NCBI GenBank assembly: GCA_021845985.1
Contig: JAJZES010000033.1
Location: 62,001-126,000, forward strand
Direction: 5' to 3'
Source: Pseudomonadota bacterium
Lineage (GTDB): Bacteria; Pseudomonadota; Alphaproteobacteria; Acetobacterales; Acetobacteraceae
DNA: 64,000 nucleotides
Shown here: positions 1 through 64,000 of the stretch, piece by piece
Numbering within the stretch: the first letter of the stretch is position 1
Layout: each line of letters opens with the position of its first letter
Program-made: the position numbers and the translations under genes
The notes under the pieces: model-generated
What the model was told of the DNA's origin: nothing
Database searches by the model: none
What the model saw: the letters and a program-made list of their open reading frames with translations, nothing else

Positions 1-1752
1 CCGCTCGGTGATCGCGGCGATGGCGCGGTTGAACGCCGGATGCATCTGGTAGTCCTGCTGCATCATGCCGGGCAGCAGGATCGCCGGCGCGCGCAGGCCG
101 GTGGTGTCGGCGTCATAGCTGATGGTGCCGTCCGCCAGGCCGAGCAGCCGGGCGAAGCCGGTGACATAGCGCGGCAGCGTCGTCGGCAGGGCCAGCAGGA
201 AGTCCACGCCGGCATGGCGCAACTCGGCGGCGACGAACAGGCGCGGCAGCATCTCCAACAGGAAATAGCCATAGAGCAGGTTCGGATGCAGCGCGCTCAG
301 CACCGGCGCGTCGCAATCCACCATCCGCACATCGGCGCGCGCCAGCGAGCCGCGATGGATCGGCGCCAGTCGGTGCGGCTCGGCCAGCATGTCGGCGCGC
401 AGATAGGCGGGGAAACACTCCGCCGGGGCGATGAAGCGACCGTCGCGCACGATCAGGCCGGTGGCGTAGAGCGACGCGCCGGCGGCGGCATAGGCGAAGA
501 CCGGCCCCGGCGGCGTCGCGGCGGCATGTTCGGCGACGAAGTCGGGCGGCAGCGCGGCGGCGTTGACGATCGGCGGCGCCGGCGGCGCGGCGACGGCGGC
601 ATGCACCAGAATGCGTTGGTCGCCGCCGCTGCGGCCGAACATGGCGGCGTCCGTCACCGTGGCGAAGTGCGGCGCGGCATCGCCGCGCACCGTCGCCGGA
701 TGCGGCGCATCAGTGTCGCGCAGCAGCAGGCGGATCGCCGCCTCCAGCCGGTCGGGCGGCACGGCATAGGTGCTGTTGGTGTCGCCGGTGGCGGCCGTGC
801 TGGTGCCGGCCAGCATGCCGTAGTCCAGCTCGCACACCGCCGCCACCGACCAGAACGCCGGCTCGACGAAGAACGGGCTGAACAGTTGCAGCACCCGCGC
901 GCCGGGGCGGCAGAACAGGATGTTGGTGGTGGCGGCGCCATGCTCGGCGATGACGAAGCGGGCGCGGCGCAGACAGCGGATCTGCTCGGCCAGGCTGGCG
1001 GCGGCGAAGTCGTGCACCGCGAAACCGGCGGCGGCGATGATCGGGCCGAGTTCGGCGAAATTGCTCACCTGCCGGGTGCCGCTGCCGCGATGCAGATAGA
1101 CCCGCTCGGCGCCGGCGGCGCCATCGTCGAGCGCCGCCGCCATCCGCTCGGCGGCGCTGGCGGCGAGCGGCAGCACGTCCCAGATCGACGGATTCTCCAT
1201 CAGCCACGCCTGCGCGAAGTGGCTCGCTCCGCCCGGCGGCAGCATCAGCACCTCGGCCGGGGCGATGCCGAGGGCGGCGAGGCAGGCGGTGCAGGCGGCG
1301 TTCGCCGGCAGCGTCGGCAACGCCAGCCGCAGGCCCGGCACATGCTCGCGCAGGCTCAGAAAGGCCAGCAGCTTGGGCACCACCTGCAGCAGGAAATGGC
1401 CGTAATTGCGCCAGCCGGCGGCGTGGCCGAGAAACACCGGGCCGGTCACCGGCACCGCCTCGGTCTCCTCCCGCAGCTTGAGATATTCATAGGGCCGCGC
1501 CCAGGCGATGGCGGCGTCGGGGTGGTCGGGGTGGATGAAATCGACCGTGTCGCGCAGCGCCGTGCCGCCGACGAACACCACGCCGTCGCTGTTGAGCACC
1601 TGCACGTCGTCGAAGGCGAAGGCCTCGGCGGCGGCGGCATGATAGAAGCGCATATCGGGGCTGCGCAGCGCCTGCTCCTGCGACGAGCGCGGCAGCTTCG
1701 CCAGATCGGCGAGGAAGGGCAGCGGCCGGTCGATGCGCGCCGGCGGCGCCAC
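1..1752 (-). CDS. GT61-family glycosyltransferase, two tandem domains, partial
   Basis: The frame is open from the window edge and its C-terminus lies outside. Two stretches look like the glycosyltransferase 61 (DUF563) fold. The first has GWRNYGHFLLQVVPKLLAF (about residues 80-100) followed by the family signature EHGAATTNILFCRPG (about residue 245). A second begins at about residue 430 with NLLYGYFLLEMLPRLFV. GT61 enzymes transfer sugars, often xylose or N-acetylglucosamine, onto polysaccharides or glycoproteins; the substrate here is unknown. The start is uncertain: GTG at 1752 is the first usual start codon in frame, but coding-like residues continue back to the tlpA stop at 1830, so an unusual start further upstream is possible. 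It lies downstream of tlpA on the same strand. Confidence 0.72.
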   Translation of the reverse strand, partial: MAPPARIDRPLPFLADLAKLPRSSQEQALRSPDMRFYHAAAAEAFAFDDVQVLNSDGVVFVGGTALRDTVDFIHPDHPDAAIAWARPYEYLKLREETEAVPVTGPVFLGHAAGWRNYGHFLLQVVPKLLAFLSLREHVPGLRLALPTLPANAACTACLAALGIAPAEVLMLPPGGASHFAQAWLMENPSIWDVLPLAASAAERMAAALDDGAAGAERVYLHRGSGTRQVSNFAELGPIIAAAGFAVHDFAAASLAEQIRCLRRARFVIAEHGAATTNILFCRPGARVLQLFSPFFVEPAFWSVAAVCELDYGMLAGTSTAATGDTNSTYAVPPDRLEAAIRLLLRDTDAPHPATVRGDAAPHFATVTDAAMFGRSGGDQRILVHAAVAAPPAPPIVNAAALPPDFVAEHAAATPPGPVFAYAAAGASLYATGLIVRDGRFIAPAECFPAYLRADMLAEPHRLAPIHRGSLARADVRMVDCDAPVLSALHPNLLYGYFLLEMLPRLFVAAELRHAGVDFLLALPTTLPRYVTGFARLLGLADGTISYDADTTGLRAPAILLPGMMQQDYQMHPAFNRAIAAITER

Positions 1753-1829
1753 CGGCAGATGGCCGACATGCGCCCCCAGCGCGACCAGTTCGCGCAGGCC
1801 GGGGCCGACCGGCGGTTCGCGGGCGAGCT

Positions 1830-2432
1830 TCAGGCGCCGGCCTGCAGAGTATGGCGGCGCACCGCGGCGAGCGCATCCGGCGTGCTCCAGTCCGCGCCGC
1901 CCTCCAGCCGCGCCCGCTCGCGGCCCTGCGGGTCGAGCAGCAGGGTGGTCGGCAGACCGCGCAGCCCGAGCGCCTCGGCGGTGGCGGATTTCGGGTCGAG
2001 CCGCACCTCCAGCCCGGTGATCGCATGGTCGGCGAAGAAGCGCTGCACGGTGGCCGCGCCGCCGCGGTCGGTGGACAGCGCCACGACGACGATGCCCTCA
2101 CCCGCCACCAGCCGCGCCAGCCGCGCCAGCGAGGGCAATTCCTCCACGCAGGGACCGCACCAGGTGGCCCACAGGTTGAGCACCACGCCCTTGCCGGCGA
2201 ATTCGGCCAGGCGGTGCTGCGCCCCGCTCTGATCGGTGAAGCCGAGGTCGCCGCGCGGCGCCGGCGGCAGGGTCGCCACCAGCGCCGACATGTCGAACGG
2301 CTTGGGCTCCGGCGCATCGGCGAGGGTGTAGATATGCGGCGGCGGTTTGCGCAGCGTCAGCGTCGCGGCTAGGCTGCCTGCGGCGATTGCCCCGGCGCCG
2401 GCGAGCAGCGCCCGCCGCGCGATCACCACCAT
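1830..2432 (-). CDS. TlpA-like thiol:disulfide oxidoreductase
   Basis: A 200-aa thioredoxin-fold protein with an N-terminal hydrophobic anchor or signal (residues about 6-27, preceded by two arginines) and the redox motif WCGPC at residues 91-95. The cis-proline loop is visible as [11 protein letters not shown] (about residues 150-160). Proteins of this family reduce cysteines in periplasmic partners, for example in cytochrome c or cytochrome oxidase maturation; the partner here is not shown. A TlpA gene divergent from argH is a recurring alphaproteobacterial arrangement. The start codons of tlpA and argH are only 15 nt apart, so promoters must overlap the coding regions. Confidence 0.88.
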
Positions 2433-2447
2433 GATGGGCCCTCCGCC

Positions 2448-3845
2448 TTGTCCGATCCAGATACCGCTGCCAACGCGTCCTGGGGCGGGCGCTTCGCCGC
2501 CGGCCCCGCCGCGGTGATGCAGGAGATCAACGCCTCGATCGACTTCGACCGGCGGCTGTGGCGACAGGACATACGCGGTTCACTCGCCCATGCGGCGATG
2601 CTGGCACGATGCGGCATCATTGAGCCGGCAGATGAGGCTGACATACGCCAAGGTCTAGAGGCGATTGCCGCCGAGATCGAGTCCGGGCGCTTCCCGTTCA
2701 GCGCGGCGCTGGAAGACATCCACATGAATATCGAGGCGCGGCTGACCGAGCGGATCGGCGATGCCGGCCGCCGGCTGCACACCGCGCGCAGCCGCAACGA
2801 TCAGGTGGCGGTGGATTTCCGCCTCTGGGTGCGCGACGCCATCGACGGGCTGGACGCCCAGCTTGCCGACCTGATGCGCGCGCTGGCCGGGCGCGCCGCC
2901 GAGCACGCCGCCGACCCGATGCCCGGCTTCACCCATCTGCAGACGGCGCAGCCGGTGACGTTCGGGCATCATCTGCTGGCCTATGTGGCGATGGTCTCGC
3001 GCGATCGCGGCCGGCTGGAAGATGCGCGGCGGCGGCTCAATGAAAGCCCACTCGGGGCGGCGGCGCTGGCCGGCACGTCGTTTCCGATCGACCCGGCGAT
3101 GACCGCGGCGGCGCTCGGCTTCGACCGGCCGATGGGCAATTCGCTCGATGCGGTCTCAGACCGTGATTTCGCCATCGAGTTTCTCGCCGCCGGCGCGATC
3201 TCGGCGATGCACCTGTCGCGCTTCGCCGAGGAAATGGTGATCTGGTGCAGCGCCCCGTTCCGCTTCGTCGCCCTGTCGGATGCGTTCACCACCGGCAGCT
3301 CGATCATGCCGCAGAAGCGCAACCCGGATGCCGCCGAGCTGGTGCGCGCCAAGAGCGGGCGCATGCTCGGCTCGCTGGTGGCGCTGCTGACGGTGATGAA
3401 GGGGCTGCCGCTGGCCTATGGCAAGGACATGCAGGAAGACAAGCCGCCGGTGTTCGAGGCCGCCGATGCCTGGGCGCTGTCGCTCGCCGCGACCGCCGGG
3501 ATGGTGCGCGACATGCAGCCGGACACGGCGCGGATGCGCGCCGCGGCGGGGGCGGGGTTTGCCACCGCGACCGACCTTGCCGACTGGCTGGTGCGCACCC
3601 TGCGGCTGCCGTTCCGCAGCGCCCATCATGTCACCGGGCGGCTGGTGGCGCGGGCCGAGGCGCGCGGCGTCGATCTCGCCGGGCTGACGCTGGCCGAGAT
3701 GCAGGCCGAGGAGCCGGGGATCACCGCGGCGGTGTTTTCGGTGCTGGATGTCGCCGCCTCGGTGGCGTCGCGGCGCAGCGCCGGGGGCACCGCGCCGGAC
3801 AACGTGGCGGCGGCGGCGGCGCGCTGGCTGGAGGTGTTGGGATGA
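2448..3845 (+). CDS. argH: argininosuccinate lyase
   Basis: Splits argininosuccinate into arginine and fumarate, the last step of arginine synthesis, in the cytoplasm as a tetramer. The protein is 465 aa, normal for the family. It carries the fumarase/aspartase superfamily signature [12 protein letters not shown] at about residues 284-295 and the N-terminal [13 protein letters not shown] typical of ArgH. The start is an unusual TTG at 2448. No in-frame ATG or GTG lies upstream, and the family N-terminus begins right there. No convincing Shine-Dalgarno sequence precedes it. The stop overlaps the ATG of a small lipoprotein gene. Confidence 0.95.
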
Positions 3846-3964
3846 GGCTGCTGCTACTCGGCGTGCTGCTGCTCGGGCTTGCCGGTTGCGGCAAACGAAA
3901 CGCGCCGGCGCCGCCTGGACCGCCGGATCAGGTGACCTTTCCGCGCAGCTATCCGGCCTATTGA
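3842..3964 (+). CDS. small LptM-like lipoprotein
   Basis: A 40-aa protein starting at an ATGA overlap with the argH stop. It has a short hydrophobic signal and the lipobox LAGC (Cys16), then a proline-rich tail ending PRSYPAY. Tiny lipoproteins with the pattern LxGCGxK-N-proline-rich immediately after argH are usual in alphaproteobacteria. They resemble LptM (YifL), which in E. coli assists the LptDE outer-membrane translocon. That role is inferred from resemblance and position only. It is probably cotranslated with argH. Confidence 0.75.
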
Positions 3965-3977
3965 GAGCCGCCGCGGA

Positions 3978-5402
3978 TCAGCGGTCGGTCAGCCGGATCT
4001 CGATCCGCCGGTTCTTGGCATAGGCCTCCGGCGTATCGGCGGGGTCGAGCGGCTGAAAATCGGCGAACCCGGTCGCCGCCAGACGGTTGGGCGGGATGCC
4101 ATTCGCCGTCAACAGCTTGACCACGGTGATGGCGCGCTGGGCGGAGAGTTCCCAGTTGCTGGCGAAGGCGCCGCCGCTGATCGGCTGCTTGTCGGCATGG
4201 CCATCGACGCGCAACAGCCAGTTGACGTCGGGCGGAATCTCCCGCGCGATGTCCTTGAGCGTCGCCGCCAGCTTGTTGATCTCCTCCTGGCCGGCCGGCG
4301 TCAGATCGGCGCTGCCGACCGGGAACAGCACCTCGCTCTGAAACACGAAGCGGTCGCCGACGATCTGAATGCCCGGCCGGTTGGCCAGCACCTCGCGCAG
4401 CCGGCCGAAGAAGTCGCTGCGATAGCGCTGCAACTCCTCGACCTTCTGGGCCAGCGCGGTGTTCAGCCGCGAACTCAGGCTGGCGATCTGCACGTCCTTG
4501 TCCTTGTCGGCGGCCTGCGACACATCGAGCGCGTGGCTGACCGCGGCAAGCTGGTCGCGCAATTGGGCAAGCTGGGCGTTCATCTCGGCGATCTGGGCGC
4601 GCGCCGAGTCGCCGAGCTTCTTCTCCTCGACGAGTTGCGCCGCCACCGCGGCGCGCCGCTCCGCCTCCGTCGTCGCCCGCACCGCGGCGTCCTGCGCCTG
4701 ACGTTCCAGCTCGTCGCGCAGCGCCGACAGGCTGCGCACCTGATCGGCCAGCCGCGCCAGATCGGACAGCCGCGCCGCCAGCGTCGCCCGGTCGGTCTGC
4801 ACCGTCTGATCGAGCGCCGCCTGCTGGCGCTTCATCTCGGCCAGATTGGCTTCGGCGGCGTCAAGCTGGCGCTGCGTCGCGGCCAGCCGGGCCGCCGCCG
4901 TCGCCGCGTCCTGCGCCGCGCTGTCGCCGCGTCGCGCGGTGTCGGCGAGCTGCGACTGCACCTGCGCGCCGCGCGCCTGCGCGGCATTGAGCTGCAGCCC
5001 GGCATCGGCGAGCCGCGCTGACAGGCGGTCACGCTCGGATTTCAGCGCATCGCGATCCGCCGTCAGCGCCTCCTGCTGCGCCCGCAGCGTCGCCAGTTGC
5101 TGCGACAGCGTGTCACGGGTGCCGCTCGCCGCGGCGAGGTCGCGGTTGAGCTGGGCGATCGAGCTGCGCAGATCGGCCGAGCGGCCGCGTTCCAGCGACA
5201 GCATGTCGGACAGTTCGGCCATCTGCCGGTTCAGCCGGTCGAGCGCGCGGTCGCGCCCGGACAGCGCCACCGACAGGAACGCCTGCGCCAGCACGAACAC
5301 CAGCAGCACGAAGATGATGACCATGAGCAGCGTGGACAGCGCGTCCACATAGCCCGGCCAGGCATTCAGCCCCTCCTGCGTGCTGCCGCGCCGGCGTGCC
5401 AC
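3978..5402 (-). CDS. MotB/OmpA-domain envelope protein with coiled coil
   Basis: 474 aa in three parts. A single membrane helix (about residues 22-45, LSTLLMVIIFVLLVFVLAQ) is followed by a long Ala/Gln/Arg-rich coiled coil (about 50-310) and a C-terminal OmpA/MotB peptidoglycan-binding domain (about 340-474, with VDGHADKQP and NRRIEIRLTDR). It is the last gene of a three-gene operon after the MotA/TolQ-like gene at 5417, with a 14-nt gap. The pair should form a proton-driven stator-like complex whose coiled coil reaches the cell wall. It is not a flagellar MotB by context, since no flagellar genes are near. Its cellular role is not established. Confidence 0.85.
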   Translation of the reverse strand: MARRRGSTQEGLNAWPGYVDALSTLLMVIIFVLLVFVLAQAFLSVALSGRDRALDRLNRQMAELSDMLSLERGRSADLRSSIAQLNRDLAAASGTRDTLSQQLATLRAQQEALTADRDALKSERDRLSARLADAGLQLNAAQARGAQVQSQLADTARRGDSAAQDAATAAARLAATQRQLDAAEANLAEMKRQQAALDQTVQTDRATLAARLSDLARLADQVRSLSALRDELERQAQDAAVRATTEAERRAAVAAQLVEEKKLGDSARAQIAEMNAQLAQLRDQLAAVSHALDVSQAADKDKDVQIASLSSRLNTALAQKVEELQRYRSDFFGRLREVLANRPGIQIVGDRFVFQSEVLFPVGSADLTPAGQEEINKLAATLKDIAREIPPDVNWLLRVDGHADKQPISGGAFASNWELSAQRAITVVKLLTANGIPPNRLAATGFADFQPLDPADTPEAYAKNRRIEIRLTDR

Positions 5403-5416
5403 GGCTCAGCCCCCGC

Positions 5417-6574
5417 TCATCGCGGCTGTTCCTCGGCCAGCGCCGCGATGGTGCGGGTGAGGATGCGGATGTCGCTGCGGATTTCCGCCGTGGTCTGGGT
5501 CCGCCCCTGCTCGCTCTCGCTCAGCAGCCGTTGCAGATACATCTCGATGTTGCGCAGATGGCCGCGCGCCGCATCATCGGCGCCGCTGTCGGGCCGCCGC
5601 TCGCCCAGCCGCTGCAGCATCGGCGCCAGCGCCTGCTGCGTCTCGGCGATGCGCAGCATCAGTTGCTGGTTGGCGCGCATGGTGTCGGAGAGGGTGCCGA
5701 CGCGCTCGGTCAGCCCGATCACCGCGGCATTGGCCTCGCGCCGGCCATCCTCGCCGCGCACCAGGATGCGCTGCAGATTCTCCATGTTCTCCGCCGTCTG
5801 TTCCAGCAGCGCCTGCACATAGACCGGCACCGAGCTTTCGCCCTCGCCGCCGAGCACGCCCGAGGACAGCCGGGTGATGCCGGCGAGCCATTCCTCCAGC
5901 TCGTTATAGAAGCGGTTTTGCGCCTGTCCGGCGGTCAGGTCGAGGAAGCCGAGCACCAGCGCCCCGGCGAGGCCCAGCATGGAGGAGGAAAACGCCGTGC
6001 CCATGCCGCGCAACGGCCGCGCCAGCCCGGCCTTCAATTGTTCAAACAGCGCATTGATGTCGCCCGAGCCGACCGACATGCCGCCGATCACGTCGCCGAC
6101 CGACTGCACCGTCAGCAGCAGGCCCCAGAAGGTGCCGAGCAGGCCGAGAAAGATCAGCAGCCCGACCATGTAACGCGACAATTCGCGGCTCTCGTCCAGC
6201 CGGCTGTCGATGCCGTCGAGCAGCGTGCGCATCGCCGGCGCCGAGAGGGTGAAGCGTTCCTGCCCGTCGCGTCCCTTGGCGGTGCGCGCCGCCAGCATCG
6301 AGGCCATCGGCGCCAGCAGCCTGGGCGACGGCGCCGCGGCGAGCTGTGGCCGCGCCCGCTGGAAGGTCTCCAGCCACGTCACCTCCGGGGTCAGCCGGAT
6401 CACCTGACGGATGTTCCACACGATGCCGAGCGCCAGCACCAGCAGAATGAGGCTGTTGAGCAGCTTGTTGTTGTCAAAGGCGGTGAGCAGCGCGCCGGAC
6501 AGCAGCCCCGCCACCAGGGCGACGGCGGCGAGAAACACCAGCATGCGGATCAGGAAGGTGGTCGGGCGCGTCAT
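5417..6574 (-). CDS. MotA/TolQ/ExbB-family proton channel protein
   Basis: 385 aa with four hydrophobic segments: about residues 9-31, 38-57, 137-160 (YMVGLLIFLGLLGTFWGLLL) and 193-215 (SMLGLAGALVLGFLDL). The latter two carry the MotA/TolQ/ExbB pore pattern. A long helical cytoplasmic C-terminal tail follows, from about residue 235. It overlaps the upstream OmpA-like gene by 4 nt (ATGA) and precedes the MotB-like gene by 14 nt. It is expected to form the proton channel that energises the MotB-like partner. The energy-transducing output is unknown. Confidence 0.86.
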   Translation of the reverse strand: MTRPTTFLIRMLVFLAAVALVAGLLSGALLTAFDNNKLLNSLILLVLALGIVWNIRQVIRLTPEVTWLETFQRARPQLAAAPSPRLLAPMASMLAARTAKGRDGQERFTLSAPAMRTLLDGIDSRLDESRELSRYMVGLLIFLGLLGTFWGLLLTVQSVGDVIGGMSVGSGDINALFEQLKAGLARPLRGMGTAFSSSMLGLAGALVLGFLDLTAGQAQNRFYNELEEWLAGITRLSSGVLGGEGESSVPVYVQALLEQTAENMENLQRILVRGEDGRREANAAVIGLTERVGTLSDTMRANQQLMLRIAETQQALAPMLQRLGERRPDSGADDAARGHLRNIEMYLQRLLSESEQGRTQTTAEIRSDIRILTRTIAALAEEQPR

Positions 6575-7416
6575 GGCGGGGCGGCCTTCGGGGCTGGCGC
6601 GGGTGGAACGGCGGGCGTTTGGGCAGGAGCGGGCGCAGGAGTGGGCGCCGGGGCGGTGGTCGCGGCCGGCGGCGGCGGCGGGGTGATGTCGAGGTCGGCG
6701 CGGTCCGGCGGTCCGGCGGAAAACAGCGGGCCGGTGCTGCCGAGGGCGCGCAGATAGATGCGTGCCGACGGCACTCCGCGCAGGATCAGCACGCTGCGCA
6801 CCGCGAGGGCGCGGGCCAGCGCGAGGCGGCGCGCCGTCGAGGGGTCTTCCGGGGTGCCGGTGGCATAGGCGGTGACGGTGAAGGTGCTGCCGTCGGGCGC
6901 CTGGGCGGCGTGGCGCAACGCCGCTTCGGTGTCCGGGTTCAGATCGGCCGAGCCGTTGCCGAAGGTCACGCGCAGCGCGTTGGCCGCCGCCTCGGCGGTG
7001 CCGACGGCATCCGGCGCCACGGTCGGCGGCGCCGGCGGCTCGACCGGCCGCATCGGCACGATGATCGGCGGCGGCAGCACCGGCGGCAGCGGCGGGGCGA
7101 GCGGCACGGTCGGCGGCACCGTGCTCGGCGCCGGCCGCGGCGGTTTGAGGCGCTGATGCGGCCCGTTCGGATGCGCGTGGGGATCGGCCGGCGGCGCCGG
7201 GCGGGCGGCCTCGCGCGGCTTCGGCGCGGTCGCCGCATGTCCGGCGACGGGCGGCGCGCCGGCGGGCGGCGCGGTGGCGGGCGGGGCAACGGCGGGAGGC
7301 TGGTTTGGCGACGGGCCGAGCAGATCGAGCGCCCGCTGATCCACCGTCTGCGCCCGCGCAGCGGCGGACGCGAGGCAGATCAGAGCCGACGCGAGGAGGA
7401 GGAGCGGGATGCGCAT
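6571..7416 (-). CDS. secreted proline-rich OmpA-like protein
   Basis: 281 aa: a cleavable signal peptide (about residues 1-22, ending ARAQ), a long Pro/Ala-rich linker (about 35-130), then an OmpA-like fold (about 145-240, with VTFGNGSADLNPDTEAAL and a C-terminal segment typical of the domain). The domain is degenerate at the peptidoglycan-binding arginine motif. A second Pro/Ala-rich tail ends the protein. It is the first gene of the operon with the MotA- and MotB-like genes, joined by a 4-nt overlap. It may be a periplasmic partner of the stator-like complex. Confidence 0.75.
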   Translation of the reverse strand: MRIPLLLLASALICLASAAARAQTVDQRALDLLGPSPNQPPAVAPPATAPPAGAPPVAGHAATAPKPREAARPAPPADPHAHPNGPHQRLKPPRPAPSTVPPTVPLAPPLPPVLPPPIIVPMRPVEPPAPPTVAPDAVGTAEAAANALRVTFGNGSADLNPDTEAALRHAAQAPDGSTFTVTAYATGTPEDPSTARRLALARALAVRSVLILRGVPSARIYLRALGSTGPLFSAGPPDRADLDITPPPPPAATTAPAPTPAPAPAQTPAVPPAPAPKAAPP

Positions 7417-7480
7417 GAGTGGCGCACCCTAACCGAGGGTTGCCTGCCGCTCAACGCGCCGTCGTCAGGGGTCTGTGGGC

Positions 7481-8305
7481 TCAGGCGGCGGCGAGGCCCT
7501 CACGCACCGCGGCGCAGAGCAGCGGGTGCAGATGCGGATTGGCCGCCACCACATCGCCGCGGGTGCGCGGGTCGCCGCCCTCTGGATCGGTGGCATAGCC
7601 GCCGGCCTCGCGCACGATGACCATTCCGGCGGCGATGTCCCACGGCCGCAACTGCAGCTCCCAGAACCCGTCGAACCGCCCCGCCGCCACCCAGGCGAGA
7701 TCGAGCGCCGCCGAGCCGAACCGCCGCACCCCCGCGGTCTGCGGCATCAGCACATCAAGGGTGCGCGCGAAGCGTCCGCGCAGCGTCGCCGAGGAGGCGG
7801 CGAACGGGATGCCGGTGCCGAACATCGCCTGCTGCATGTCGCGCCGCGCCGAGACGCGCAGGCGCCGCTCGTTGACGAAGGCGCCGCTGCCCTTCTCGGC
7901 CCAGAACATCTCGTCCACCGCCGGCGCATAGACCACGCCCGCCACCGGTTCCGAGCCGCCGTCCGGCAGCCGCCGCTCCAGCCCGACGCTGATCGACCAG
8001 TGCGGGATGCCGTGCAGGAAGTTCGACGTTCCGTCGAGCGGATCGACCACCCAGCGCCAGGCCCAGTTGTCCGAGCCGTGGGCGCCCGATTCCTCCATCA
8101 GGAAGGCATAGCCCGGTCGCGCCTTGGTCAGATCGTCGCGCAAGGATTGCTCGGCGCGCAGATCGGCCTGGCTGACGAAATCGCCCGGCCCCTTGATGCT
8201 GACCTGCAGCTGCTCGACCTCGGCGAAGTCGCGCAGCAGCCGCTTGGAGGCGCGCTGCACCGCGTTCTGCATCACCGTCATGTGGGCGGAGAGATTGGGG
8301 GCCAT
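7481..8305 (-). CDS. inositol monophosphatase family protein (SuhB-like)
   Basis: A 274-aa enzyme with the metal-binding motifs of the lithium-sensitive phosphatase family: DFVSQADLRAEQ, MEESG, DPLDGTSNFLHGIP (about residues 88-101) and WDIAAGMVIVREAGG near the C-terminus. Members hydrolyse inositol 1-phosphate or related sugar phosphates with Mg2+. In E. coli SuhB also assists rRNA transcription antitermination. It lies just upstream of efp's stop region, with 6 nt between the efp stop and this gene's start, so it is probably cotranscribed with efp. A second family member lies at 44014. Confidence 0.9.
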   Translation of the reverse strand: MAPNLSAHMTVMQNAVQRASKRLLRDFAEVEQLQVSIKGPGDFVSQADLRAEQSLRDDLTKARPGYAFLMEESGAHGSDNWAWRWVVDPLDGTSNFLHGIPHWSISVGLERRLPDGGSEPVAGVVYAPAVDEMFWAEKGSGAFVNERRLRVSARRDMQQAMFGTGIPFAASSATLRGRFARTLDVLMPQTAGVRRFGSAALDLAWVAAGRFDGFWELQLRPWDIAAGMVIVREAGGYATDPEGGDPRTRGDVVAANPHLHPLLCAAVREGLAAA

Positions 8306-8311
8306 CCCGGA

Positions 8312-8878
8312 TCAGCCCTTGAACCGCTCCACGTAGCTGGCGTCCTCCGTGCGGACGACGACTTTTTCACCGGTTTCGATGAACGGCGGCACGCTGGTCT
8401 TGACGCCGTTGGACAGTCGCGCCGGCTTGTAGGAACTGGCCGCGGTCTGCCCCTTCACCACCGGATCGGCCTCGACGATCTCCAGCACCACGGTCTGCGG
8501 CAGATGCACCGCGACCGGGTCGCCTTCGACGAGGTCGATGGTCAGGGCCATGTTGTCCTGCAAAAACGGCGCCTGATCGCCAAGCAAGGCCAGCGGGATA
8601 TGGATTTGCTCGAAGGTTTCCGGGTCCATCAGGACAATGTTGTCGCCCTCGGTGTAGGAGTAGGTGGCGTCCTTCTCCTCGGTCAGCAGGCGTTCGACGG
8701 TATCGGCGGTACGCCAGCGTTCGTTGGTCTTGTTGCCGGTTTTCAGGTCGCGCATATCCACCTGGATAAAGGCGCCGCCTTTGCCGGGCGAGATGATCTG
8801 CTGTTTCAGCACGGTCCAGCGCCGGCCATCATGCTCGATGACCTGTCCGGCCCGGATCAGGTTCGCCTGCTGCTTCAT
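8312..8878 (-). CDS. efp: translation elongation factor P
   Basis: Relieves ribosome stalling at polyproline. The protein is 188 aa from the ATG at 8878; longer upstream in-frame codons exist but the family N-terminus is MKQQANLIRAGQVIEHDGR. The modifiable lysine is present in SPGKGGAF (Lys33), matching the beta-lysylation site used by EpmA/EpmB. Both enzymes are encoded within 2 kb, at 9551 and 10568. Three OB-type domains fit the length. The gene precedes the SuhB-like gene with a 6-nt gap. Lys33 lysylation is inferred from the motif and neighbours. Confidence 0.96.
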   Translation of the reverse strand: MKQQANLIRAGQVIEHDGRRWTVLKQQIISPGKGGAFIQVDMRDLKTGNKTNERWRTADTVERLLTEEKDATYSYTEGDNIVLMDPETFEQIHIPLALLGDQAPFLQDNMALTIDLVEGDPVAVHLPQTVVLEIVEADPVVKGQTAASSYKPARLSNGVKTSVPPFIETGEKVVVRTEDASYVERFKG

Positions 8879-8976
8879 CGAATGCTGTCTCGCGATCTGG
8901 CGGGGAGGCGGCTGCTTAGACCGAAGCGGCCCGAGGGGCAAGCACGGCGCTCAGCCGGCCGCTCCCCGCCAGGCGA

Positions 8977-9135
8977 TCAGTCGCCGTCGCCGTCCCCGTC
9001 GCCGCCGCCGCCAAATCCACCCGGCGCGTAGCCATAGCCGCCGGCGGGCGCATAGCCGCCGCCGTCCCCGCCCGGATAAGCGACGCAGCCGGCAAGTGCT
9101 CCCAGCATGACGAGCATTGCCATGCCCTTGAGCAT
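8977..9135 (-). CDS. small glycine-rich lipoprotein
   Basis: A 52-aa peptide. Several starts are possible; the ATG at 9117 has AAGG eight bases upstream and would give 46 residues. It has a signal sequence with lipobox LAGC (Cys17), then a Gly/Tyr/Pro-rich tail ending in alternating Gly-Asp residues. The tail is acidic and low-complexity. No function can be assigned. It lies between efp and the epmB group on the same strand. Confidence 0.5.
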   Translation of the reverse strand: MLKGMAMLVMLGALAGCVAYPGGDGGGYAPAGGYGYAPGGFGGGGDGDGDGD

Positions 9136-9365
9136 CAGCCGCAGATTGGCGCGGTGCGGATCACGAAGCTGCACGAAGATACCTCCAACGTCCGGGTTCC
9201 GGCGACCATGGCCGTCGCCATTGGTGACGGGCAGGACCGTAGGCGCGCCGACCGGCCGGGCAAGAAAAAGGAAATTTAGCCGCGCCCGGCTTCGGGCAGG
9301 TCCTTGGCAATGTCGAAATCCGCAATGTCCGCGGCACCCGGCCGGTTGCGCAGCCAACGTCATGG

Positions 9366-9548
9366 TCAGTTCAGGAACACCCGCAGGATCAGCGCGACGA
9401 TCCCCACCAAGGTCGCCCCTTGCATCCATTTGAGCAGCTTGAGGTCGCTGCGGATATCGGCGAACGCACGGTCGCAGTTGGCCAGCATTTCGGCCGCCTT
9501 GTCCCCGCTGGCGCCGGCTGCTTTGACGGAATCATCGACCGTTGCCAT
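9366..9548 (-). CDS. small single-helix membrane protein, DUF1640-like C-terminus
   Basis: 60 aa starting 2 nt after the epmB stop, so translationally linked to epmB. An amphipathic N-terminal half (about residues 1-38) is followed by LLKWMQGATLVGIVALILRVF (about 38-58), a tail-anchor-like membrane segment. The pattern of a short coiled region, LKW and one helix recalls the C-terminus of DUF1640/CCDC90 proteins. The resemblance is short, and the role, including any link to EF-P, is unknown. Confidence 0.6.
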   Translation of the reverse strand: MATVDDSVKAAGASGDKAAEMLANCDRAFADIRSDLKLLKWMQGATLVGIVALILRVFLN

Positions 9549-9550
9549 GG

Positions 9551-10540
9551 CTACGCCGAGAGCGCGGCGTCCGCCGCCTGCTGGACCGGACCCAGCGGCA
9601 CCTTCCCGCGCCCGCCTGGCAGGTCGAGCACGTAGGTCGGCCAGGCCAGCCCGGTCACCCGCCCGCGCAGCGCGGCGAGCAGCCGGCGCCCTTCCTCGAT
9701 CGGCACATGAAACCGCGCCGTGCCGGGTGCGGGGTCGAGCTGATGCAGGTAATAGGGTTTGACCCGCGCCGCCAGCATGGCGCGGAACAGGTCTTCCAGC
9801 GCCTGCGCGCTGTCGTTCACCCCGCGCAGCAGCACCGACTGGCCGAGCAGCGGAATGCCGCGCATCTGCACCCGGCGCAGCCCCGCCCGCACCGCCGGGG
9901 TGAACTCGCGCGCATGGTTGGCATGCAGCACCAGCCACAGCGGCGTGTCGATGGTCAGTGCCGCCGCCAGCGCCTCGGTCATGCTGTCCGGCACCGCCAC
10001 CGGCACGCGGGTATGGATGCGCAGCGTATGGACGTGCGTGATGGCGGCGAGGGCGCGCAGGATGGCGCCGATCCGGCGCGGCGCCAGCATCAGCGGGTCG
10101 CCGCCGGTGATGATCACCTCGCCGATCGCCGGCCGCGCCGCGAGCCAGTCATAGCAGGCGGCAAGCTCCGCCTCGGTCAGCACGCCGCCCTCCGGCCCGA
10201 CCTGCTCGCGGCGGAAGCAGAAGCGGCAATAGACCGGGCAGGCCAGCAGCGGCTTGAGCAAGGCGCGGTCGGGGTAGCGATGGACGATGCCCTTCAGCGG
10301 CGACAGCGCCTGATCGGCGATCGGATCGGCCAGTTCATGCGCCGCGGTGTGCAATTCGGCCGGGTCGGGGATGAATTGCCGGCCGATCGGGTCATCGGCG
10401 GCATCGATCAGGGCGCGCAGCGCCGGCGGGATGGCGATGGCATAGCGCGCCGCCACCGCCTCGATCGCCGCGCGCCGGGTATCGGGCAGCATGCCGGCGG
10501 CGATCAGGTCATGTGCGGAACGCAGGGTGCCATCCGGCAT
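9551..10540 (-). CDS. epmB: EF-P (R)-beta-lysine synthase, lysine 2,3-aminomutase family
   Basis: A radical SAM, PLP-dependent enzyme converting lysine to beta-lysine for EF-P modification. 329 aa. The cluster motif CPVYCRFCFRR (CxxxCxxC) is at about residues 100-110, followed by EVIITGGDPLML. A C-terminal PYYLHQLDP segment is typical of the family. The short length fits EpmB rather than clostridial aminomutase. Its start codon lies 27 nt from that of the divergent epmA, and efp is on the same strand downstream. The start is ATG 10540; the longer open frame upstream is antisense to epmA. Confidence 0.93.
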   Translation of the reverse strand: MPDGTLRSAHDLIAAGMLPDTRRAAIEAVAARYAIAIPPALRALIDAADDPIGRQFIPDPAELHTAAHELADPIADQALSPLKGIVHRYPDRALLKPLLACPVYCRFCFRREQVGPEGGVLTEAELAACYDWLAARPAIGEVIITGGDPLMLAPRRIGAILRALAAITHVHTLRIHTRVPVAVPDSMTEALAAALTIDTPLWLVLHANHAREFTPAVRAGLRRVQMRGIPLLGQSVLLRGVNDSAQALEDLFRAMLAARVKPYYLHQLDPAPGTARFHVPIEEGRRLLAALRGRVTGLAWPTYVLDLPGGRGKVPLGPVQQAADAALSA

Positions 10541-10567
10541 GGCGGCGCGTGTAGTCTCGCCGCCATC

Positions 10568-11596
10568 ATGCCGCAACCCACCCTGCAGCCGAACTGGCAC
10601 CCCGAGCAACTCGCCGCCCGCCTGCCGTTCCTGCGCCGTCGGGCGCTGCTGACGCAGGCGGTGCGCGGCTTCTTCACCGCCCGCGGCTACCTGGAGGTGG
10701 AAACGCCATACGCCGTGCCGACGCCGGGCGAGGAGGTGCATCTGTCGGCGTTGCGCACCGAGCGGTGCTCGCCGCGCGGCGAGCGCGAGACCTTGTGGCT
10801 GCACACCAGCCCCGAATTCGCCATGAAGAAGCTGCTGGCCGGCGGCGCCGGGCCGATTTTCCAACTGGCGCGGGTGTGGCGCAACGGCGAGGGCAGCGAC
10901 CTACATGCGCCCGAGTTCACCCTGCTGGAATGGTACCGGCCGGGTGCCGGCATGGCCGATCTGATCGCCGAGACCGTCGCGCTGCTGCGCGCCGTGCTGC
11001 CGCCGGTGGTGACCTGCCGCGGCGTCACCACGGATCTGTCGCGGGTCGAGACGGTGACGCTCGCCGCGGCCTTCGCCCGCCATGTCGGCGCCGACCTGCT
11101 GGCCACCGCCGACGACGCAGCGGCGCTGGCGGCGCAGGCGGGGGCGCGGCTGCGTCCCGGCGAGACCTGGGAGGATCTGTTCTTCCGGCTGCTGCTGGAG
11201 CGGGTCGAGCCGGCCATCGGACGGGCGCATCCCACTTTCCTGACCCACTGGCCGGCGGCGCAGGCGGCGCTGGCGCGGCGCGATCCGGCCGACCCGCGCG
11301 TCGCCGAACGGTTCGAGCTGTTCGTCTGCGGCATCGAGCTGGCCAACGCCTTCGTCGAGCTGACCGACGCCGCCGAACAGCGCGCCCGCTTCGTCGCCGA
11401 TCGGGCGCGGCGGCATGCGCTGACCGGCGCGCCCGACTGGCCGCTGGACGAGGCGTTGCTGGCGGCGCTGGAGCACGGTATGCCGCCCTCCGCCGGCATC
11501 GCGCTTGGCTTTGACCGGCTGGCGATGATTGCCGCCGGCGCCGATCGGATCGGCCAGGTGACATGGCTCGGCGGCGACGCCCTGCCGGGCGCGTGA
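10568..11596 (+). CDS. epmA: EF-P--beta-lysine ligase
   Basis: A truncated lysyl-tRNA synthetase paralogue (GenX/PoxA) that ligates beta-lysine to EF-P. 342 aa, a catalytic core with no anticodon-binding domain. Class II motifs are visible: motif 2 as FQLARVWRNGEGSDLHAPEFT, here cut to FQLARVWRNGEG and EFTLLEWYRP (about residues 96-118), and motif 3 as GIALGFDRLAMI near the C-terminus (about 313-324). ATG 10568 follows the divergent epmB start by 27 nt. The in-frame open stretch upstream is antisense to epmB and was discarded. Confidence 0.94.
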   Translation: MPQPTLQPNWHPEQLAARLPFLRRRALLTQAVRGFFTARGYLEVETPYAVPTPGEEVHLSALRTERCSPRGERETLWLHTSPEFAMKKLLAGGAGPIFQLARVWRNGEGSDLHAPEFTLLEWYRPGAGMADLIAETVALLRAVLPPVVTCRGVTTDLSRVETVTLAAAFARHVGADLLATADDAAALAAQAGARLRPGETWEDLFFRLLLERVEPAIGRAHPTFLTHWPAAQAALARRDPADPRVAERFELFVCGIELANAFVELTDAAEQRARFVADRARRHALTGAPDWPLDEALLAALEHGMPPSAGIALGFDRLAMIAAGADRIGQVTWLGGDALPGA

Positions 11597-11667
11597 CCGC
11601 GCAAGATTTGCGCCCGCGCCGGTCGCTCCCGTAGAACACGCCGCCCACTCGCAGCCGGGGACGCGCC

Positions 11668-13347
11668 ATGCCAGCCTATCAGTACGTCTATGTGATGAAG
11701 GACCTGACCAAAGCCTTCGCCGGCGGGCGCGAGGTGTTCAAGGGCGTCACGCTGTCGTTCCTGCCGGGTGTGAAGATCGGCGTGCTCGGGGTCAACGGCG
11801 CCGGCAAATCGACGCTGCTGAAGATCATGGCCGGCATCGAGACCGAGTATGGCGGCGAGGCGTGGGCCGCCGAGGGCGTGCGCGTCGGCTATCTGGCGCA
11901 GGAGCCGCAGCTCGATCCGACCAAGACAGTGGCCGAAAACGTCCAGCAGGCATTCGCGGCGCTGAAGGGCGCCATGGACCGCTTCAACGACATCGCCGCC
12001 CGCTTCGCCGAGCCGATGGAACCCGAGGAGATGGACGCGCTGCTGCTCGAGCAGGCCGACCTGCAGGAGAAGATCGACGCCGAGGAAGGCTGGGAACTCG
12101 ACCGCCGCATCGAAATCGCGCTCGACGCGCTGCGCTGCCCGCCGCCCGATACGCCGGTGACGCGGCTGTCGGGCGGCGAGCGGCGGCGCGTCGCGTTGTG
12201 CCGCCTGCTGCTGGAAAAGCCCGATCTGCTGCTGCTCGATGAACCGACCAACCACCTCGACGCCGAAAGCGTCGCCTGGCTGGAAAAGACGCTGCGCGAC
12301 TTCCCCGGCACGGTGCTGGTGGTCACCCATGACCGCTACTTCCTGGAGAACGTCACCAACTGGATTCTGGAGCTGGAGCGCGGGCGCGGCTATCCGTTCC
12401 AGGGCAATTATTCCTCGTGGCTCGAGCAGAAGCGCAAGCGGCTCCAGCAGGAGGAAAAAGAGGAATCGGCCCGCTCGCGCGCGCTGGCCGCCGAGGCGGA
12501 ATGGATCGGCTCCTCGCCGCGCGCCCGCCAGGCCAAGAGCAAGTCGCGCATCCAGCGCTATGAGGAGATGCTGCGCCAGAGCCAGGAGCAGCAGGCCGGG
12601 GTGGCGGAAATCGTCATTCCGCCCGGCCCGCGCCTGGGCGGCACGGTGATCGAGGCCGAGCATCTGCGCAAAGGCTACGGCAATGCGCTGCTCATCGACG
12701 AGCTGGATTTCAAGCTGCCGCCGGGCGGCATCGTCGGCGTGATCGGGCCGAACGGGGCGGGCAAGACGACGCTGTTCCGCATGATCACCGGCCAGGAACA
12801 GCCCGACGCCGGGGTGCTGCGCATCGGCGACACGGTCAAGCTCGGCTATGTCGATCAAAGCCGCGAGAGCCTCGACCCGAACAACACCGTCTGGCAGGAG
12901 ATCAGCGGCGGCACCGACGTGATCTATCTCGGCAAGCGTGCGGTGCAGTCGCGCGCCTATGTCGGCGCCTTCAACTTCAAGGGCGCCGATCAGCAGAAGA
13001 AAGTCGGCATCCTCTCCGGCGGCGAGCGCAACCGGGTGCATCTGGCGAAGATGCTGCGCACCGAGGCCAACGTCATCCTGCTCGACGAGCCGACCAACGA
13101 TCTCGATGTCGATACGCTGCGCGCGCTCGAGGAGTCGCTCGCCGAGTTTCCCGGCTGCGCCGTCATCATCAGCCATGACCGCTGGTTCCTCGACCGGCTG
13201 GCGACGCATATCCTGGCGTTCGAGGGCGACAGCCATGTCGAGTGGTTCGAGGGCAACTTCCAGGCCTATGAGGAAGACAAGCGGCGGCGCCTCGGCGCCG
13301 ACTCGACCGAGCCGCACCGGATCAAGTATCGCCCGCTGGTGCGCTAG
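11668..13347 (+). CDS. ettA: energy-dependent translational throttle protein EttA (ABC-F)
   Basis: 559 aa with two ABC cassettes and no membrane segment. Walker A motifs GVNGAGKS (about residue 40) and GPNGAGKT (about 360), signatures LSGGERRRVA and LSGGERNRVH, and Walker B DEPTN in both halves. The inserted arm and linker match EttA in length (about 555 aa in E. coli). EttA binds the ribosomal E site and gates the first peptide bond according to ATP/ADP. It stands downstream of epmA on the same strand, extending the translation-factor neighbourhood. Confidence 0.95.
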   Translation: MPAYQYVYVMKDLTKAFAGGREVFKGVTLSFLPGVKIGVLGVNGAGKSTLLKIMAGIETEYGGEAWAAEGVRVGYLAQEPQLDPTKTVAENVQQAFAALKGAMDRFNDIAARFAEPMEPEEMDALLLEQADLQEKIDAEEGWELDRRIEIALDALRCPPPDTPVTRLSGGERRRVALCRLLLEKPDLLLLDEPTNHLDAESVAWLEKTLRDFPGTVLVVTHDRYFLENVTNWILELERGRGYPFQGNYSSWLEQKRKRLQQEEKEESARSRALAAEAEWIGSSPRARQAKSKSRIQRYEEMLRQSQEQQAGVAEIVIPPGPRLGGTVIEAEHLRKGYGNALLIDELDFKLPPGGIVGVIGPNGAGKTTLFRMITGQEQPDAGVLRIGDTVKLGYVDQSRESLDPNNTVWQEISGGTDVIYLGKRAVQSRAYVGAFNFKGADQQKKVGILSGGERNRVHLAKMLRTEANVILLDEPTNDLDVDTLRALEESLAEFPGCAVIISHDRWFLDRLATHILAFEGDSHVEWFEGNFQAYEEDKRRRLGADSTEPHRIKYRPLVR

Positions 13348-13373
13348 CCGGGCCGCGGCGATGGAGCCCGCGC

Positions 13374-13892
13374 GTGAACCCGGCATGGTGCATCGTCACC
13401 GGGCGGCTGGTGTTGCGGCCGGTGTGGGGCGGCGATCTCGCTGATCTGGTGGCGCTGAAGGCTGATCCGCTGGTGTTCGCGGTGATGCTGGGCGGGGTGC
13501 GCAGCGCGCTGCAGACGGCCGAGGACCTCGCCGCCGACATCGCCTGCTGGGGCCGCAACGGGTTCGGTATGTGGGCGGTGCGCGGCGCCGCCGACGATGG
13601 CTTCCGCGGCATTGCCGGGTTGATGGAGCGGCCGGACGGACGCGGCATTTCGCTGCGCTTCGCGCTGCGCCCGCAGGCGCGCGGCGCCGGTCTGGCCAGC
13701 GAGGCGGCGGCGGCGGCGCTGCGCTTCGGCCATGGCCGGGCCGGGCTGCGGCGCATCGTCGCGGTGGCGCGCGAGGATAATCTGGCCAGCCGCACCCTGC
13801 TCGGCGCCATCGGCATGCGGCCGTGCGAGACCTTCCTGCGCCATGGCACGACGATGGTGGTACATGAAAGCTGCTGGCCGCCGCCGCGTTGA
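13374..13892 (+). CDS. GNAT-family N-acetyltransferase
   Basis: 172 aa starting at GTG 13374, 26 nt after ettA. The N-terminus TGRLVLRPVWGGDLADL and the acetyl-CoA site LRPQARGAGLASEAAAAAL (about residues 101-119) are those of the RimJ/RimL-like branch that acetylates proteins or small amines. The later VAREDNLASRTLLGAIGM stretch completes the fold. The substrate cannot be read from the sequence. It may be cotranscribed with ettA. Confidence 0.85.
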   Translation: MNPAWCIVTGRLVLRPVWGGDLADLVALKADPLVFAVMLGGVRSALQTAEDLAADIACWGRNGFGMWAVRGAADDGFRGIAGLMERPDGRGISLRFALRPQARGAGLASEAAAAALRFGHGRAGLRRIVAVAREDNLASRTLLGAIGMRPCETFLRHGTTMVVHESCWPPPR

Positions 13893-13899
13893 GCCGTTT

Positions 13900-13924
13900 G
13901 CCGGGCGCCGGCGCTCCGCCCGGC
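13900..13924. terminator. candidate bidirectional terminator
   Basis: Perfect 8-bp stem GCCGGGCG / CGCCCGGC with a 9-nt loop between the convergent acetyltransferase and multicopper oxidase genes. There is no T-tract on either strand, so intrinsic termination is only possible. Confidence 0.4.
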
Positions 13925-13926
13925 GA

Positions 13927-15342
13927 TCAGGCGGCTGAATAGTCGAGCGTCGTCATCATGCCGGCGTGCATGTGGTACAGGTTGTGACAGTGGAACGCCC
14001 ACCGGCCGGGATTGTCGGCATCAAAGGCGACGGTGACCGACATCATCGGCGGCACCAGCACCGTGTCGCGGATCGCGCCGGAAAACCGCTTGTCGTTGCC
14101 TGCCACCACCTGGAACACATGGCCGTGCAGATGCATCGGGTGCGACATCATGGTGCGGTTGGTCATCACCAGCTCGACCCGCTCGCCCTGCGACACCTTC
14201 AGCCCGGTGTCCTGGCCGTAGGTGCGCCCGTTGAGGCTCCAGACGTAGGGGTGCATTGATCCGGTGAGATCGACCCGCAGCACCCGATCGGGCGCGCGCG
14301 GCGCCAGCGGCCGGGCGGCGCGCAATGCCGCCTCCGCGGCGAAGTCGAGCGGCGGCGCCGCCGTCGCCGCCTGGGCGGCGCGCTTTTCCACCCTGGCGCC
14401 GGCGGTCGCCAGGATGATCCCGGTCTGCTCCCGCGCGCCTTCCAGCACCGCCAGCACCGGCACCGCCGCTCTGCCGCGCGGCAGGTCGATCAGCAGATCG
14501 AGGCGCTGCGCCATCGCCAGGGGAAAACGCGACCCGGTCATCGGCTGCACCGGGTGCCCGTCCACCGCAACCAGCGTCGCCCTCATGCCGCCAAGCGTGA
14601 TGGAGAAGCCGCTGGCCGCAGCAGCGTTGATGATGCGCAGCCGCACCCGGCCGCCCGGCGCGACCCGCACCACCTCGGGGTCGGCGAGGGTGCGGTCGTT
14701 GGCCAGAAAAGCGTCGAAGGCCACATCATTGAGGTCCATCGTCATCATCATCCGACCGCCGCCGCCGCCGCTATCGTCGTTCGGCATCCCGGCCTTGCCG
14801 CGCAGCCCGGCGAAAATCTCCTGCGGGCTGCGGAACGCGAAATCGTGCAGCATCAGCACGACCTCCTGTTCGTCGCGCGGTGCGGCGGCGTCATGGATGA
14901 TGAGCGGCGCCGACATCAGCGATTGCTCCTGCAATCCCTGATGCGAGTGCATCCATAAGGTGCCGGAGAAGGCCAGCGGGAAATCGTAGGAGGCGCTGGC
15001 GCCGGGCGGCAGCGCCGGCGCCGAGAGGCCCGGCACGCCATCCTGTCGAGAGGGCGGGGTCAGGCCGTGCCAATGGATCAGCGTCGGCTCGCCGCAGTCG
15101 TTGCGCAGATCGACGCGGAACGGCGTGGCGATACTGGTCACCAGTCCCTGCTGCCCGTCCGGCTGGCGGATCGCGAACACGCTGGCGGCCCGGCCATCGA
15201 CCTCCAGCGTCCTGCGCCCGACCGTCAGCACGACCGGCGCCGCGGCGGCTGCGGCGGCCGGCGGCGCTCCGCCGGCGGCGGCGCCGAGCGCCCCGGCGGC
15301 GGTGAGGGTCAGCAGATCGCGTCGGCTGATCGGGTGCGGCAT
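13927..15342 (-). CDS. Tat-exported multicopper oxidase (CueO/CopA-like)
   Basis: 471 aa. A twin-arginine signal (ISRRDLLTLTAAGALG) is followed by three cupredoxin domains. All four copper-binding motifs are present: HWHG (about residue 90), MHSHQG (about 131), HPMHLHGHVF (about 397) and HCHNLYHMHAGM (about 449-460). A Met-rich stretch RMMMTMD at about 197 may bind Cu(I). It probably oxidises Cu(I) to the less toxic Cu(II) in the periplasm. It is the last gene of the copper operon, 24 nt after cueR. Confidence 0.9.
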   Translation of the reverse strand: MPHPISRRDLLTLTAAGALGAAAGGAPPAAAAAAAPVVLTVGRRTLEVDGRAASVFAIRQPDGQQGLVTSIATPFRVDLRNDCGEPTLIHWHGLTPPSRQDGVPGLSAPALPPGASASYDFPLAFSGTLWMHSHQGLQEQSLMSAPLIIHDAAAPRDEQEVVLMLHDFAFRSPQEIFAGLRGKAGMPNDDSGGGGGRMMMTMDLNDVAFDAFLANDRTLADPEVVRVAPGGRVRLRIINAAAASGFSITLGGMRATLVAVDGHPVQPMTGSRFPLAMAQRLDLLIDLPRGRAAVPVLAVLEGAREQTGIILATAGARVEKRAAQAATAAPPLDFAAEAALRAARPLAPRAPDRVLRVDLTGSMHPYVWSLNGRTYGQDTGLKVSQGERVELVMTNRTMMSHPMHLHGHVFQVVAGNDKRFSGAIRDTVLVPPMMSVTVAFDADNPGRWAFHCHNLYHMHAGMMTTLDYSAA

Positions 15343-15366
15343 GTCTTCAGCTCCTGAAACCGGCGC

Positions 15367-15786
15367 TCAGGCCGCCCGCGCCGCGGCCGGCGCCGGCTCG
15401 GCCAGCTCGTCGATGATCGGGCAGTCCGGGCGGTGGTCGCCGTTGCAGCGGTCCACCAGATCGGCCAGCGCGTCGCGCAGCGAGTGCAGTTCGGCCAGTT
15501 TGCGCTCGATCTGCGCCAGATGCTGGGTCGCCAGCCGCTTGACGTCGCGGCTGGCGCGGGCGCGGTCACCGAACAGGGCGACCAGAGTGCGCAAATCGAC
15601 GATGGAAAACCCCAGCCGCCGGGCGCGGCCGATGAAGCGCAGCATGGCGACATCGCGCTCGCTGTAGCTGCGGTACTGGTTGGCCGCGCGCGCCGCCTCG
15701 CCGATCAGGCCGATCTGCTCGTAATAGCGGATCGTCTTGGCCGGCACGCCGGAGCGGGCGGCCGCCTCGCCGATGCTCAGGCTCAT
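15367..15786 (-). CDS. cueR: MerR-family copper-responsive regulator CueR/HmrR
   Basis: 139 aa: an N-terminal MerR winged helix ([20 protein letters not shown], residues 4-23), the dimerisation helix, and a metal-binding loop with Cys-x7-Cys (CNGDHRPDC, about 112-120), as in Cu(I)-sensing CueR. It activates copper efflux genes by untwisting the promoter between -35 and -10. The ATG overlaps the copA stop (ATGA), so the regulator is made from the operon it controls. The likely operator lies upstream of copZ at 18448-18492. Confidence 0.93.
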
Positions 15787-18176
15787 TGCCGTCCTCCCGC
15801 CGCCGGCCGCCAGCGCCGCAGCAGCAGCGCATTCGACACCACCGTCACCGAGGAGAACGCCATCGCCGCGCCGGCAATCATCGGGTTGAGCAGGCCCAGC
15901 CCGGCCAACGGGATGCCGAGCACGTTGTAGAAAAACGCCCAGAACAGATTCTGCCGGATCTTGCGCCACGTCGCCCGGCTGATCGCCAGGGCATCGGCGA
16001 TGAGCAGCGGGTCGCTGCGCATCAGCGTGATCCCGGCCGTCTCCATCGCCACGTCGGCGCCGCCGCCCATGGCGATGCCGACATCGGCCAGCGCCAGCGC
16101 CGGCGCATCGTTGACCCCGTCGCCGACCATGGCGACGCGGCGCCCGGCTTGCTGCAACCGCCCCACCTCGGCCGCCTTGCCCTCCGGCAGCACCTCGGCC
16201 AGCACCCGGACGATGCCCAGCTCGGCCGCCACCGCCTGTGCGGTGCGGGCGTTGTCGCCGGTCAGCAGCACCGTTTCGATCCCCGCCGCCTGCAGCCGCC
16301 GCACCGCCGCGGCGGCGGTCGGCCGGATCTGATCCATCATCGCGATCAGGCCGAGCAGCACCGGCGCCGGCTCCAGCGCCGCGATCCAGGTCACCGTGCG
16401 CCCCTGCACCTCCAGACGTTCGGCCGCCGCCGCCAGCGACGGCGCCACGCCATGCGCCGCCATCAACGCGCGATTGCCGATGGCGACGCGCCGGCCGCCG
16501 ACCTGCGCGGTCAGGCCGCGTCCCGGCTGGCTTTGAAACGCGCCGAGCGGCGGCAGCGTCAGCCCGGCCGCCCGCGCCAGCACGGCGCGCGCCAGCGGAT
16601 GCTCGCTGCCGGTCTGCGCTGCCGCGGCCAGCGCCAGCAGGGCGTCCTCGCTGATCCCCTGCGGCACGATGTCGGTCACCACCGGGCGGCCTTCGGTCAG
16701 CGTGCCGGTCTTGTCGAGGATGACGGTGTCGATCCGGTGCGCCCGCTCCAGCGCCTCGACATCGCGGATCAGGATGCCGGCGCGCGCCGCGGCGCCGGTG
16801 CCGGCCATCAAGGCGGTGGGAGTGGCGAGGCCGAGGGCGCATGGGCAGGCGATCACCAGCACCGCGACGGCGGCGACGAGGCCGGCCGGGAAATTGCCGG
16901 CGAGCAACGTCCAGCCGAGCAAGGTCAGCAGCGCACAGGCCAGAACCACCGGCACGAACACCGCCGCGACGCGATCCACCAGCCGCTGCACCGGCGCCTT
17001 TTTGGCCTGCGCATTGCCGACCAGGGCGATGATGCGCGCCAGCAGCGAGTGCTCGCCGATCGCCGTGGTTTCGATGCGCAGCAGCCCGCTGCCGTTGATC
17101 GCGCCGCCGACGACGGCATCGCCCGGCTGCTTGTCGATCGGCAGGCTCTCGCCGGTGAGCAGGCTTTCGTCCACCTGGCTGATGCCGCTCAGCAGCAGCC
17201 CGTCACTTGGCAGCCGCTCGCCCGGCCGCACCACCACCACGTCGCCGACCACCAGCGCCGCCGCCGGCAGCTCGATTTCGCCGCCGTTGCGCTCGACGCG
17301 CGCGGTCTGCGGACGCAGCGACATCAGCGCGCGGATCGCCGAGCCGGTCGAGCGCCGGGCACGGGCCTCCAGCCACTTGCCGAGCAGGACCAGGGTGATG
17401 ACGACGGTGGCGGCCTCGAAATAGGTGTGGCCGCCGGCGCCGCTGGCGACCAGCCAGGCGCTGTACAGCCACGCCGCCGAGGTCCCCAGCGCGACCAGCA
17501 GGTCCATGTTGCCGGTGCCCGCGCGCAGCGCCTTGAAGGCGGCGATGTAGAAACGGGCGCCGATGACGAACTGCACCGGTGCCGACAGCACCAGCGCCAG
17601 CCAGCCGGGCAGCGCCAGCCCGGCCATGGTCAGCACCAGCGGGGCGGTCAGCAGCGCCGCGGCCGCCACCTGCGCCAGTTCGCGCCGGGCGCGGGCCGCC
17701 TCGGCGGCGTCGCGCGCCCGCTCGCGTTCGACATCGCCGGTCTGCAGCTCGGCATCATAGCCGGCTTCACGCACCGCGCCGATCAGCGCCGCCGGCGACA
17801 GCCCGACGCCCTCGACCACCGCGCGCTCGGTGGCCAGATTGACCTCGGCCCGCGTCGTGCCGGGAACCTGCGCCAGCGCGCGCTCCACCCGGCCGGCGCA
17901 GGTGGCGCAGGTCATGCCCTCGATCGCCAGCTCCCAGCGGTCCGGCGGCACCTCATAGCCGGCATCGGCGACCGCGCCGACCAGCCGGTCAAGGCCGAGC
18001 GTGGCCGGGTCGTAGCGCACCTCGGCCGTCTGGGTGGCCAGATTGACGCTTGCCGCCACCCCCGGCAGCCGGGTCAGCGCCGCCTCGACCCGTCCGGCGC
18101 AGGTGGCGCAGGTCATGCCCTCGATCGGCAGGCTGACCCGCGCCCGCTGGTCGGTGAGCGCAACGCTTGTGTCCAT
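15783..18176 (-). CDS. copA: copper-exporting P1B-type ATPase
   Basis: 797 aa. Two N-terminal heavy-metal domains each carry GMTCATC (first at residues 20-26, second near 95). Eight membrane segments fit the family. CPC is at about residue 443 in [13 protein letters not shown], the phosphorylation site DKTGT at about 487, and [10 protein letters not shown] at about 683. It exports Cu(I) from the cytoplasm. The start was set at ATG 18176 because the residues upstream do not resemble the family and cover the copZ tail. It follows copZ by 25 nt and overlaps cueR by 4 nt. Confidence 0.95.
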
Positions 18177-18201
18177 GATGCTGTGCTCCGCGGCGCCCGC
18201 G

Positions 18202-18432
18202 TCAGGCCGACGCGGCGCCGTATCCGGCTTTCTCGACGGCGGCGACGAGGGACGCCGGGCTGGCGCTGCCGCCCACCGACGCCCGCCCGGCGGCGAGGTC
18301 CACGGCAACGGTGCTGACGCCGGGGACCCGCGACAGCACCCGCTGCACTGCGTTGACGCAGCCGGCGCAGGTCATGCCGGTGATCGCGAGCGTGGTGTGG
18401 CCGGCGGCGGTGGTCTGATCTGCTGCGGTCAT
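18202..18432 (-). CDS. copZ: copper chaperone CopZ-like
   Basis: 76 aa, a single heavy-metal-associated domain with GMTCAGC (about residues 19-25) and the C-terminal EKAGYGA that closes the fold. It delivers Cu(I) to CopA. Start ATG 18432 is chosen because GGAG lies seven bases upstream. In-frame ATGs at 18444 and 18492 would extend the protein across the promoter dyad. It is the first gene of the copper operon. Confidence 0.9.
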
Positions 18433-18447
18433 TGGCGGCTCCATGGG

Positions 18448-18492
18448 CTTCCAGTACTGGCAAGGTGGGGGTTGCCAGCGCTGGAAGGTCAA
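18448..18492 (-). promoter_or_regulatory. CueR-type promoter/operator with two mirrored dyads
   Basis: Upstream of copZ. Each of two 16-bp elements (18448-18463 and 18472-18487) contains an inner palindrome, CCAGTACTGG and CCAGCGCTGG. The two are inverted copies of each other (14 of 16 positions) around an 8-nt GC spacer. On the minus strand TTGACC (18492-18487) fits the -35 of MerR-family promoters, followed at once by TTCCAG. No good -10 hexamer is recognisable at a 19-20 bp spacing. Confidence 0.7.
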
Positions 18493-18517
18493 GGGGGTTT
18501 GTGACGCGCGGCGGCGT

Positions 18518-20398
18518 TCAGGCGGTGGTCGCGGCGGCGAGGCCGATGCCAGGTCCGGCCGCCGGCGCCTCGGCGGCGGCGGCGATCACCGAGGGGCGCA
18601 GCGCCGCCAGTTCCGCTTCACCCAGGGTTTCCTGCGCCAGCAGATGCTGCGCGGTGCGGTGCAGCAGCTCGCAGTTGGCCGACAGGATCGCCGTCGCCCG
18701 GGCGAAGGCCGCCGCGATCAGCGACCGCACCGCGCCGTCGATGGCGTCGGCGGTCGCCTCGCCATAGCGCCGCTGCTGCCATGGCGCATTGCCGCCGCCG
18801 ATGAAGCTGGCGCCCTCCGGCTCATAGGCGACCTGGCCGAGATCCGGCGCCATGCCGAAGCGCACCACCATGCCGCGGGCGATGTCGGTCGCCTTGTTGA
18901 GGTCGTCGCCGGCGCCGGTCGAGACCTCGGGGAAGATCAGGCTCTCGGCGGCGCGGCCGCCCATCAGCACGGTCATGCGGTTCACCAGCTCCGAGCGATC
19001 CATCACGAAGCGGTCTTCCAGCGGCCGTTGCAGGGTGTAGCCGAGGGCGCCGATGCCGCGCGGGATGATGGAGACTTTTTGCACCGGGTCCGATCCGGCG
19101 ATGGCCATGGCGACCAGGGCATGCCCCATTTCGTGATGCGCCACGATGTCGCGCTCATGCGCGTTGAGAATGCGGTTCTTCTTTTCCAGCCCGGCGACGA
19201 TGCGTTCGATCGCCTGGACGAAATCGATCATCTCGACGACATCGCCGGCCCGCCGCGTCGCCAGCAGCGCCGCCTCGTTGACGAGATTGGCGAGGTCGGC
19301 GCCGGTGAACCCCGGCGTCAGCGCCGCCACATCCTCGATCTTAAACGCCGCCGGGATGGTGATGCGCCGCAGATGCACGCGCAGGATGTCGATGCGTCCC
19401 TTCTTGTCGGGCCGATCGACCAGCACCTGGCGGTCGAAGCGGCCGGCCCGCAGCAGGGCGGGATCGAGGATTTCCGGGCGGTTGGTGGCGCCGAGCAGGA
19501 CGATGCCGACGCTCGGGTCGAAGCCGTCGAGTTCGGTCAGCAACTGGTTGAGCGTCTGCTCCTTCTCGTCATGACCGCCGCCGAGCAGATTGCTGCCACG
19601 GGCGCGGCCGAGCGCGTCGAGTTCGTCGATGAAGATGATGCAGGGCGCATGCTGGCGCGCCTGGATGAACATGTCCCGCACCCGGGCGGCGCCGACGCCG
19701 ACGAACATCTCGACGAATTCGGAGCCGGAGATGGAAAAGAACGTCACCCCCGCCTCGCCGGCGACGGCACGCGCCAGCAGCGTCTTGCCGGTGCCGGGCG
19801 GGCCGACCAGCAGCACGCCTTTGGGCATCCGCGCGCCAAGCCGGCCGTAGTTTTGCGGCTGTTTGAGGAAATTGACGATTTCCTGCAGCTCCTCCTTCGC
19901 CTCATCGACGCCGGCGACATCGGCAAACGAAACCTTGGTGTCCTTCTCCATGTACACTTTGGCTTTGCTTTTGCCGATCGCCATCATCCCGCCCATGCCC
20001 CCCATGCCGCCGGCCATCGGCCGGATCAGGAACATCCACAGCAGGATGAAGCCGAGCGTCGGGGCGAACCAGGTCAGCAGCGTCTGCAGCAATCCGGGCG
20101 GCGGTTCGCCGGAAAAGCCGATGCCTTCGCCGGCGAGGTCGGCGGCCAGCTTCGGGTCCACGCGAACCGTGGTGAACTGCTGGATGTCGCCTTGCGGCTG
20201 GCGGTAATTCCCGGTCACTTCGGTTGGCCCGACCACCAGATCGGTGATCTTGTTGTCCTTCACCAGACGCAGAAACTCGCTGTACGCGATGGTTTTCTGA
20301 TGCGAGGGATGGGCCAGCAGACCCTGGATCAGAAATATCCCCCACATAGCCGCGATGATGTACCAGAAATTGATATGGTGCTCGCGCTTGAGTTCCAT
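18518..20398 (-). CDS. ftsH: ATP-dependent zinc metalloprotease FtsH (accessory paralogue)
   Basis: 626 aa from ATG 20398: two membrane helices (about residues 10-30 and 103-123), an AAA domain with GPPGTGKT (about 195) and the arginine-finger region [23 protein letters not shown], cut here to LRAGRFDR (about 320), and a zinc site HHEMGH (about 419-424). The canonical fourth residue is usually Ala (HEAGH); here it is Met. HExxH is intact, so protease activity is expected. FtsH degrades damaged membrane proteins. Its place beside Usp and CBS genes and an FNR-type box suggests a stress-specific second copy rather than the housekeeping ftsH. Confidence 0.92.
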
Positions 20399-20539
20399 CG
20401 AAGCTGCCTCATCGCCTGTCTGGGGGTCGGCCCGGACCGCCGCCAGACCAGACGCAGGCATGCGGCCGGCCAGCCGGCACGTCGCGCCTGCCGGCCTCGC
20501 GATCCCGACTGGGTTTAGATATGCTTGCCGATGCCGACA

Positions 20540-20553
20540 TTGATCCACGTCAA
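20540..20553. promoter_or_regulatory. FNR/FixK-type box upstream of ftsH
   Basis: TTGATCCACGTCAA: 9 of 10 positions of TTGAT-N4-ATCAA. It is centred about 148 nt upstream of the ftsH start, in the interval between the Usp stop and ftsH. Confidence 0.55.
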
Positions 20554-20652
20554 ACCGCCGCTCTCGGCGACGTGACCCGGCTGCGGCGATCGTGGCGGGG
20601 CAGGCCGCCGGGCGCGCTCACCCGGCGGCGGCACCCGGCACGCTGGCGTCGG

Positions 20653-21453
20653 TCAGTGCGACATCACCACCGGCACCGTCAGCGTCCGCATCAGGCTGCG
20701 GGTGGCGCCGCCAAGCATGCGCTCCATCAGCGGCGTGTGGCCGTAGCCGCCAGCCACGATCAGGTCGGCGCCTTCCTCGCTGAGGCAGGAATACAGCGCG
20801 TCGATCGCGTCGATGTCGCCGGCATCCGGCCAGGTGAACGGATGCGCGGTGATGCCGTGGGCGTCGAGATGGCTGATCAGCAGTCGCGTCTCCTCGCGCA
20901 GCACGTTGGGACGCGCATCGAAGGCGAAAATGGTGACGTGATCCGCCCGGCTGAGGATCGGCAACGTGTCGTGCACCGCGCGGGTCGCCTCGCGGCTGGC
21001 GTTCCAGGCAACCACAACGCGCCGCCCGAGCGGCTGCGCGGTCCACAGATCGGGAATCACCAGCACCGGAACACCGGCGTTCAGCAGCACGTCCTGCGGC
21101 ACTTCACGCAGCACCACACGCGCCTGCGCTTCGCCGCCCGTGGGGGCGATGACGATGTCGGCGTAGTGCGCATAAAGCGACTTCCACGGCACCGCGTCAT
21201 GGCGGTCGGCAGCGTGGAACTGATATTCCACCCGCGCCTCGCGCGCCAGGGCGGTGAACGTTTCCTCCAGCATGGCTGCGGTGGGCGCCCGGTCGGTTTC
21301 AAACACCGCCGGATTGGTCACGTCCACGCCGATCAGCCGGGCGCCGTGCTGCTGCGCCAGCGTGATCGCCGCGTCGAGCCGGGCGCCGGCGTTGTCGCCG
21401 GCGCTGAGATAGACCAGAATGTCGCGAAACGCGCGAAGATTGACCGGCGTCAT
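20653..21453 (-). CDS. universal stress protein (UspA family, tandem)
   Basis: 266 aa, long enough for two Usp folds. The C-terminal one keeps the nucleotide-loop pattern GGYGHTPLMERMLGGATRS (about residues 230-248) and ends LTVPVVMSH. The N-terminal fold (DILVYLSAGDNAGARLDAA) lacks an obvious ATP loop. Start ATG 21453 has GGAG six bases upstream. Usp proteins support survival in growth arrest, hypoxia or oxidative stress; the biochemical output is generally unclear. It lies 140 nt after the CBS gene at 21594 on the same strand. Confidence 0.9.
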   Translation of the reverse strand: MTPVNLRAFRDILVYLSAGDNAGARLDAAITLAQQHGARLIGVDVTNPAVFETDRAPTAAMLEETFTALAREARVEYQFHAADRHDAVPWKSLYAHYADIVIAPTGGEAQARVVLREVPQDVLLNAGVPVLVIPDLWTAQPLGRRVVVAWNASREATRAVHDTLPILSRADHVTIFAFDARPNVLREETRLLISHLDAHGITAHPFTWPDAGDIDAIDALYSCLSEEGADLIVAGGYGHTPLMERMLGGATRSLMRTLTVPVVMSH

Positions 21454-21593
21454 GTGCATCTCCGGAGCTGGTCTGACCGGACCGGCCAGATGAAGGGCGT
21501 TGGTGTGGATCGTCACGTCTGCGCGGGGGCGCGGCCGTCGCCGTGAAACTGGCGCCGCCGCCCGATGCCGCATCATCCGACGCTGGCGGAGCC

Positions 21594-22013
21594 TCAGAGG
21601 CGTTCCCAGTATCCCGTCTCGTCATCAAGCCGGGCGTGTTCGAGCGCGTGGAAGTCGCCGGCCGAGGCAATGCCGACAACCTTGCCGTTATCGACCAGCG
21701 GAATGTGGCGGAAGCCGCCATCGTGCATCAGCCGCAGCGCGTCGAGCGCCTTGCAGTGCGGGGCCATCGTCTCGGGCCGCTGCGTCATCACGCTGCCGAG
21801 CGGCAGGCTCGCCGGACTCTTGCCCTCGGCCAGCAGCCTGACCGCATCGCGCCCGGTAAAGATGCCCTCCAGCGCCCCGTCGGCGGCCACCACCAGAACG
21901 GCGCCGATACGGTGCTGATGCATCAGATGGCAGGCCTGCCGCACGGTCGCGCCGGCCGGCAGGGTGATCGGTCGGCGGTTGCGGATGATCTCCGACACGG
22001 CGCGGGCGTTCAC
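21594..22013 (-). CDS. CBS-domain pair protein
   Basis: 139 aa made of two CBS motifs (about residues 12-62 and 72-125). CBS pairs bind adenosine nucleotides or other ligands and act as sensors. No effector domain is attached. The start was set at GTG 22013 because GGAGG precedes it at a good distance; ATG codons further up fall in non-coding sequence. A perfect FNR-type box is centred 88 nt upstream. Usp is downstream on the same strand. Confidence 0.85.
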   Translation of the reverse strand: MNARAVSEIIRNRRPITLPAGATVRQACHLMHQHRIGAVLVVAADGALEGIFTGRDAVRLLAEGKSPASLPLGSVMTQRPETMAPHCKALDALRLMHDGGFRHIPLVDNGKVVGIASAGDFHALEHARLDDETGYWERL

Positions 22014-22094
22014 GGCAACCCTCCAAACTTCCTGCCCCGCCGCCGGGATGCGACAGGTGCGGGGAGAACAAGCTCCGGTTGCCACGAAGGCACA

Positions 22095-22108
22095 TTGATC
22101 AGGATCAA
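22095..22108. promoter_or_regulatory. perfect FNR/FixK-type box
   Basis: TTGATCAGGATCAA matches TTGAT-N4-ATCAA at every fixed position. It lies in the divergent interval between the CBS gene starting at 22013 (88 nt away) and the CBS-BON gene starting at 22309 (about 207 nt away), so it could serve either or both. The rest of the 295-nt interval shows no gene. Confidence 0.7.
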
Positions 22109-22308
22109 TGTTATTGAGACTGCTGAAGGTCAGGTTGACCAAGACCGGAGACGTTACTGATGGCAGGCGCAACCGGCCCGCGGCGTGCCGGCAATCGGGC
22201 CGAATGCCCGAGGTGCCGTTGCGCCGCGCCGGGACTGTGACCTTGCCGCGTATCTCCTGAGCCGGCGATGACCCCGCCGTCAGGCCGGCACACCACCAGG
22301 AGGCCGTA

Positions 22309-23049
22309 ATGAATGCTGCTGATGTAATGTCCCCCGTGGTTGTCGCGGTGCACCCGGATGCACCGCTGGCGCAGGTGGTGCGACTGATGATCGAACATCG
22401 TGTCAGCGGTCTGCCGGTGCTCGATGAGGGCGGCCACGCGGTCGGCATCATCACCGAGGGCGATCTGCTTCGGCGGGTCGAGACCGAGACGGATGGCGGC
22501 CCGCCCGGCTGGCTCGGCGCGCTGTTCGCATCCGGCCGGGCCGCCGGCGACTACGTGCAGACGCATACCCGCCGGGTCGCCGACCTGATGACCGCTGACG
22601 TCGTCAGCGTGACGACGGATACGCCGCTTGATGAGGTGGTCAGCCTGATGCGCCGGCGGCGCATCCGCCGCGTGCCGGTGGCGCTCAACGGCGTCATCGT
22701 CGGCATCGTCAGTCGGGCCGATCTGGTCCGCGCCCTGGCCGGCAAGCTCGACTCGCCGCCGGCGACGGCGGCGGATGCGGCGATTCAGACGACGATCCTG
22801 GCAGAACTCGCGCGTCAGCCGTGGGGCGCGCACCGGTCGGTCACTGTTGGCGTGGCCGGCGGCGTGGTCGGGCTGGATGGCGTGGTGTTTGACGCGCGCG
22901 AACGGGACGCCTTTCGCGTCGCGGCGGAGAACACGGCGGGCGTGCTGCGTGTGGAGAACCGCATCATCTGCGTCGAACCGACCACCGGCATGCTGATTTT
23001 CGGGCCGGACGATGAGGCGCGGCAGGCCGCCGCGGCGCGGGCGACCTGA
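22309..23049 (+). CDS. CBS-pair and BON-domain protein
   Basis: 246 aa: two CBS motifs (about residues 1-60 and 92-145), then a BON domain (about 160-225). AGGAGG stands seven bases before ATG 22309. CBS-CBS-BON proteins are common in alphaproteobacterial stress clusters; the CBS pair would sense a nucleotide. In periplasmic proteins BON contacts membranes, but this one has no signal peptide, so its target is unknown. It is divergent from the CBS gene at 21594. Confidence 0.88.
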   Translation: MNAADVMSPVVVAVHPDAPLAQVVRLMIEHRVSGLPVLDEGGHAVGIITEGDLLRRVETETDGGPPGWLGALFASGRAAGDYVQTHTRRVADLMTADVVSVTTDTPLDEVVSLMRRRRIRRVPVALNGVIVGIVSRADLVRALAGKLDSPPATAADAAIQTTILAELARQPWGAHRSVTVGVAGGVVGLDGVVFDARERDAFRVAAENTAGVLRVENRIICVEPTTGMLIFGPDDEARQAAAARAT

Positions 23050-23468
23050 CCGCACCACCCGGCGATGTCGCCCGCTTGGACCCGGCCCCGGCGGTATGGC
23101 TGGCCCGCCCGGTCAGGGTGGCTTGATGGGGAACCACACTGCCCGCGCCGCGCTATGGCCGGTGCAGCGCGTCTTGCGGCGCCGTTTGCTGCCCATCTGT
23201 GCTGGATGTTTCAGCGCCGGGGCGGTGAGGCGACGCACCGAACGCGGGCCGCCACTGACGCGGCCAGGCAGGGTTTGAGGTGAATCAAGGTGGCCCGGCA
23301 GCAGGGAGACCAGCATTGCCCATCTGGCGCCACCGGATCAGCGCCGGATGCGCTGCCGGGCGCTGCTGACCGGGACGTGGCCGAAAGGCCCGGCGACGGC
23401 GGAATACCTTCGCCAGGGTTGCGATCAAGCCTGCCTGAGTACCACTCGCAGATCACGGAGTTTCGATC
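23050..23468. other. 419-nt interval without a convincing gene
   Basis: Short open frames are present on both strands but none has a start signal, a recognisable motif or good composition. The only recognisable element is the FNR-like box at 23275-23288. The length would allow a small RNA, but no clear promoter or terminator was seen. Confidence 0.5.
23275..23288. promoter_or_regulatory. FNR/FixK-type box upstream of the repeat peptide gene
   Basis: TTGAGGTGAATCAA: 9 of 10 positions of TTGAT-N4-ATCAA, centred about 187 nt upstream of the secreted repeat peptide start. That is far for direct activation unless the leader is long. Confidence 0.45.
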
Positions 23469-23819
23469 ATGAACCGCCTTATTCTCGCCGCCGGCGTTGC
23501 CGCCGCGGTATTTCTTGCAGCGGGCGTCGGCAGCCAAAGCGCCAATGCGGCGCAGCCGTGCGTCAAGGCCGATCAGGCGTCACGCGGCAGCAACAACGGC
23601 GCGCCGCCCGATTCGCAGCAGGCGTCACGCGGCAACGACAACGGCGCGCCGCCCGATTCGCAGCAGGCGTCGCGTGGCAACGACAGTGGTGCGCCGCCCG
23701 ACTCGCAGCAGGCGTCGCGTGGCAACGCCAGCGGTGCGCCGCCAGACGCCCAGCAGGCGTCGCGTGGCAACGACAGCGGTGCGCCGCCGGACTCGCAACT
23801 GGCCGGTGCGTGCGAATAA
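23469..23819 (+). CDS. secreted peptide with five 15-residue repeats
   Basis: 116 aa. A signal peptide (residues 1-27, ending SANA) is followed by AAQPC (Cys31), then five consecutive repeats of QASRGNDNGAPPDSQ with small variations (residues 36-110), and a tail LAGACE (Cys115). The mature protein is hydrophilic, rich in Asn, Asp, Ser, Gly, Pro and Gln, and likely disordered. The two cysteines flank the repeats and could be bridged. I recognise no family. A strong hairpin terminator follows the gene. It sits among FNR-type boxes with CBS and host-attachment genes. ATG 23469 is the natural start because the signal peptide begins there. Confidence 0.75.
   Translation: MNRLILAAGVAAAVFLAAGVGSQSANAAQPCVKADQASRGSNNGAPPDSQQASRGNDNGAPPDSQQASRGNDSGAPPDSQQASRGNASGAPPDAQQASRGNDSGAPPDSQLAGACE
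23574..23798 (+). repeat. tandem repeat, 5 copies of 45 bp
   Basis: Exactly 225 bp, in frame inside the secreted peptide gene. Each unit encodes QASRG-xx-xGAPPD-xQ. DNA units differ at only a few positions, so copy number could change by slippage without breaking the frame. Confidence 0.9.
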
Positions 23820-23907
23820 CGCGCCCCTGTCAGCAGTCGAACGTCAACCCACGCCACAACGTTACCTGACGGCGGCCGATCTGCCGGCGTCGGGCCGGTA
23901 AACTGCA

Positions 23908-23945
23908 CCACACGCCGGACGGTTTGCCGTCCGGCGTGTGGTTTG
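23908..23945. terminator. strong hairpin terminator
   Basis: Perfect 15-bp stem (23908-23922 with 23927-23941), loop TTTG, followed by TTTG. It lies between the repeat peptide gene and the next FNR box, and probably ends the peptide transcript. Confidence 0.75.
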
Positions 23946-23983
23946 TCTGCCGCTCAGCGGAGCCGGCGGATGCTCGCAAATCG

Positions 23984-23997
23984 TTGATCTGAATCAA
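23984..23997. promoter_or_regulatory. perfect FNR/FixK-type box
   Basis: TTGATCTGAATCAA matches TTGAT-N4-ATCAA fully. It is centred 97 nt upstream of the host-attachment-family gene at 24088, just after the hairpin terminator. Confidence 0.7.
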
Positions 23998-24087
23998 CGG
24001 CGCGAAGGCCACGCCGGGGCAGATTGTGTCCGTCTTGATACCCACATGCTGCCAGTCGGGCGCAGAATGCGCCGCGTGGAGTGAGCC

Positions 24088-24540
24088 ATGATTTGGATTC
24101 TGGTGACGGACGGGCATCGCGCCCATGTCGTTGTGCCGACTCCGAGCAATGGGCGGTTTTCGACGATTCATTCGCTCGGCGTCGCCGAATGGCCGCATCT
24201 GCCGCCGCCTTCGCCACGCATGGCGGTGCGGCGGCCCGAGCTGCAATTCGCGGTTGATGTCGCCGGCCGGCTTAATGCGGCGGTGGCAGATGGCGACTGC
24301 CAGGAATTTCTGCTGGTGGCGCCGGCCGCGGTCGGCCGGCTGCTGCGCGATGCGTTGACGCCGCAAGCGTCGGCGCGTCTCGTCGGCACGCTGAACTGCG
24401 ACGATCCGGCGCTCGATGATGACGCCGTGCTGTCGGGGCAACTGGTTGGCGTGTGGCGGCCGCCGGTCGGCGCGGCAGACCTGGGCGCCGCATTTCCACC
24501 CAGCGCCGCCGCGGCGCAGGGCGGTGGCGCGGCATTGTGA
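24088..24540 (+). CDS. host attachment protein family (baeRF-like)
   Basis: 150 aa beginning WILVTDGHRAHVVV, the hallmark of the Host_attach family, and continuing with the QEFLLVAPAAVGRLLRDAL core (about residues 71-89). Despite the family name, derived from an Agrobacterium gene, the fold is a bacterial/archaeal eRF1-like Rossmann domain, and a ribosome-associated or stress role is likely. The C-terminal region is Pro/Ala-rich. A perfect FNR-type box is upstream. Confidence 0.8.
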   Translation: MIWILVTDGHRAHVVVPTPSNGRFSTIHSLGVAEWPHLPPPSPRMAVRRPELQFAVDVAGRLNAAVADGDCQEFLLVAPAAVGRLLRDALTPQASARLVGTLNCDDPALDDDAVLSGQLVGVWRPPVGAADLGAAFPPSAAAAQGGGAAL

Positions 24541-24543
24541 TGA

Positions 24544-24557
24544 TTGATGCAGGTCAA
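24544..24557. promoter_or_regulatory. FNR/FixK-type box upstream of CBS gene
   Basis: TTGATGCAGGTCAA: 9 of 10 positions. It is centred 65 nt upstream of the CBS gene start at 24616, a distance compatible with class II activation if the leader is short. Confidence 0.6.
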
Positions 24558-24615
24558 TGACGTTGCCGCGGTGGCATGATCGGCTTTGTCACGCAGATGA
24601 ACAACGGAGGCAGTG

Positions 24616-26597
<1,982 letters not shown>

Positions 26598-27619
26598 TGG
26601 CGCTGCTCGCCGATCCGGCGACCTACGGCGTCGCCACGGTGGAGCGGGTGGCAACGCACGCCTCCGTCGTCTTCCTGGCCGGCGAGCGGGCCTACAAGCT
26701 CAAGCGCGCGCTGCGCTACAGCTATCTCGACTATGGCAGCGTCGAGCGGCGCGGCGCCGCCTGCGCGCAGGAACTGGCGATCAATCGGCGGTTCGCGCCC
26801 GGGCTTTATCTCGGCGTGTCGCCGATCACCCGTGCCGCCGATGGGCGGCTGGCGATCGGCGGCGCCGGCGACACCGTCGATTGGGTCGTGGTCATGCGGC
26901 GCTTCGAGCAGTCGGCGCAGTTCGACCAGATGGCCGGGCGCGGCGCGCTGACGCCGGCGCTGATCAGCGCGCTGGCCGACCGCATCGCCCGGCTGCATGC
27001 GCTGGCCGAGCCGCGGCCCGACTATGGCGGCGCCGCCGGCATCGACCGGGCAATCACCATCACGGTTGACAATCTGCGCCCGGAGAGCGGCCGGTGGTTT
27101 GCCGCCGATGATGTGCAGGACTGGACCTTGCGCGCACGCGCGGGGCTGGCGCGGGTCGCCGCCGGACTCGACCGGCGGCGCGCCGCCGGCAAGGTCCGCG
27201 CCTGTCACGGCGACCTGCATTTGCGCAACATCTGCCTGTTCGAGGGCCAGCCGACGCCGTTCGACGCCATCGAGTTCAATCCTGATATCGGCTCGATCGA
27301 CCTGCTGTTCGATCTCGCTTTTCTGTTGATGGACCTGCATGGTCGTGGCCTCGATCGGCTCGGCAATCTGCTGTTCAACCGCTATCTCGACCAGACCGAT
27401 GAGAGCGACGGTCTGGCCGCGCTGCCGTTGTTACTGTCGCTGCGCGCGGCGATCCGCGCCCAGGTGACCGCCGCCGCCGGACGGCGCAGCGCCGATGCGG
27501 CCGGGGCAACGGCCGCCGCCGCCGAGGCGGTGCGCTATCTGGCGCTCGCCCGCGCCCTGCTCGACCCGCCGCCGCCGCCGCGGCTGATTGCCGTTGGCGG
27601 GCTGAGCGGCAGCGGCAAG

Positions 27620-28825
27620 TCAACGCTGGCCGGCGATCTGGCCCCGGCGCTCGGCCCGCCGCCGGGGGCGCGGCTGCTGCGCTCGGACGTGCTGCGCAAG
27701 CGTGCCGCGGGCGTCGCGCCGGAGGTCCGGCTGCCGGACGCGGCCTACGCCCCGGCGGCACACGCCGCGGTGTATGCCGGCCTCGCCGATGAGGCGCGCC
27801 GCTGCCTCGGCGGTGGCGTCGCGGTTATCGCCGATGCGGTATTTTCCAGCGCCGCCGAGCAGCAGGCGATCGCGGCGCTGGCGGCGGCGGCCGGGGTGGC
27901 GTTCATCGGTCTGTGGCTGGTGGCGCCGCAGGAGGTGCTGATCGAGCGCGTCGCGGCCCGTCGCGCCGACGCCTCCGATGCGACCGCCGCGGTGGTCCGC
28001 GCCCAGGTGGCGCGACAGGGCGGCGTGCTGCCAGGGGAGTGGGGGCCGGGGGGGCAAAGGGCGGGATGGCAGGTGATCGACGCCGCCGGGCCGGCGGCGG
28101 ATGTCGCCCGGTCGGCGCGGGCGGTGCTCGGGCTGCCGGCGGACCGGCGGTGAGCGTGGCTGCAGCGCAGCGTCATCGGGCGCGCGTCGGGGCCGCGGCC
28201 GGGCGCGGGCGGTGACGGACGGATCGGCGGCGGCATGCGGCGGCGCCGGCGGGGCGCGGGCCGAGCGCGGCGGGCGGCGCGGGTGCGCCCCGAAAGCCGG
28301 CCGGGCCGCGGGTTCGGCAGGGTGGCGCGGCGCCGGAGGCGGATTGCGGCGGTCGGATGAGGGGGAGGTTGGCCGCGGCCGCGGCGGCAGTTTTGGCCGG
28401 GCGACGCCGAGCATGCGGCAGAACGGGCGCAGCAGCCGCTCGATGCCCGGCGCCGCGTCGAGCAGGGCGCGCATGTCCGGCTCGTTCAGCAAATGCTGCA
28501 ATTGCGAGGCGTAGGCGCAGGCCGCCGGCACCGGCTGGCACAGCCAGCCGGTGCGCCTGGGCAGGCGGCGCGGCGGGGTGGCCGGCGGTCGGCGGGACAG
28601 CGGCTGGCGGGGAGCAGCGCGCGGGGGGGTGCGCAAAGTCCCGGCGGCGGCGCGGGCGGCGAGGCGGGTGATGCGAAAGGACATCCGTTTCAGCCGCGCC
28701 CACAGCAGCATCAGGATCGGGATGGCGAGAAACCCGCGCGGCGCGCGTGCCGCCGCGGCCTTGCACACATCATCGATGATGCGGGCGAGACGCTCGGCCG
28801 GGGGGAGGGTGGTTTCGGCGCTCAC
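27620..28825 (-). CDS. hypothetical protein, conserved-looking N-terminus, uncertain 3' end
   Basis: Only the first ~150 residues (28825 to about 28370) look like a real protein: PPAERLARIIDDVCKAAAAR, a hydrophobic patch FLAIPILMLLWARLKRM, then CAYASQLQHLLNEPDMRALL and LLRPFCRMLGVARP. The rest is Pro/Arg/Ala-rich and runs 534 nt antisense into the fusion gene ending at 28153. A frameshift could instead end the gene near 28172. I do not recognise the family. A membrane-interfacial role is possible from the hydrophobic patch. Treat the stop as unknown. Confidence 0.4.
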   Translation of the reverse strand: MSAETTLPPAERLARIIDDVCKAAAARAPRGFLAIPILMLLWARLKRMSFRITRLAARAAAGTLRTPPRAAPRQPLSRRPPATPPRRLPRRTGWLCQPVPAACAYASQLQHLLNEPDMRALLDAAPGIERLLRPFCRMLGVARPKLPPRPRPTSPSSDRRNPPPAPRHPAEPAARPAFGAHPRRPPRSARAPPAPPHAAADPSVTARARPRPRRAPDDAALQPRSPPVRRQPEHRPRRPGDIRRRPGGVDHLPSRPLPPRPPLPWQHAALSRHLGADHRGGRIGGVGATGRDALDQHLLRRHQPQTDERHPGRRRQRRDRLLLGGAGKYRIGDNRDATAEAAARLIGEAGIHRGVCRRGVGRVRQPDLRRDARGTLAQHVRAQQPRPRRRAERRGQIAGQR

Positions 28826-29152
28826 GAACGGAACAAGAACACGAATGCCCCTGACTGGGCAAGCTTGAATTTTGAGCGCTCTGCCGATCCCGTCCGCGCA
28901 TCCAACGCTCCGCCAAACGCCGCTGAGCAGAGCGAATAAAATCAGCGCCGGATCAGGCCCGATCTGGTCCTGATCGACGAAAAGCCAGACGACACCACTT
29001 TGCGGCTTGTCCGCCTTGGCTCACATAGCGAGCTTGGCTTGTGATCTGCGGCCATGCCCGCGTCACCCTCCGCGCCCGCGCCGTGGCGCGTGGCGTGAGG
29101 CTCGGACGCAAGCCCGAGCTCACCCCGCATCAGCAGCATGAAGCCCCATCCT
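28826..29152. other. 327-nt interval without a gene
   Basis: No convincing coding frame. It contains a dyad, GATCAGG at 28951-28957 and CCTGATC at 28969-28975, of unknown use, and presumably the promoter of the leftward gene at 28825. It ends at the left inverted repeat of the IS66 derivative. Confidence 0.45.
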
Positions 29153-29174
29153 GTAAGCGTCGCCCGGACCCCAC
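29153..29174 (+). repeat. IS66 left terminal inverted repeat
   Basis: Starts GTAAGCGTCGCCCGG. Pairs with 29662-29683. Confidence 0.8.
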
Positions 29175-29286
29175 ATAGCCTTTCGTCCCTGGCCTGTGGT
29201 CCCCTACGTCCATGATGATCGACACCTAATCCACCCCGGGCGATGCGGGGCCTTCACCCGATCGGAGTGCTCATACGAGCGCTCCT

Positions 29287-29649
29287 ATGAGCACTCGGCT
29301 TCGGCGGATCGAGGTGATCACCGGCGTGGACCGCCGCCGGCGGTGGACGCTGGAGCAGAAGCAGGCGATTGTCGAGGAGAGCCTGTCGGGGCATGCGACA
29401 CCAACCATGGTCGCACGCAAGCACGGGATCGGCACCGGCCAGCTCTATACTTGGCGGCATCAGTTGTTGCGTTCGCGTCGCAGCCAAGGCGTCCGTTTCG
29501 CACGTGTTGAACTGACCGCCGCACCGACCCAGACGGGTGGCCTGATCGAGATCGCGCTGCCGGACCGGACCGTGGTGCGGATCAACGGCGCGGTGGATGC
29601 GGGAACGTTGCGCCACGTCAAAGAGGCCGATATGGCCGATACGGGGTAA
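29287..29649 (+). CDS. tnpA: IS66-family accessory protein TnpA, 3'-altered
   Basis: 120 aa with an N-terminal helix-turn-helix (RRRWTLEQKQAIVEESL and KHGIGTGQLYTWRHQLL, about residues 16-57) and a C-terminal domain IEIALPDRTVVRINGAVD (about 87-104). Both are those of IS66 TnpA, a small DNA-binding accessory protein. The last residues, after VDAGTLRHV, no longer follow the family and probably mark the deletion joint. It is not a transposase by itself. Confidence 0.82.
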   Translation: MSTRLRRIEVITGVDRRRRWTLEQKQAIVEESLSGHATPTMVARKHGIGTGQLYTWRHQLLRSRRSQGVRFARVELTAAPTQTGGLIEIALPDRTVVRINGAVDAGTLRHVKEADMADTG

Positions 29650-29661
29650 ATCAACGTCACC

Positions 29662-29683
29662 GTGGTGCGCCGGCGACGCTTAC
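29662..29683 (-). repeat. IS66 right terminal inverted repeat
   Basis: Ends GGCGACGCTTAC. Inverted match to 29153-29174 (18 of 22). Confidence 0.8.
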
Positions 29684-29780
29684 CAACATGAATATCTACG
29701 CCGAACAGCAGCGTCAGGATCGGCACGATAAAGATGCCGCTTGCCATACCCAACAGCCAAAGGGTGGTCGCCGTTGCCAT
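29684..29780 (-). pseudogene. N-terminal fragment of a membrane protein (TauE/SafE-like), cut by mini-IS66
   Basis: ATG 29780 opens a 32-residue hydrophobic start (LWLLGMASGIFIVPILTLLF followed by GVDIHV) that stops exactly at the IS66 inverted repeat. The pattern SG-x-VPxLTLLFGVxIHV recalls the first helix pair of TauE/SafE permeases, minus a glycine-rich insert. No continuation is visible on the other side of the element. The family call rests on a very short stretch. Confidence 0.4.
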
Positions 29781-29855
29781 AAGCTGTCTGCGAAGTTACG
29801 TCCGTCCGCGGGGACGCCCGGAAAGTCGGGTGACGAAGACGACGCGGCGCACGCG

Positions 29856-30035
29856 TCAAAGGCCGCGACGGTCGAGCGTCTGCTGTTCGCGCTCCCACTC
29901 CGTCAGCGTCATGGCGTCGTTGATGCCGCGCGGCTTGAGCAAGCCGTCGAGGTCGAAGCCGGTGCGGCGGCCGGCCTGGTAATCGGCCAGGGCAAACGTC
30001 GCCATGTCGTCGGGGATGCGCAGGGTGAGGTTCAC
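29856..30035 (-). CDS. short UPF0175-like antitoxin candidate
   Basis: 59 aa from GTG 30035. The N-terminus LTLRIPDDMATFAL and the C-terminus DGLLKPRGIN...TLTEWEREQQTLDRRG match both ends of UPF0175 proteins. UPF0175 members are small helix-turn-helix antitoxins often paired with PIN-like toxins. The middle helix, about 14 residues, is missing here, so it is probably a deleted copy. No toxin frame is seen next to it. It lies in the decay zone beside the IS66 derivative and may be non-functional. Confidence 0.5.
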   Translation of the reverse strand: MNLTLRIPDDMATFALADYQAGRRTGFDLDGLLKPRGINDAMTLTEWEREQQTLDRRGL

Positions 30036-30188
30036 CGCGCGGGTCTATGCCGAGGCGGGCCGGCGGGACAACGCGGGGGCATGATCATCTGCTGTATCCT
30101 GCCGCCGCCCGCGTCCGGGCGCGGTTCGACGCGGCGTGGTGGTGCGCTATGCTGGCGGGAAACCGGCTGATTGCAGGAGGACCCGTCC

Positions 30189-31772
30189 ATGCCCATCACC
30201 GCGCCGCCGGCTGAGACCGCTTGGTTGCTGCACCGCGTGCTCGGCTTCAGCGAGCTGGAGCCGGCCGATACCGAGGCGGTGCTGAGCGAGGCGGCGCGCA
30301 TCGCCGAGGGGGTGTTCGCGCCGCTCGACCGGGCCGGCGACAGCATCGGCGCGCGCTGGCATGACGGCAGCGTGACCCTGCCCGACGGCTTCGCCGAGGC
30401 GCATCGCGCCTATGCCGAGGGCGGCTGGATCGGGCTTGCCGCCGCCACCGAGCATGGCGGGCAGGGGCTGCCGCCGGTGCTCGCCTATGCCGCACAGGAG
30501 GCGGTGGCGAGCGCCAATCTGGCGCTCAGCCTGTGCCCGATGCTGACCCAGGACGCCATTGCGCTGCTGCAGGCGCACGGCACCGCCGAGCAGCGGGCGC
30601 GCCTCATCCCGCGGCTGATCGGCGGCACCTGGAGCGGCACCATGTGCCTGACCGAGCCGCAATCCGGCTCCGACCTGTCCACCATCCGCAGCCGCGCGGT
30701 GCCGGATGGCGATGGCTGGCGGATCAGCGGCGAAAAAATCTACATCAGTTTCGGCGAGCACGGGATGACCGAGAACATCCTGCACATGGTGCTCGCCCGG
30801 ATGCCGGATGCGCCGCCGGGCAGCGCCGGCATCTCGCTGTTCGCGGTGCCGAAGCGGCGCGACGGCGCGGCCAACGGGGTGGTCTGCCGGGCGATCGAGG
30901 AAAAACTCGGCATCCATGCCAGCCCGACCTGCGTCATCGGCTTCGAGGCGGCGGCGGGCGAGCTGGTCGGGCCGCCGCATCAGGGCCTCGCCTGCATGTT
31001 CGCGATGATGAACGCGGCGCGGCTGGGGGTGGCGATGCAGGGCGTCGCGCTGGCCGAGCGGGCGTTCCGCCGCGCCGTCGATTTCGCCGCCGATCGGGTG
31101 CAGGGCGGCGGCCCGATCATCGGCCATCCCGATGTGCGGCGCATGCTGTGGACGATGCGGGCGCTGGCGCTGGGCGGGCGGCTGCTGACGCTGCATGCGG
31201 CGCTGGCGGCCGAGCCGGTCGGCGCGCTGCTGATCCCGGTGGCCAAGGCGTGGGCCACCGATGCCGGGCTGGAGGCGGCGAGTCTGGGCGTGCAGGTGCA
31301 TGGCGGCGCCGGCTTCATCGAGCCGACCGGTGCGGCGCAGCATCTGCGCGATGCGCGGATTCCGCCGATCTATGAGGGCACCAACGGCATCCAGGCGCTG
31401 ACCCTGCTGCGCCGCGGCCTGCTGCGCGACCAGGGCGCCGGCTGCGCCGCGCTGCTGGCGCAGATCACCGCCGATCCGGCGGCGACGCCGGCCCTGCTGC
31501 ATGCCGCCGCACTGGCGCGCGACAGCGCCGGCTGGCTGCGCCAGGCCGAGCCGCGCGCCGGCGAGGCGGGGGCGACGCCGTTCCTGGCGCTGCTCGGCAC
31601 GCTGACCGCCGGCTGGCTGTGCTGCCGGGTCATCGCGCAGGCCGATGCGCCAGCGGCGGCGCGCAGCGCGGCGAGCGTGTTCGTCGAACAGGTGCTGCCG
31701 CGTGTTCACTTCCTCGCTCACGCGCTCGCGACGCCGAGCGCCGCGCTGGTCGGAACGGGGCCGATCGCGTAG
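30189..31772 (+). CDS. acyl-CoA dehydrogenase
   Basis: 527 aa with the family features: FAD/substrate loop CLTEPQSGSDLS (about residues 157-168), GGAGFIEPTGAAQHLRD and the catalytic base region PPIYEGTNGIQALTL (about 395-409). FadE-type enzymes of about 590 aa carry a C-terminal DUF4445-like extension; the length here fits that broader group. Substrate chain length is unknown. GGAGG stands eight bases before ATG 30189, preferred over the upstream TTG. Confidence 0.9.
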   Translation: MPITAPPAETAWLLHRVLGFSELEPADTEAVLSEAARIAEGVFAPLDRAGDSIGARWHDGSVTLPDGFAEAHRAYAEGGWIGLAAATEHGGQGLPPVLAYAAQEAVASANLALSLCPMLTQDAIALLQAHGTAEQRARLIPRLIGGTWSGTMCLTEPQSGSDLSTIRSRAVPDGDGWRISGEKIYISFGEHGMTENILHMVLARMPDAPPGSAGISLFAVPKRRDGAANGVVCRAIEEKLGIHASPTCVIGFEAAAGELVGPPHQGLACMFAMMNAARLGVAMQGVALAERAFRRAVDFAADRVQGGGPIIGHPDVRRMLWTMRALALGGRLLTLHAALAAEPVGALLIPVAKAWATDAGLEAASLGVQVHGGAGFIEPTGAAQHLRDARIPPIYEGTNGIQALTLLRRGLLRDQGAGCAALLAQITADPAATPALLHAAALARDSAGWLRQAEPRAGEAGATPFLALLGTLTAGWLCCRVIAQADAPAAARSAASVFVEQVLPRVHFLAHALATPSAALVGTGPIA

Positions 31773-31808
31773 GCTGGGCGGACGGATTGCGAGGGAGAAA
31801 CGCCCACC

Positions 31809-32120
31809 ATGCGCGTCGCGGTTGCCGTGGGTTCGCTGCTGCTGTTCGGCCTGATGGCGTGTACGCCGCAAGGGCCGCTGCCGGTCGCGGGCAATCCAAA
31901 CCCGCCACCCCCCCCGGTGCGGACCGAAGTGATCCCCAAGCCACCGGTCTCCGAGGCGCCGCTGATCTGGGAGCCGGGGCACTGGGACTGGGCCGGGACC
32001 GGATATTCCTGGCGCGAGGGTGAATGGGTGCCGCGCGCCGGCCACGGCAGCCAATGGCAGGACGGCTACTGGAGCAACCAGAACGGCACCTGGAGCTGGC
32101 TGCCGGCGCATTGGATGTGA
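31809..32120 (+). CDS. YXWGQ-repeat lipoprotein
   Basis: 103 aa. Signal peptide with lipobox LMAC (Cys18), a proline-rich linker (about residues 30-48), then aromatic-rich repeats WEPGHWDWAGTGYSWREG and GYWSNQNGTWSWLPAHW (about 57-103). This W-P-G-H-W-x-W pattern is the YXWGQ type found in outer-membrane or periplasmic proteins of proteobacteria. The function of the family is not known. The gene stands 5 nt before the HAD phosphatase gene, so the two are probably in one transcript. Confidence 0.75.
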   Translation: MRVAVAVGSLLLFGLMACTPQGPLPVAGNPNPPPPPVRTEVIPKPPVSEAPLIWEPGHWDWAGTGYSWREGEWVPRAGHGSQWQDGYWSNQNGTWSWLPAHWM

Positions 32121-32124
32121 TGCG

Positions 32125-32802
32125 ATGACCCGATTAGAGCCGGTGTTTCTGTTCGACCTGGACGGCACCCTGGTCGATTCGGTGTATCAGCATGTGCTGG
32201 CCTGGAAGGAAGCGCTGGACGCCGAGGGCATCGCCCTGTCGGTCTGGCGCATCCACCGCAAGATCGGCATGAGCGGCGGCCTGTTCGCCAATATGCTGCT
32301 GCGCGAGACCGGGCCGGCGATGACCGCCGAGCGGCTTGAGCGGCTGCGCCGGCTGCATGCCGAGGCCTATCGGCGGCACCTCGCCCAGGTCCGCCCGCTA
32401 CCCGGCGCGGTCGAATTGCTGGCGACGCTGACCGATGCCGCCATCCCCTGGGCGATTGCCACCAGCGGGCGGATGGAGACGGCGCTGCCCAACTTGCAGC
32501 TGCTCGGCGTCGATCCGGCCAAGGTGGTGGTGGTGACGCGCGATCAGGTGAAATACGCCAAGCCCGACCCCGACCTGTTCCTCGCCGCCGCCGAGCGGCT
32601 GGGCGCGCCGATCGAGCAGGCGGTGGTGGTCGGCGATGCGATCTGGGACATGCTGGCGGCGCGGCGCTGCCGGGCGCTTGGGGTCGGGCTGCTGTCCGGC
32701 GGCTATGGCGCGGACGAGCTGGAGCGCGGCGGCGCGGCGCGGGTCTATGACGACCCGGCGGAGTTGCTGCGGCATCTCGATGAGGTCGGCGGCCGGCGCT
32801 AG
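32125..32802 (+). CDS. HAD-family hydrolase (phosphoglycolate phosphatase-like)
   Basis: 225 aa. HAD motif I DLDGTLVDS (residues about 10-18), motif II threonine/serine in AIATSGRME, motif III lysine in KYAKPDPDLFL and motif IV VVGDAIWDM. The cap inserted after motif I is the C1 helical type, as in Gph and beta-phosphoglucomutase. The substrate is a small phosphate ester, not identifiable. ATG 32125 lies 4 nt after the lipoprotein stop. Confidence 0.9.
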   Translation: MTRLEPVFLFDLDGTLVDSVYQHVLAWKEALDAEGIALSVWRIHRKIGMSGGLFANMLLRETGPAMTAERLERLRRLHAEAYRRHLAQVRPLPGAVELLATLTDAAIPWAIATSGRMETALPNLQLLGVDPAKVVVVTRDQVKYAKPDPDLFLAAAERLGAPIEQAVVVGDAIWDMLAARRCRALGVGLLSGGYGADELERGGAARVYDDPAELLRHLDEVGGRR

Positions 32803-32835
32803 CCGTGCGATGCCAACGGGCGCGTCGCCGCCGCG

Positions 32836-33771
32836 CTACGGCGCCGGATGCTCGGCGTGCCAGTGGCGGGCGATGTCCAGCCGCGTCGCCAGCCACACAC
32901 GGTCATGCCCCTGGACATAATCCAGGAAGCGCATCAGTGCCGCCGCCCGGCCCGGCCGGCCGGCGAGGCGGCAATGCAGCCCGACCGACAGCATCTTCGC
33001 CGCGCCGGCGACACCCTCGGCGTACAGCACGTCGAAACTGTCGCGCAGATAGGCGAAGAACTGCTCGCCGCTGTTGAAGCCCTGCGGGGTGGCGAAGCGC
33101 ATGTCGTTGGTGTCCAGCGTGTACGGCACCACCAGTTGCCGCCGCCCGTCCGGTGCCGCCATCCAGTACGGCAGATCGTCGGCATAGGCGTCGGCGGTGT
33201 AGAGGAACCCGCCCTCCGCCGCGGTCAGCTCAAGCGTGTGCGCCGAGGAGCGGCCGGTGTACCAGCCGAGCGGTCGCGCCCCGGTGATCTGCGTATGCAG
33301 CTCGATCGCCGCCTGCATGTCGGCCCACTCGGCGGCGCGCGTATGGTCGCGGTAGTCGATCCATTTCAGCCCGTGGCTGGCGATTTCCCAGCCCGCCTGC
33401 TGCATCGCGGCGACCTGCTCGGGCGCCCGCGCCAGCGCCGTCGCCACGCCATAGACCGTCACCGGAATGTGTCGCGCGGTCAGCAGCCGCCACAGCCGCC
33501 AGAAGCCGGCGCGGGCGCCGTATTCGTAGATGCTTTCCATGTTCATGTGGCGCTGGCCGGGCCACGGCGCGGCGCCGACGATCTCCGACAGGAACGCCTC
33601 CGAGGCGGCGTCGCCGTGCAGGATGTTGTTCTCGCCGCCTTCCTCGTAATTGACCACCACCTGCAGCGCGATCCTCGCGCCGCCCGGCCAGCGCGGATCG
33701 GGCGGGGTGCGGCCGTAGCCGTGCATGTCGCGCGGATAGGCGGCACCGGTCGGAATGGGTGAACTGCTCAT
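32836..33771 (-). CDS. PuuE-type polysaccharide deacetylase/allantoinase-like
   Basis: 311 aa beginning with the YPRDMHGYGRTPPDPRWPGG block that marks the PuuE group, followed by a NodB domain with the EIASHGLKWIDY segment (about residues 132-143) and LTAAEGGFLYTADAYADDLP. PuuE proteins hydrolyse allantoin in some bacteria. Others of the group act on unknown amides. No uricase or HIU hydrolase is beside it, so urate catabolism is not supported by context. It is convergent to the HAD gene and divergent from the AraD1 gene. Confidence 0.82.
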   Translation of the reverse strand: MSSSPIPTGAAYPRDMHGYGRTPPDPRWPGGARIALQVVVNYEEGGENNILHGDAASEAFLSEIVGAAPWPGQRHMNMESIYEYGARAGFWRLWRLLTARHIPVTVYGVATALARAPEQVAAMQQAGWEIASHGLKWIDYRDHTRAAEWADMQAAIELHTQITGARPLGWYTGRSSAHTLELTAAEGGFLYTADAYADDLPYWMAAPDGRRQLVVPYTLDTNDMRFATPQGFNSGEQFFAYLRDSFDVLYAEGVAGAAKMLSVGLHCRLAGRPGRAAALMRFLDYVQGHDRVWLATRLDIARHWHAEHPAP

Positions 33772-33854
33772 CAGGGGTCTCCCGGCGGACCCGTGCTCTG
33801 TGTCATGGTCCCGCCGACACCGGCAAGACCCCGGACCAACATGGGAGGGACCGC

Positions 33855-34844
33855 ATGCTGACTCTGCTCCAGCTTCGTCATCCAGACGGCAGCCGCGCCG
33901 TCGTCGCTCTGACCGGGGGTGGTGCGAAGCTCGTCCGCGGCGTCGCCACCACCTATGATCTGGCGATGGCGGCGATCGGCGCCGGGCGCAGCCTGTTGGC
34001 CGAGGTCGTGGCGCGCGGCACCGGCGGCGGCGTCGATCTCGACGCGGCGCTGGCCGAGGGGCGCATCCTGGCGCCGATCGACCATCGCGACCCGGCGCAT
34101 ATGCTGGTCACCGGCACCGGCCTGTCGCATCTCGGCAGCGCCGAGGGCCGCGACAAGATGCACAAGGACCTCGCCGATCCGGCGAAACTCTCCGACAGCA
34201 TGAAGATGTTCCGCATGGGGCTGGAGGACGGCAAGCCGGTGGCGGGCGAGCGTGGCGTGCAGCCCGAATGGTTCTACAAGGGCGACGGCTCGATCGTCGT
34301 CGGACCCGAGGCGCGGCTGCCGTCGCCGGATTTCGCGCTGGACGGCGGCGAGGAGCCGGAGCTTGTCGGGATTTACGTCATCGCGCCCGACGGCACGCCA
34401 TGCCGGCTCGGCTTCGCGCTCGGCAACGAGTTTTCCGACCATGTGACGGAGCGGCAGAACTATCTGTATCTGGCGCATTCCAAGCTGCGCGCCTGTGCGC
34501 TGGGCGGCGAGATTCTGACCGGCACCTTGCCCGGCGACGTGCGCGGGGTGGCGCGCATCCGCCGCAACGGCGCCGTCGCCTGGGAAAAGCCGTTCCTCTC
34601 CGGCGAGGACAACATGTCCCACAGCATCGCCAATCTTGAGGCGCACCACTTCAAATACGGCTTGTTCCGCCGCCCCGGCGATGTGCATGTGCATTTCTTC
34701 GGCACGGCAACCCTGTCGTTCTCCGACGGGTTCAGGACGGCGCCGCACGATGTGTTCGAGATCGAGGCGGCGCCGTTCCGGCTGCCGTTGCGTAACACGC
34801 TCGATGTCGTGGCCCAGCCCTTCGCCCATGTCGCGCCGCTCTGA
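33855..34844 (+). CDS. AraD1 / GguC family protein (FAH fold)
   Basis: 329 aa ending in a fumarylacetoacetate-hydrolase-like fold: GTGLSHLGSAEGRDKM, GNEFSDHVTERQNYLYLAHSKLR (cut to GNEFSDHVTERQNYLY), and HHFKYGLFRRPGDVHVHFFG. AraD1 proteins dehydrate 2-keto-3-deoxy sugar acids, such as L-2-keto-3-deoxyarabonate, giving a 2-oxoglutarate semialdehyde precursor. The next gene encodes a matching semialdehyde dehydrogenase 16 nt downstream. Together they form the end of a Weimberg-type pentose acid pathway. The start is ATG 33855 after GGGAGGGA. Confidence 0.87.
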   Translation: MLTLLQLRHPDGSRAVVALTGGGAKLVRGVATTYDLAMAAIGAGRSLLAEVVARGTGGGVDLDAALAEGRILAPIDHRDPAHMLVTGTGLSHLGSAEGRDKMHKDLADPAKLSDSMKMFRMGLEDGKPVAGERGVQPEWFYKGDGSIVVGPEARLPSPDFALDGGEEPELVGIYVIAPDGTPCRLGFALGNEFSDHVTERQNYLYLAHSKLRACALGGEILTGTLPGDVRGVARIRRNGAVAWEKPFLSGEDNMSHSIANLEAHHFKYGLFRRPGDVHVHFFGTATLSFSDGFRTAPHDVFEIEAAPFRLPLRNTLDVVAQPFAHVAPL

Positions 34845-34860
34845 GACAAAGGATCGCAAG

Positions 34861-36297
34861 ATGACCTACGCCAACCTGATCGCCGGCGCTTTCGTGCACG
34901 GCAGCGATGCCGTGGCCAACGTCAACCCCTCCGACATCAGCGACATCATCGGCCAATACGACCGCGCCAGCGCGGCGCAGGTCGATGACGCGATCGCTGC
35001 GGCGCGCGCCGCCGCCCCCGCCTGGGCACGCACGACGCCGCAGGTGCGGGCCGATATGCTCGACAAAATCGGCAGCGAAATCCTCGCCCGCCGCGCCGAG
35101 CTGGCCGATCTGCTGGCGCGCGAGGAGGGTAAGACGCTGCCCGAGGCGGCCGGCGAGGTCGGCCGTGCCGGGCAGATTTTCAAGTTCTTCGCCCAGGAGA
35201 CGCTGCGCCAGCAGGGTGAGCGGGTCGCCTCGGTGCGGCCGGGGGTCGAGGTCGAGATCACCCGCGAGCCGATGGGGGTGATCGGGCTGATCACGCCGTG
35301 GAACTTCCCGATCGCCATTCCGGCCTGGAAGATCGCGCCGGCGCTGGCCTATGGCAATTGCGTGGTGATGAAGCCGGCCGAGCTGGTGCCCGGCTCGGCC
35401 TGGGCGCTCGCCGACATCATCCATCGCGCCGGCGCGCCGGCCGGCGTGTTCAATCTGGTGATGGGGCGCGGCTCGGTGGTCGGCGAGGCGCTGGTCAATG
35501 ATCCGCGCGTAGACGCCATCAGCTTCACCGGCTCGGTGCCGACCGGGCGCGGCATTCTGGAGAAGGCGGCGCGGCGGGCGGCCAAGGTGCAGCTTGAGAT
35601 GGGCGGCAAGAACCCGCTGGTCGTGCTGGCCGATGCCGACATCGAGGTGGCGGTGCGCTGCGCGCTGGATGGCTCGTTCTTCGCCACCGGCCAGCGCTGC
35701 ACCGCGTCCTCGCGGCTGATCGTCGAGCAGCCGGTGGCCGACCGCTTCGTCGCCGCGCTGGCCGAGGCGCTGAAGAAGCAGGTGGTCGATGACGCGCGCA
35801 AGCCGGGTTCGACCATCGGCCCGGTGGTTGATCAGAGCCAGCTCGACCAGGACATGCGCTACATCGACATCGGCACGCAGGAGGGGGCGCGGCTGGTGGT
35901 GGGCGGCGAGCGGCTGAACCGCGACAAGAGCGGATATTATCTGTCGCCGGCATTGTTCGCCGACACGCGCAACGACATGCGCATCAACCGCGAGGAGATT
36001 TTCGGCCCGGTGGCCGCGGTGATCGCGGTGAAGAACTACGACGAGGCGCTGGCGACGGCCAACGACACCGGCTTCGGACTGTGCTCGGGCATCGTCACCA
36101 CGTCGCTGAAACATGCGGCGCATTTCCGGCGCAATTCTGAGAGCGGGATGGTGATGGTCAACCTGCCGACCGCCGGCGTCGATTACCATGTGCCGTTCGG
36201 CGGGCGGAAAGGATCGAGCTACGGTCCGCGCGAGCAGGGGCGCTATGCCGCGGAGTTTTATACCCAGGTCAAGACCGCCTACGTGCTGGCCGGCTGA
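34861..36297 (+). CDS. aldehyde dehydrogenase, likely 2-oxoglutarate semialdehyde dehydrogenase
   Basis: 478 aa with the full active site: PWNFPIAIPAWKIAPAL (about residues 142-158), LEMGGKNP with the general base Glu near 245, and GQRCTASS with nucleophile Cys near 280. C-terminal EEIFGPVAAV is present. It most resembles the alpha-ketoglutaric semialdehyde dehydrogenase group, and pairing with the AraD1 gene supports oxidation of 2,5-dioxopentanoate to 2-oxoglutarate. Cofactor preference is not determined. It is followed after 5 nt by a dioxygenase gene. Confidence 0.92.
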   Translation: MTYANLIAGAFVHGSDAVANVNPSDISDIIGQYDRASAAQVDDAIAAARAAAPAWARTTPQVRADMLDKIGSEILARRAELADLLAREEGKTLPEAAGEVGRAGQIFKFFAQETLRQQGERVASVRPGVEVEITREPMGVIGLITPWNFPIAIPAWKIAPALAYGNCVVMKPAELVPGSAWALADIIHRAGAPAGVFNLVMGRGSVVGEALVNDPRVDAISFTGSVPTGRGILEKAARRAAKVQLEMGGKNPLVVLADADIEVAVRCALDGSFFATGQRCTASSRLIVEQPVADRFVAALAEALKKQVVDDARKPGSTIGPVVDQSQLDQDMRYIDIGTQEGARLVVGGERLNRDKSGYYLSPALFADTRNDMRINREEIFGPVAAVIAVKNYDEALATANDTGFGLCSGIVTTSLKHAAHFRRNSESGMVMVNLPTAGVDYHVPFGGRKGSSYGPREQGRYAAEFYTQVKTAYVLAG

Positions 36298-36302
36298 AGC
36301 CG

Positions 36303-37265
36303 ATGGCGGCGCCGGTTGCCGTGCTGGATGTCGCGCCCGTCCGGCACGGCGGCGGCGCCGGCTTCGCCCGCGCGCTCGATCAGGCGTGCCGCGACATCGG
36401 CTTCGTCGTGCTGACCGGGCACGGCGTCGATGCGGGGCTGATCCGCCGCATGCATGACGTGTCGGCGGCGTTCTTCGCCAGGCCGGAGGCGGACAAGCGG
36501 GCGCTGGCGGTGACCGAAGGGTACATCCACGGCTGGACCGGGCCGCGCCAGTCCTATCTCGCCGAGACGCTGACGGCGGGGGCGGCGCCGGCGGCGGACT
36601 GGAAGGAAGGGTTCTCGATCGGCCCGCCGGCGGCTCCGGCCGGGATGACCGATCAGGAACGGCGATATTTCATGCCGACCCGCTGGCCGGATCGGCCGGC
36701 CGGGTTCGCCGCGGTGTGGACCGACTATTTTAGGGCAATGGAGCAACTGGCGGCGACGCTGATGGCGGCGTTCGCCACCGCGCTCGGTCTGCCGGAGGGG
36801 TATTTCGCATCGCGCTTCGACCGGCATATCACCGGACTGTCGGCGCAGTTCTATCCGCCGCAGCCGACCGCGCCGGCGCCGGGGCAGGTGCGGGCGGGCG
36901 CGCATACCGATTTCGGCAGCCTGACCATTTTGCACACCGGCGACAATCCGGGCGGGCTGCAGGTGATGGGCCGCGACGGGGCGTGGCAGGATGTGACGGC
37001 GCCGGCCGACATGTTCGTGGTCAATATCGGCGATCTGTTGGCGCAATGGAGCAACGACCGCTGGGTCTCCACCCTGCACCGCGTGCTCAATCCGCCGGCC
37101 GGGCGGGCGCATCTGCCGCGCCAGTCGATCGCCTTTTTCCACCAGCCGAACTGGCACGCCGAAATCGCCTGCCTGCCGGGCTGCGAGGCGGGCGGCGTGC
37201 GGCATGCGCCGGTGCTGTCGGGGGTGCATTTCGAGCGCAAGCTGCGGCTGCTGCGGGGCGGCTGA
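36303..37265 (+). CDS. isopenicillin N synthase-like 2-oxoglutarate/Fe(II) oxygenase
   Basis: 320 aa. Jelly-roll oxygenase with the iron ligands HTDFG (about residues 200-204) and the distal His in STLHRVLNP (about 257-265), and the co-substrate Arg in RQSIAFFHQ. The N-terminal DIGFVVLTGHGV matches the DIOX_N domain. Members hydroxylate or desaturate small molecules; the substrate is unknown. It sits 5 nt after the semialdehyde dehydrogenase, whose product 2-oxoglutarate could be its co-substrate. Confidence 0.88.
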   Translation: MAAPVAVLDVAPVRHGGGAGFARALDQACRDIGFVVLTGHGVDAGLIRRMHDVSAAFFARPEADKRALAVTEGYIHGWTGPRQSYLAETLTAGAAPAADWKEGFSIGPPAAPAGMTDQERRYFMPTRWPDRPAGFAAVWTDYFRAMEQLAATLMAAFATALGLPEGYFASRFDRHITGLSAQFYPPQPTAPAPGQVRAGAHTDFGSLTILHTGDNPGGLQVMGRDGAWQDVTAPADMFVVNIGDLLAQWSNDRWVSTLHRVLNPPAGRAHLPRQSIAFFHQPNWHAEIACLPGCEAGGVRHAPVLSGVHFERKLRLLRGG

Positions 37266-37290
37266 CACCGCCCGGCGGCACCGCCGCGGC

Positions 37291-38109
37291 TCAGCCGCCG
37301 GCCAGCAGGCGCGGGCGCAGATCGTCGCTGATCTCGTCGCAGCGGCCGATCCACACATCGCCGGTGGACAGCGCATGCTGGATGATGCCGTCGAGCACCG
37401 GCAGCCGCGACGGCTGGCCGATCAGCGCCGGATGCAGCGTCAGTACCATCAACCGGTCCTCCGCCTCCAGCGTGTCGAGTTCGCTCGTCCAGACGTCGAG
37501 CACCGCGGCCGGCGGCTGCATCACCCGGTCGGGCAGCACCGGCGCATGCTCGAAGAAGGTGGCGTCGTCCATCACCGCCCGGCACGGCAGTTCGACGATG
37601 TCGGTGGGCGCGCCGGCCACTTCCAGCAGATAGGCCGAGTCGTCGTCGCGGAAATTGGACGCATAGCCGAAGCCGTAGTCGCGCAGCAGCGCCGGCGTGC
37701 GGCGGCTGAGTTCGCCGGACGGCGAGCGGTAGCCGCGCGGCGGCGCGCCGGTGGCGCGGCGGATTGCGGCGATGCCGTGCTCCATCTCGGCGCGCTCGGC
37801 CGCCTCGGTCAGCGTCTCGACGGCGGCGTGGGTGTGGCCGTGATGGGCGATTTCGTGGCCGTCGCGCAGCAGCGCCTCGATCACCTGCGGGCGCTGCTCG
37901 ACGACGATGCCGGGAACGAAGAAAGTCGCCTGCAGGGCGTAGCGGCGCAGCAGGTCAATGACCCGCCAGATGCCGATCTTCCAGCCATACGCCCCCTGTG
38001 ACATCAGCACCGGCCGCGCCGCATAGGCGGGATCGCGCGCTGTCCAGATCGTCTCGGCGTCGAGCTCGAAGGTCAGCAGCAACGGAAAGCCACGGGTCGC
38101 CAGGGCCAT
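37291..38109 (-). CDS. polysaccharide deacetylase family protein
   Basis: 272 aa, NodB fold with the metal site HEIAHHGHTH (about residues 85-94) and the catalytic Arg in RSPSGEL (about 130). It lacks a signal peptide, so it is cytoplasmic. The family includes peptidoglycan/chitin deacetylases and amidohydrolases of small compounds. ATG 38109 is preferred; an upstream in-frame start lacks support. It is convergent to the oxygenase gene and is the second NodB-type gene near the sugar-acid set, so it may act on a small amide in the same pathway. Confidence 0.84.
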   Translation of the reverse strand: MALATRGFPLLLTFELDAETIWTARDPAYAARPVLMSQGAYGWKIGIWRVIDLLRRYALQATFFVPGIVVEQRPQVIEALLRDGHEIAHHGHTHAAVETLTEAAERAEMEHGIAAIRRATGAPPRGYRSPSGELSRRTPALLRDYGFGYASNFRDDDSAYLLEVAGAPTDIVELPCRAVMDDATFFEHAPVLPDRVMQPPAAVLDVWTSELDTLEAEDRLMVLTLHPALIGQPSRLPVLDGIIQHALSTGDVWIGRCDEISDDLRPRLLAGG

Positions 38110-38186
38110 GGGGCATCTCCTTGCGCCGATCCTGCGGGCAAGCATGGCGAATTGTCCACCGTCGGCGCGGCGTGTAGAAGCCTGCC

Positions 38187-39242
38187 GTGCCGCCTCCGTC
38201 CCGCCCGCTGAGCATCGTCCATGTCGGCAACTTCCCGTTCGGGCTGAAGCCCGGCTTTCAGCACGGCGTCGCCGTCAAGCTGTCGAACGGTTTGATCCGC
38301 AACGGGCATCTGGTGCTGAACTTTTCCGACCGCGATATCGCCCGCGCGGTCGCCCCGTTCGGCGCGCGCAAGCTCGGGCGGGCGCCGGCCAATGCGGCGC
38401 TGATCGCGTTCTGCCGCCATCACCGCCCGGAGGTGCTGCTGCTTGGCCACGCAGATGTGATCGCCGCCGAGACGGTGGCGGGCATCCGCGCGGCGCTGCC
38501 GGGGCTGAAGGTGGCGCAGTGGAACGTCGATCCGCTGTTCGAGCCGGACAATCTGCGGCGGATCGAAAGCAAGATGGCGGTTGTCGATGCGACCTTCGTG
38601 TCCACCGCCGGGGCGCCGATGATGGCGCTGCGCGCCGGCGGGCGGCGCGTCGCCTTCCTGCCCAACCCGGCCGACATCTCGATCGAGCGCGGGCGCGCCG
38701 ATTGTGCCGATGTGCTGCCGTACGACGTGTTCTATGCCTGCGGCCATCCGTCGCGGCCGTTGCGACATATTTGCGGGCGCGACTGGGACATGGAGGATTT
38801 CTGGCGCCGCCTGCTGGCGCGGCTGCCGGGGGCGCGGGCGCTGCTCGGCGGGCTGCTCGGGCAGCCGCGCATCGCCGGCGCGGCCTATCAGACGGCGCTG
38901 GAAAGCTGCGCCCTCGGGCTGAACGTCAGCCGCCGGCCGGATCATTTCCTCTACAGCTCGGACCGGATCGCGCAGCTCGCCGGCAACGGGCTGGTCGTGC
39001 TGATGGAGCGGACGACCGGCTATGGCGAGATTTTCGGCGAGGACGAGATGGGATTTTTTTCGTCGTTCGACGAACTGGTCGATGTCGTCGCGCGGCTGAT
39101 CGGCGACCCGGCGCGGCGGCGGGCGGTGGCGGCGGCGGGGCGGGCGCGCTACCTCGCGCTGTTCAACGAGCGGGCGGTCGCCGCCCGGCTGCTGGCGATT
39201 CTGACCGGCGCCGCGGACCAGGACGCGCTGCCGTGGCAGTGA
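38187..39242 (+). CDS. glycosyltransferase, GT-B type (CgeB-like)
   Basis: 351 aa from GTG 38187. The N-terminal SIVHVGNFPFGLKPGFQHG starts a Rossmann fold, and the C-terminal half has RPDHFLYSSDRIAQLAGNG (about residues 250-268) followed by a long helix and FNERAVAARLLAIL. This is the glycosyl_transf 1-2 pattern seen in CgeB and related spore-coat or LPS enzymes. The sugar and acceptor are unknown. It overlaps the O-antigen-ligase-like gene by 4 nt, suggesting a surface polysaccharide role. Confidence 0.8.
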   Translation: MPPPSRPLSIVHVGNFPFGLKPGFQHGVAVKLSNGLIRNGHLVLNFSDRDIARAVAPFGARKLGRAPANAALIAFCRHHRPEVLLLGHADVIAAETVAGIRAALPGLKVAQWNVDPLFEPDNLRRIESKMAVVDATFVSTAGAPMMALRAGGRRVAFLPNPADISIERGRADCADVLPYDVFYACGHPSRPLRHICGRDWDMEDFWRRLLARLPGARALLGGLLGQPRIAGAAYQTALESCALGLNVSRRPDHFLYSSDRIAQLAGNGLVVLMERTTGYGEIFGEDEMGFFSSFDELVDVVARLIGDPARRRAVAAAGRARYLALFNERAVAARLLAILTGAADQDALPWQ

Positions 39243-40360
39243 TGCTGCTGGCGGTGATCGCCGCCGGCTTCGTGGTCACCCCGGAGCCGCTGTGGGCGAT
39301 GCTGTTTTACCTCGGCGTGCTGCTGCCCTGGCTGTGGCACAGCGTCGCGCGCCGGCACCAGCCGCCGCGGCTGAGCATGGCCGGCCCCGGCGAACTGGCC
39401 GGCGTCGCCTTGATCGGCTGGTTCACCCTGACGACGCTGTGGGATCACGCTGCCGGGCCGCAGCTCGGCGCGCATCTGATCTGGCTGTGGAACGGTCTCA
39501 ACACGCTCGCGTTCTTTCTCGTCGCCGCGGCGGTGCTGCGCGCCCCGGCCAGCCGCGAGCGGCTGACGGACCTGCTGATCGGCTTCGGTCTGCTCAATAT
39601 CGCCAGTGCCGTGCTGCATCTGCTGGTGGTCGGCGGAGTGGCGGAGCTGCGCATGAACGGTTGGGCGGAGACCCGCCACCCGATCCTCGGCGCGGCGATG
39701 ATCGGCCTGTGCGTCATCCTCGCCGCGGCGCGGCTGCTGCAGCGGCGGCAGGTGTGGATGAGCGGGGCGATGCTGCTGGCCGGCATGGCCTTCATCCTGG
39801 CCACCGGCAGTCGTGGACCGCTGTTCGCGGTGCTCGGCGGTCTGGCGGTGCTGCTGCTCGGCCAGCACCGGCGGCTGCTGGCGGCGGCCGGCGGGCTGAC
39901 GGCGCTGCTGCTGGTGGCCGGGTTTGCCGTGCCGGGCGCGGCGCAACTGGTGCAGGAGCGGCTGCTGGCGCGCGGCTGGTCGAACCGGCTCGACATCTGG
40001 CGGCTGGCCGTGGCCGAGATCGGCCGGCGTCCGCTGTTCGGCTACGGCCCCTCGGCGCGGCTGGATCGGGCGGTCGATAACTTCCCCCACGATCTTTTTC
40101 TGTCCACCCTGTTCTACAGCGGCGCGGTCGGTCTGCTGCTGCTGCTGCTGCTGTTCGCCGCCGCGGCGCGGGCGGCGTGGCGGGCGCGCGGCGGCGACCG
40201 CTGGACGCTGCTGGCGCTGCTTGCCAACACGCTGCTCAACGGCGTTTCCGACCTTAGCCAAGTGACCAAGGGACCCAGCCCGATGTGGTACATCTTCTGG
40301 CTCCCGGTGGTGCTGGCGCTCAGCCGGGAGCGCCAGCCGCCGGGGTCTCAGACCACCTGA
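39239..40360 (+). CDS. O-antigen ligase-like (Wzy_C) membrane protein
   Basis: 373 aa, multi-spanning, with about ten hydrophobic segments. The family region contains ILATGSRGPLFAVLGGLAVL (about residues 183-202) and the periplasmic-loop signature GRRPLFGYGPSARLDRA...FPHDLFLSTLFYSG. O-antigen ligase and polymerase proteins join or extend surface polysaccharide. The start is most likely GTG 39239, overlapping the glycosyltransferase stop (GTGA); GTG 39233 and ATG 39242 are alternatives. It converges with and overlaps the pyruvate-oxidase-like gene by 13 nt. Confidence 0.82.
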   Translation: MMLLAVIAAGFVVTPEPLWAMLFYLGVLLPWLWHSVARRHQPPRLSMAGPGELAGVALIGWFTLTTLWDHAAGPQLGAHLIWLWNGLNTLAFFLVAAAVLRAPASRERLTDLLIGFGLLNIASAVLHLLVVGGVAELRMNGWAETRHPILGAAMIGLCVILAAARLLQRRQVWMSGAMLLAGMAFILATGSRGPLFAVLGGLAVLLLGQHRRLLAAAGGLTALLLVAGFAVPGAAQLVQERLLARGWSNRLDIWRLAVAEIGRRPLFGYGPSARLDRAVDNFPHDLFLSTLFYSGAVGLLLLLLLFAAAARAAWRARGGDRWTLLALLANTLLNGVSDLSQVTKGPSPMWYIFWLPVVLALSRERQPPGSQTT

Positions 40361-42102
40361 CGCACCGTGTCGGAGGCGAGCGTCAGGGCGATGCGGCGCC
40401 GCGCCGGCATGCCGTGCGCCATCGCCTCGGCCATCTGCGCCGCCTGGTTGAGCGTCGCCTTGGGCGGCAGCGGCGGCTCGTGCGGATCGACCACCGCCTC
40501 GATCAGCACCGGACCCGGCGTTGCCATCGCCTGCGCCATCGCCTCGGCGCAATCCTCCGGCCGCTCGATCGTCACCGCGGACAGGCCGAAGCCGCGCGCC
40601 ACGGCGGCGAAATCAATCGGCTGCAGATCGGCGCCGTAGTCGGGATTGCCGAGGAACACCGTCTGTTCCCATTTGGTCAGCGCCAGGGTGTTGTTCTTGA
40701 TGACGAGGATTTTCAGGTCGAGCGCGTGGCGCGCCACCGTCGCCAGTTCGCCGATCAGCGACGACAGCGCACCGTCGCCGGTGATGCAGACAGTGGTGCG
40801 GGCGGGATGGGCCAGCGCGCCGGCAATGGCGATCGGCAATGCCGCGCCCATCGTCGCCAGGGTGCCCGGCCAGGCAAAGCGCATCTCGCCGCGCATGCGC
40901 AGATAGCGCGCCGACCAGGTGGTGGTGGCGCCGTTATCGACGGCGACCAGCGCATCCGCCGGCAACACCCGGTCGAGCTCGCGCAGCACCAGTTGCGGCT
41001 TCATCGGCGTATCGCCGCGCGTCGCCTGTTTTTCCAGCTCGTCCTGCCATTCCAGCACGCCGGTCCGCGCCTGCTCGATGAACAGCAGATCGTCATGCCG
41101 CTCCAGCCGCGGCAGCAGGGCGCGCAGCACCGCGGCGGCGTCGCCGGCGAGGCCGACCTCGGCGGGAACCCGCAGGCCGATGCGGCCGGGGTCGATGTCG
41201 ATCTGCACCACGCGGGCGAGGCCGGGGCGCGGGTAATATTCGAGATAGGGGAACAGGCTGCCGACGATCAGCAACGTGTCGCAGCCCTCCATCGCATCCT
41301 GCGCCGGGCGGCTGCCGAGCAGGCCGGGGGTGCCGACGAGATAGCGGTTGTCGTCGGCGAGGATGCCCTTGCCGAGCAACGCCTCGGCCACCGGGGCGGC
41401 GAGGCGCTCGGCGGTCTCGGCGATCTCGGCACGCGCGCCGAGCGCCCCCTGACCGGCCAGGATGCAGATGCGGCGGCCGTCATTGAGCAGGGCAGCGGCG
41501 CGGGCGAGGTCGGCCTCGGCCGGCAGCGCCGCGCTGGGTCCGGGGCCGGGCGGGGCGAGCGGCGCGGCGGCGCGATGGGCGCGCACCGAGCGGCCGAGCG
41601 GCGCCAACTGAATGTCGATCGGCACCGTCAGATGGGCGACGGCGCGGCGGGTGACGGCGGTGCGGCAGGCGAGATCGGCGACGCGCTCGGCATGGCCCGG
41701 CCCCATCACCCGCACGCTGTAGGCGGCGACATCGGCGAACAGATGGTCGAGCTCGACATCCTGCTGGGCATGCGTGCCGATCAGGTCGTGGTACTGCATG
41801 CCGGTGATTGCCAGCACCGGCTGGAAATCGAACCTGGCGTCGTAGAGGCCGGTGAGCAGGCGGATGCCGCCCGGCCCGGCGGTGGCGAGGCAGACGCCGA
41901 GCCGTCCGGTGAAGCGGGCATGGCCGCAGGCGGCCAGCGCCGCCGCCTCCTCATGGCGGGTCTGGATGAAGGCGACCTCGTCGCGCCGCTTGCGCAGCGC
42001 CTCCATGATGCCGTTGATGGCGTCACCCGGAATGCCGAACACCACGCTGACACCCCAGTTGATGAGTGTCTGCACGATCACGTCGCCCGCCGTCTCAACC
42101 AT
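40348..42102 (-). CDS. thiamine pyrophosphate-dependent enzyme, pyruvate oxidase/dehydrogenase-like
   Basis: 584 aa with the three domains of the acetolactate-synthase superfamily. The TPP motif is GDGALSSLIGEL through VIKNN, near residues 435-465. The N-terminus VIVQTLINWGVSVVFGIPGD has the catalytic Glu in FIQTRHEEAAAL (about residue 48-53). It most resembles PoxB-type (pyruvate to acetate and CO2) proteins of alphaproteobacteria. A membrane-binding C-terminal helix as in E. coli PoxB is not obvious. The start is ATG 42102; the longer upstream open frame is antisense to hfq. Confidence 0.83.
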   Translation of the reverse strand: MVETAGDVIVQTLINWGVSVVFGIPGDAINGIMEALRKRRDEVAFIQTRHEEAAALAACGHARFTGRLGVCLATAGPGGIRLLTGLYDARFDFQPVLAITGMQYHDLIGTHAQQDVELDHLFADVAAYSVRVMGPGHAERVADLACRTAVTRRAVAHLTVPIDIQLAPLGRSVRAHRAAAPLAPPGPGPSAALPAEADLARAAALLNDGRRICILAGQGALGARAEIAETAERLAAPVAEALLGKGILADDNRYLVGTPGLLGSRPAQDAMEGCDTLLIVGSLFPYLEYYPRPGLARVVQIDIDPGRIGLRVPAEVGLAGDAAAVLRALLPRLERHDDLLFIEQARTGVLEWQDELEKQATRGDTPMKPQLVLRELDRVLPADALVAVDNGATTTWSARYLRMRGEMRFAWPGTLATMGAALPIAIAGALAHPARTTVCITGDGALSSLIGELATVARHALDLKILVIKNNTLALTKWEQTVFLGNPDYGADLQPIDFAAVARGFGLSAVTIERPEDCAEAMAQAMATPGPVLIEAVVDPHEPPLPPKATLNQAAQMAEAMAHGMPARRRIALTLASDTVRQVV

Positions 42103-42414
42103 GGCCAACCCCCGGTACCTGGTGGGGCAAACAGGGCGCAAGTCGTCCAGTTCCCGCAGACAACGTCGCAGTATCGCGACCGATTCTCTGTCGTAGTGAC
42201 GTGGCCGCCGGGGTTGCCGCCCGCCCGCGATGGCGACTGGAAAAGCCGGCCGCCGCGGATTATATGGCAAGCTTAACTGCCGCTCCGGGGTACACGGGTT
42301 CGTGTGCTTGCGGAAGAGCGGATGGCGACTAAATTTGGTGACATGCTTCGGCCGGCGACGGCACGGGGCGCGGCGCCAGGGCGGATCAGAAGACAGAACA
42401 AGAGGAATCACCTC
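42103..42414. other. divergent promoter region between the TPP enzyme and hfq
   Basis: 312 nt. The likely hfq Shine-Dalgarno AGAGGA lies just before 42415. ATTATATGG near 42260 is the only A/T-rich -10-like stretch. An in-frame ATG upstream of hfq at 42322 is not supported by the Hfq family. No further gene is seen. Confidence 0.5.
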
Positions 42415-42744
42415 GTGGCGAATGAGAAGTCGCAGAACGTTCAGGACGTGTTCCTGAACCATGTGCGCAAAAACAAGACTCCGGTCACCGTGTTTTTGGT
42501 GAACGGCGTCAAGCTCCAGGGCATCATCACTTGGTTCGACAATTTTTCGGTACTGCTGCGGCGGGACGGGCATACCCAGCTCGTCTACAAGCATGCCATC
42601 AGCACGGTGATGCCGGGCGCGCCGATCCAGTTGTTCGACGCGGCGCGGCCGGAAGGGTCGGCGACCACGCTGACCATCGGCCAGCGCGACAGTGGGCTGC
42701 GCGAGAGCAGCCAGCGGGAGGCGGCGCCTGCCGGCGGTGACTGA
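42415..42744 (+). CDS. hfq: RNA-binding protein Hfq
   Basis: 109 aa from GTG 42415, with AGAGGA eight bases upstream. The Sm1 motif [20 protein letters not shown] (about residues 19-38) and the Sm2 motif [11 protein letters not shown] (about 60-70) are intact. The C-terminal extension is short and polar. Hfq hexamers pair small RNAs with mRNAs. The gene overlaps hflX by 8 nt, the conserved hfq-hflX order. Confidence 0.96.
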
Positions 42745-44017
42745 GGCGGCTGGCACGCCGACGCGCGCCGCAGTCTTGCTGCCCTGGACACGCCCGGATC
42801 AGTCGGGCGAGGCGACGCGCGCGGCCGGCGCGCGGCTTGCCGAAGCAGTCGGGCTGACCGCCTCGATCGGCCTCGTCGTGGTCCATTCCGCGATCCTGCC
42901 GTTGCGCGGGATGCGCCCGGCGACGCTGTTCGGCACCGGCCAGGTCGAGGCGCAGGGCGTGGCGATGCAGGCGCAGGAGGTCACCGTCGCGGTTGTCGAT
43001 GCGCAACTCGGGCCGGTGCAGCAGCGCAACCTTGAGCGCGCCTGGGGCTGCAAGGTTATCGACCGCACCGGCCTCATTCTGGAAATCTTCGGCGAGCGGG
43101 CGCGCACCAGCGAGGGCACGCTGCAGGTCGAACTGGCCCATCTGGAATACCAGCGCAGCCGGCTGGTCCGCTCCTGGACCCATCTCGAACGCCAGCGTGG
43201 CGGCTTCGGCTTCCTCGGCGGGCCGGGCGAGACGCAGATCGAGGCGGATCGGCGGTTGATCGGCGACCGCATCGTGCGGCTCAAGCGCGAACTGGAACAG
43301 GTGCGGCGGACCCGCGCGCTGCACCGGACGGCGCGGCGGCGGGTGCCGTTCCCGGTGGTGGCGCTGGTCGGCTACACCAATGCCGGCAAATCGACGCTGT
43401 TCAACGCGCTGACCGGCGCCGAGGTAGTGGCGCGCGACCAGCTTTTCGCCACGCTCGATCCGACCATGCGCGGCCTGCGGCTGCCGTCCGGCCGGCGCGC
43501 CATTCTCTCCGACACCGTTGGCTTCATCAGCGAACTGCCGACCGAACTGGTCGCCGCCTTCCGCGCCACGCTTGAGGAGGTGGCCGAAGCCGACGTAATC
43601 CTGCATGTCCGCGACATCTCCCACCCCGACAGCGCGGCGCAGCGCGGCGACGTGGTGGCGGTGCTCGACGGCATGGTCGAGGACGGCGTGCTCGATGCCG
43701 ACTGGCAGGACCGCAGCATCGAGGTGCTGAACAAGGCCGATCTGCTCGGCGGCGTCGCCGCGGTGCCGCCGCGCGGCGCGGCGGTCGCGGTGTCGGCGGT
43801 TACCGGCGAGGGATTGCCCGGCCTGCGTGCGGCGATCGACGCCCGCATCTCGCTGGGCATGGAGGTCGCCGACTACGCGCTGGCGCATGCCGACGGGGCG
43901 CGGCTGGCCTGGCTCTATGAGCACGGCGAGGTGCTGGCGCGCGACGATGCCGATGACGCGGTGCACGTGCGGGTGCGCCTGCTGCCGGCTGACCGGGCGC
44001 GATTCGAGCGGCCATGA
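42737..44017 (+). CDS. hflX: ribosome-splitting GTPase HflX
   Basis: 426 aa from GTG 42737, overlapping hfq. The N-terminal glycine-rich ATP-associated domain contains [11 protein letters not shown]; the G domain has the P-loop GYTNAGKST (about residues 211-219), DTVGFI (G3) and NKAD (G4). A basic coiled linker (about 150-200) precedes the G domain. HflX splits stalled ribosomes after heat or other stress. It overlaps the next gene by 4 nt. Confidence 0.95.
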
Positions 44018-44844
44018 GCGGGCTGACGCTGGGCGATGCGGCGGCGCTGGCCGGGCTGCTGCGCGCGGCGGCGCGGGCGGAGATCATGCCGCGCTTCCGC
44101 CGGCTCGGCGCCGGTGACGTGCGCAGCAAATCCGGGCCGCTCGATCTGGTCACGGTGGCCGACGAAGCGGCCGAGCGGATGATCACCGCCGGGCTGCACG
44201 CGCTGTTCCCCGGCGCCGTGGTGGTCGGCGAGGAAGCCGCCGCCGCCGATGCCGGGTTGATCGGGCGGCTGGCCGGGGCCGATCTGGCCTTCGTCGTCGA
44301 TCCGGTGGACGGCACCGCCAACTACGCCGCCGGCCTGCCGCTGTTCGGCTGCATGGTGGCGGCGGTGGTGCGCGGCGAGGTCGCTGCGGCGGTGATCCAC
44401 GACCCGCTCGGCGACGACAGCGCCATCGCGGTGCGCGGCGAAGGCGCCTGGATCGAAACGGCGGACGGACGCCGCGAGGACCTGCACGTCGCCGCCGCGG
44501 TGCCGACGGCGGAGATGACCGGCGCGGCGTCGTGGCGCTTCCTGCCGCCCGAACAACGGGCACGTGTGGCGCGCAATCTGCCGCGCGTCGGCTCGGCGTT
44601 CGATTTCCGCTGCGCCGCGCATCAGTACCGCATGCTGGCGGCGGGGCATTGCCATTTCATGCTGTTCAACCGGCTGATGCCGTGGGATCACGCCCCCGGC
44701 TGGCTGCTGCACCGCGAGGCCGGCGGCTATTCGGCGCGCTTCGACGGCTCGCCCTACCGCCCGACGCAGACCGGCGGCGGCCTGATCTGCACGCCGGATG
44801 AGGCGAGTTTCGTGGCGCTGCGGGCGGCATTGCTGGAATTCTGA
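44014..44844 (+). CDS. inositol monophosphatase family protein
   Basis: 276 aa starting at an overlap of 4 nt with hflX. The metal motifs are DLVTVADEAAER, GEEAA, DPVDGTANYAAGLP (about residues 95-108) and WDHAPGWLLHREAGG. Closest in pattern to 3'(2'),5'-bisphosphate or histidinol-phosphate type members, but not decidable by eye. It differs clearly from the SuhB-like protein at 7481. It is likely cotranscribed with hfq-hflX and ends 5 nt from the convergent mazG. Confidence 0.88.
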   Translation: MSGLTLGDAAALAGLLRAAARAEIMPRFRRLGAGDVRSKSGPLDLVTVADEAAERMITAGLHALFPGAVVVGEEAAAADAGLIGRLAGADLAFVVDPVDGTANYAAGLPLFGCMVAAVVRGEVAAAVIHDPLGDDSAIAVRGEGAWIETADGRREDLHVAAAVPTAEMTGAASWRFLPPEQRARVARNLPRVGSAFDFRCAAHQYRMLAAGHCHFMLFNRLMPWDHAPGWLLHREAGGYSARFDGSPYRPTQTGGGLICTPDEASFVALRAALLEF

Positions 44845-44849
44845 GCGGT

Positions 44850-45671
44850 TCAGCCGCGCTCGCGCGCCTTGGCCGCCTGCCACTCGGTTTCCATTTCCGC
44901 CAGCGTCGCTTCCGCCGGCGTGCGTCCCTCGGCCGCCAGCGCCGCCTCGATGGCGCCGAAGCGGCGGGCGAATTTGGTGTTGGCGTCGCGCAGGCAGGTT
45001 TCCGGGTCGAGGCCGAGTTTGCGGGCGAGGTTGGCCAGCACGAACAGCAGGTCGCCCATCTCGTCTGCCAGCCGCGCCGGGTCAGCGCCGGGCAGTTCGG
45101 CGCGCAGCTCCGCCGCCTCCTCGGCCAGCTTGTCCAGCACCGCGGCGGCGTCCGGCCAGTCGAAGCCGACGCGGGCGGCGCGCGCCGTCAGCTTCGTCGC
45201 GCGGGTCAGGCCGGGCAGCCCGAGTGGAATGCCGGCGAGCGTCCCGGTCTCCGCCCGTGCCGCGCGTTCGGCGCGTTTCTGCGCCTCCCAGGCGCGCGAC
45301 TGCGCCGCGGCATCGCGCGCCGCGGCGGCGCCGAACACATGCGGATGGCGGCGCACCATCTTGTCGGCGATGGCGGCGGCCACCTCGGCGAAGCCGAAGC
45401 GCCCCGCCTCCTCGGCCATGCGGGCGTGATAGACGACCTGAAACAGCAGATCGCCGAGCTCGTCCGGCAGCGCGGCAAAATCCCGCCGGGCGATGGCGTC
45501 GGCCACTTCATACGCTTCCTCGATCGTATAGGGCGCGATGCTGGCGAAATCCTGGTCACGGTCCCACGGGCACCCGGTGTCGGGCGCGCGCAGCGCCGCC
45601 ATGATGTCGAGCAGGCGGCGCAGTTCGGTTTCAGCGGCTGACGGCACGGGCGACTCCCTCGCGACAGACAT
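44850..45671 (-). CDS. mazG: nucleoside triphosphate pyrophosphohydrolase MazG
   Basis: 273 aa with two MazG domains. The N-terminal one has the metal-binding pattern EEAYEV ... DELGDLLFQVV (about residues 50-80), the C-terminal one EEAAEL ... DEMGDLLFVLAN (about 185-215). It hydrolyses canonical or aberrant NTPs to NMP and pyrophosphate, and can lower (p)ppGpp-linked toxicity. Length and domain order match E. coli MazG (263 aa). It ends beside the inositol monophosphatase gene. Confidence 0.95.
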   Translation of the reverse strand: MSVARESPVPSAAETELRRLLDIMAALRAPDTGCPWDRDQDFASIAPYTIEEAYEVADAIARRDFAALPDELGDLLFQVVYHARMAEEAGRFGFAEVAAAIADKMVRRHPHVFGAAAARDAAAQSRAWEAQKRAERAARAETGTLAGIPLGLPGLTRATKLTARAARVGFDWPDAAAVLDKLAEEAAELRAELPGADPARLADEMGDLLFVLANLARKLGLDPETCLRDANTKFARRFGAIEAALAAEGRTPAEATLAEMETEWQAAKARERG

Positions 45672-45771
45672 GACGTAGCCGCTTGCCGCGCATGGCCCAA
45701 GCAGGTGCCTGCTTGGCAGGGCGGCGCGGCCGGCGCAGGCTGCACGCCATCAACATCGAAGGGAGGACCGC

Positions 45772-46716
45772 ATGGCCCGTATCGCCATCGTCGGAGCGGG
45801 GTTCATCGGCCGCGCCTGGGCGATCACCTATGCCCGCGCCGGGCACGAAATCCGGTTGTGGGACACGCGGCCGGAGGCGGCGCAGGCGGCGCTCGGCTAT
45901 ATCGACGCGCTGCTGCCCGATCTCGCCGCCAACGGCCTGCTCGATGAGCCGCCGGCGACGGTGCGGGCGCGCATGACGCCGTATGGCGAGCTGGCCGCCG
46001 CCCTCGACGGTGCCGCGCATGTGCAGGAAAGCACGTTCGAGGACGTGGCGACCAAGCGGCAGATCTTCGCCGATCTCGACCGGCTCGCCGCGCCGGCGAC
46101 GGTGCTGGCCAGTTCGACCTCGGCGATCCTGCCGAGCCTGTTCACCGACCATCTGGCCGGCCGCGCCCGCTGCCTCGTCGTCCATCCGATCAACCCGCCT
46201 TATGTCATCCCCGCTGTCGAGGTGGTGCCGGCGCCGTGGACCGATCCCGAGGTGGTCGCGCGCACCGCCGCCTTCCTGCGCGCCGCCGGCCATGCGCCGA
46301 TCGTGATGAAGCGCGAACTCGACGGCTTCGTGATGAACCGGATGCAGGCGGCGCTGCTGGCCGAGGCTTTCCGGCTGGTCGAGGACGGCTATGCGACGAT
46401 CGAGGACATCGACATCGGGCTGCGCGAGGGGCTGGCGCTGCGCTGGAGCTTCATGGGGCCGTTCGAGACCATCGACCTCAACGCCCCGGCCGGGGTGCGC
46501 GACTACATCGCCCGCTATGCGCCGTTCTTCCGCCGCCTGGAGGCCGATTTCGCCCGCAGCCCGGCGTGGTCCGGCGCCGGGCTGGACGCGATCGAGGGCG
46601 CGCGCCGCGACGTGCTGCCGGCCGACAAGCTGGTCGAGCGGCAGGCTTGGCGCGACCGGCGGCTGATGGCATTGGCGGCGCACAAGCGCCGCGCGGCGCG
46701 CGACATCGGCGCCTAA
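45772..46716 (+). CDS. 3-hydroxyacyl-CoA dehydrogenase family, likely carnitine 3-dehydrogenase
   Basis: 314 aa. NAD-binding GAGFIGRAW (residues 8-16), VQESTFEDVATKRQIFADLD (about 83-102) and HPINPPYVIPAVEVVPAPWT (about 142-161) fit the lambda-crystallin / L-carnitine dehydrogenase branch. The following gene is a beta-keto acid cleavage enzyme, the known next step after carnitine oxidation to 3-dehydrocarnitine. The carnitine assignment is an inference from this pairing. Confidence 0.75.
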   Translation: MARIAIVGAGFIGRAWAITYARAGHEIRLWDTRPEAAQAALGYIDALLPDLAANGLLDEPPATVRARMTPYGELAAALDGAAHVQESTFEDVATKRQIFADLDRLAAPATVLASSTSAILPSLFTDHLAGRARCLVVHPINPPYVIPAVEVVPAPWTDPEVVARTAAFLRAAGHAPIVMKRELDGFVMNRMQAALLAEAFRLVEDGYATIEDIDIGLREGLALRWSFMGPFETIDLNAPAGVRDYIARYAPFFRRLEADFARSPAWSGAGLDAIEGARRDVLPADKLVERQAWRDRRLMALAAHKRRAARDIGA

Positions 46717-46734
46717 CAGGGAAGTCTCAGAACG

Positions 46735-47667
46735 ATGGCGAGAACATCGAAGGTCATCATCACCTGCGCGGTGACCGGCGCGATCCATACCCCGACGATG
46801 TCGCCGCATCTGCCGGTGACGCCCGACGAGATCGCGGCGGCGGCGGTCGGCGCGGCGCAAGCCGGGGCGGCGATCATCCATCTGCACGCCCGCGACCCCG
46901 AGACCGGCCGGCCGGATCAGTCGGCCGAGGCGTTCGGCCGCTTCCTGCCGCGGATCAAGCAGCAGACCGCGGCGGTGGTGAACATCACCACCGGCGGCGC
47001 GCCGGGCATGACGCTGGAGCAGCGGCTGCGGCCGGCGACCACGTTCCGCCCGGAGGTGGCGTCGCTCAACATGGGGTCGATGAATTTCGGCCTGTTCCCC
47101 ATGCTCAACCGCTACAAGGAATGGCAGCACGACTGGGAGCCGGCGGCGCTGGAGGCCTCGCGAGACATCGTCTTCCGCAACACCTTCAAGGATATCGAGA
47201 CGGTGTTGCGGACGCTGGGCGATGCCGGCACGCGCTTTGAGTTCGAGTGCTACGACACCGCGCATCTGTACAATCTGGCGCATTTCCTCGATCGCGGCCT
47301 GGTGCGGGCGCCGCTGTTCGTGCAGACGGTGTTCGGCATCCTCGGCGGCATCGGCGCCCACCCGGACGACGTGATGCACATGAAGCGCACGGCGGACCGG
47401 CTGTTCGGGTCGCAGTACAAATGGTCGGTGCTCGGCGCCGGGCGCAACCAGTTGCCGGTGGCGGCGATGTCGGCGGCGATGGGCGGCAATGTCCGCGTCG
47501 GGCTGGAGGACAGTCTGTGGGCCGGCCCCGGCCAGTTGGCGACCTCGAACGCGCAGCAGGTGACGCTGGTGCGTCAGATCATCGAGGGACTGGGGCTGCA
47601 GGTGGCGACGCCGGACGAGGCGCGGGAGATTCTGGAGCTGAAGGGCGGCGACAAGGTGGCGTTCTGA
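46735..47667 (+). CDS. beta-keto acid cleavage enzyme (BKACE)
   Basis: 310 aa, TIM-barrel Zn enzyme. IITCAVTGAIHTP, HLHARDPETGRPDQS (Zn-binding His-x-His, about residues 42-56), FECYDTAHLYN and GIGAHPDDVMHM match the family (formerly DUF849, Kce). BKACE members condense a beta-keto acid with acetyl-CoA to give acetoacetate and a new acyl-CoA. With a carnitine-type dehydrogenase directly upstream (18-nt gap) the substrate is probably 3-dehydrocarnitine, giving betainyl-CoA. No thioesterase is adjacent. Confidence 0.87.
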   Translation: MARTSKVIITCAVTGAIHTPTMSPHLPVTPDEIAAAAVGAAQAGAAIIHLHARDPETGRPDQSAEAFGRFLPRIKQQTAAVVNITTGGAPGMTLEQRLRPATTFRPEVASLNMGSMNFGLFPMLNRYKEWQHDWEPAALEASRDIVFRNTFKDIETVLRTLGDAGTRFEFECYDTAHLYNLAHFLDRGLVRAPLFVQTVFGILGGIGAHPDDVMHMKRTADRLFGSQYKWSVLGAGRNQLPVAAMSAAMGGNVRVGLEDSLWAGPGQLATSNAQQVTLVRQIIEGLGLQVATPDEAREILELKGGDKVAF

Positions 47668-47692
47668 AGCGCCGGCGCGTGACGCAATGAGC

Positions 47693-47728
47693 CGAGGTCG
47701 ATGTCCGCCGGCGCGGGCATCGACCTCG
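47693..47728. terminator. convergent hairpin terminator
   Basis: 11-bp perfect stem CGAGGTCGATG / CATCGACCTCG with a GC-rich 14-nt loop, between the BKACE gene and the leftward binding-protein gene. It lacks a U-tract but its position suits a bidirectional terminator. Confidence 0.6.
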
Positions 47729-47733
47729 CAGGG

Positions 47734-48516
47734 CTATTGCCCCATCGGCACCAGACCGCTTGCCACGATCGCCGGGCGGGCGGCCGGCGAGGCCAGGAAG
47801 CGGATCAGCGCCCGCCCGGCATCCGGGTGCGGCGCGTCGGTCGGCACCCCGGCGGCGAACACGGTGTGCTTTTGCAGCGCCTCCGGCAGCGGCCCGAGCA
47901 GGTCGATGCCGGCCACCGGCTGCAACTCGCTGATCTGCTGAAAGCCAAGCTCCGCCGCGCCGCGCGCCACCACGGCGCCGACCGGCTCGGCCGGGATCAT
48001 GCGGGCGCGGCCCTGCATCGCCGCGGCAATGCCGAGCCGGACGAACAGCACGTCGCGCACATAGACGCCGCTGGCGCTGTCCGAATAGGCCACCGATTTT
48101 GCCGCCAGCAGCGCCGCGCGCAGCGCCGCCGGGCTGGTGATGTCGGGATGCGCGGCACCGTGGCGCACCGCGACGCCGATCACCGAATCGGCCAGATCGA
48201 CCCGGCTGTCGGCCGCCACCTTGCCGGCACGGATCAGCCGGTCCAGCGCGGCGCCGACCATGATCAGCACATCGTCGCGCTCGCCGCGCGCCAGCCGGTT
48301 GGGAATCGCGTCCGCCGTCGCCCCCATCGACGGCCCCCAGGCGAGCAGCAGATGGTCGCCCGTCTGACGCTCGAACTCCGGCGCCAGCGACCGCCACGCC
48401 GCGGCGAAACCGCCGGAGCTGACCACCCGCAGCGGATCATCTGCCCGCGCCGCCGCGGCCGGCGCAGCGAGCAGCAGCAGGCCGGCGGCCAGCCGCAGCA
48501 GCGCCCGCCGGCTCAT
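47734..48516 (-). CDS. periplasmic substrate-binding protein, ModA-like fold
   Basis: 260 aa from ATG 48516: a signal peptide ([15 protein letters not shown], ends ARAD), then [20 protein letters not shown] and [19 protein letters not shown], typical of the molybdate-binding-type family. No ABC permease or ATPase genes are near. It overlaps the stop of the upstream transporter gene by 4 nt (ATGA), so it may present a carboxylate to that transporter or be an extracytoplasmic sensor. The anion-binding serine pattern is visible, but the ligand is unknown. Confidence 0.75.
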
Positions 48517-49802
48517 GCCGATTGCCGCCGCAGGCTGGCCGCCGGGGCGCGATACAGCAGCAGCGTCGCCACCAGACCGCACACCCCGGCGAAGGCCATC
48601 CACAGGCCGGGTGCCGCCCGGTTGCCGGTGGCGCCGATCAGCCAGGTTGACACCAACGGGGTGAAGCCGCCGAACAGCGCGGTTGCCAGCGCATAGGCCA
48701 GCGAAAATCCCGCCGTCCGCACCTCTGGCGGCACGATCTCGGTCAGCGCCACCACCATGGCGCCATTATAGCTGGCATAGAGGAACGACAGCCACAGCAG
48801 CACCGCCAGCATCGCCCCGAAGCCCGGCGCCGACACCAGCCAGACCAGCACCGGATAGGCGGTCAGCGCGGTCAGCGTGGAAAACACCAGCAGCAGCGGT
48901 CGCCGGCCGATGCGGTCGGACAGCGCGCCCATCACCGGCAGCCAGAAGAAGTTCGACACCGCGACGCAGAACGTCACGATCAGGCTGTCGGTGGCCGAGA
49001 GATGCAGCACGCTGCGCCCGAAGGTCGGCGTATAGACGGTGATTGCGTAGAACGACACTGTGGTCGTCACCACCAGCAGCATGCCGAGCAGGACGATGCG
49101 GGCATCGCGCGCCAGTGCCGCGAACACCTCGCCAAGCCCCGGCCGGTGGTGGCGGCGGCGGAACTCCGGCGTCTCCTCCAGCGCGCGGCGGATGTAGAAC
49201 AGGAACGGCACGATCAGGCAGCCGATGACGAACGGCACCCGCCAGCCCCATCCGGCCAGCGCCGTCGGGCTCAGCAGCGCGTTCAGCGCGTAGCCGAGCG
49301 CCGCCGCCGCCATGATCGCCACCTGCTGGCTGGCCGATTGCCACGCGACAAACACCCCCCGGCGCCCCGGCGGCGCCATCTCGGCCAGATAGACCGACAC
49401 GCCGCCCAGCTCGACGCCGGCGGAAAACCCCTGCAGCAGCCGCCCGATCAGCACCAGCAGCGGCGCCAGCAGGCCGATGCTGGCATAGCCGGGGACGAAG
49501 GCGATCAGCAGCGTGCCGCACGCCATGATGCCGAGGGTGACGATCAGCCCCTGGCGCCGGCCGATCCGATCGACATAGGCACCGAGCACGACGGCGCCGA
49601 GCGGACGCATCAGGAAGCCGGCGCCGAAGGTCATGAAGGTCAGCAACAGCGACGCCGAGGCATCACCCTTGGGAAAGAACGCGGCGGCGATATACGTCGC
49701 GTAGAAGCCGAACAGGAAGAAGTCGAACATCTCCAGGAAATTGCCGCTGGTCACCCGCAGCACGGTGGCAATTTTCGACCGGCTCGCGCCCGGCTCGTTC
49801 AT
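48513..49802 (-). CDS. MHS-family MFS transporter (citrate/tricarballylate:H+ symporter-like)
   Basis: 429 aa with twelve predicted helices. The N-terminal [18 protein letters not shown] (about residues 19-36) and the loop motif [13 protein letters not shown] (about 73-85) are characteristic of the metabolite:H+ symporter subfamily, and RHH-type loops follow. Likely substrates are di- or tricarboxylates. It lies 26 nt after ntrX and overlaps the binding-protein gene, so it may be read from the ntr operon. Confidence 0.85.
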
Positions 49803-49828
49803 GGCTCGTCTCCCCCGGATGCGCGGTC

Positions 49829-51223
49829 CTAGCCGCCGCGATCTTCCGCCCCGATCCCCAGTTGCTTGAGCTTGCGGTGCAGCGCGCTGCGCTCCATGCC
49901 GACGAAGCCCGCGGTGCGGCTGATATTGCCGCCGAAACGCAGCAATTGCGCCTGCAGATATTGCGTCTCGAACAGGTCGCGCGCCTCGCGCAGCGGCAGC
50001 GCCATGATGTCGGCCGAGGGGTCGGCGTTGAACAGCGCCGGCGCCGAGGAGCCGACCTCCGGCGGCAGCATCTCGGCGCGGATCGGGTCCGCCGTGCCGC
50101 CCGGCGCCATGATCAGCACCCAGTCCATCAGGTTGCGCAACTGGCGCACATTGCCCGGCCAGTCATAGGCCTGCAGCGCGGTCAGCGCGTCGGTTGACAG
50201 TTCGCGCCCCGGCATGCCCGAAGTTTCCGCCGAGCGGCGGAGGAAATGTTGCGCCAGCGTCGGGATGTCCTCGCGCCGCTCGCGCAGCGCCGGCACCCGC
50301 AGCGGCACCACCGCCAGCCGGTAGAACAGATCCTCGCGGAACCGGCCGGCGGCGATCTCGCCCTGCAGATCCCGGTTGGTGATCGACAGCACCCGCACAT
50401 CGACCTTCACCCGGCTCGACCCGCCGAGCCGCTCGAACGCCTGGTCCTGCAGCGCGCGGACGATCTTGCCCTGGGTTTCCAGCGGCATGTCGGAGACCTC
50501 GTCGAGCAGCAGGGTGCCGCCATGCGCGCGTTCGAGCACGCCGGCGCGGCGCGGCTGGGCCGCCGGGTCCGACCCGCCCTCGACACCGAACAACTCCTCC
50601 TCGAAGCGGGCGGGGTTGAGGGTGGCGCAGTTGAGCGCCACGAACGGTCCCTCGGCGCGGCGCGAGCGGGCGTGGATGATGCGGGCGACGACTTCCTTGC
50701 CCGATCCGGCCGGTCCCTGGATCAGCACGCGCGATCCGGTCGGGGCGACTTTTTCGACCTGTGCGCGCAACTGGGCGATCACGTGGCTGCTGCCGGTCAG
50801 CTCGGTTTCCGGCCCGGCGCGCAGGCGCAATTCGGCGTTCTCGCGCGCCAATTGCGCCGCCTCCAGCGCCCGCCGCACCACCAGCAGCAGCCGGTCGGAC
50901 TGGAACGGCTTTTCGATGAAGTCATAGGCGCCCTCCTGGATCGCCGAGACCGCCATTTCGATGGTGCCGTGGCCGGAGATCATCACCACCGGCACCTGCG
51001 GCTCTTCGCGGTGCAGTGCGCGCAGGATGCCGATGCCGTCCAGACGCGAGCCTTGCAGCCACACGTCGAGCACGATCAGGCTCGGCCGGCGCAGCCGGAA
51101 CGCCGCCAGCGCCTGTTCGGAATCGCCGGCCTGGCGCGTGTCATAGCCTTCGTCGCGCAGGATGCCCTCGACCAGCAGGCGGATGTCGGGTTCGTCATCG
51201 ACGATCAGGATCTCATGCGCCAT
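49829..51223 (-). CDS. ntrX: nitrogen assimilation response regulator NtrX
   Basis: 464 aa: receiver domain ([18 protein letters not shown], phospho-acceptor Asp in IVLDVWLQ at about 53), AAA+ domain with GPAGSGKE (about 164-171) and C-terminal Fis-type helix-turn-helix (about 432-452). The sigma54-contact loop GAFTGA is absent: where it should stand the sequence reads [15 protein letters not shown]. The absence is usual in alphaproteobacterial NtrX. It therefore probably acts without sigma54, in the NtrY-NtrX pathway of nitrogen and envelope control. Start overlaps the ntrY end by 11 nt. Confidence 0.93.
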
Positions 51224-53480
51224 GCTGCGTCCTCAGCCTGTGGCCCTGCTGCGATCCGGCCTGCGGGCCGAGCGGCAGCGTCAGCGTCGCAACCGTGCCC
51301 GGCCCCTCCCAGTCCGCGCGCGGCACCCGGTCGGCCAGTGTCACCCGGCCGCCATGGTCCTCCATGATCTTCTTGACGATGGCAAGGCCGAGACCGGTGC
51401 CCTTGGGCTTATGAGTGACATACGGCTCGGTCAGCCGATCACGATCCGCCTCCGGCAGCCCGGTGCCGTCGTCGGCGACGCTGATCGCCACCTCCTGCTC
51501 ATCGGCGGTGACGCCGATCACGATGCGCCCGGCGCGCGGCCGCGCCGCCACCGCGTCGGCGGCATTCTGCAACAGATTGGTCAGCGCCTGACCGAGCAAC
51601 CGGCGGTCACACGGCGCCACCGGCCCGCGGTCGGGGATCGCCGTGACATAGCTGATTTCCGGGTGTGCGGTGCGCTGCAGCACCAGCGCCTCGCGCGCCG
51701 CCCGGCCGATATCCTCGGGCCGGATGTTCGGCTGCGGCATGCGGGCGAAGGCGGAGAACTCATCGACCATGCGGCCGATATCGCCGACATGGCGGACGAT
51801 GGTGTCGGCACATTGCGCGAACGTCTCGGGGTCGGACTTGATTTCCTTGGCGAAGCGCTTTTTCAGCCGTTCGGCGGAAAGCTGGATCGGTGTCAGCGGA
51901 TTCTTGATCTCGTGGGCGATGCGTCGGGCCACGTCGGCCCAGGCGGCCTTGCGCTGGGCCGACTGCAGCTCGGTGATGTCGTCGAAGGTGACGACGAAGC
52001 CGAAGCCCGGCCGGGTTCCATCGCCGCCGCTGCGGTCAGCGCCGATGCGCACCAGCAGGGTGCGCCGGCGGTTCGCCGGCCCGTGCTGGATTTCCGCCGT
52101 ATGCGCCCGCTCCGGTGCCTCCCGCGCCGCCTGGATCAGGGCGGCGAACTCCTCGACCACCTCGCCGAGCTGCCGGCCGATGGCGCTCAGCAGGTCGTGG
52201 CCGAGCAGCGCGCTGGCCGCCTGGTTGGGCAATTCGATCTGGCCGTCATGGTCGAGGCCGATGACCCCGGCGGTGACGCCGGCCAGCACCGTTTCGGTGA
52301 AGCGCCGGCGCAGGTCGATCTGGCTGTAGGCGTCCATCAGCTCGCTGCGCTGCGCCGCCAGTTGCCCGGTCATCCGGTTGAAGGCGCGCGACAGGCCGGC
52401 AACCTCGTCGCCGGTCGCCGCCTCGGGCACGCGCACGCCGAGATCGCCGGCGCGCACCCGTTCGGCGGCCATGATCAGGCGGCCGATCGGGCGGGCGATC
52501 TGGTTGGCGATGACCAGCCCGATCAGCGCCGCGGCCAGCAGCACCAGCAGCGCCACCAGGGCGAAGATCAGCACCAGCGTCACCTGCAGCCCGGAGCGGT
52601 TCTGATCCAGCCGGTTGTATTCGGCGACCGCCTTCTCGGTGCGCGCCATGTGATCGAGAATGGCCGGATCGACCGGCCGGCTGATCAGCAGCATCAGCAT
52701 CGGCGTCGAATCGAGTGCGACCACCGCGCGCACCCGCGTCGAATCGTCGGCGCCGAGCACGACGACATCGCCGCTCTTGGCCTGCTCGGTCGCCGCCGCC
52801 GGCGGCGCGGTGATGCCGAGGCCGGCCATCAGCCCGGCCGAGGCGATCACCTGTCCGGTCACCGGCTCATAGATCACCGCCTCGGTCAGCCCGCGCAGCG
52901 CCGTCTGACTGGCCAGGATCTCGCCGAAGGCGTTCGGGTCGTCGGCCAGCAGCCGGCCGGCGCGGGCGAGGTCGTTGGCCATGCCGAGCGCATCGGCGCG
53001 GATGTTGTTGCGGTGCTCCTCCAGATAGCCGCGGCTGGCCTGCAGGCTCTCCGCCAGCGCGGTGCGCACCCGGTCGTTGAACCAGGACTGGATGCCGAGG
53101 TCGAAGAAGAACGTGGCAAACACGGCGACGACGATCGCCGGCGTGACCGCGACGCCGCCGAACAGCAGCACCAGCCGCACATGCAGCCGTGAGCCGGCCG
53201 AGCCGCGCCGCCGCTCCACCCACACCCGCGTCAGCCGCCCGGCCAGCACGGCGCCCAGCACCAGCAGCACGGCGAGATTCGACAGCACCAGGGCGAAGGC
53301 GCGGTTCGGGTGCATGACCTGCGGCATGCCGCCGGCCAGCGTGGCGAAACTGGCGATGCCGAGCGCCAGCGCCACCGCCGCCAGGATCAGCGTGAACACC
53401 TTGCCGAGCAGAAGATCGGCGAGGCGGTGCAGCCGCTCGCCGCGGGTCAGCCGCGGCGATGGCAGGAAGGGGGCGTTCAT
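51213..53480 (-). CDS. ntrY: nitrogen regulation sensor histidine kinase NtrY
   Basis: 755 aa: two to four N-terminal membrane segments with a periplasmic portion, a HAMP domain (about residues 310-365), a PAS domain (about 380-480), and the HisKA domain with RRIAHEIKNPLTPIQLSAER (phospho-His about 520). HATPase motifs NLLQNAADA and GTGLGLAIVKKI are present. It phosphorylates NtrX. It stands between ntrC and ntrX in the usual order. Confidence 0.94.
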   Translation of the reverse strand: MNAPFLPSPRLTRGERLHRLADLLLGKVFTLILAAVALALGIASFATLAGGMPQVMHPNRAFALVLSNLAVLLVLGAVLAGRLTRVWVERRRGSAGSRLHVRLVLLFGGVAVTPAIVVAVFATFFFDLGIQSWFNDRVRTALAESLQASRGYLEEHRNNIRADALGMANDLARAGRLLADDPNAFGEILASQTALRGLTEAVIYEPVTGQVIASAGLMAGLGITAPPAAATEQAKSGDVVVLGADDSTRVRAVVALDSTPMLMLLISRPVDPAILDHMARTEKAVAEYNRLDQNRSGLQVTLVLIFALVALLVLLAAALIGLVIANQIARPIGRLIMAAERVRAGDLGVRVPEAATGDEVAGLSRAFNRMTGQLAAQRSELMDAYSQIDLRRRFTETVLAGVTAGVIGLDHDGQIELPNQAASALLGHDLLSAIGRQLGEVVEEFAALIQAAREAPERAHTAEIQHGPANRRRTLLVRIGADRSGGDGTRPGFGFVVTFDDITELQSAQRKAAWADVARRIAHEIKNPLTPIQLSAERLKKRFAKEIKSDPETFAQCADTIVRHVGDIGRMVDEFSAFARMPQPNIRPEDIGRAAREALVLQRTAHPEISYVTAIPDRGPVAPCDRRLLGQALTNLLQNAADAVAARPRAGRIVIGVTADEQEVAISVADDGTGLPEADRDRLTEPYVTHKPKGTGLGLAIVKKIMEDHGGRVTLADRVPRADWEGPGTVATLTLPLGPQAGSQQGHRLRTQHGA

Positions 53481-53499
53481 CAGGGGCGCTGCCGCCCGA

Positions 53500-54960
<1,461 letters not shown>

Positions 54961-54965
54961 CGTCG

Positions 54966-56105
54966 TCAGACCCCTTCCACGTCATCGTGGATGACCGGCA
55001 GATGCAGGCGGAATTCGGTGCGGCCGGGCCGGCTGTCAACTTCGATCAGGCCGCCGTGATCGGCGACGATCTTGGCCACCAGCGCCAGTCCAAGGCCGCT
55101 GCCGGCGGGTTTGGTGCTGACGAACGGATCGAACAGATTGGGCCGGATGTCCTCGGCGATACCCGGCCCGTTGTCGCGCACGGCGACCAGCAGCGGCAGA
55201 TGCAGCCGCCGGTCGCTGCCGGGAACCGCCAGCCAGACGCCATGCTGAAAGCCGGTGGTCAGGGTGATCTCACCGTTCGGCAGCGCCGCCGCGGTGATCG
55301 CCTCGGCGGCGTTCTTGACCAGATTGAGCACCACCTGCACCAACTGGTCACGGCTGCCCCAGGCCGGCGGCAGCGACGGGTCATAGACTTCGTGGATGCG
55401 CAGATGCGCGGCAAAGCCGCTCTGCGCCAGCCGCCGCACATGCTCCAGCACGCGATGGATGTTGAACGGCGCCCGCTCGATCGGCTTCTCGCCGAAAATC
55501 TCCATGCGATCGACCAGGGCGCGGATGCGGTCGGCCTCGTCACGGATCAGCACGGTCAGTTCGCGGTCCGCCTCGGCGACGCTGCTTTCGAGCAGTTGCG
55601 CGGCGCCGCGGATGCCGGAGAGCGGGTTCTTGACCTCGTGCGCCAGGATCGCCGCCATGCCGGTGACCGAGCGGGCGGCGCTGCGGAAGGTCAGTTGCCG
55701 GTCGAGGGCGCGGGCTGCCGAGGCATCCTGCAGCACCAGCACCACGCTGCCGGGTTCCTCCGGCAGCGGCGAACCCTGCACGGTGATGCCCTGTTTGTGC
55801 AGCCGCGGGCTGTCGAGCGTCATGTCGTGCTCGCTGATCGTCGCCTCGGTGTCGCGCACCTGGGCGATCAGCAGGAAAATCGGGTTGTCCTCCGGCACCA
55901 GATCGGCCAGCCGCAGATGCGCCAGTTGCACCTGTGACAGGCCGAGAAACTGCTCGGCGGCGTGGTTGGCGAAGCGGAAGCGGTTGTCGCGGTCGAGCAG
56001 CAGCACCGCCGCCGGCAGCGCCGACAGCAGCGCCGCGGTGTCCGGCTCGCGCGCCGTCTCGCGCCCGACCACCGCCAGCACGCCGCGCGCCAGCGGCCCC
56101 CTCAT
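54966..56105 (-). CDS. ntrB: nitrogen regulation sensor kinase NtrB
   Basis: 379 aa, soluble: a PAS domain (about residues 25-130), HisKA with [19 protein letters not shown] (phospho-His about 155) and HATPase with [11 protein letters not shown] and [12 protein letters not shown]. No membrane segments. It controls NtrC phosphorylation in answer to PII. The ATG at 56105 overlaps the dusB stop (ATGA), as in many alphaproteobacteria. Confidence 0.94.
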
Positions 56106-57139
56106 GCCGCCACCGCCGGCGCGTCGCCGCTGATCAGCGGGTCATAGAACCCGTCGATCCGGCGCAGCACCGCGGCCACCTCGTCGAGCCGCATCACACT
56201 GGCGCGGAACTCCGCCGAGCCGGGCAGGCCGCGCGAGTACCAGGCCAAGTGCTTGCGGGCCAGCCGCAGCCCCGCATCGGTGCCGAAATGCGCCAGCATG
56301 GCGTGGTAATGCTCCAGCATGATCTTTTTCTGTTGCGCCAGTGCCGGCTCGGCGAGGCTGCTGCCGGTGCGCAGCCGATGCGCCACCTGGGCGGGAAACC
56401 ACGGCCGGCCATAGCAGCCGCGGCCGATCATCACCCCGTCGGCGCCGGAGCGGCGCAGCGCCTCGACGGCGGCCTCCTCGGTGGTGATGTCGCCGTTGAC
56501 GATCACCGGGATGCGCACCGCCTGCTTGACCCCGGCGATGAAATCCCAGTCGGCGACGCCGGTATAGAACATCTGCCGGGTGCGGCCATGCACCGTCACC
56601 ATGCGGATGCCGACCTCCTCGGCGATGCGGGCGAGGCGCGGCGCGTTCAGGCTGGCATGGTCCCAGCCCATGCGCATCTTCAGCGTCACCGGCACCGCGA
56701 CCGCGCGCACCGTCGCCTCCAGGATGCGGGCGGCGGCGACCTCGTCGCGCATCAGGGCGCTGCCGGCCTCCTGGCCGACGGCGACTTTTTTCACCGGGCA
56801 GCCAAAATTGATGTCGATGATGTCGGCGCCGCGGCCGACGGCGATGCGCGCCGCCTCGGCCATCGCCACCGGGTCGCAGCCGGCAAGCTGGATCGCCGAC
56901 GGCGCGCCGTCCAGCTCGGCCATGCGCAGCGTGGTGCGGTTCTCCCGCACCATCGCCCAGGAGGCGATCATCTCGGAGACCACCAGCCCGGCGCCGAGGC
57001 GCCGCGCCAGCCGGCGGAACGGCAGATCGGTGACGCCCGACATCGGCGCCAGGATCACCGGCAGGTCGATGACGACGCCATTGCCAAGCACGAGAGGCCG
57101 CACGCAAAGCGGCTGCCTGATTTCATTCGGGTTGCCCAT
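56102..57139 (-). CDS. dusB: tRNA-dihydrouridine synthase DusB (NifR3)
   Basis: 345 aa, TIM-barrel flavoprotein. LAPMSGVTDLPFRRLARRLG (about residues 31-50), the catalytic Cys in INFGCPVKKV (about 110-119), and VHGRTRQMFYTG and NGDITTEEAA are the family motifs. It reduces U17 in tRNA. It leads the dusB-ntrB-ntrC-ntrY-ntrX operon, the classic nifR3-ntr arrangement. The start codon lies 79 nt from that of the divergent ispDF. Confidence 0.95.
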   Translation of the reverse strand: MGNPNEIRQPLCVRPLVLGNGVVIDLPVILAPMSGVTDLPFRRLARRLGAGLVVSEMIASWAMVRENRTTLRMAELDGAPSAIQLAGCDPVAMAEAARIAVGRGADIIDINFGCPVKKVAVGQEAGSALMRDEVAAARILEATVRAVAVPVTLKMRMGWDHASLNAPRLARIAEEVGIRMVTVHGRTRQMFYTGVADWDFIAGVKQAVRIPVIVNGDITTEEAAVEALRRSGADGVMIGRGCYGRPWFPAQVAHRLRTGSSLAEPALAQQKKIMLEHYHAMLAHFGTDAGLRLARKHLAWYSRGLPGSAEFRASVMRLDEVAAVLRRIDGFYDPLISGDAPAVAA

Positions 57140-57218
57140 GATTTGGGCACTTTATCCCTTGCCCGGTGGCCGCGCAACACGTTGACGCGACGCCGCGGTG
57201 CGGCAAGTGTGCGCTTCG

Positions 57219-58364
57219 ATGTCCGCCCCTCGTCTCGCCGCCCTGCTGATGGCCGCCGGCTCCGGCAGTCGCTTTGGCGCGCCCACCGCCAAGCAGTTTC
57301 TGCCGCTTGCCGGTCGCCCGGTGCTGCGCCATGCCGCCGAGCGTCTGGCCGCCGGCTGCGACCTGCTGCTGCCGGTCGGCGATGCGGCGCCGATCGCCGC
57401 GGCGCTGGCCGGCATCGCGCATCTGCCGCCGGTGGCCGGCGGCGCCACCCGCCAGGACAGCGTGCGCCGCGGTCTCGACGCGCTGCTGCCCTATGCGCCC
57501 GACCTCGTCATGGTGCATGACGGCTGCCGCCCGTTCTTCCCGGCGACGACCATTACCGAACTGCGCAGGGCGGTCGAACAGGTCGAAGGGGCGATCCCGG
57601 CGGTGCCGGTGTCCGAGACGCTCAAGCGCAGCGGCGACGGGCGGATCGGCGCCACGGTGTCGCGCGAGGGGCTGTACCGGGCGCAGACGCCGCAGATGTT
57701 CCATTTCGCGCTGCTGCACCGGTTGCACCACAGCGCCGCCCAGGGGGCAACCGACGACGCGGCGATTCTCGAAGCCGCCGGGCATGCAGTGGCGCTGGTG
57801 CCGGGCAGCGAGGACAACGTCAAGCTCACTTACCCGGAGGATTTCGTGCGGCTGGAGCGTATCCTCGGCGCGGCGCTGCTGCCGCGGGTCGGCACCGGGT
57901 TTGATGTGCATGTGCTGGAGCGCGGTCGCCGCCTGATGCTGTGCGGCGTCGAGGTGCCGCACGAGTTCGGGCTGGCCGGCCATTCGGACGCCGATGTCGG
58001 CATCCACGCGCTGTGCGATGCGATTTACGGCGCGCTGGCCGAGGGCGATATCGGCCGCCACTTCCCGCCCAGCGAGATGACCTGGAAGGACGCCGATTCG
58101 GCGCGGTTCCTGGCCCATGCGGCGGCGCGCATCGCCGCCCGCGGCGGGGTGCTGGCGAATGCCGACGTGACGCTGGTCTGCGAACGGCCAAAGATCACGC
58201 CGCACGCGGCGGCGATGATCGCGCGGCTGGCGACGCTGCTGCAGGTGCCGCAATCGCGCCTGTCGGTGAAGGCGACGACCACCGAACGGCTCGGCTTCAC
58301 CGGCCGCATGGAGGGGATCGCGGCGCAGGCGGCGGTGATGATCCTGCTGCCGGCGGCCGACTGA
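57219..58364 (+). CDS. ispDF: bifunctional IspD/IspF, isoprenoid precursor synthesis
   Basis: 381 aa from ATG 57219. Residues 1 to about 220 form IspD (MEP cytidylyltransferase) with AALLMAAGSGSRFGAPTAKQ and HDGCRPFF. From about 227 starts IspF (MECDP synthase) with GTGFDVHVLERG, the zinc ligands D-x-H, and GHSDADVGIHALCDA. The fusion is usual in alphaproteobacteria. These catalyse steps 3 and 5 of the MEP pathway; ispE is elsewhere. The in-frame GTG at 57198 is less likely. Confidence 0.95.
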   Translation: MSAPRLAALLMAAGSGSRFGAPTAKQFLPLAGRPVLRHAAERLAAGCDLLLPVGDAAPIAAALAGIAHLPPVAGGATRQDSVRRGLDALLPYAPDLVMVHDGCRPFFPATTITELRRAVEQVEGAIPAVPVSETLKRSGDGRIGATVSREGLYRAQTPQMFHFALLHRLHHSAAQGATDDAAILEAAGHAVALVPGSEDNVKLTYPEDFVRLERILGAALLPRVGTGFDVHVLERGRRLMLCGVEVPHEFGLAGHSDADVGIHALCDAIYGALAEGDIGRHFPPSEMTWKDADSARFLAHAAARIAARGGVLANADVTLVCERPKITPHAAAMIARLATLLQVPQSRLSVKATTTERLGFTGRMEGIAAQAAVMILLPAAD

Positions 58365-58430
58365 GGCGGCGCCGTTGCCACCATGAACGACGCGGCTGGA
58401 CGCCGCCCTAAATCCGCCTTAGTCTAGTGT

Positions 58431-58440
58431 CTTAGCTAAG
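58431..58440. promoter_or_regulatory. palindromic operator of the toxin-antitoxin pair
   Basis: CTTAGCTAAG, a perfect 10-bp palindrome one base before the antitoxin start, next to TTAGTCTAG, a -10-like A/T stretch in otherwise GC-rich DNA. Autoregulation by the antitoxin is inferred. Confidence 0.55.
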
Positions 58441-58441
58441 A

Positions 58442-58699
58442 GTGCATGCCGTGAAGACCGTCAACGTCCATGAGGCGAAGACCACCCTTTCCGCGCTGCT
58501 CGCGCTGGTCGAACAGGGCGAGGAGGTGGTGATCGCGCGCAATGGCGAACCGGTGGCCAGGCTCAGCCGCTATCATCCGGCACAGCCGCGCCAGCCGGGC
58601 GCATTGCGGCGCCTGCCGGGATGGGAGAGCTTCCGCTATGACCCGGCGGTCTTCGCCCCGCTGAGCGATCAGGAGATCGCCGACGAGGGGTGGCTGTGA
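58442..58699 (+). CDS. Phd/YefM-type antitoxin
   Basis: 85 aa from GTG 58442; GTG 58451 is possible and gives the cleaner family start MKTVNVHEAKT. The N-terminal half TVNVHEAKTTLSALLALVEQG with VVIARNGEPVARL is the Phd/YefM DNA-binding fold. The C-terminal tail FRYDPAVFAPLSDQEIADEG would wrap the toxin. It overlaps the PIN toxin gene by 4 nt (GTGA). Confidence 0.9.
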   Translation: MHAVKTVNVHEAKTTLSALLALVEQGEEVVIARNGEPVARLSRYHPAQPRQPGALRRLPGWESFRYDPAVFAPLSDQEIADEGWL

Positions 58700-59082
58700 G
58701 CGACGGCTGCCTCGCCGACGCCTGCGCGATCATCGCCTTCTTCGCCGATGGCGGCGCCAGCATGACCGAAACCGGCATCGCCGCCATGCAACGTGACGTG
58801 GCAATCTCGCCGATCACCGTCTGGGAACTGGCCCGAAAAGCGTCCATCGGCAAGCTGCCGCCGTTGCCGACCGTGGCTGGCAGTTTTACCCGCTGGCTCG
58901 CCGAACAAGGGTTCCGCCTTCAACCGCTGACATGGGCAGACACCGAACGCGCCACTGCGCTGCCGCCGATCCACAAAGACCCGATGGATCGCATGCTGAT
59001 CGCACAGGCGTTGAACGCGGCCATGCCGGTGATTACCGAGGATGGGCTGTATCGGCAGTACGGCGTGACGACGGTGTGGTGA
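58696..59082 (+). CDS. PIN-domain toxin (VapC-like)
   Basis: 128 aa. PIN nuclease acids are visible: Asp in CLADACAIIAFF, Glu in ITVWELARK, Asp pair in KDPMDRMLIAQAL and Asp in ITEDGLY. PIN toxins cleave tRNA or rRNA when freed from the antitoxin. The start is GTG 58696 at the antitoxin overlap. It belongs to the Phd-linked PIN group. The pair stands 58 nt left of the tRNA-derived attachment site, just outside the island. Confidence 0.9.
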   Translation: MSDGCLADACAIIAFFADGGASMTETGIAAMQRDVAISPITVWELARKASIGKLPPLPTVAGSFTRWLAEQGFRLQPLTWADTERATALPPIHKDPMDRMLIAQALNAAMPVITEDGLYRQYGVTTVW

Positions 59083-59140
59083 TCCCCGCCGACGTGCCGC
59101 ACGCGCCTTTCGCCGATCCGCATTTCCTTCTGGAAATGCT

Positions 59141-59190
59141 TGGCGTTCCCGGCGGGATTCGAACCCACGGCCCCAGGATTAGGAATCCTG
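59141..59190 (-). other. 3' half of tRNA-Arg(CCT): attL core
   Basis: On the minus strand 59190-59141 reads as an anticodon stem-loop CAGGATTCCTAATCCTG (anticodon CCT), a 5-nt variable loop, a T arm with GGTTCGAATCCC, an acceptor 3' strand and CCA. No D arm or 5' acceptor strand with the right pairing lies to the right (59191-59240). The gene is therefore incomplete, as expected of the duplicated attachment core left at the integrase end. Confidence 0.8.
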
Positions 59191-59380
59191 TAGTCAGGCA
59201 TTTCCGGGGCAGTCCGGCACCGTTCCGAACCATCCCGTAGCGTCCGAATAACCCAGCAATTCCGCTTGCTTTCCGCCCGCATCCCCGCGAGGATACCGGC
59301 CGGGATGGCCCGGGTCGGTTCGGTTGTGTTGAAGCCCCGCTGCATCCCCAGTGAAGCCCCGAGCGGGTGCCGAGGTCGGG

Positions 59381-60598
59381 ATGCCGGTGCGGTTGACTGA
59401 TACGGCGATTGCCAAGGCGGCGCGTGAAGCCGCCGACCTCGGGGTGCGGCGCGAGATGGCCGATGCCCAGTGTCCGGGCCTGCGCATCCGCTGCTCCCCG
59501 GCCGGCCTCCGGACATGGGCGCTGGCGTGCCGTGACGGTGCCGGCCGCATGCGCCGCTTCGTGCTGGGGCAGTATCCGGTGCTGGGCATCGCTGAAGCCC
59601 GCGATGAAGCCCGCACGCTACTCCATAGAGTGAAGCAGGGGGGTGCTGACCCGGTTGCGGACAAGCGCCGGGTGCGCGCCGAGGCCGAGGCGGCAAAGGC
59701 CGGGGTGGGCACGCTGGCGGCGGTTCTGGACGCATACGGCGCCAAGGCCGGCGCGAACCTCAAAAGCTGGCCGGCAAGCCGCAAACGGGTCGAACTGGTG
59801 TTCGCCGCGCTGCTGCGCCGGCCGGTGGCGACGGTGACGGTGGGGGACATGCAGATGGCCGCCGATGGCTACCCCTCGGCCATGTCGGCGGCGTTCGCGG
59901 TGCGGACCATCCGGCCGGCGCTGCGCTGGGCGGCGGCGCCAGGGCGAGGCTACGTCCCCGCCGACCTCGCCAGTGTCCGGCCCCCAGTTGGCGCGACGCG
60001 GCGCAAGCGGGTGCTGGCGCGCGAGGAACTGGCCACCATCCTGCCCGTGCTGCGCGCCAGCACCCGGCCCTACGCCGCCGCCATGCTGTTCATGCTGATG
60101 ACGCTGGCGCGGCGCGAGGAAGTCGGGCGCGCGCGCTGGCGCGACGTGAGCCTGACCGGCGCGACATGGACCATCCCCGTCACCAAGAACGGCGAGCCGC
60201 ATGTTGTGCCGCTGCCCCGGCAAGCCGTCGCGCTGCTGCAAGCGATCCGCCCGGCACGCGCCAAGCCGGCTGACCTGATCTTCTGCACCGCGACCGGGGC
60301 GGCGCTGCTGAACTGGGATCGCGAGACGAAGGCGATCCAGGCCGCGAGCGGCACGGATGGCTGGCACCGTCACGACCTCCGCCGGACGGGCGCGACCATG
60401 CTGGGCGAGATGGGCGAGTTGCCCGACATCATTGAGGCGGCGTTGAACCACGTTGCCATCCGCTCGGCGCTGGCCGCCACCTACAACCGCGCGCGGTATC
60501 GCCCAGCCGTGGCGGCGGCGCTGCAACGCCTTGCAGACGCCCTCGACGGCATCGCGGCCGGCGGCGCCGAAATCCCCCCCCTGCATCGCCCAGCATAG
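59381..60598 (+). CDS. int: P4-type tyrosine integrase
   Basis: 405 aa from ATG 59381 with GAGG upstream; GTG 59351 is an alternative. The N-terminal DUF4102-like arm-binding domain starts RLTDTAIAKAAREAADLGVR. The catalytic domain has Arg in ARREEVGRARW (about 240-250), Lys in TKNGEPHVVPLP, HDLRRTGATML (His-x-x-Arg, about 330) and the nucleophile Tyr in AATYNRARY (about 369). It integrates the element at tRNA-Arg and lies 190 nt inside attL. Confidence 0.92.
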   Translation: MPVRLTDTAIAKAAREAADLGVRREMADAQCPGLRIRCSPAGLRTWALACRDGAGRMRRFVLGQYPVLGIAEARDEARTLLHRVKQGGADPVADKRRVRAEAEAAKAGVGTLAAVLDAYGAKAGANLKSWPASRKRVELVFAALLRRPVATVTVGDMQMAADGYPSAMSAAFAVRTIRPALRWAAAPGRGYVPADLASVRPPVGATRRKRVLAREELATILPVLRASTRPYAAAMLFMLMTLARREEVGRARWRDVSLTGATWTIPVTKNGEPHVVPLPRQAVALLQAIRPARAKPADLIFCTATGAALLNWDRETKAIQAASGTDGWHRHDLRRTGATMLGEMGELPDIIEAALNHVAIRSALAATYNRARYRPAVAAALQRLADALDGIAAGGAEIPPLHRPA

Positions 60599-60945
60599 GC
60601 CGCGCAGCGCCATGCCTCTGTGTGTATATCTAACCATTCTATGGAAATTTCCCTCTACGGCTAAAAGGCATAGGGACCATAGGGGGCATAGGTTTTGAAC
60701 CGAGTAGTGCCAATTGGTTACGAGGCGTTTTACCCCCCCTATGCCCCGTTCGTTGCATTTTGGAGCATAGGGACCATAGGGGGGGTAAGAGGCAAAATCC
60801 CGCTCGCGCCGCCTTTGCTGGGCGAACGTAGCGGGATTGCGACGGGTTTGACTTACTAACTGCGCCGGCCGGTTGCCGGGAATGGGGGGCCGGGCGCGCG
60901 CTGGAACGCCGCCCGGCTGGTCCCCGCCGACATGGAGTGAGCACG
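60599..60945. other. 347-nt interval holding the repeat cluster
   Basis: No gene. Markedly more A/T-rich at 60615-60770 than its surroundings. It contains the CATAGG repeats at 60669-60780. The rest (60790-60930) shows nothing recognisable. Confidence 0.6.
60669..60780 (+). repeat. CATAGG iteron-like repeat cluster
   Basis: CATAGG occurs at 60669, 60678, 60687, 60766 and 60775, and inverted (CCTATG) at 60738. Spacing inside each group is exactly 9 bp. The unit GCATAGGGACCATAGGGGG is repeated at 60668 and 60765. Placement between integrase and primase suggests a replication origin or a control site; this is an inference. Confidence 0.75.
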
Positions 60946-61554
60946 ATGGACGGGAACAAGGGCGGTTCTACCACGGGCGGGGCCTTTACGCCCATCTCGC
61001 CCGCCGAACTCGCGGCCTGGTTCGGGGAGGCCGGTGCGAAGGGGCGGCGGCTTCCGACCGAAGCCGACGTGCGCGGCTTGGCGGATTCGGTGAACCTTCA
61101 CATTCGGATAGTTGTCGGGCCGCCGCTGGTTCGCCACGCGGCAGAACTGGTTGCGGCAAACCGCCATGTGCGCGCGGCGCTGCCGCACTTGAAAAAAGCG
61201 CACGCCGAACTGGCCGCCGCCTTCGCGATCATAGACGCGATTCCCGATCCCGAGGCGCCCGCCTTGCTCCCCGAGATGCGCGCGCTGTTGCAGGCGGCGG
61301 GCGAGGTTTTGCAGGAACACCCGCCGGCCGGTCGGGGGCAACCCGAACGTCACTGGGATATGACAGCCCGGATGTTCGCGCCGGACGTGCAGAAAGTGAT
61401 GCGCGCCAACGGGCGGGCAAACGCATCGGTCAGTCACGACAATGCTGTTGGCACCTACGTAGTCTCGAAGATCGTCCACCGCATCACGGGCGAAAATGTC
61501 GATCGAGCGACGGTCGCGCGCGTACTCCGAAGCCATGAAAATGCTGGCGAGTAA
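60946..61554 (+). CDS. hypothetical island protein, 202 aa
   Basis: ATG 60946 with GGAG nine bases upstream; a GTG at 60937 lies inside that site and is rejected. Helical, Ala-rich, without membrane segments or a known motif. SPAELAAWFGEAGAKGRRLPT opens it, and the C-terminal part (YVVSKIVHRITGENVDRATVARVLRSH, here cut to VDRATVARVLRSH) looks like a helix-turn-helix-like pair. I do not recognise the family. Base composition is less GC-rich than the chromosome genes. It could be a regulator or a replication accessory. Confidence 0.65.
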   Translation: MDGNKGGSTTGGAFTPISPAELAAWFGEAGAKGRRLPTEADVRGLADSVNLHIRIVVGPPLVRHAAELVAANRHVRAALPHLKKAHAELAAAFAIIDAIPDPEAPALLPEMRALLQAAGEVLQEHPPAGRGQPERHWDMTARMFAPDVQKVMRANGRANASVSHDNAVGTYVVSKIVHRITGENVDRATVARVLRSHENAGE

Positions 61555-61574
61555 TCGCATGATTTTTCGCCAGC
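61543..61574. promoter_or_regulatory. 8-bp inverted repeat around the 202-aa gene stop
   Basis: GCTGGCGA / TCGCCAGC with 16 nt between, including the stop codon and ATTTTT. Either a weak terminator or an operator before the AlpA-like gene. Confidence 0.4.
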
Positions 61575-61631
61575 TTGTTCCGACCCCGCAATACACCGAT
61601 GTTCGCAGCAGTGACTGAACGGAGCCGGCCA

Positions 61632-61835
61632 ATGCCTTCCGACCACCCTGTGCCTATCGCCTTTTCGATCAAAGCTGCCGTCGAAGCGACCGGCGGCGCC
61701 GTGTCTCGGACAAAGATGTTCGAGTTAATCGCGACGCGCGCCATCGACGCCCGCAAGTCCGGCCGCCGCACGATGATCCTCGCCGATTCGCTGCGGCGCT
61801 ACGTCGAGTCGCTGCCGCCTGCCCGTGCCGCCTGA
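61632..61835 (+). CDS. AlpA/excisionase-like helix-turn-helix protein
   Basis: 67 aa from ATG 61632, with GGAG seven bases upstream. The pattern FSIKAAVEATGGAVSRTKMF followed by ELIATRAIDARKSGRRT and LRRYVESLP is the MerR-like HTH_17 / AlpA fold. Such proteins regulate excision or integrase expression in P4-type elements. It has a small insert in the turn compared with the common form. The ATG chosen gives a standard length. Confidence 0.75.
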   Translation: MPSDHPVPIAFSIKAAVEATGGAVSRTKMFELIATRAIDARKSGRRTMILADSLRRYVESLPPARAA

Positions 61836-61949
61836 AACAGAACCGCCCCCAAGCGCGAGGCCCGGAGGCGGCAAAAACTCTGTCTGGACAACAGAGAAGT
61901 AGCCCCCGCCCGGTCCCTGCGCAACGCCAATCTTCGTTGCGAGGTTCCC

Positions 61950-62168
61950 ATGAAGTCTCCCCGCCTTCCGAGAAAGCGCCATATGCGCGTCGGCTGGACG
62001 ATCAACGCGGCCGATGCCCCCCTTGTGCGGCTTGCCCTCGCGCTGGCCGCTGATCACCTCGACGGATCGGGCCGCCGCCTGCGCGGTTGCGCCCCGGAGC
62101 TGCACCGCCGGGCCGCCCGCCTCCGCCGCATCGTCGCCGCTGCTGTTGCCGGGGGTGCGCCGCGATGA
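61950..62168 (+). CDS. small basic island protein
   Basis: 72 aa, Arg/Ala-rich (RLPRKRHMRVGW at the start), with GAGG upstream of ATG 61950. The stop overlaps the ATG of the primase gene (ATGA), so the two are translationally coupled. No family is recognised. It might be a short DNA-binding or replication helper. Confidence 0.5.
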   Translation: MKSPRLPRKRHMRVGWTINAADAPLVRLALALAADHLDGSGRRLRGCAPELHRRAARLRRIVAAAVAGGAPR

Positions 62169-64000
62169 ACGCCACGACCGATATTCCGATCCCCCTGACG
62201 CTCGCCAGCCTTGCCCTCGCGCCGCGCTGGGTAAGCTGGCAGACCGAGGAACGCGCCCCCGGCGAGGCGCCGACGAAGCTGCCCTACAACCCCAAGGGCA
62301 AGGGCAAGGCCGCTGCGAACCGCCCCGCTACATGGGGCACCCGCGCGCAGGCCGAGACGCGCGCTGCCACGCTGCCTAAGCCGCACGGCGCGGGCGGGAT
62401 TGGCCTAATGCTGGGCGACATGGGCGACGGTTGCGCAATCGGCGGCATCGACCTCGATTCCTGCCGCGACGATGCTGGCGTGATCGCAGACTGGGCTACG
62501 GCGATCATTGACCGCTTCGGCGCATATGCGGAAGTCTCGCCATCGGGGACCGGCATCAAGGCGTTCTTCACCTTCGCCTTCTCCGACCTCCCCGCGCTCC
62601 GCGACGCGATGGGCACCGCGCACGGCAAGATGTTCAAGCGGCCGGGCGATGGCGCACACCCGCCTGCTATCGAATTGCATTTGGGCAACCGCTATTTTGC
62701 AACAACTTTCCAGCACCTTGCCGGCACGCCCGACGAACTGGCGCCGGTGACGTTGGACACGTTGCTGTGGCTGATCCGGGATGCCGGCCCGGATTTCGTG
62801 AAGGGTGCCCCGTCCGGCCCGGCCGAACCGAAAGCCCGCTCGCATCCCAACGGCAAGCGCGCCGACAAGTCGCGCAGCGCGAGCGCATTTCGCAAAGCAT
62901 GCGAGATGCGCCGGCAAGGTGCCGATTATGCGCAGATGGCGCAGGCGTTGCGCGCCGATCTCGAAACTGCCGACTGGGCGCGGGAGAAAGGCGACGCGAA
63001 CGGTGGGTGCGAGATGGGGCGGCTCTATCAGGCCGCCGATCCCGAACGCCAGAAGCGAACGGACGATGGCAAGATCAAGTTGCTCATCAACAGCGCCAAT
63101 CTCCCCGGCACGGCCGAGGAATTGCGCGACCATCTTGCCACGCGCCCATGCCTGTTTGATCGCGGCGTGCCGGTGCGGCTCGCCTTCGATGCACACGCGC
63201 GCGGCATGGTGGCGTCGCCGCTGGGGACGGAAGGCACGGTGCGAGAGGCGCATCGTGTGGTGCAGCCCTGGAAATACGTGAAGGCCGGCGATGCGCTTGA
63301 GCCGTGCGATACGACGTTGCCTGATCGCGTTGCGCGGCTCTATCTCGACATGAAAGGCGAATGGAAACTCCGAGTTCTGAACGGCATCGCTTCCGCACCG
63401 CTGCTTCGCGACGATGGCGCGATCCATGCCACGGAAGGCTATGACGAAGCCGCAGGAATGTGGTGCGAAGCCGCGCCCGACCTTGCCGGCATGGTGCCCG
63501 ATGCGCCGACGAAGGCCGAGGCTGCAACAGCACTCATGCTGCTTCGCAGGCGCTTCCGCACGTTCGCGTTCGCCGATGCGGAGATGGTGGACACGGCCGA
63601 CTCTCCGGTGCCGGTGGTGAACCTCGCGAGGCCGCCAGGTGCCGACGAATCTGCGTTCCTGGCCGGGCTGCTGACAGGGGTATGCCGCCCCAGCCTCACG
63701 CTTGCACCTGCGCTGCTGCTGACCGCGCCGAAGATGAGCGGTGCCGGGTCGGGCAAGGGTCTGCTCGCCCGCTGCATCTGTGCAATCGCGTTCGGGCGCG
63801 CGCCGCATGCCGTTACCGGGGGTAGCACGGCCGAGGAACTGGAAAAGCGAATTGCTGCCGAGTTGATGGCCGGCGGCCCGTCCCTGTTCCTGGACAATTT
63901 GAACGCGCAAGCCTTCAAGTCCGACCTGCTTGCCTCCGCGATTACCGAACGCCCCGCGCGCGTGCGTTTGCTGGGCAAATCGGAGATGGTGCCGTTGAAC
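62165..64000 (+). CDS. primase-polymerase / P-loop replication protein, partial
   Basis: 612 codons are open to the window edge; the stop lies outside. The N-terminal region has the primase-polymerase-type pattern IGLMLGDMGDGCAIGGIDLD (about residues 80-99), EVSPSGTGIKAFF (about 121-133) and HLGNRYFATTFQHL (about 173-186), like the prim-pol domain of phage and plasmid replication proteins. A later region has a Walker A motif MSGAGSGKG (about 524-532) and Walker B-like LFLDNLN (about 575-581), so a helicase-type ATPase follows. It would replicate the element after excision. It starts at an overlap with the small basic gene. Confidence 0.8.
   Translation, partial: MNATTDIPIPLTLASLALAPRWVSWQTEERAPGEAPTKLPYNPKGKGKAAANRPATWGTRAQAETRAATLPKPHGAGGIGLMLGDMGDGCAIGGIDLDSCRDDAGVIADWATAIIDRFGAYAEVSPSGTGIKAFFTFAFSDLPALRDAMGTAHGKMFKRPGDGAHPPAIELHLGNRYFATTFQHLAGTPDELAPVTLDTLLWLIRDAGPDFVKGAPSGPAEPKARSHPNGKRADKSRSASAFRKACEMRRQGADYAQMAQALRADLETADWAREKGDANGGCEMGRLYQAADPERQKRTDDGKIKLLINSANLPGTAEELRDHLATRPCLFDRGVPVRLAFDAHARGMVASPLGTEGTVREAHRVVQPWKYVKAGDALEPCDTTLPDRVARLYLDMKGEWKLRVLNGIASAPLLRDDGAIHATEGYDEAAGMWCEAAPDLAGMVPDAPTKAEAATALMLLRRRFRTFAFADAEMVDTADSPVPVVNLARPPGADESAFLAGLLTGVCRPSLTLAPALLLTAPKMSGAGSGKGLLARCICAIAFGRAPHAVTGGSTAEELEKRIAAELMAGGPSLFLDNLNAQAFKSDLLASAITERPARVRLLGKSEMVPLN

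Follow-up and report, generated by a model that had tools for sequence, protein, structure and literature searches.

The presence of a tight group of CATAGG hexamers between an integrase gene and a primase gene raises the question of which process these repeats serve and which protein recognizes them. The initial annotation had described six copies, five direct and one inverted, in two blocks with exact 9-bp steps, and their positions were confirmed in the window, that is, the whole stretch of 64,000 nucleotides that was analysed (Table 1). The described 19-bp repeat was likewise found (the 19-mer at 60668-60686 returns 97 bp further on, at 60765-60783), and the local A/T content is indeed raised, with 48% AT at 60600-60800 versus 29% in the whole window and a GC content down to 47-55% in 60-bp steps at the array. 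The window contains 30 copies of CATAGG, versus 8.5 +/- 2.8 in shuffled sequences, and the probability of at least six copies within 112 bp, with the other 24 copies as background, is about 7e-12, a value uncorrected for position and word choice. Thirteen other hexamers also reach at least six copies within 125 bp, but each of them occurs 184-788 times in the window, versus 30 times for CATAGG. The clustering of CATAGG is not due to chance. A further copy at 60594, within the last part of the integrase gene, does not share the phase of the array.

The repeats belong to an island of 9,477 bp that is integrated in tRNA-Arg(CCT), and the window ends inside it. The gene order is attL, integrase, left array, the gene for the 205-aa protein, the weak HTH gene, a 72-aa gene and the primase-helicase gene, followed by the genes for an RHH protein, several small proteins, a DUF5681 protein and a ParB-like protein (PHROG 3264, 4.1e-9), by hicB/hicA on the other strand, by a right array and by the tRNA gene. 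No capsid or terminase families were detected in the island ORFs scanned, among which the small ORFs were covered in part. The island thus has the PICI trait of an integrase, tRNA/att integration and no structural genes. A 164-aa ORF at L008:8320-8814 is similar to a portion of longer proteins from enterobacterial phages, whose annotations disagree (NUDIX, glycosyl transferase, TolA), and this ORF and DUF5681 are also present in a related island (L158). Just outside attL, at 58442-59082, the window contains a Phd/YefM antitoxin and PIN toxin pair.

Table 1. Features of the island and its left array. Positions refer to the window unless L008 is given (L008 coordinates = window coordinates minus 57000).
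Feature	Position	Strand	Remarks
attL, 54-bp exact direct repeat of the 3' part of tRNA-Arg(CCT)	59138..59191 (L008:2138)		
Tyrosine integrase	59351..60598	+	PF00589 Phage_integrase 5.7e-16, PF13356 Arm-DNA-bind_3 4.1e-14
Outer trimer of CATAGG iterons in the left array	60669..60692 (starts 60669, 60678, 60687)	+	9-bp steps
AT-raised spacer, candidate melting region	60693..60732		57.5% AT
Inner inverted iteron	60738..60743	-	divergent pair with 60766, 28 bp start to start
Two iterons within the repeated 19-mer	60766..60780 (starts 60766, 60775)	+	9-bp step
205-aa protein, first gene past the left array	60937..61554	+	no family above chance
86-aa weak HTH_17 protein	61575..61835	+	E 0.0087, below Pfam's cut-off
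Primase-helicase, 807 aa	62165..64000, continues past the window (L008:5165-7588)	+	PHROG DNA primase families
HicA-like toxin and HicB-like antitoxin	L008:10595-11326		HicA PF07927, 4.4e-9; HicB weak; beside the right array
Partner repeat of attL	L008:11615-11668		within the intact tRNA gene, past the window edge

The earlier description of the repeats was correct but gave half the picture: a second, inverted array lay past the window edge, at L008:11307-11441 (68307-68441 in the window frame), 7.7 kb from the left one. It contains a perfect, inverted 26-bp match to 60667-60692, and the outer trimer of the left array reappears inverted at L008:11416-11439. Read from the outer end, the left array has copies at +0, +9, +18, -69, +97 and +106 and the right array at +0, +9, +18, -78, +105 and +127 (minus signs denoting inverted copies), and thus both arrays share one plan. 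When 361 bp around the left array were used as DNA query, the matches were these two arrays only, and the query was absent from four other genomes of the genus. Scattering of the repeat over unrelated chromosomal places, which had been named beforehand as an argument against a role in the island, was not found in the host genome, as CATAGGNNNCATAGG occurs seven times, five times in the two arrays and twice as lone dimers elsewhere.

Most probably, to judge from the sequence comparisons described below, the CATAGG array constitutes the iterons of the replication origin of this tRNA-Arg-integrated island, and they would be docked by the C-terminal domain of the primase-helicase. The initial annotation had suggested a search for the same repeat beside related primase genes, and it does recur there in many genomes. 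With the primase as query, 47 of 200 family genomes had a match. A 14-row alignment (A1) of the last ~504 primase residues, which includes some loci found via the DNA pattern and leaves out L094 (internal stop) and L095, matched 68 of 397 family genomes at 1e-30. Regions were taken for the best matches, the loci were sorted by the reach of the primase match along the profile, and the ~470 nt that follow the primase match were scored for arrays, defined as at least three CATAGG inside 130 bp. Arrays by the 3' end of the primase gene were present in 13 of the 19 loci that match the profile to its end, versus none of the 27 sister loci that match only to about position 450 (Fisher 2.7e-7, a value that is descriptive because the loci are related). 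CATAGG ranked first among all hexamers (13 and 0), and most of the next-ranked words overlap it. One of the sisters, L246, has three scattered CATAGG inside the ORF and no array. Six fragmentary loci (L160, L164, L172, L236, L237, L257) were kept out of these counts; the degenerate relatives among them (L160, L164, L172, L236 and L237) are also devoid of arrays.

A CATAGG cluster somewhere in the fetched DNA was found in 15 of the 19 full-profile loci. The six that lack a primase-adjacent array are L008 and L158, which have arrays at the island ends, L156 with two copies only, and L230, L232 and L233. In the genomes of L230 and L233 (G738, G282) CATAGGGNNCATAGGG occurs nowhere, and in G720, the third genome, it is found on other contigs. 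For L230, L232 and L233, a search for exact repeats past the 3' end of the primase gene revealed no recognizable origin. In another island, the coding sequence of the primase itself contains a CATAGG trimer (L154:5685-5708, peptide PMVPMMPM). Across the class, alignment A1 found matches in 4 of 385 genomes, one of which is the host genome of the island. Among plasmids and phages, the primase protein found distant matches only, of less than 60% identity and none covering 80%. The single protein had no match among viral contigs; with alignment A1 five viral loci were found, three with arrays and two (L193, L195) without.

The reverse approach, which starts from the DNA pattern, led to the same enzyme. 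One genome per species was scanned for CATAGGGNNCATAGGGNNCATAGG, which gave 84 stretches, 80 of them listed and 19 alphaproteobacterial by title. Among the 80 listed, the primase is encoded in 12 of the 19 alphaproteobacterial stretches and in none of the 61 others. In one of the alphaproteobacterial stretches (L040) only the last primase residues lie at the stretch edge, in three more (L048, L077, L078) a related integrase adjoins the array, and four (L074, L088, L090, L118) have neither gene; L040 and L077 share a contig, as do L078 and L098. Long 9-bp tandem CATAGG runs without a primase were seen in Lentisphaeria, Bacteroidota and Gemmatimonadetes (L049, L053, L066, L083, L101, L102, L108), and these runs in unrelated phyla look like simple tandem repeats. 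In viral contigs the pattern gave 14 stretches, two of them with the primase, both on contigs also found by protein. Of 299 family genomes, 6 contain the strict trimer, and the control gave no matches; the primase is encoded in five of these, and in the sixth (G241, the L048 contig) the array follows an integrase gene near the contig end. The loose pattern CATAGGNNNCATAGG occurs in 205 of the 299, with much lower values in the control columns, and is not specific by itself because many matches are lone dimers in varied contexts. Well away from the islands, too, CATAGGNNNCATAGG is more frequent than its reversed control, in many cases in the form of isolated dimers, for example CATAGGCGGCATAGG. 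On the evidence of these sequence searches, CATAGG arrays accompany primase-helicases with this type of C-terminal domain across genomes of the family.

This association bears on two rival functions. The first is that of an operator array, through which the 86-aa HTH protein, the RHH protein, HicB or the 205-aa protein would repress the replication operon and hicAB. Its appeal lies in the positions of the arrays, the left one upstream of the gene at 60937 and the right one directly before hicA, which is read from the minus strand. However, among 23 array-bearing relatives homologues were counted once for the HTH protein and never for the 205-aa protein, the RHH protein, the ParB-like protein, HicB or HicA, whereas the C-terminal domain of the primase is present in all 23 (17 found via the primase, 6 via the DNA pattern). 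Furthermore, a scan for sigma-70-like promoters, which does not cover all promoter types, and a terminator scan found neither element at either array. An operator function is therefore very improbable: the initial annotation had proposed an iteron origin or a repressor array, and the origin tied to the replication protein of the island stands with the recurrence of the repeats beside related primases, whereas the repressor half is not supported, given the near lack of homologues of the other DNA-binding candidates. The second rival, a site at which a helper phage would package the island or the ParB-like protein would partition it, would suit an island that encodes such a protein and a phage-related ORF, but the ParB-like protein is missing in all 23 relatives and the arrays follow the primase, which makes this the least credible of the functions considered.

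PHROG assigns the primase-helicase to DNA primase, while Pfam and NCBIfam gave no match. A structure model of the last 504 residues (pLDDT 87) retrieved poxvirus D5/E5, ASFV primpol and PriRep1 with Foldseek at E values of about 1e-5. The top VIA match was the SaPI5 primase-helicase (7ola_D; Z 13.2, 309 residues, rmsd 5.3; second Z 12.8), with which the poxvirus D5/E5 enzymes tie. As modelled, the protein has the hexameric helicase fold of the D5/SaPI5-Rep group. The C-terminal 110 residues are predicted as helices followed by two strands, an arrangement compatible with a winged helix; the domain alone gave no confident fold (best Foldseek E 0.35, best VIA Z 6.5).

The sister primases, which share the helicase part alone, offer a comparison of the repeats themselves. 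Several of them bear different repeats just past the stop codon, again with 9-bp steps and in inverted pairs about 100 bp apart, for example, TAAAGGT (L243), AAGGCAC (L238), AAACCCC (L240), CCCCGCA (L259) and AACCCAC (L254). These were displayed for 12 loci picked for having repeats, of which L248 is without a clear array and L258 has mostly steps of about 21 bp. Strict inverted pairs of direct repeats with spacing 9 were found in 6 of the 19 full-profile loci and 7 of the 27 sisters; the corresponding numbers were 2 and 2 for spacing 10, 1 and 4 for spacing 18, and 0 and 1 for spacing 8, with none at other spacings within 6-30. In the controls, 50 shuffles gave no spacing-9 pairs, and ORF interiors gave no pairs at all. 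Between the two groups, divergence of the protein is greatest in the C-terminal domain, with a median identity of 0.17 versus 0.37 for the helicase core, and this domain is less conserved than the helicase also inside each group (0.44 versus 0.62 in the first, 0.36 versus 0.52 in the second). Thus, a different C-terminal domain comes with a different repeat, whereas the 9-bp ruler is kept. It is very probable that the replication enzyme of the island docks on its short repeats. In six sister loci (L238, L240, L251, L254, L256, L259) a TGTCAG...CTGACA-type inverted repeat lies between the inverted iteron sets 3' of the primase, possibly a second candidate binding site.

Taken together, the following course of events is proposed. 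The integrase would excise the island as a circle, the D5/SaPI5-Rep-like primase-helicase would dock on the 9-bp-spaced CATAGGGNN via its C-terminal domain, winged-helix-like in the model, the nearby AT-raised DNA would be opened, and the helicase ring would be loaded and replication primed. The origin would here consist of two similar inverted arrays, the first past the integrase gene and the second close to the tRNA, in contrast to a single compact array directly behind the primase gene.

Neither array of the island is located 3' of the primase, the left one lying 1.5 kb upstream and the right one 3.8 kb downstream of it. Among 28 loci examined, eight have compact convergent array sets, an order that is not universal because the sets of L114 and L153 are divergent; divergent iteron pairs 24-28 bp apart were present in 8 of 15 array-bearing loci counted. 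The left trimer has no convergent second trimer within 260 bp, and a convergent trimer is found 7.7 kb away. Arrays at both island ends were observed here as well as in G033:C70 (L157) and G153 (L158), and in all three islands about 150-200 bp separate the right array from the tRNA gene. In G225 one array adjoins the primase, and two more are found near an integrase at a distance of about 20 kb; these likely belong to one island with the opposite-end layout. In L008, L157, G225 (L077) and G241/L048 an array follows the integrase gene. This proximity to integrase and tRNA genes, together with the arm-binding domain of the integrase, would also suit arm-type sites that help to build the excision/integration complex. 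However, about 1.5 kb lie between attL and the left array, which exceeds the usual distance of arm sites, only 4 of the 23 array-bearing loci have a tblastn match to the island integrase by the array, and the compact arrays adjoin the primase, so that we give this function as little credence as the operator.

For the replication origin, the two separated arrays could represent two origins, an origin together with an accessory site, the situation in P4, or the halves of a single origin between which the island body lies. In the split-origin case, the sets that are adjacent in compact relatives sit at opposite ends and would come to lie ~1.7 kb apart only after circularization, around attP and the integrase gene, in this island, G033:C70, G153 and likely G225; this joint reading is tentative and rather unlikely. 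If it were true, origin assembly would be coupled to excision, and the island would not fire while integrated. The split layout is a direct test case for a link between replication and excision.

The wider importance of the arrays lies in what they mark, a widespread and apparently undescribed group of alphaproteobacterial islands with a replicon of its own. One helicase frame and varied C-terminal domains paired with varied 9-bp-spaced iterons form a natural data set, and such pairing would allow the recognition code between initiator and iteron to be worked out.

Several known systems are similar in part. According to passages of PMC7581432, the C-terminal domains of SaPI Rep and SCCmec Cch2 recognize iterons downstream of their own genes, in the case of Cch2 three short direct repeats, and a passage of PMC6092414 describes PICI origins as two iteron sets around an AT-rich region, besides mentioning the alpha protein and its cognate site. 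The island resembles SaPI/PICI in being integrated, in its tyrosine integrase, in a primase-helicase with the SaPI5 enzyme as top VIA match and in short iterons, which in many relatives lie directly 3' of the primase, in some loci as two convergent sets. In the left array, a trimer is followed by an AT-raised spacer and by one inverted and two direct copies. The island differs in the iteron, CATAGGGNN, in its alphaproteobacterial hosts, in a primase without Pfam match and in arrays 7.7 kb apart at opposite ends; an origin immediately 3' of the initiator gene is absent here and present in 13 of the 19 related loci. A further difference is that no packaging gene was recognized among the island ORFs scanned. 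The binding of three direct repeats by a C-terminal domain, as described for Cch2, would be a shared feature, whereas the repeat and the element are different, and Cch2 has no fused primase and one site instead of two. The alpha protein of phage P4 is a primase-helicase with two separate cis sites (ori and crr) that contain the same short repeats. P4 is thus similar in its two separate repeat sites, a comparison of layout only, and differs in island layout and iterons. In the literature searched, no title had CATAGG iterons as its subject. The iteron, the family and the layout with arrays at opposite island ends are apparently new.
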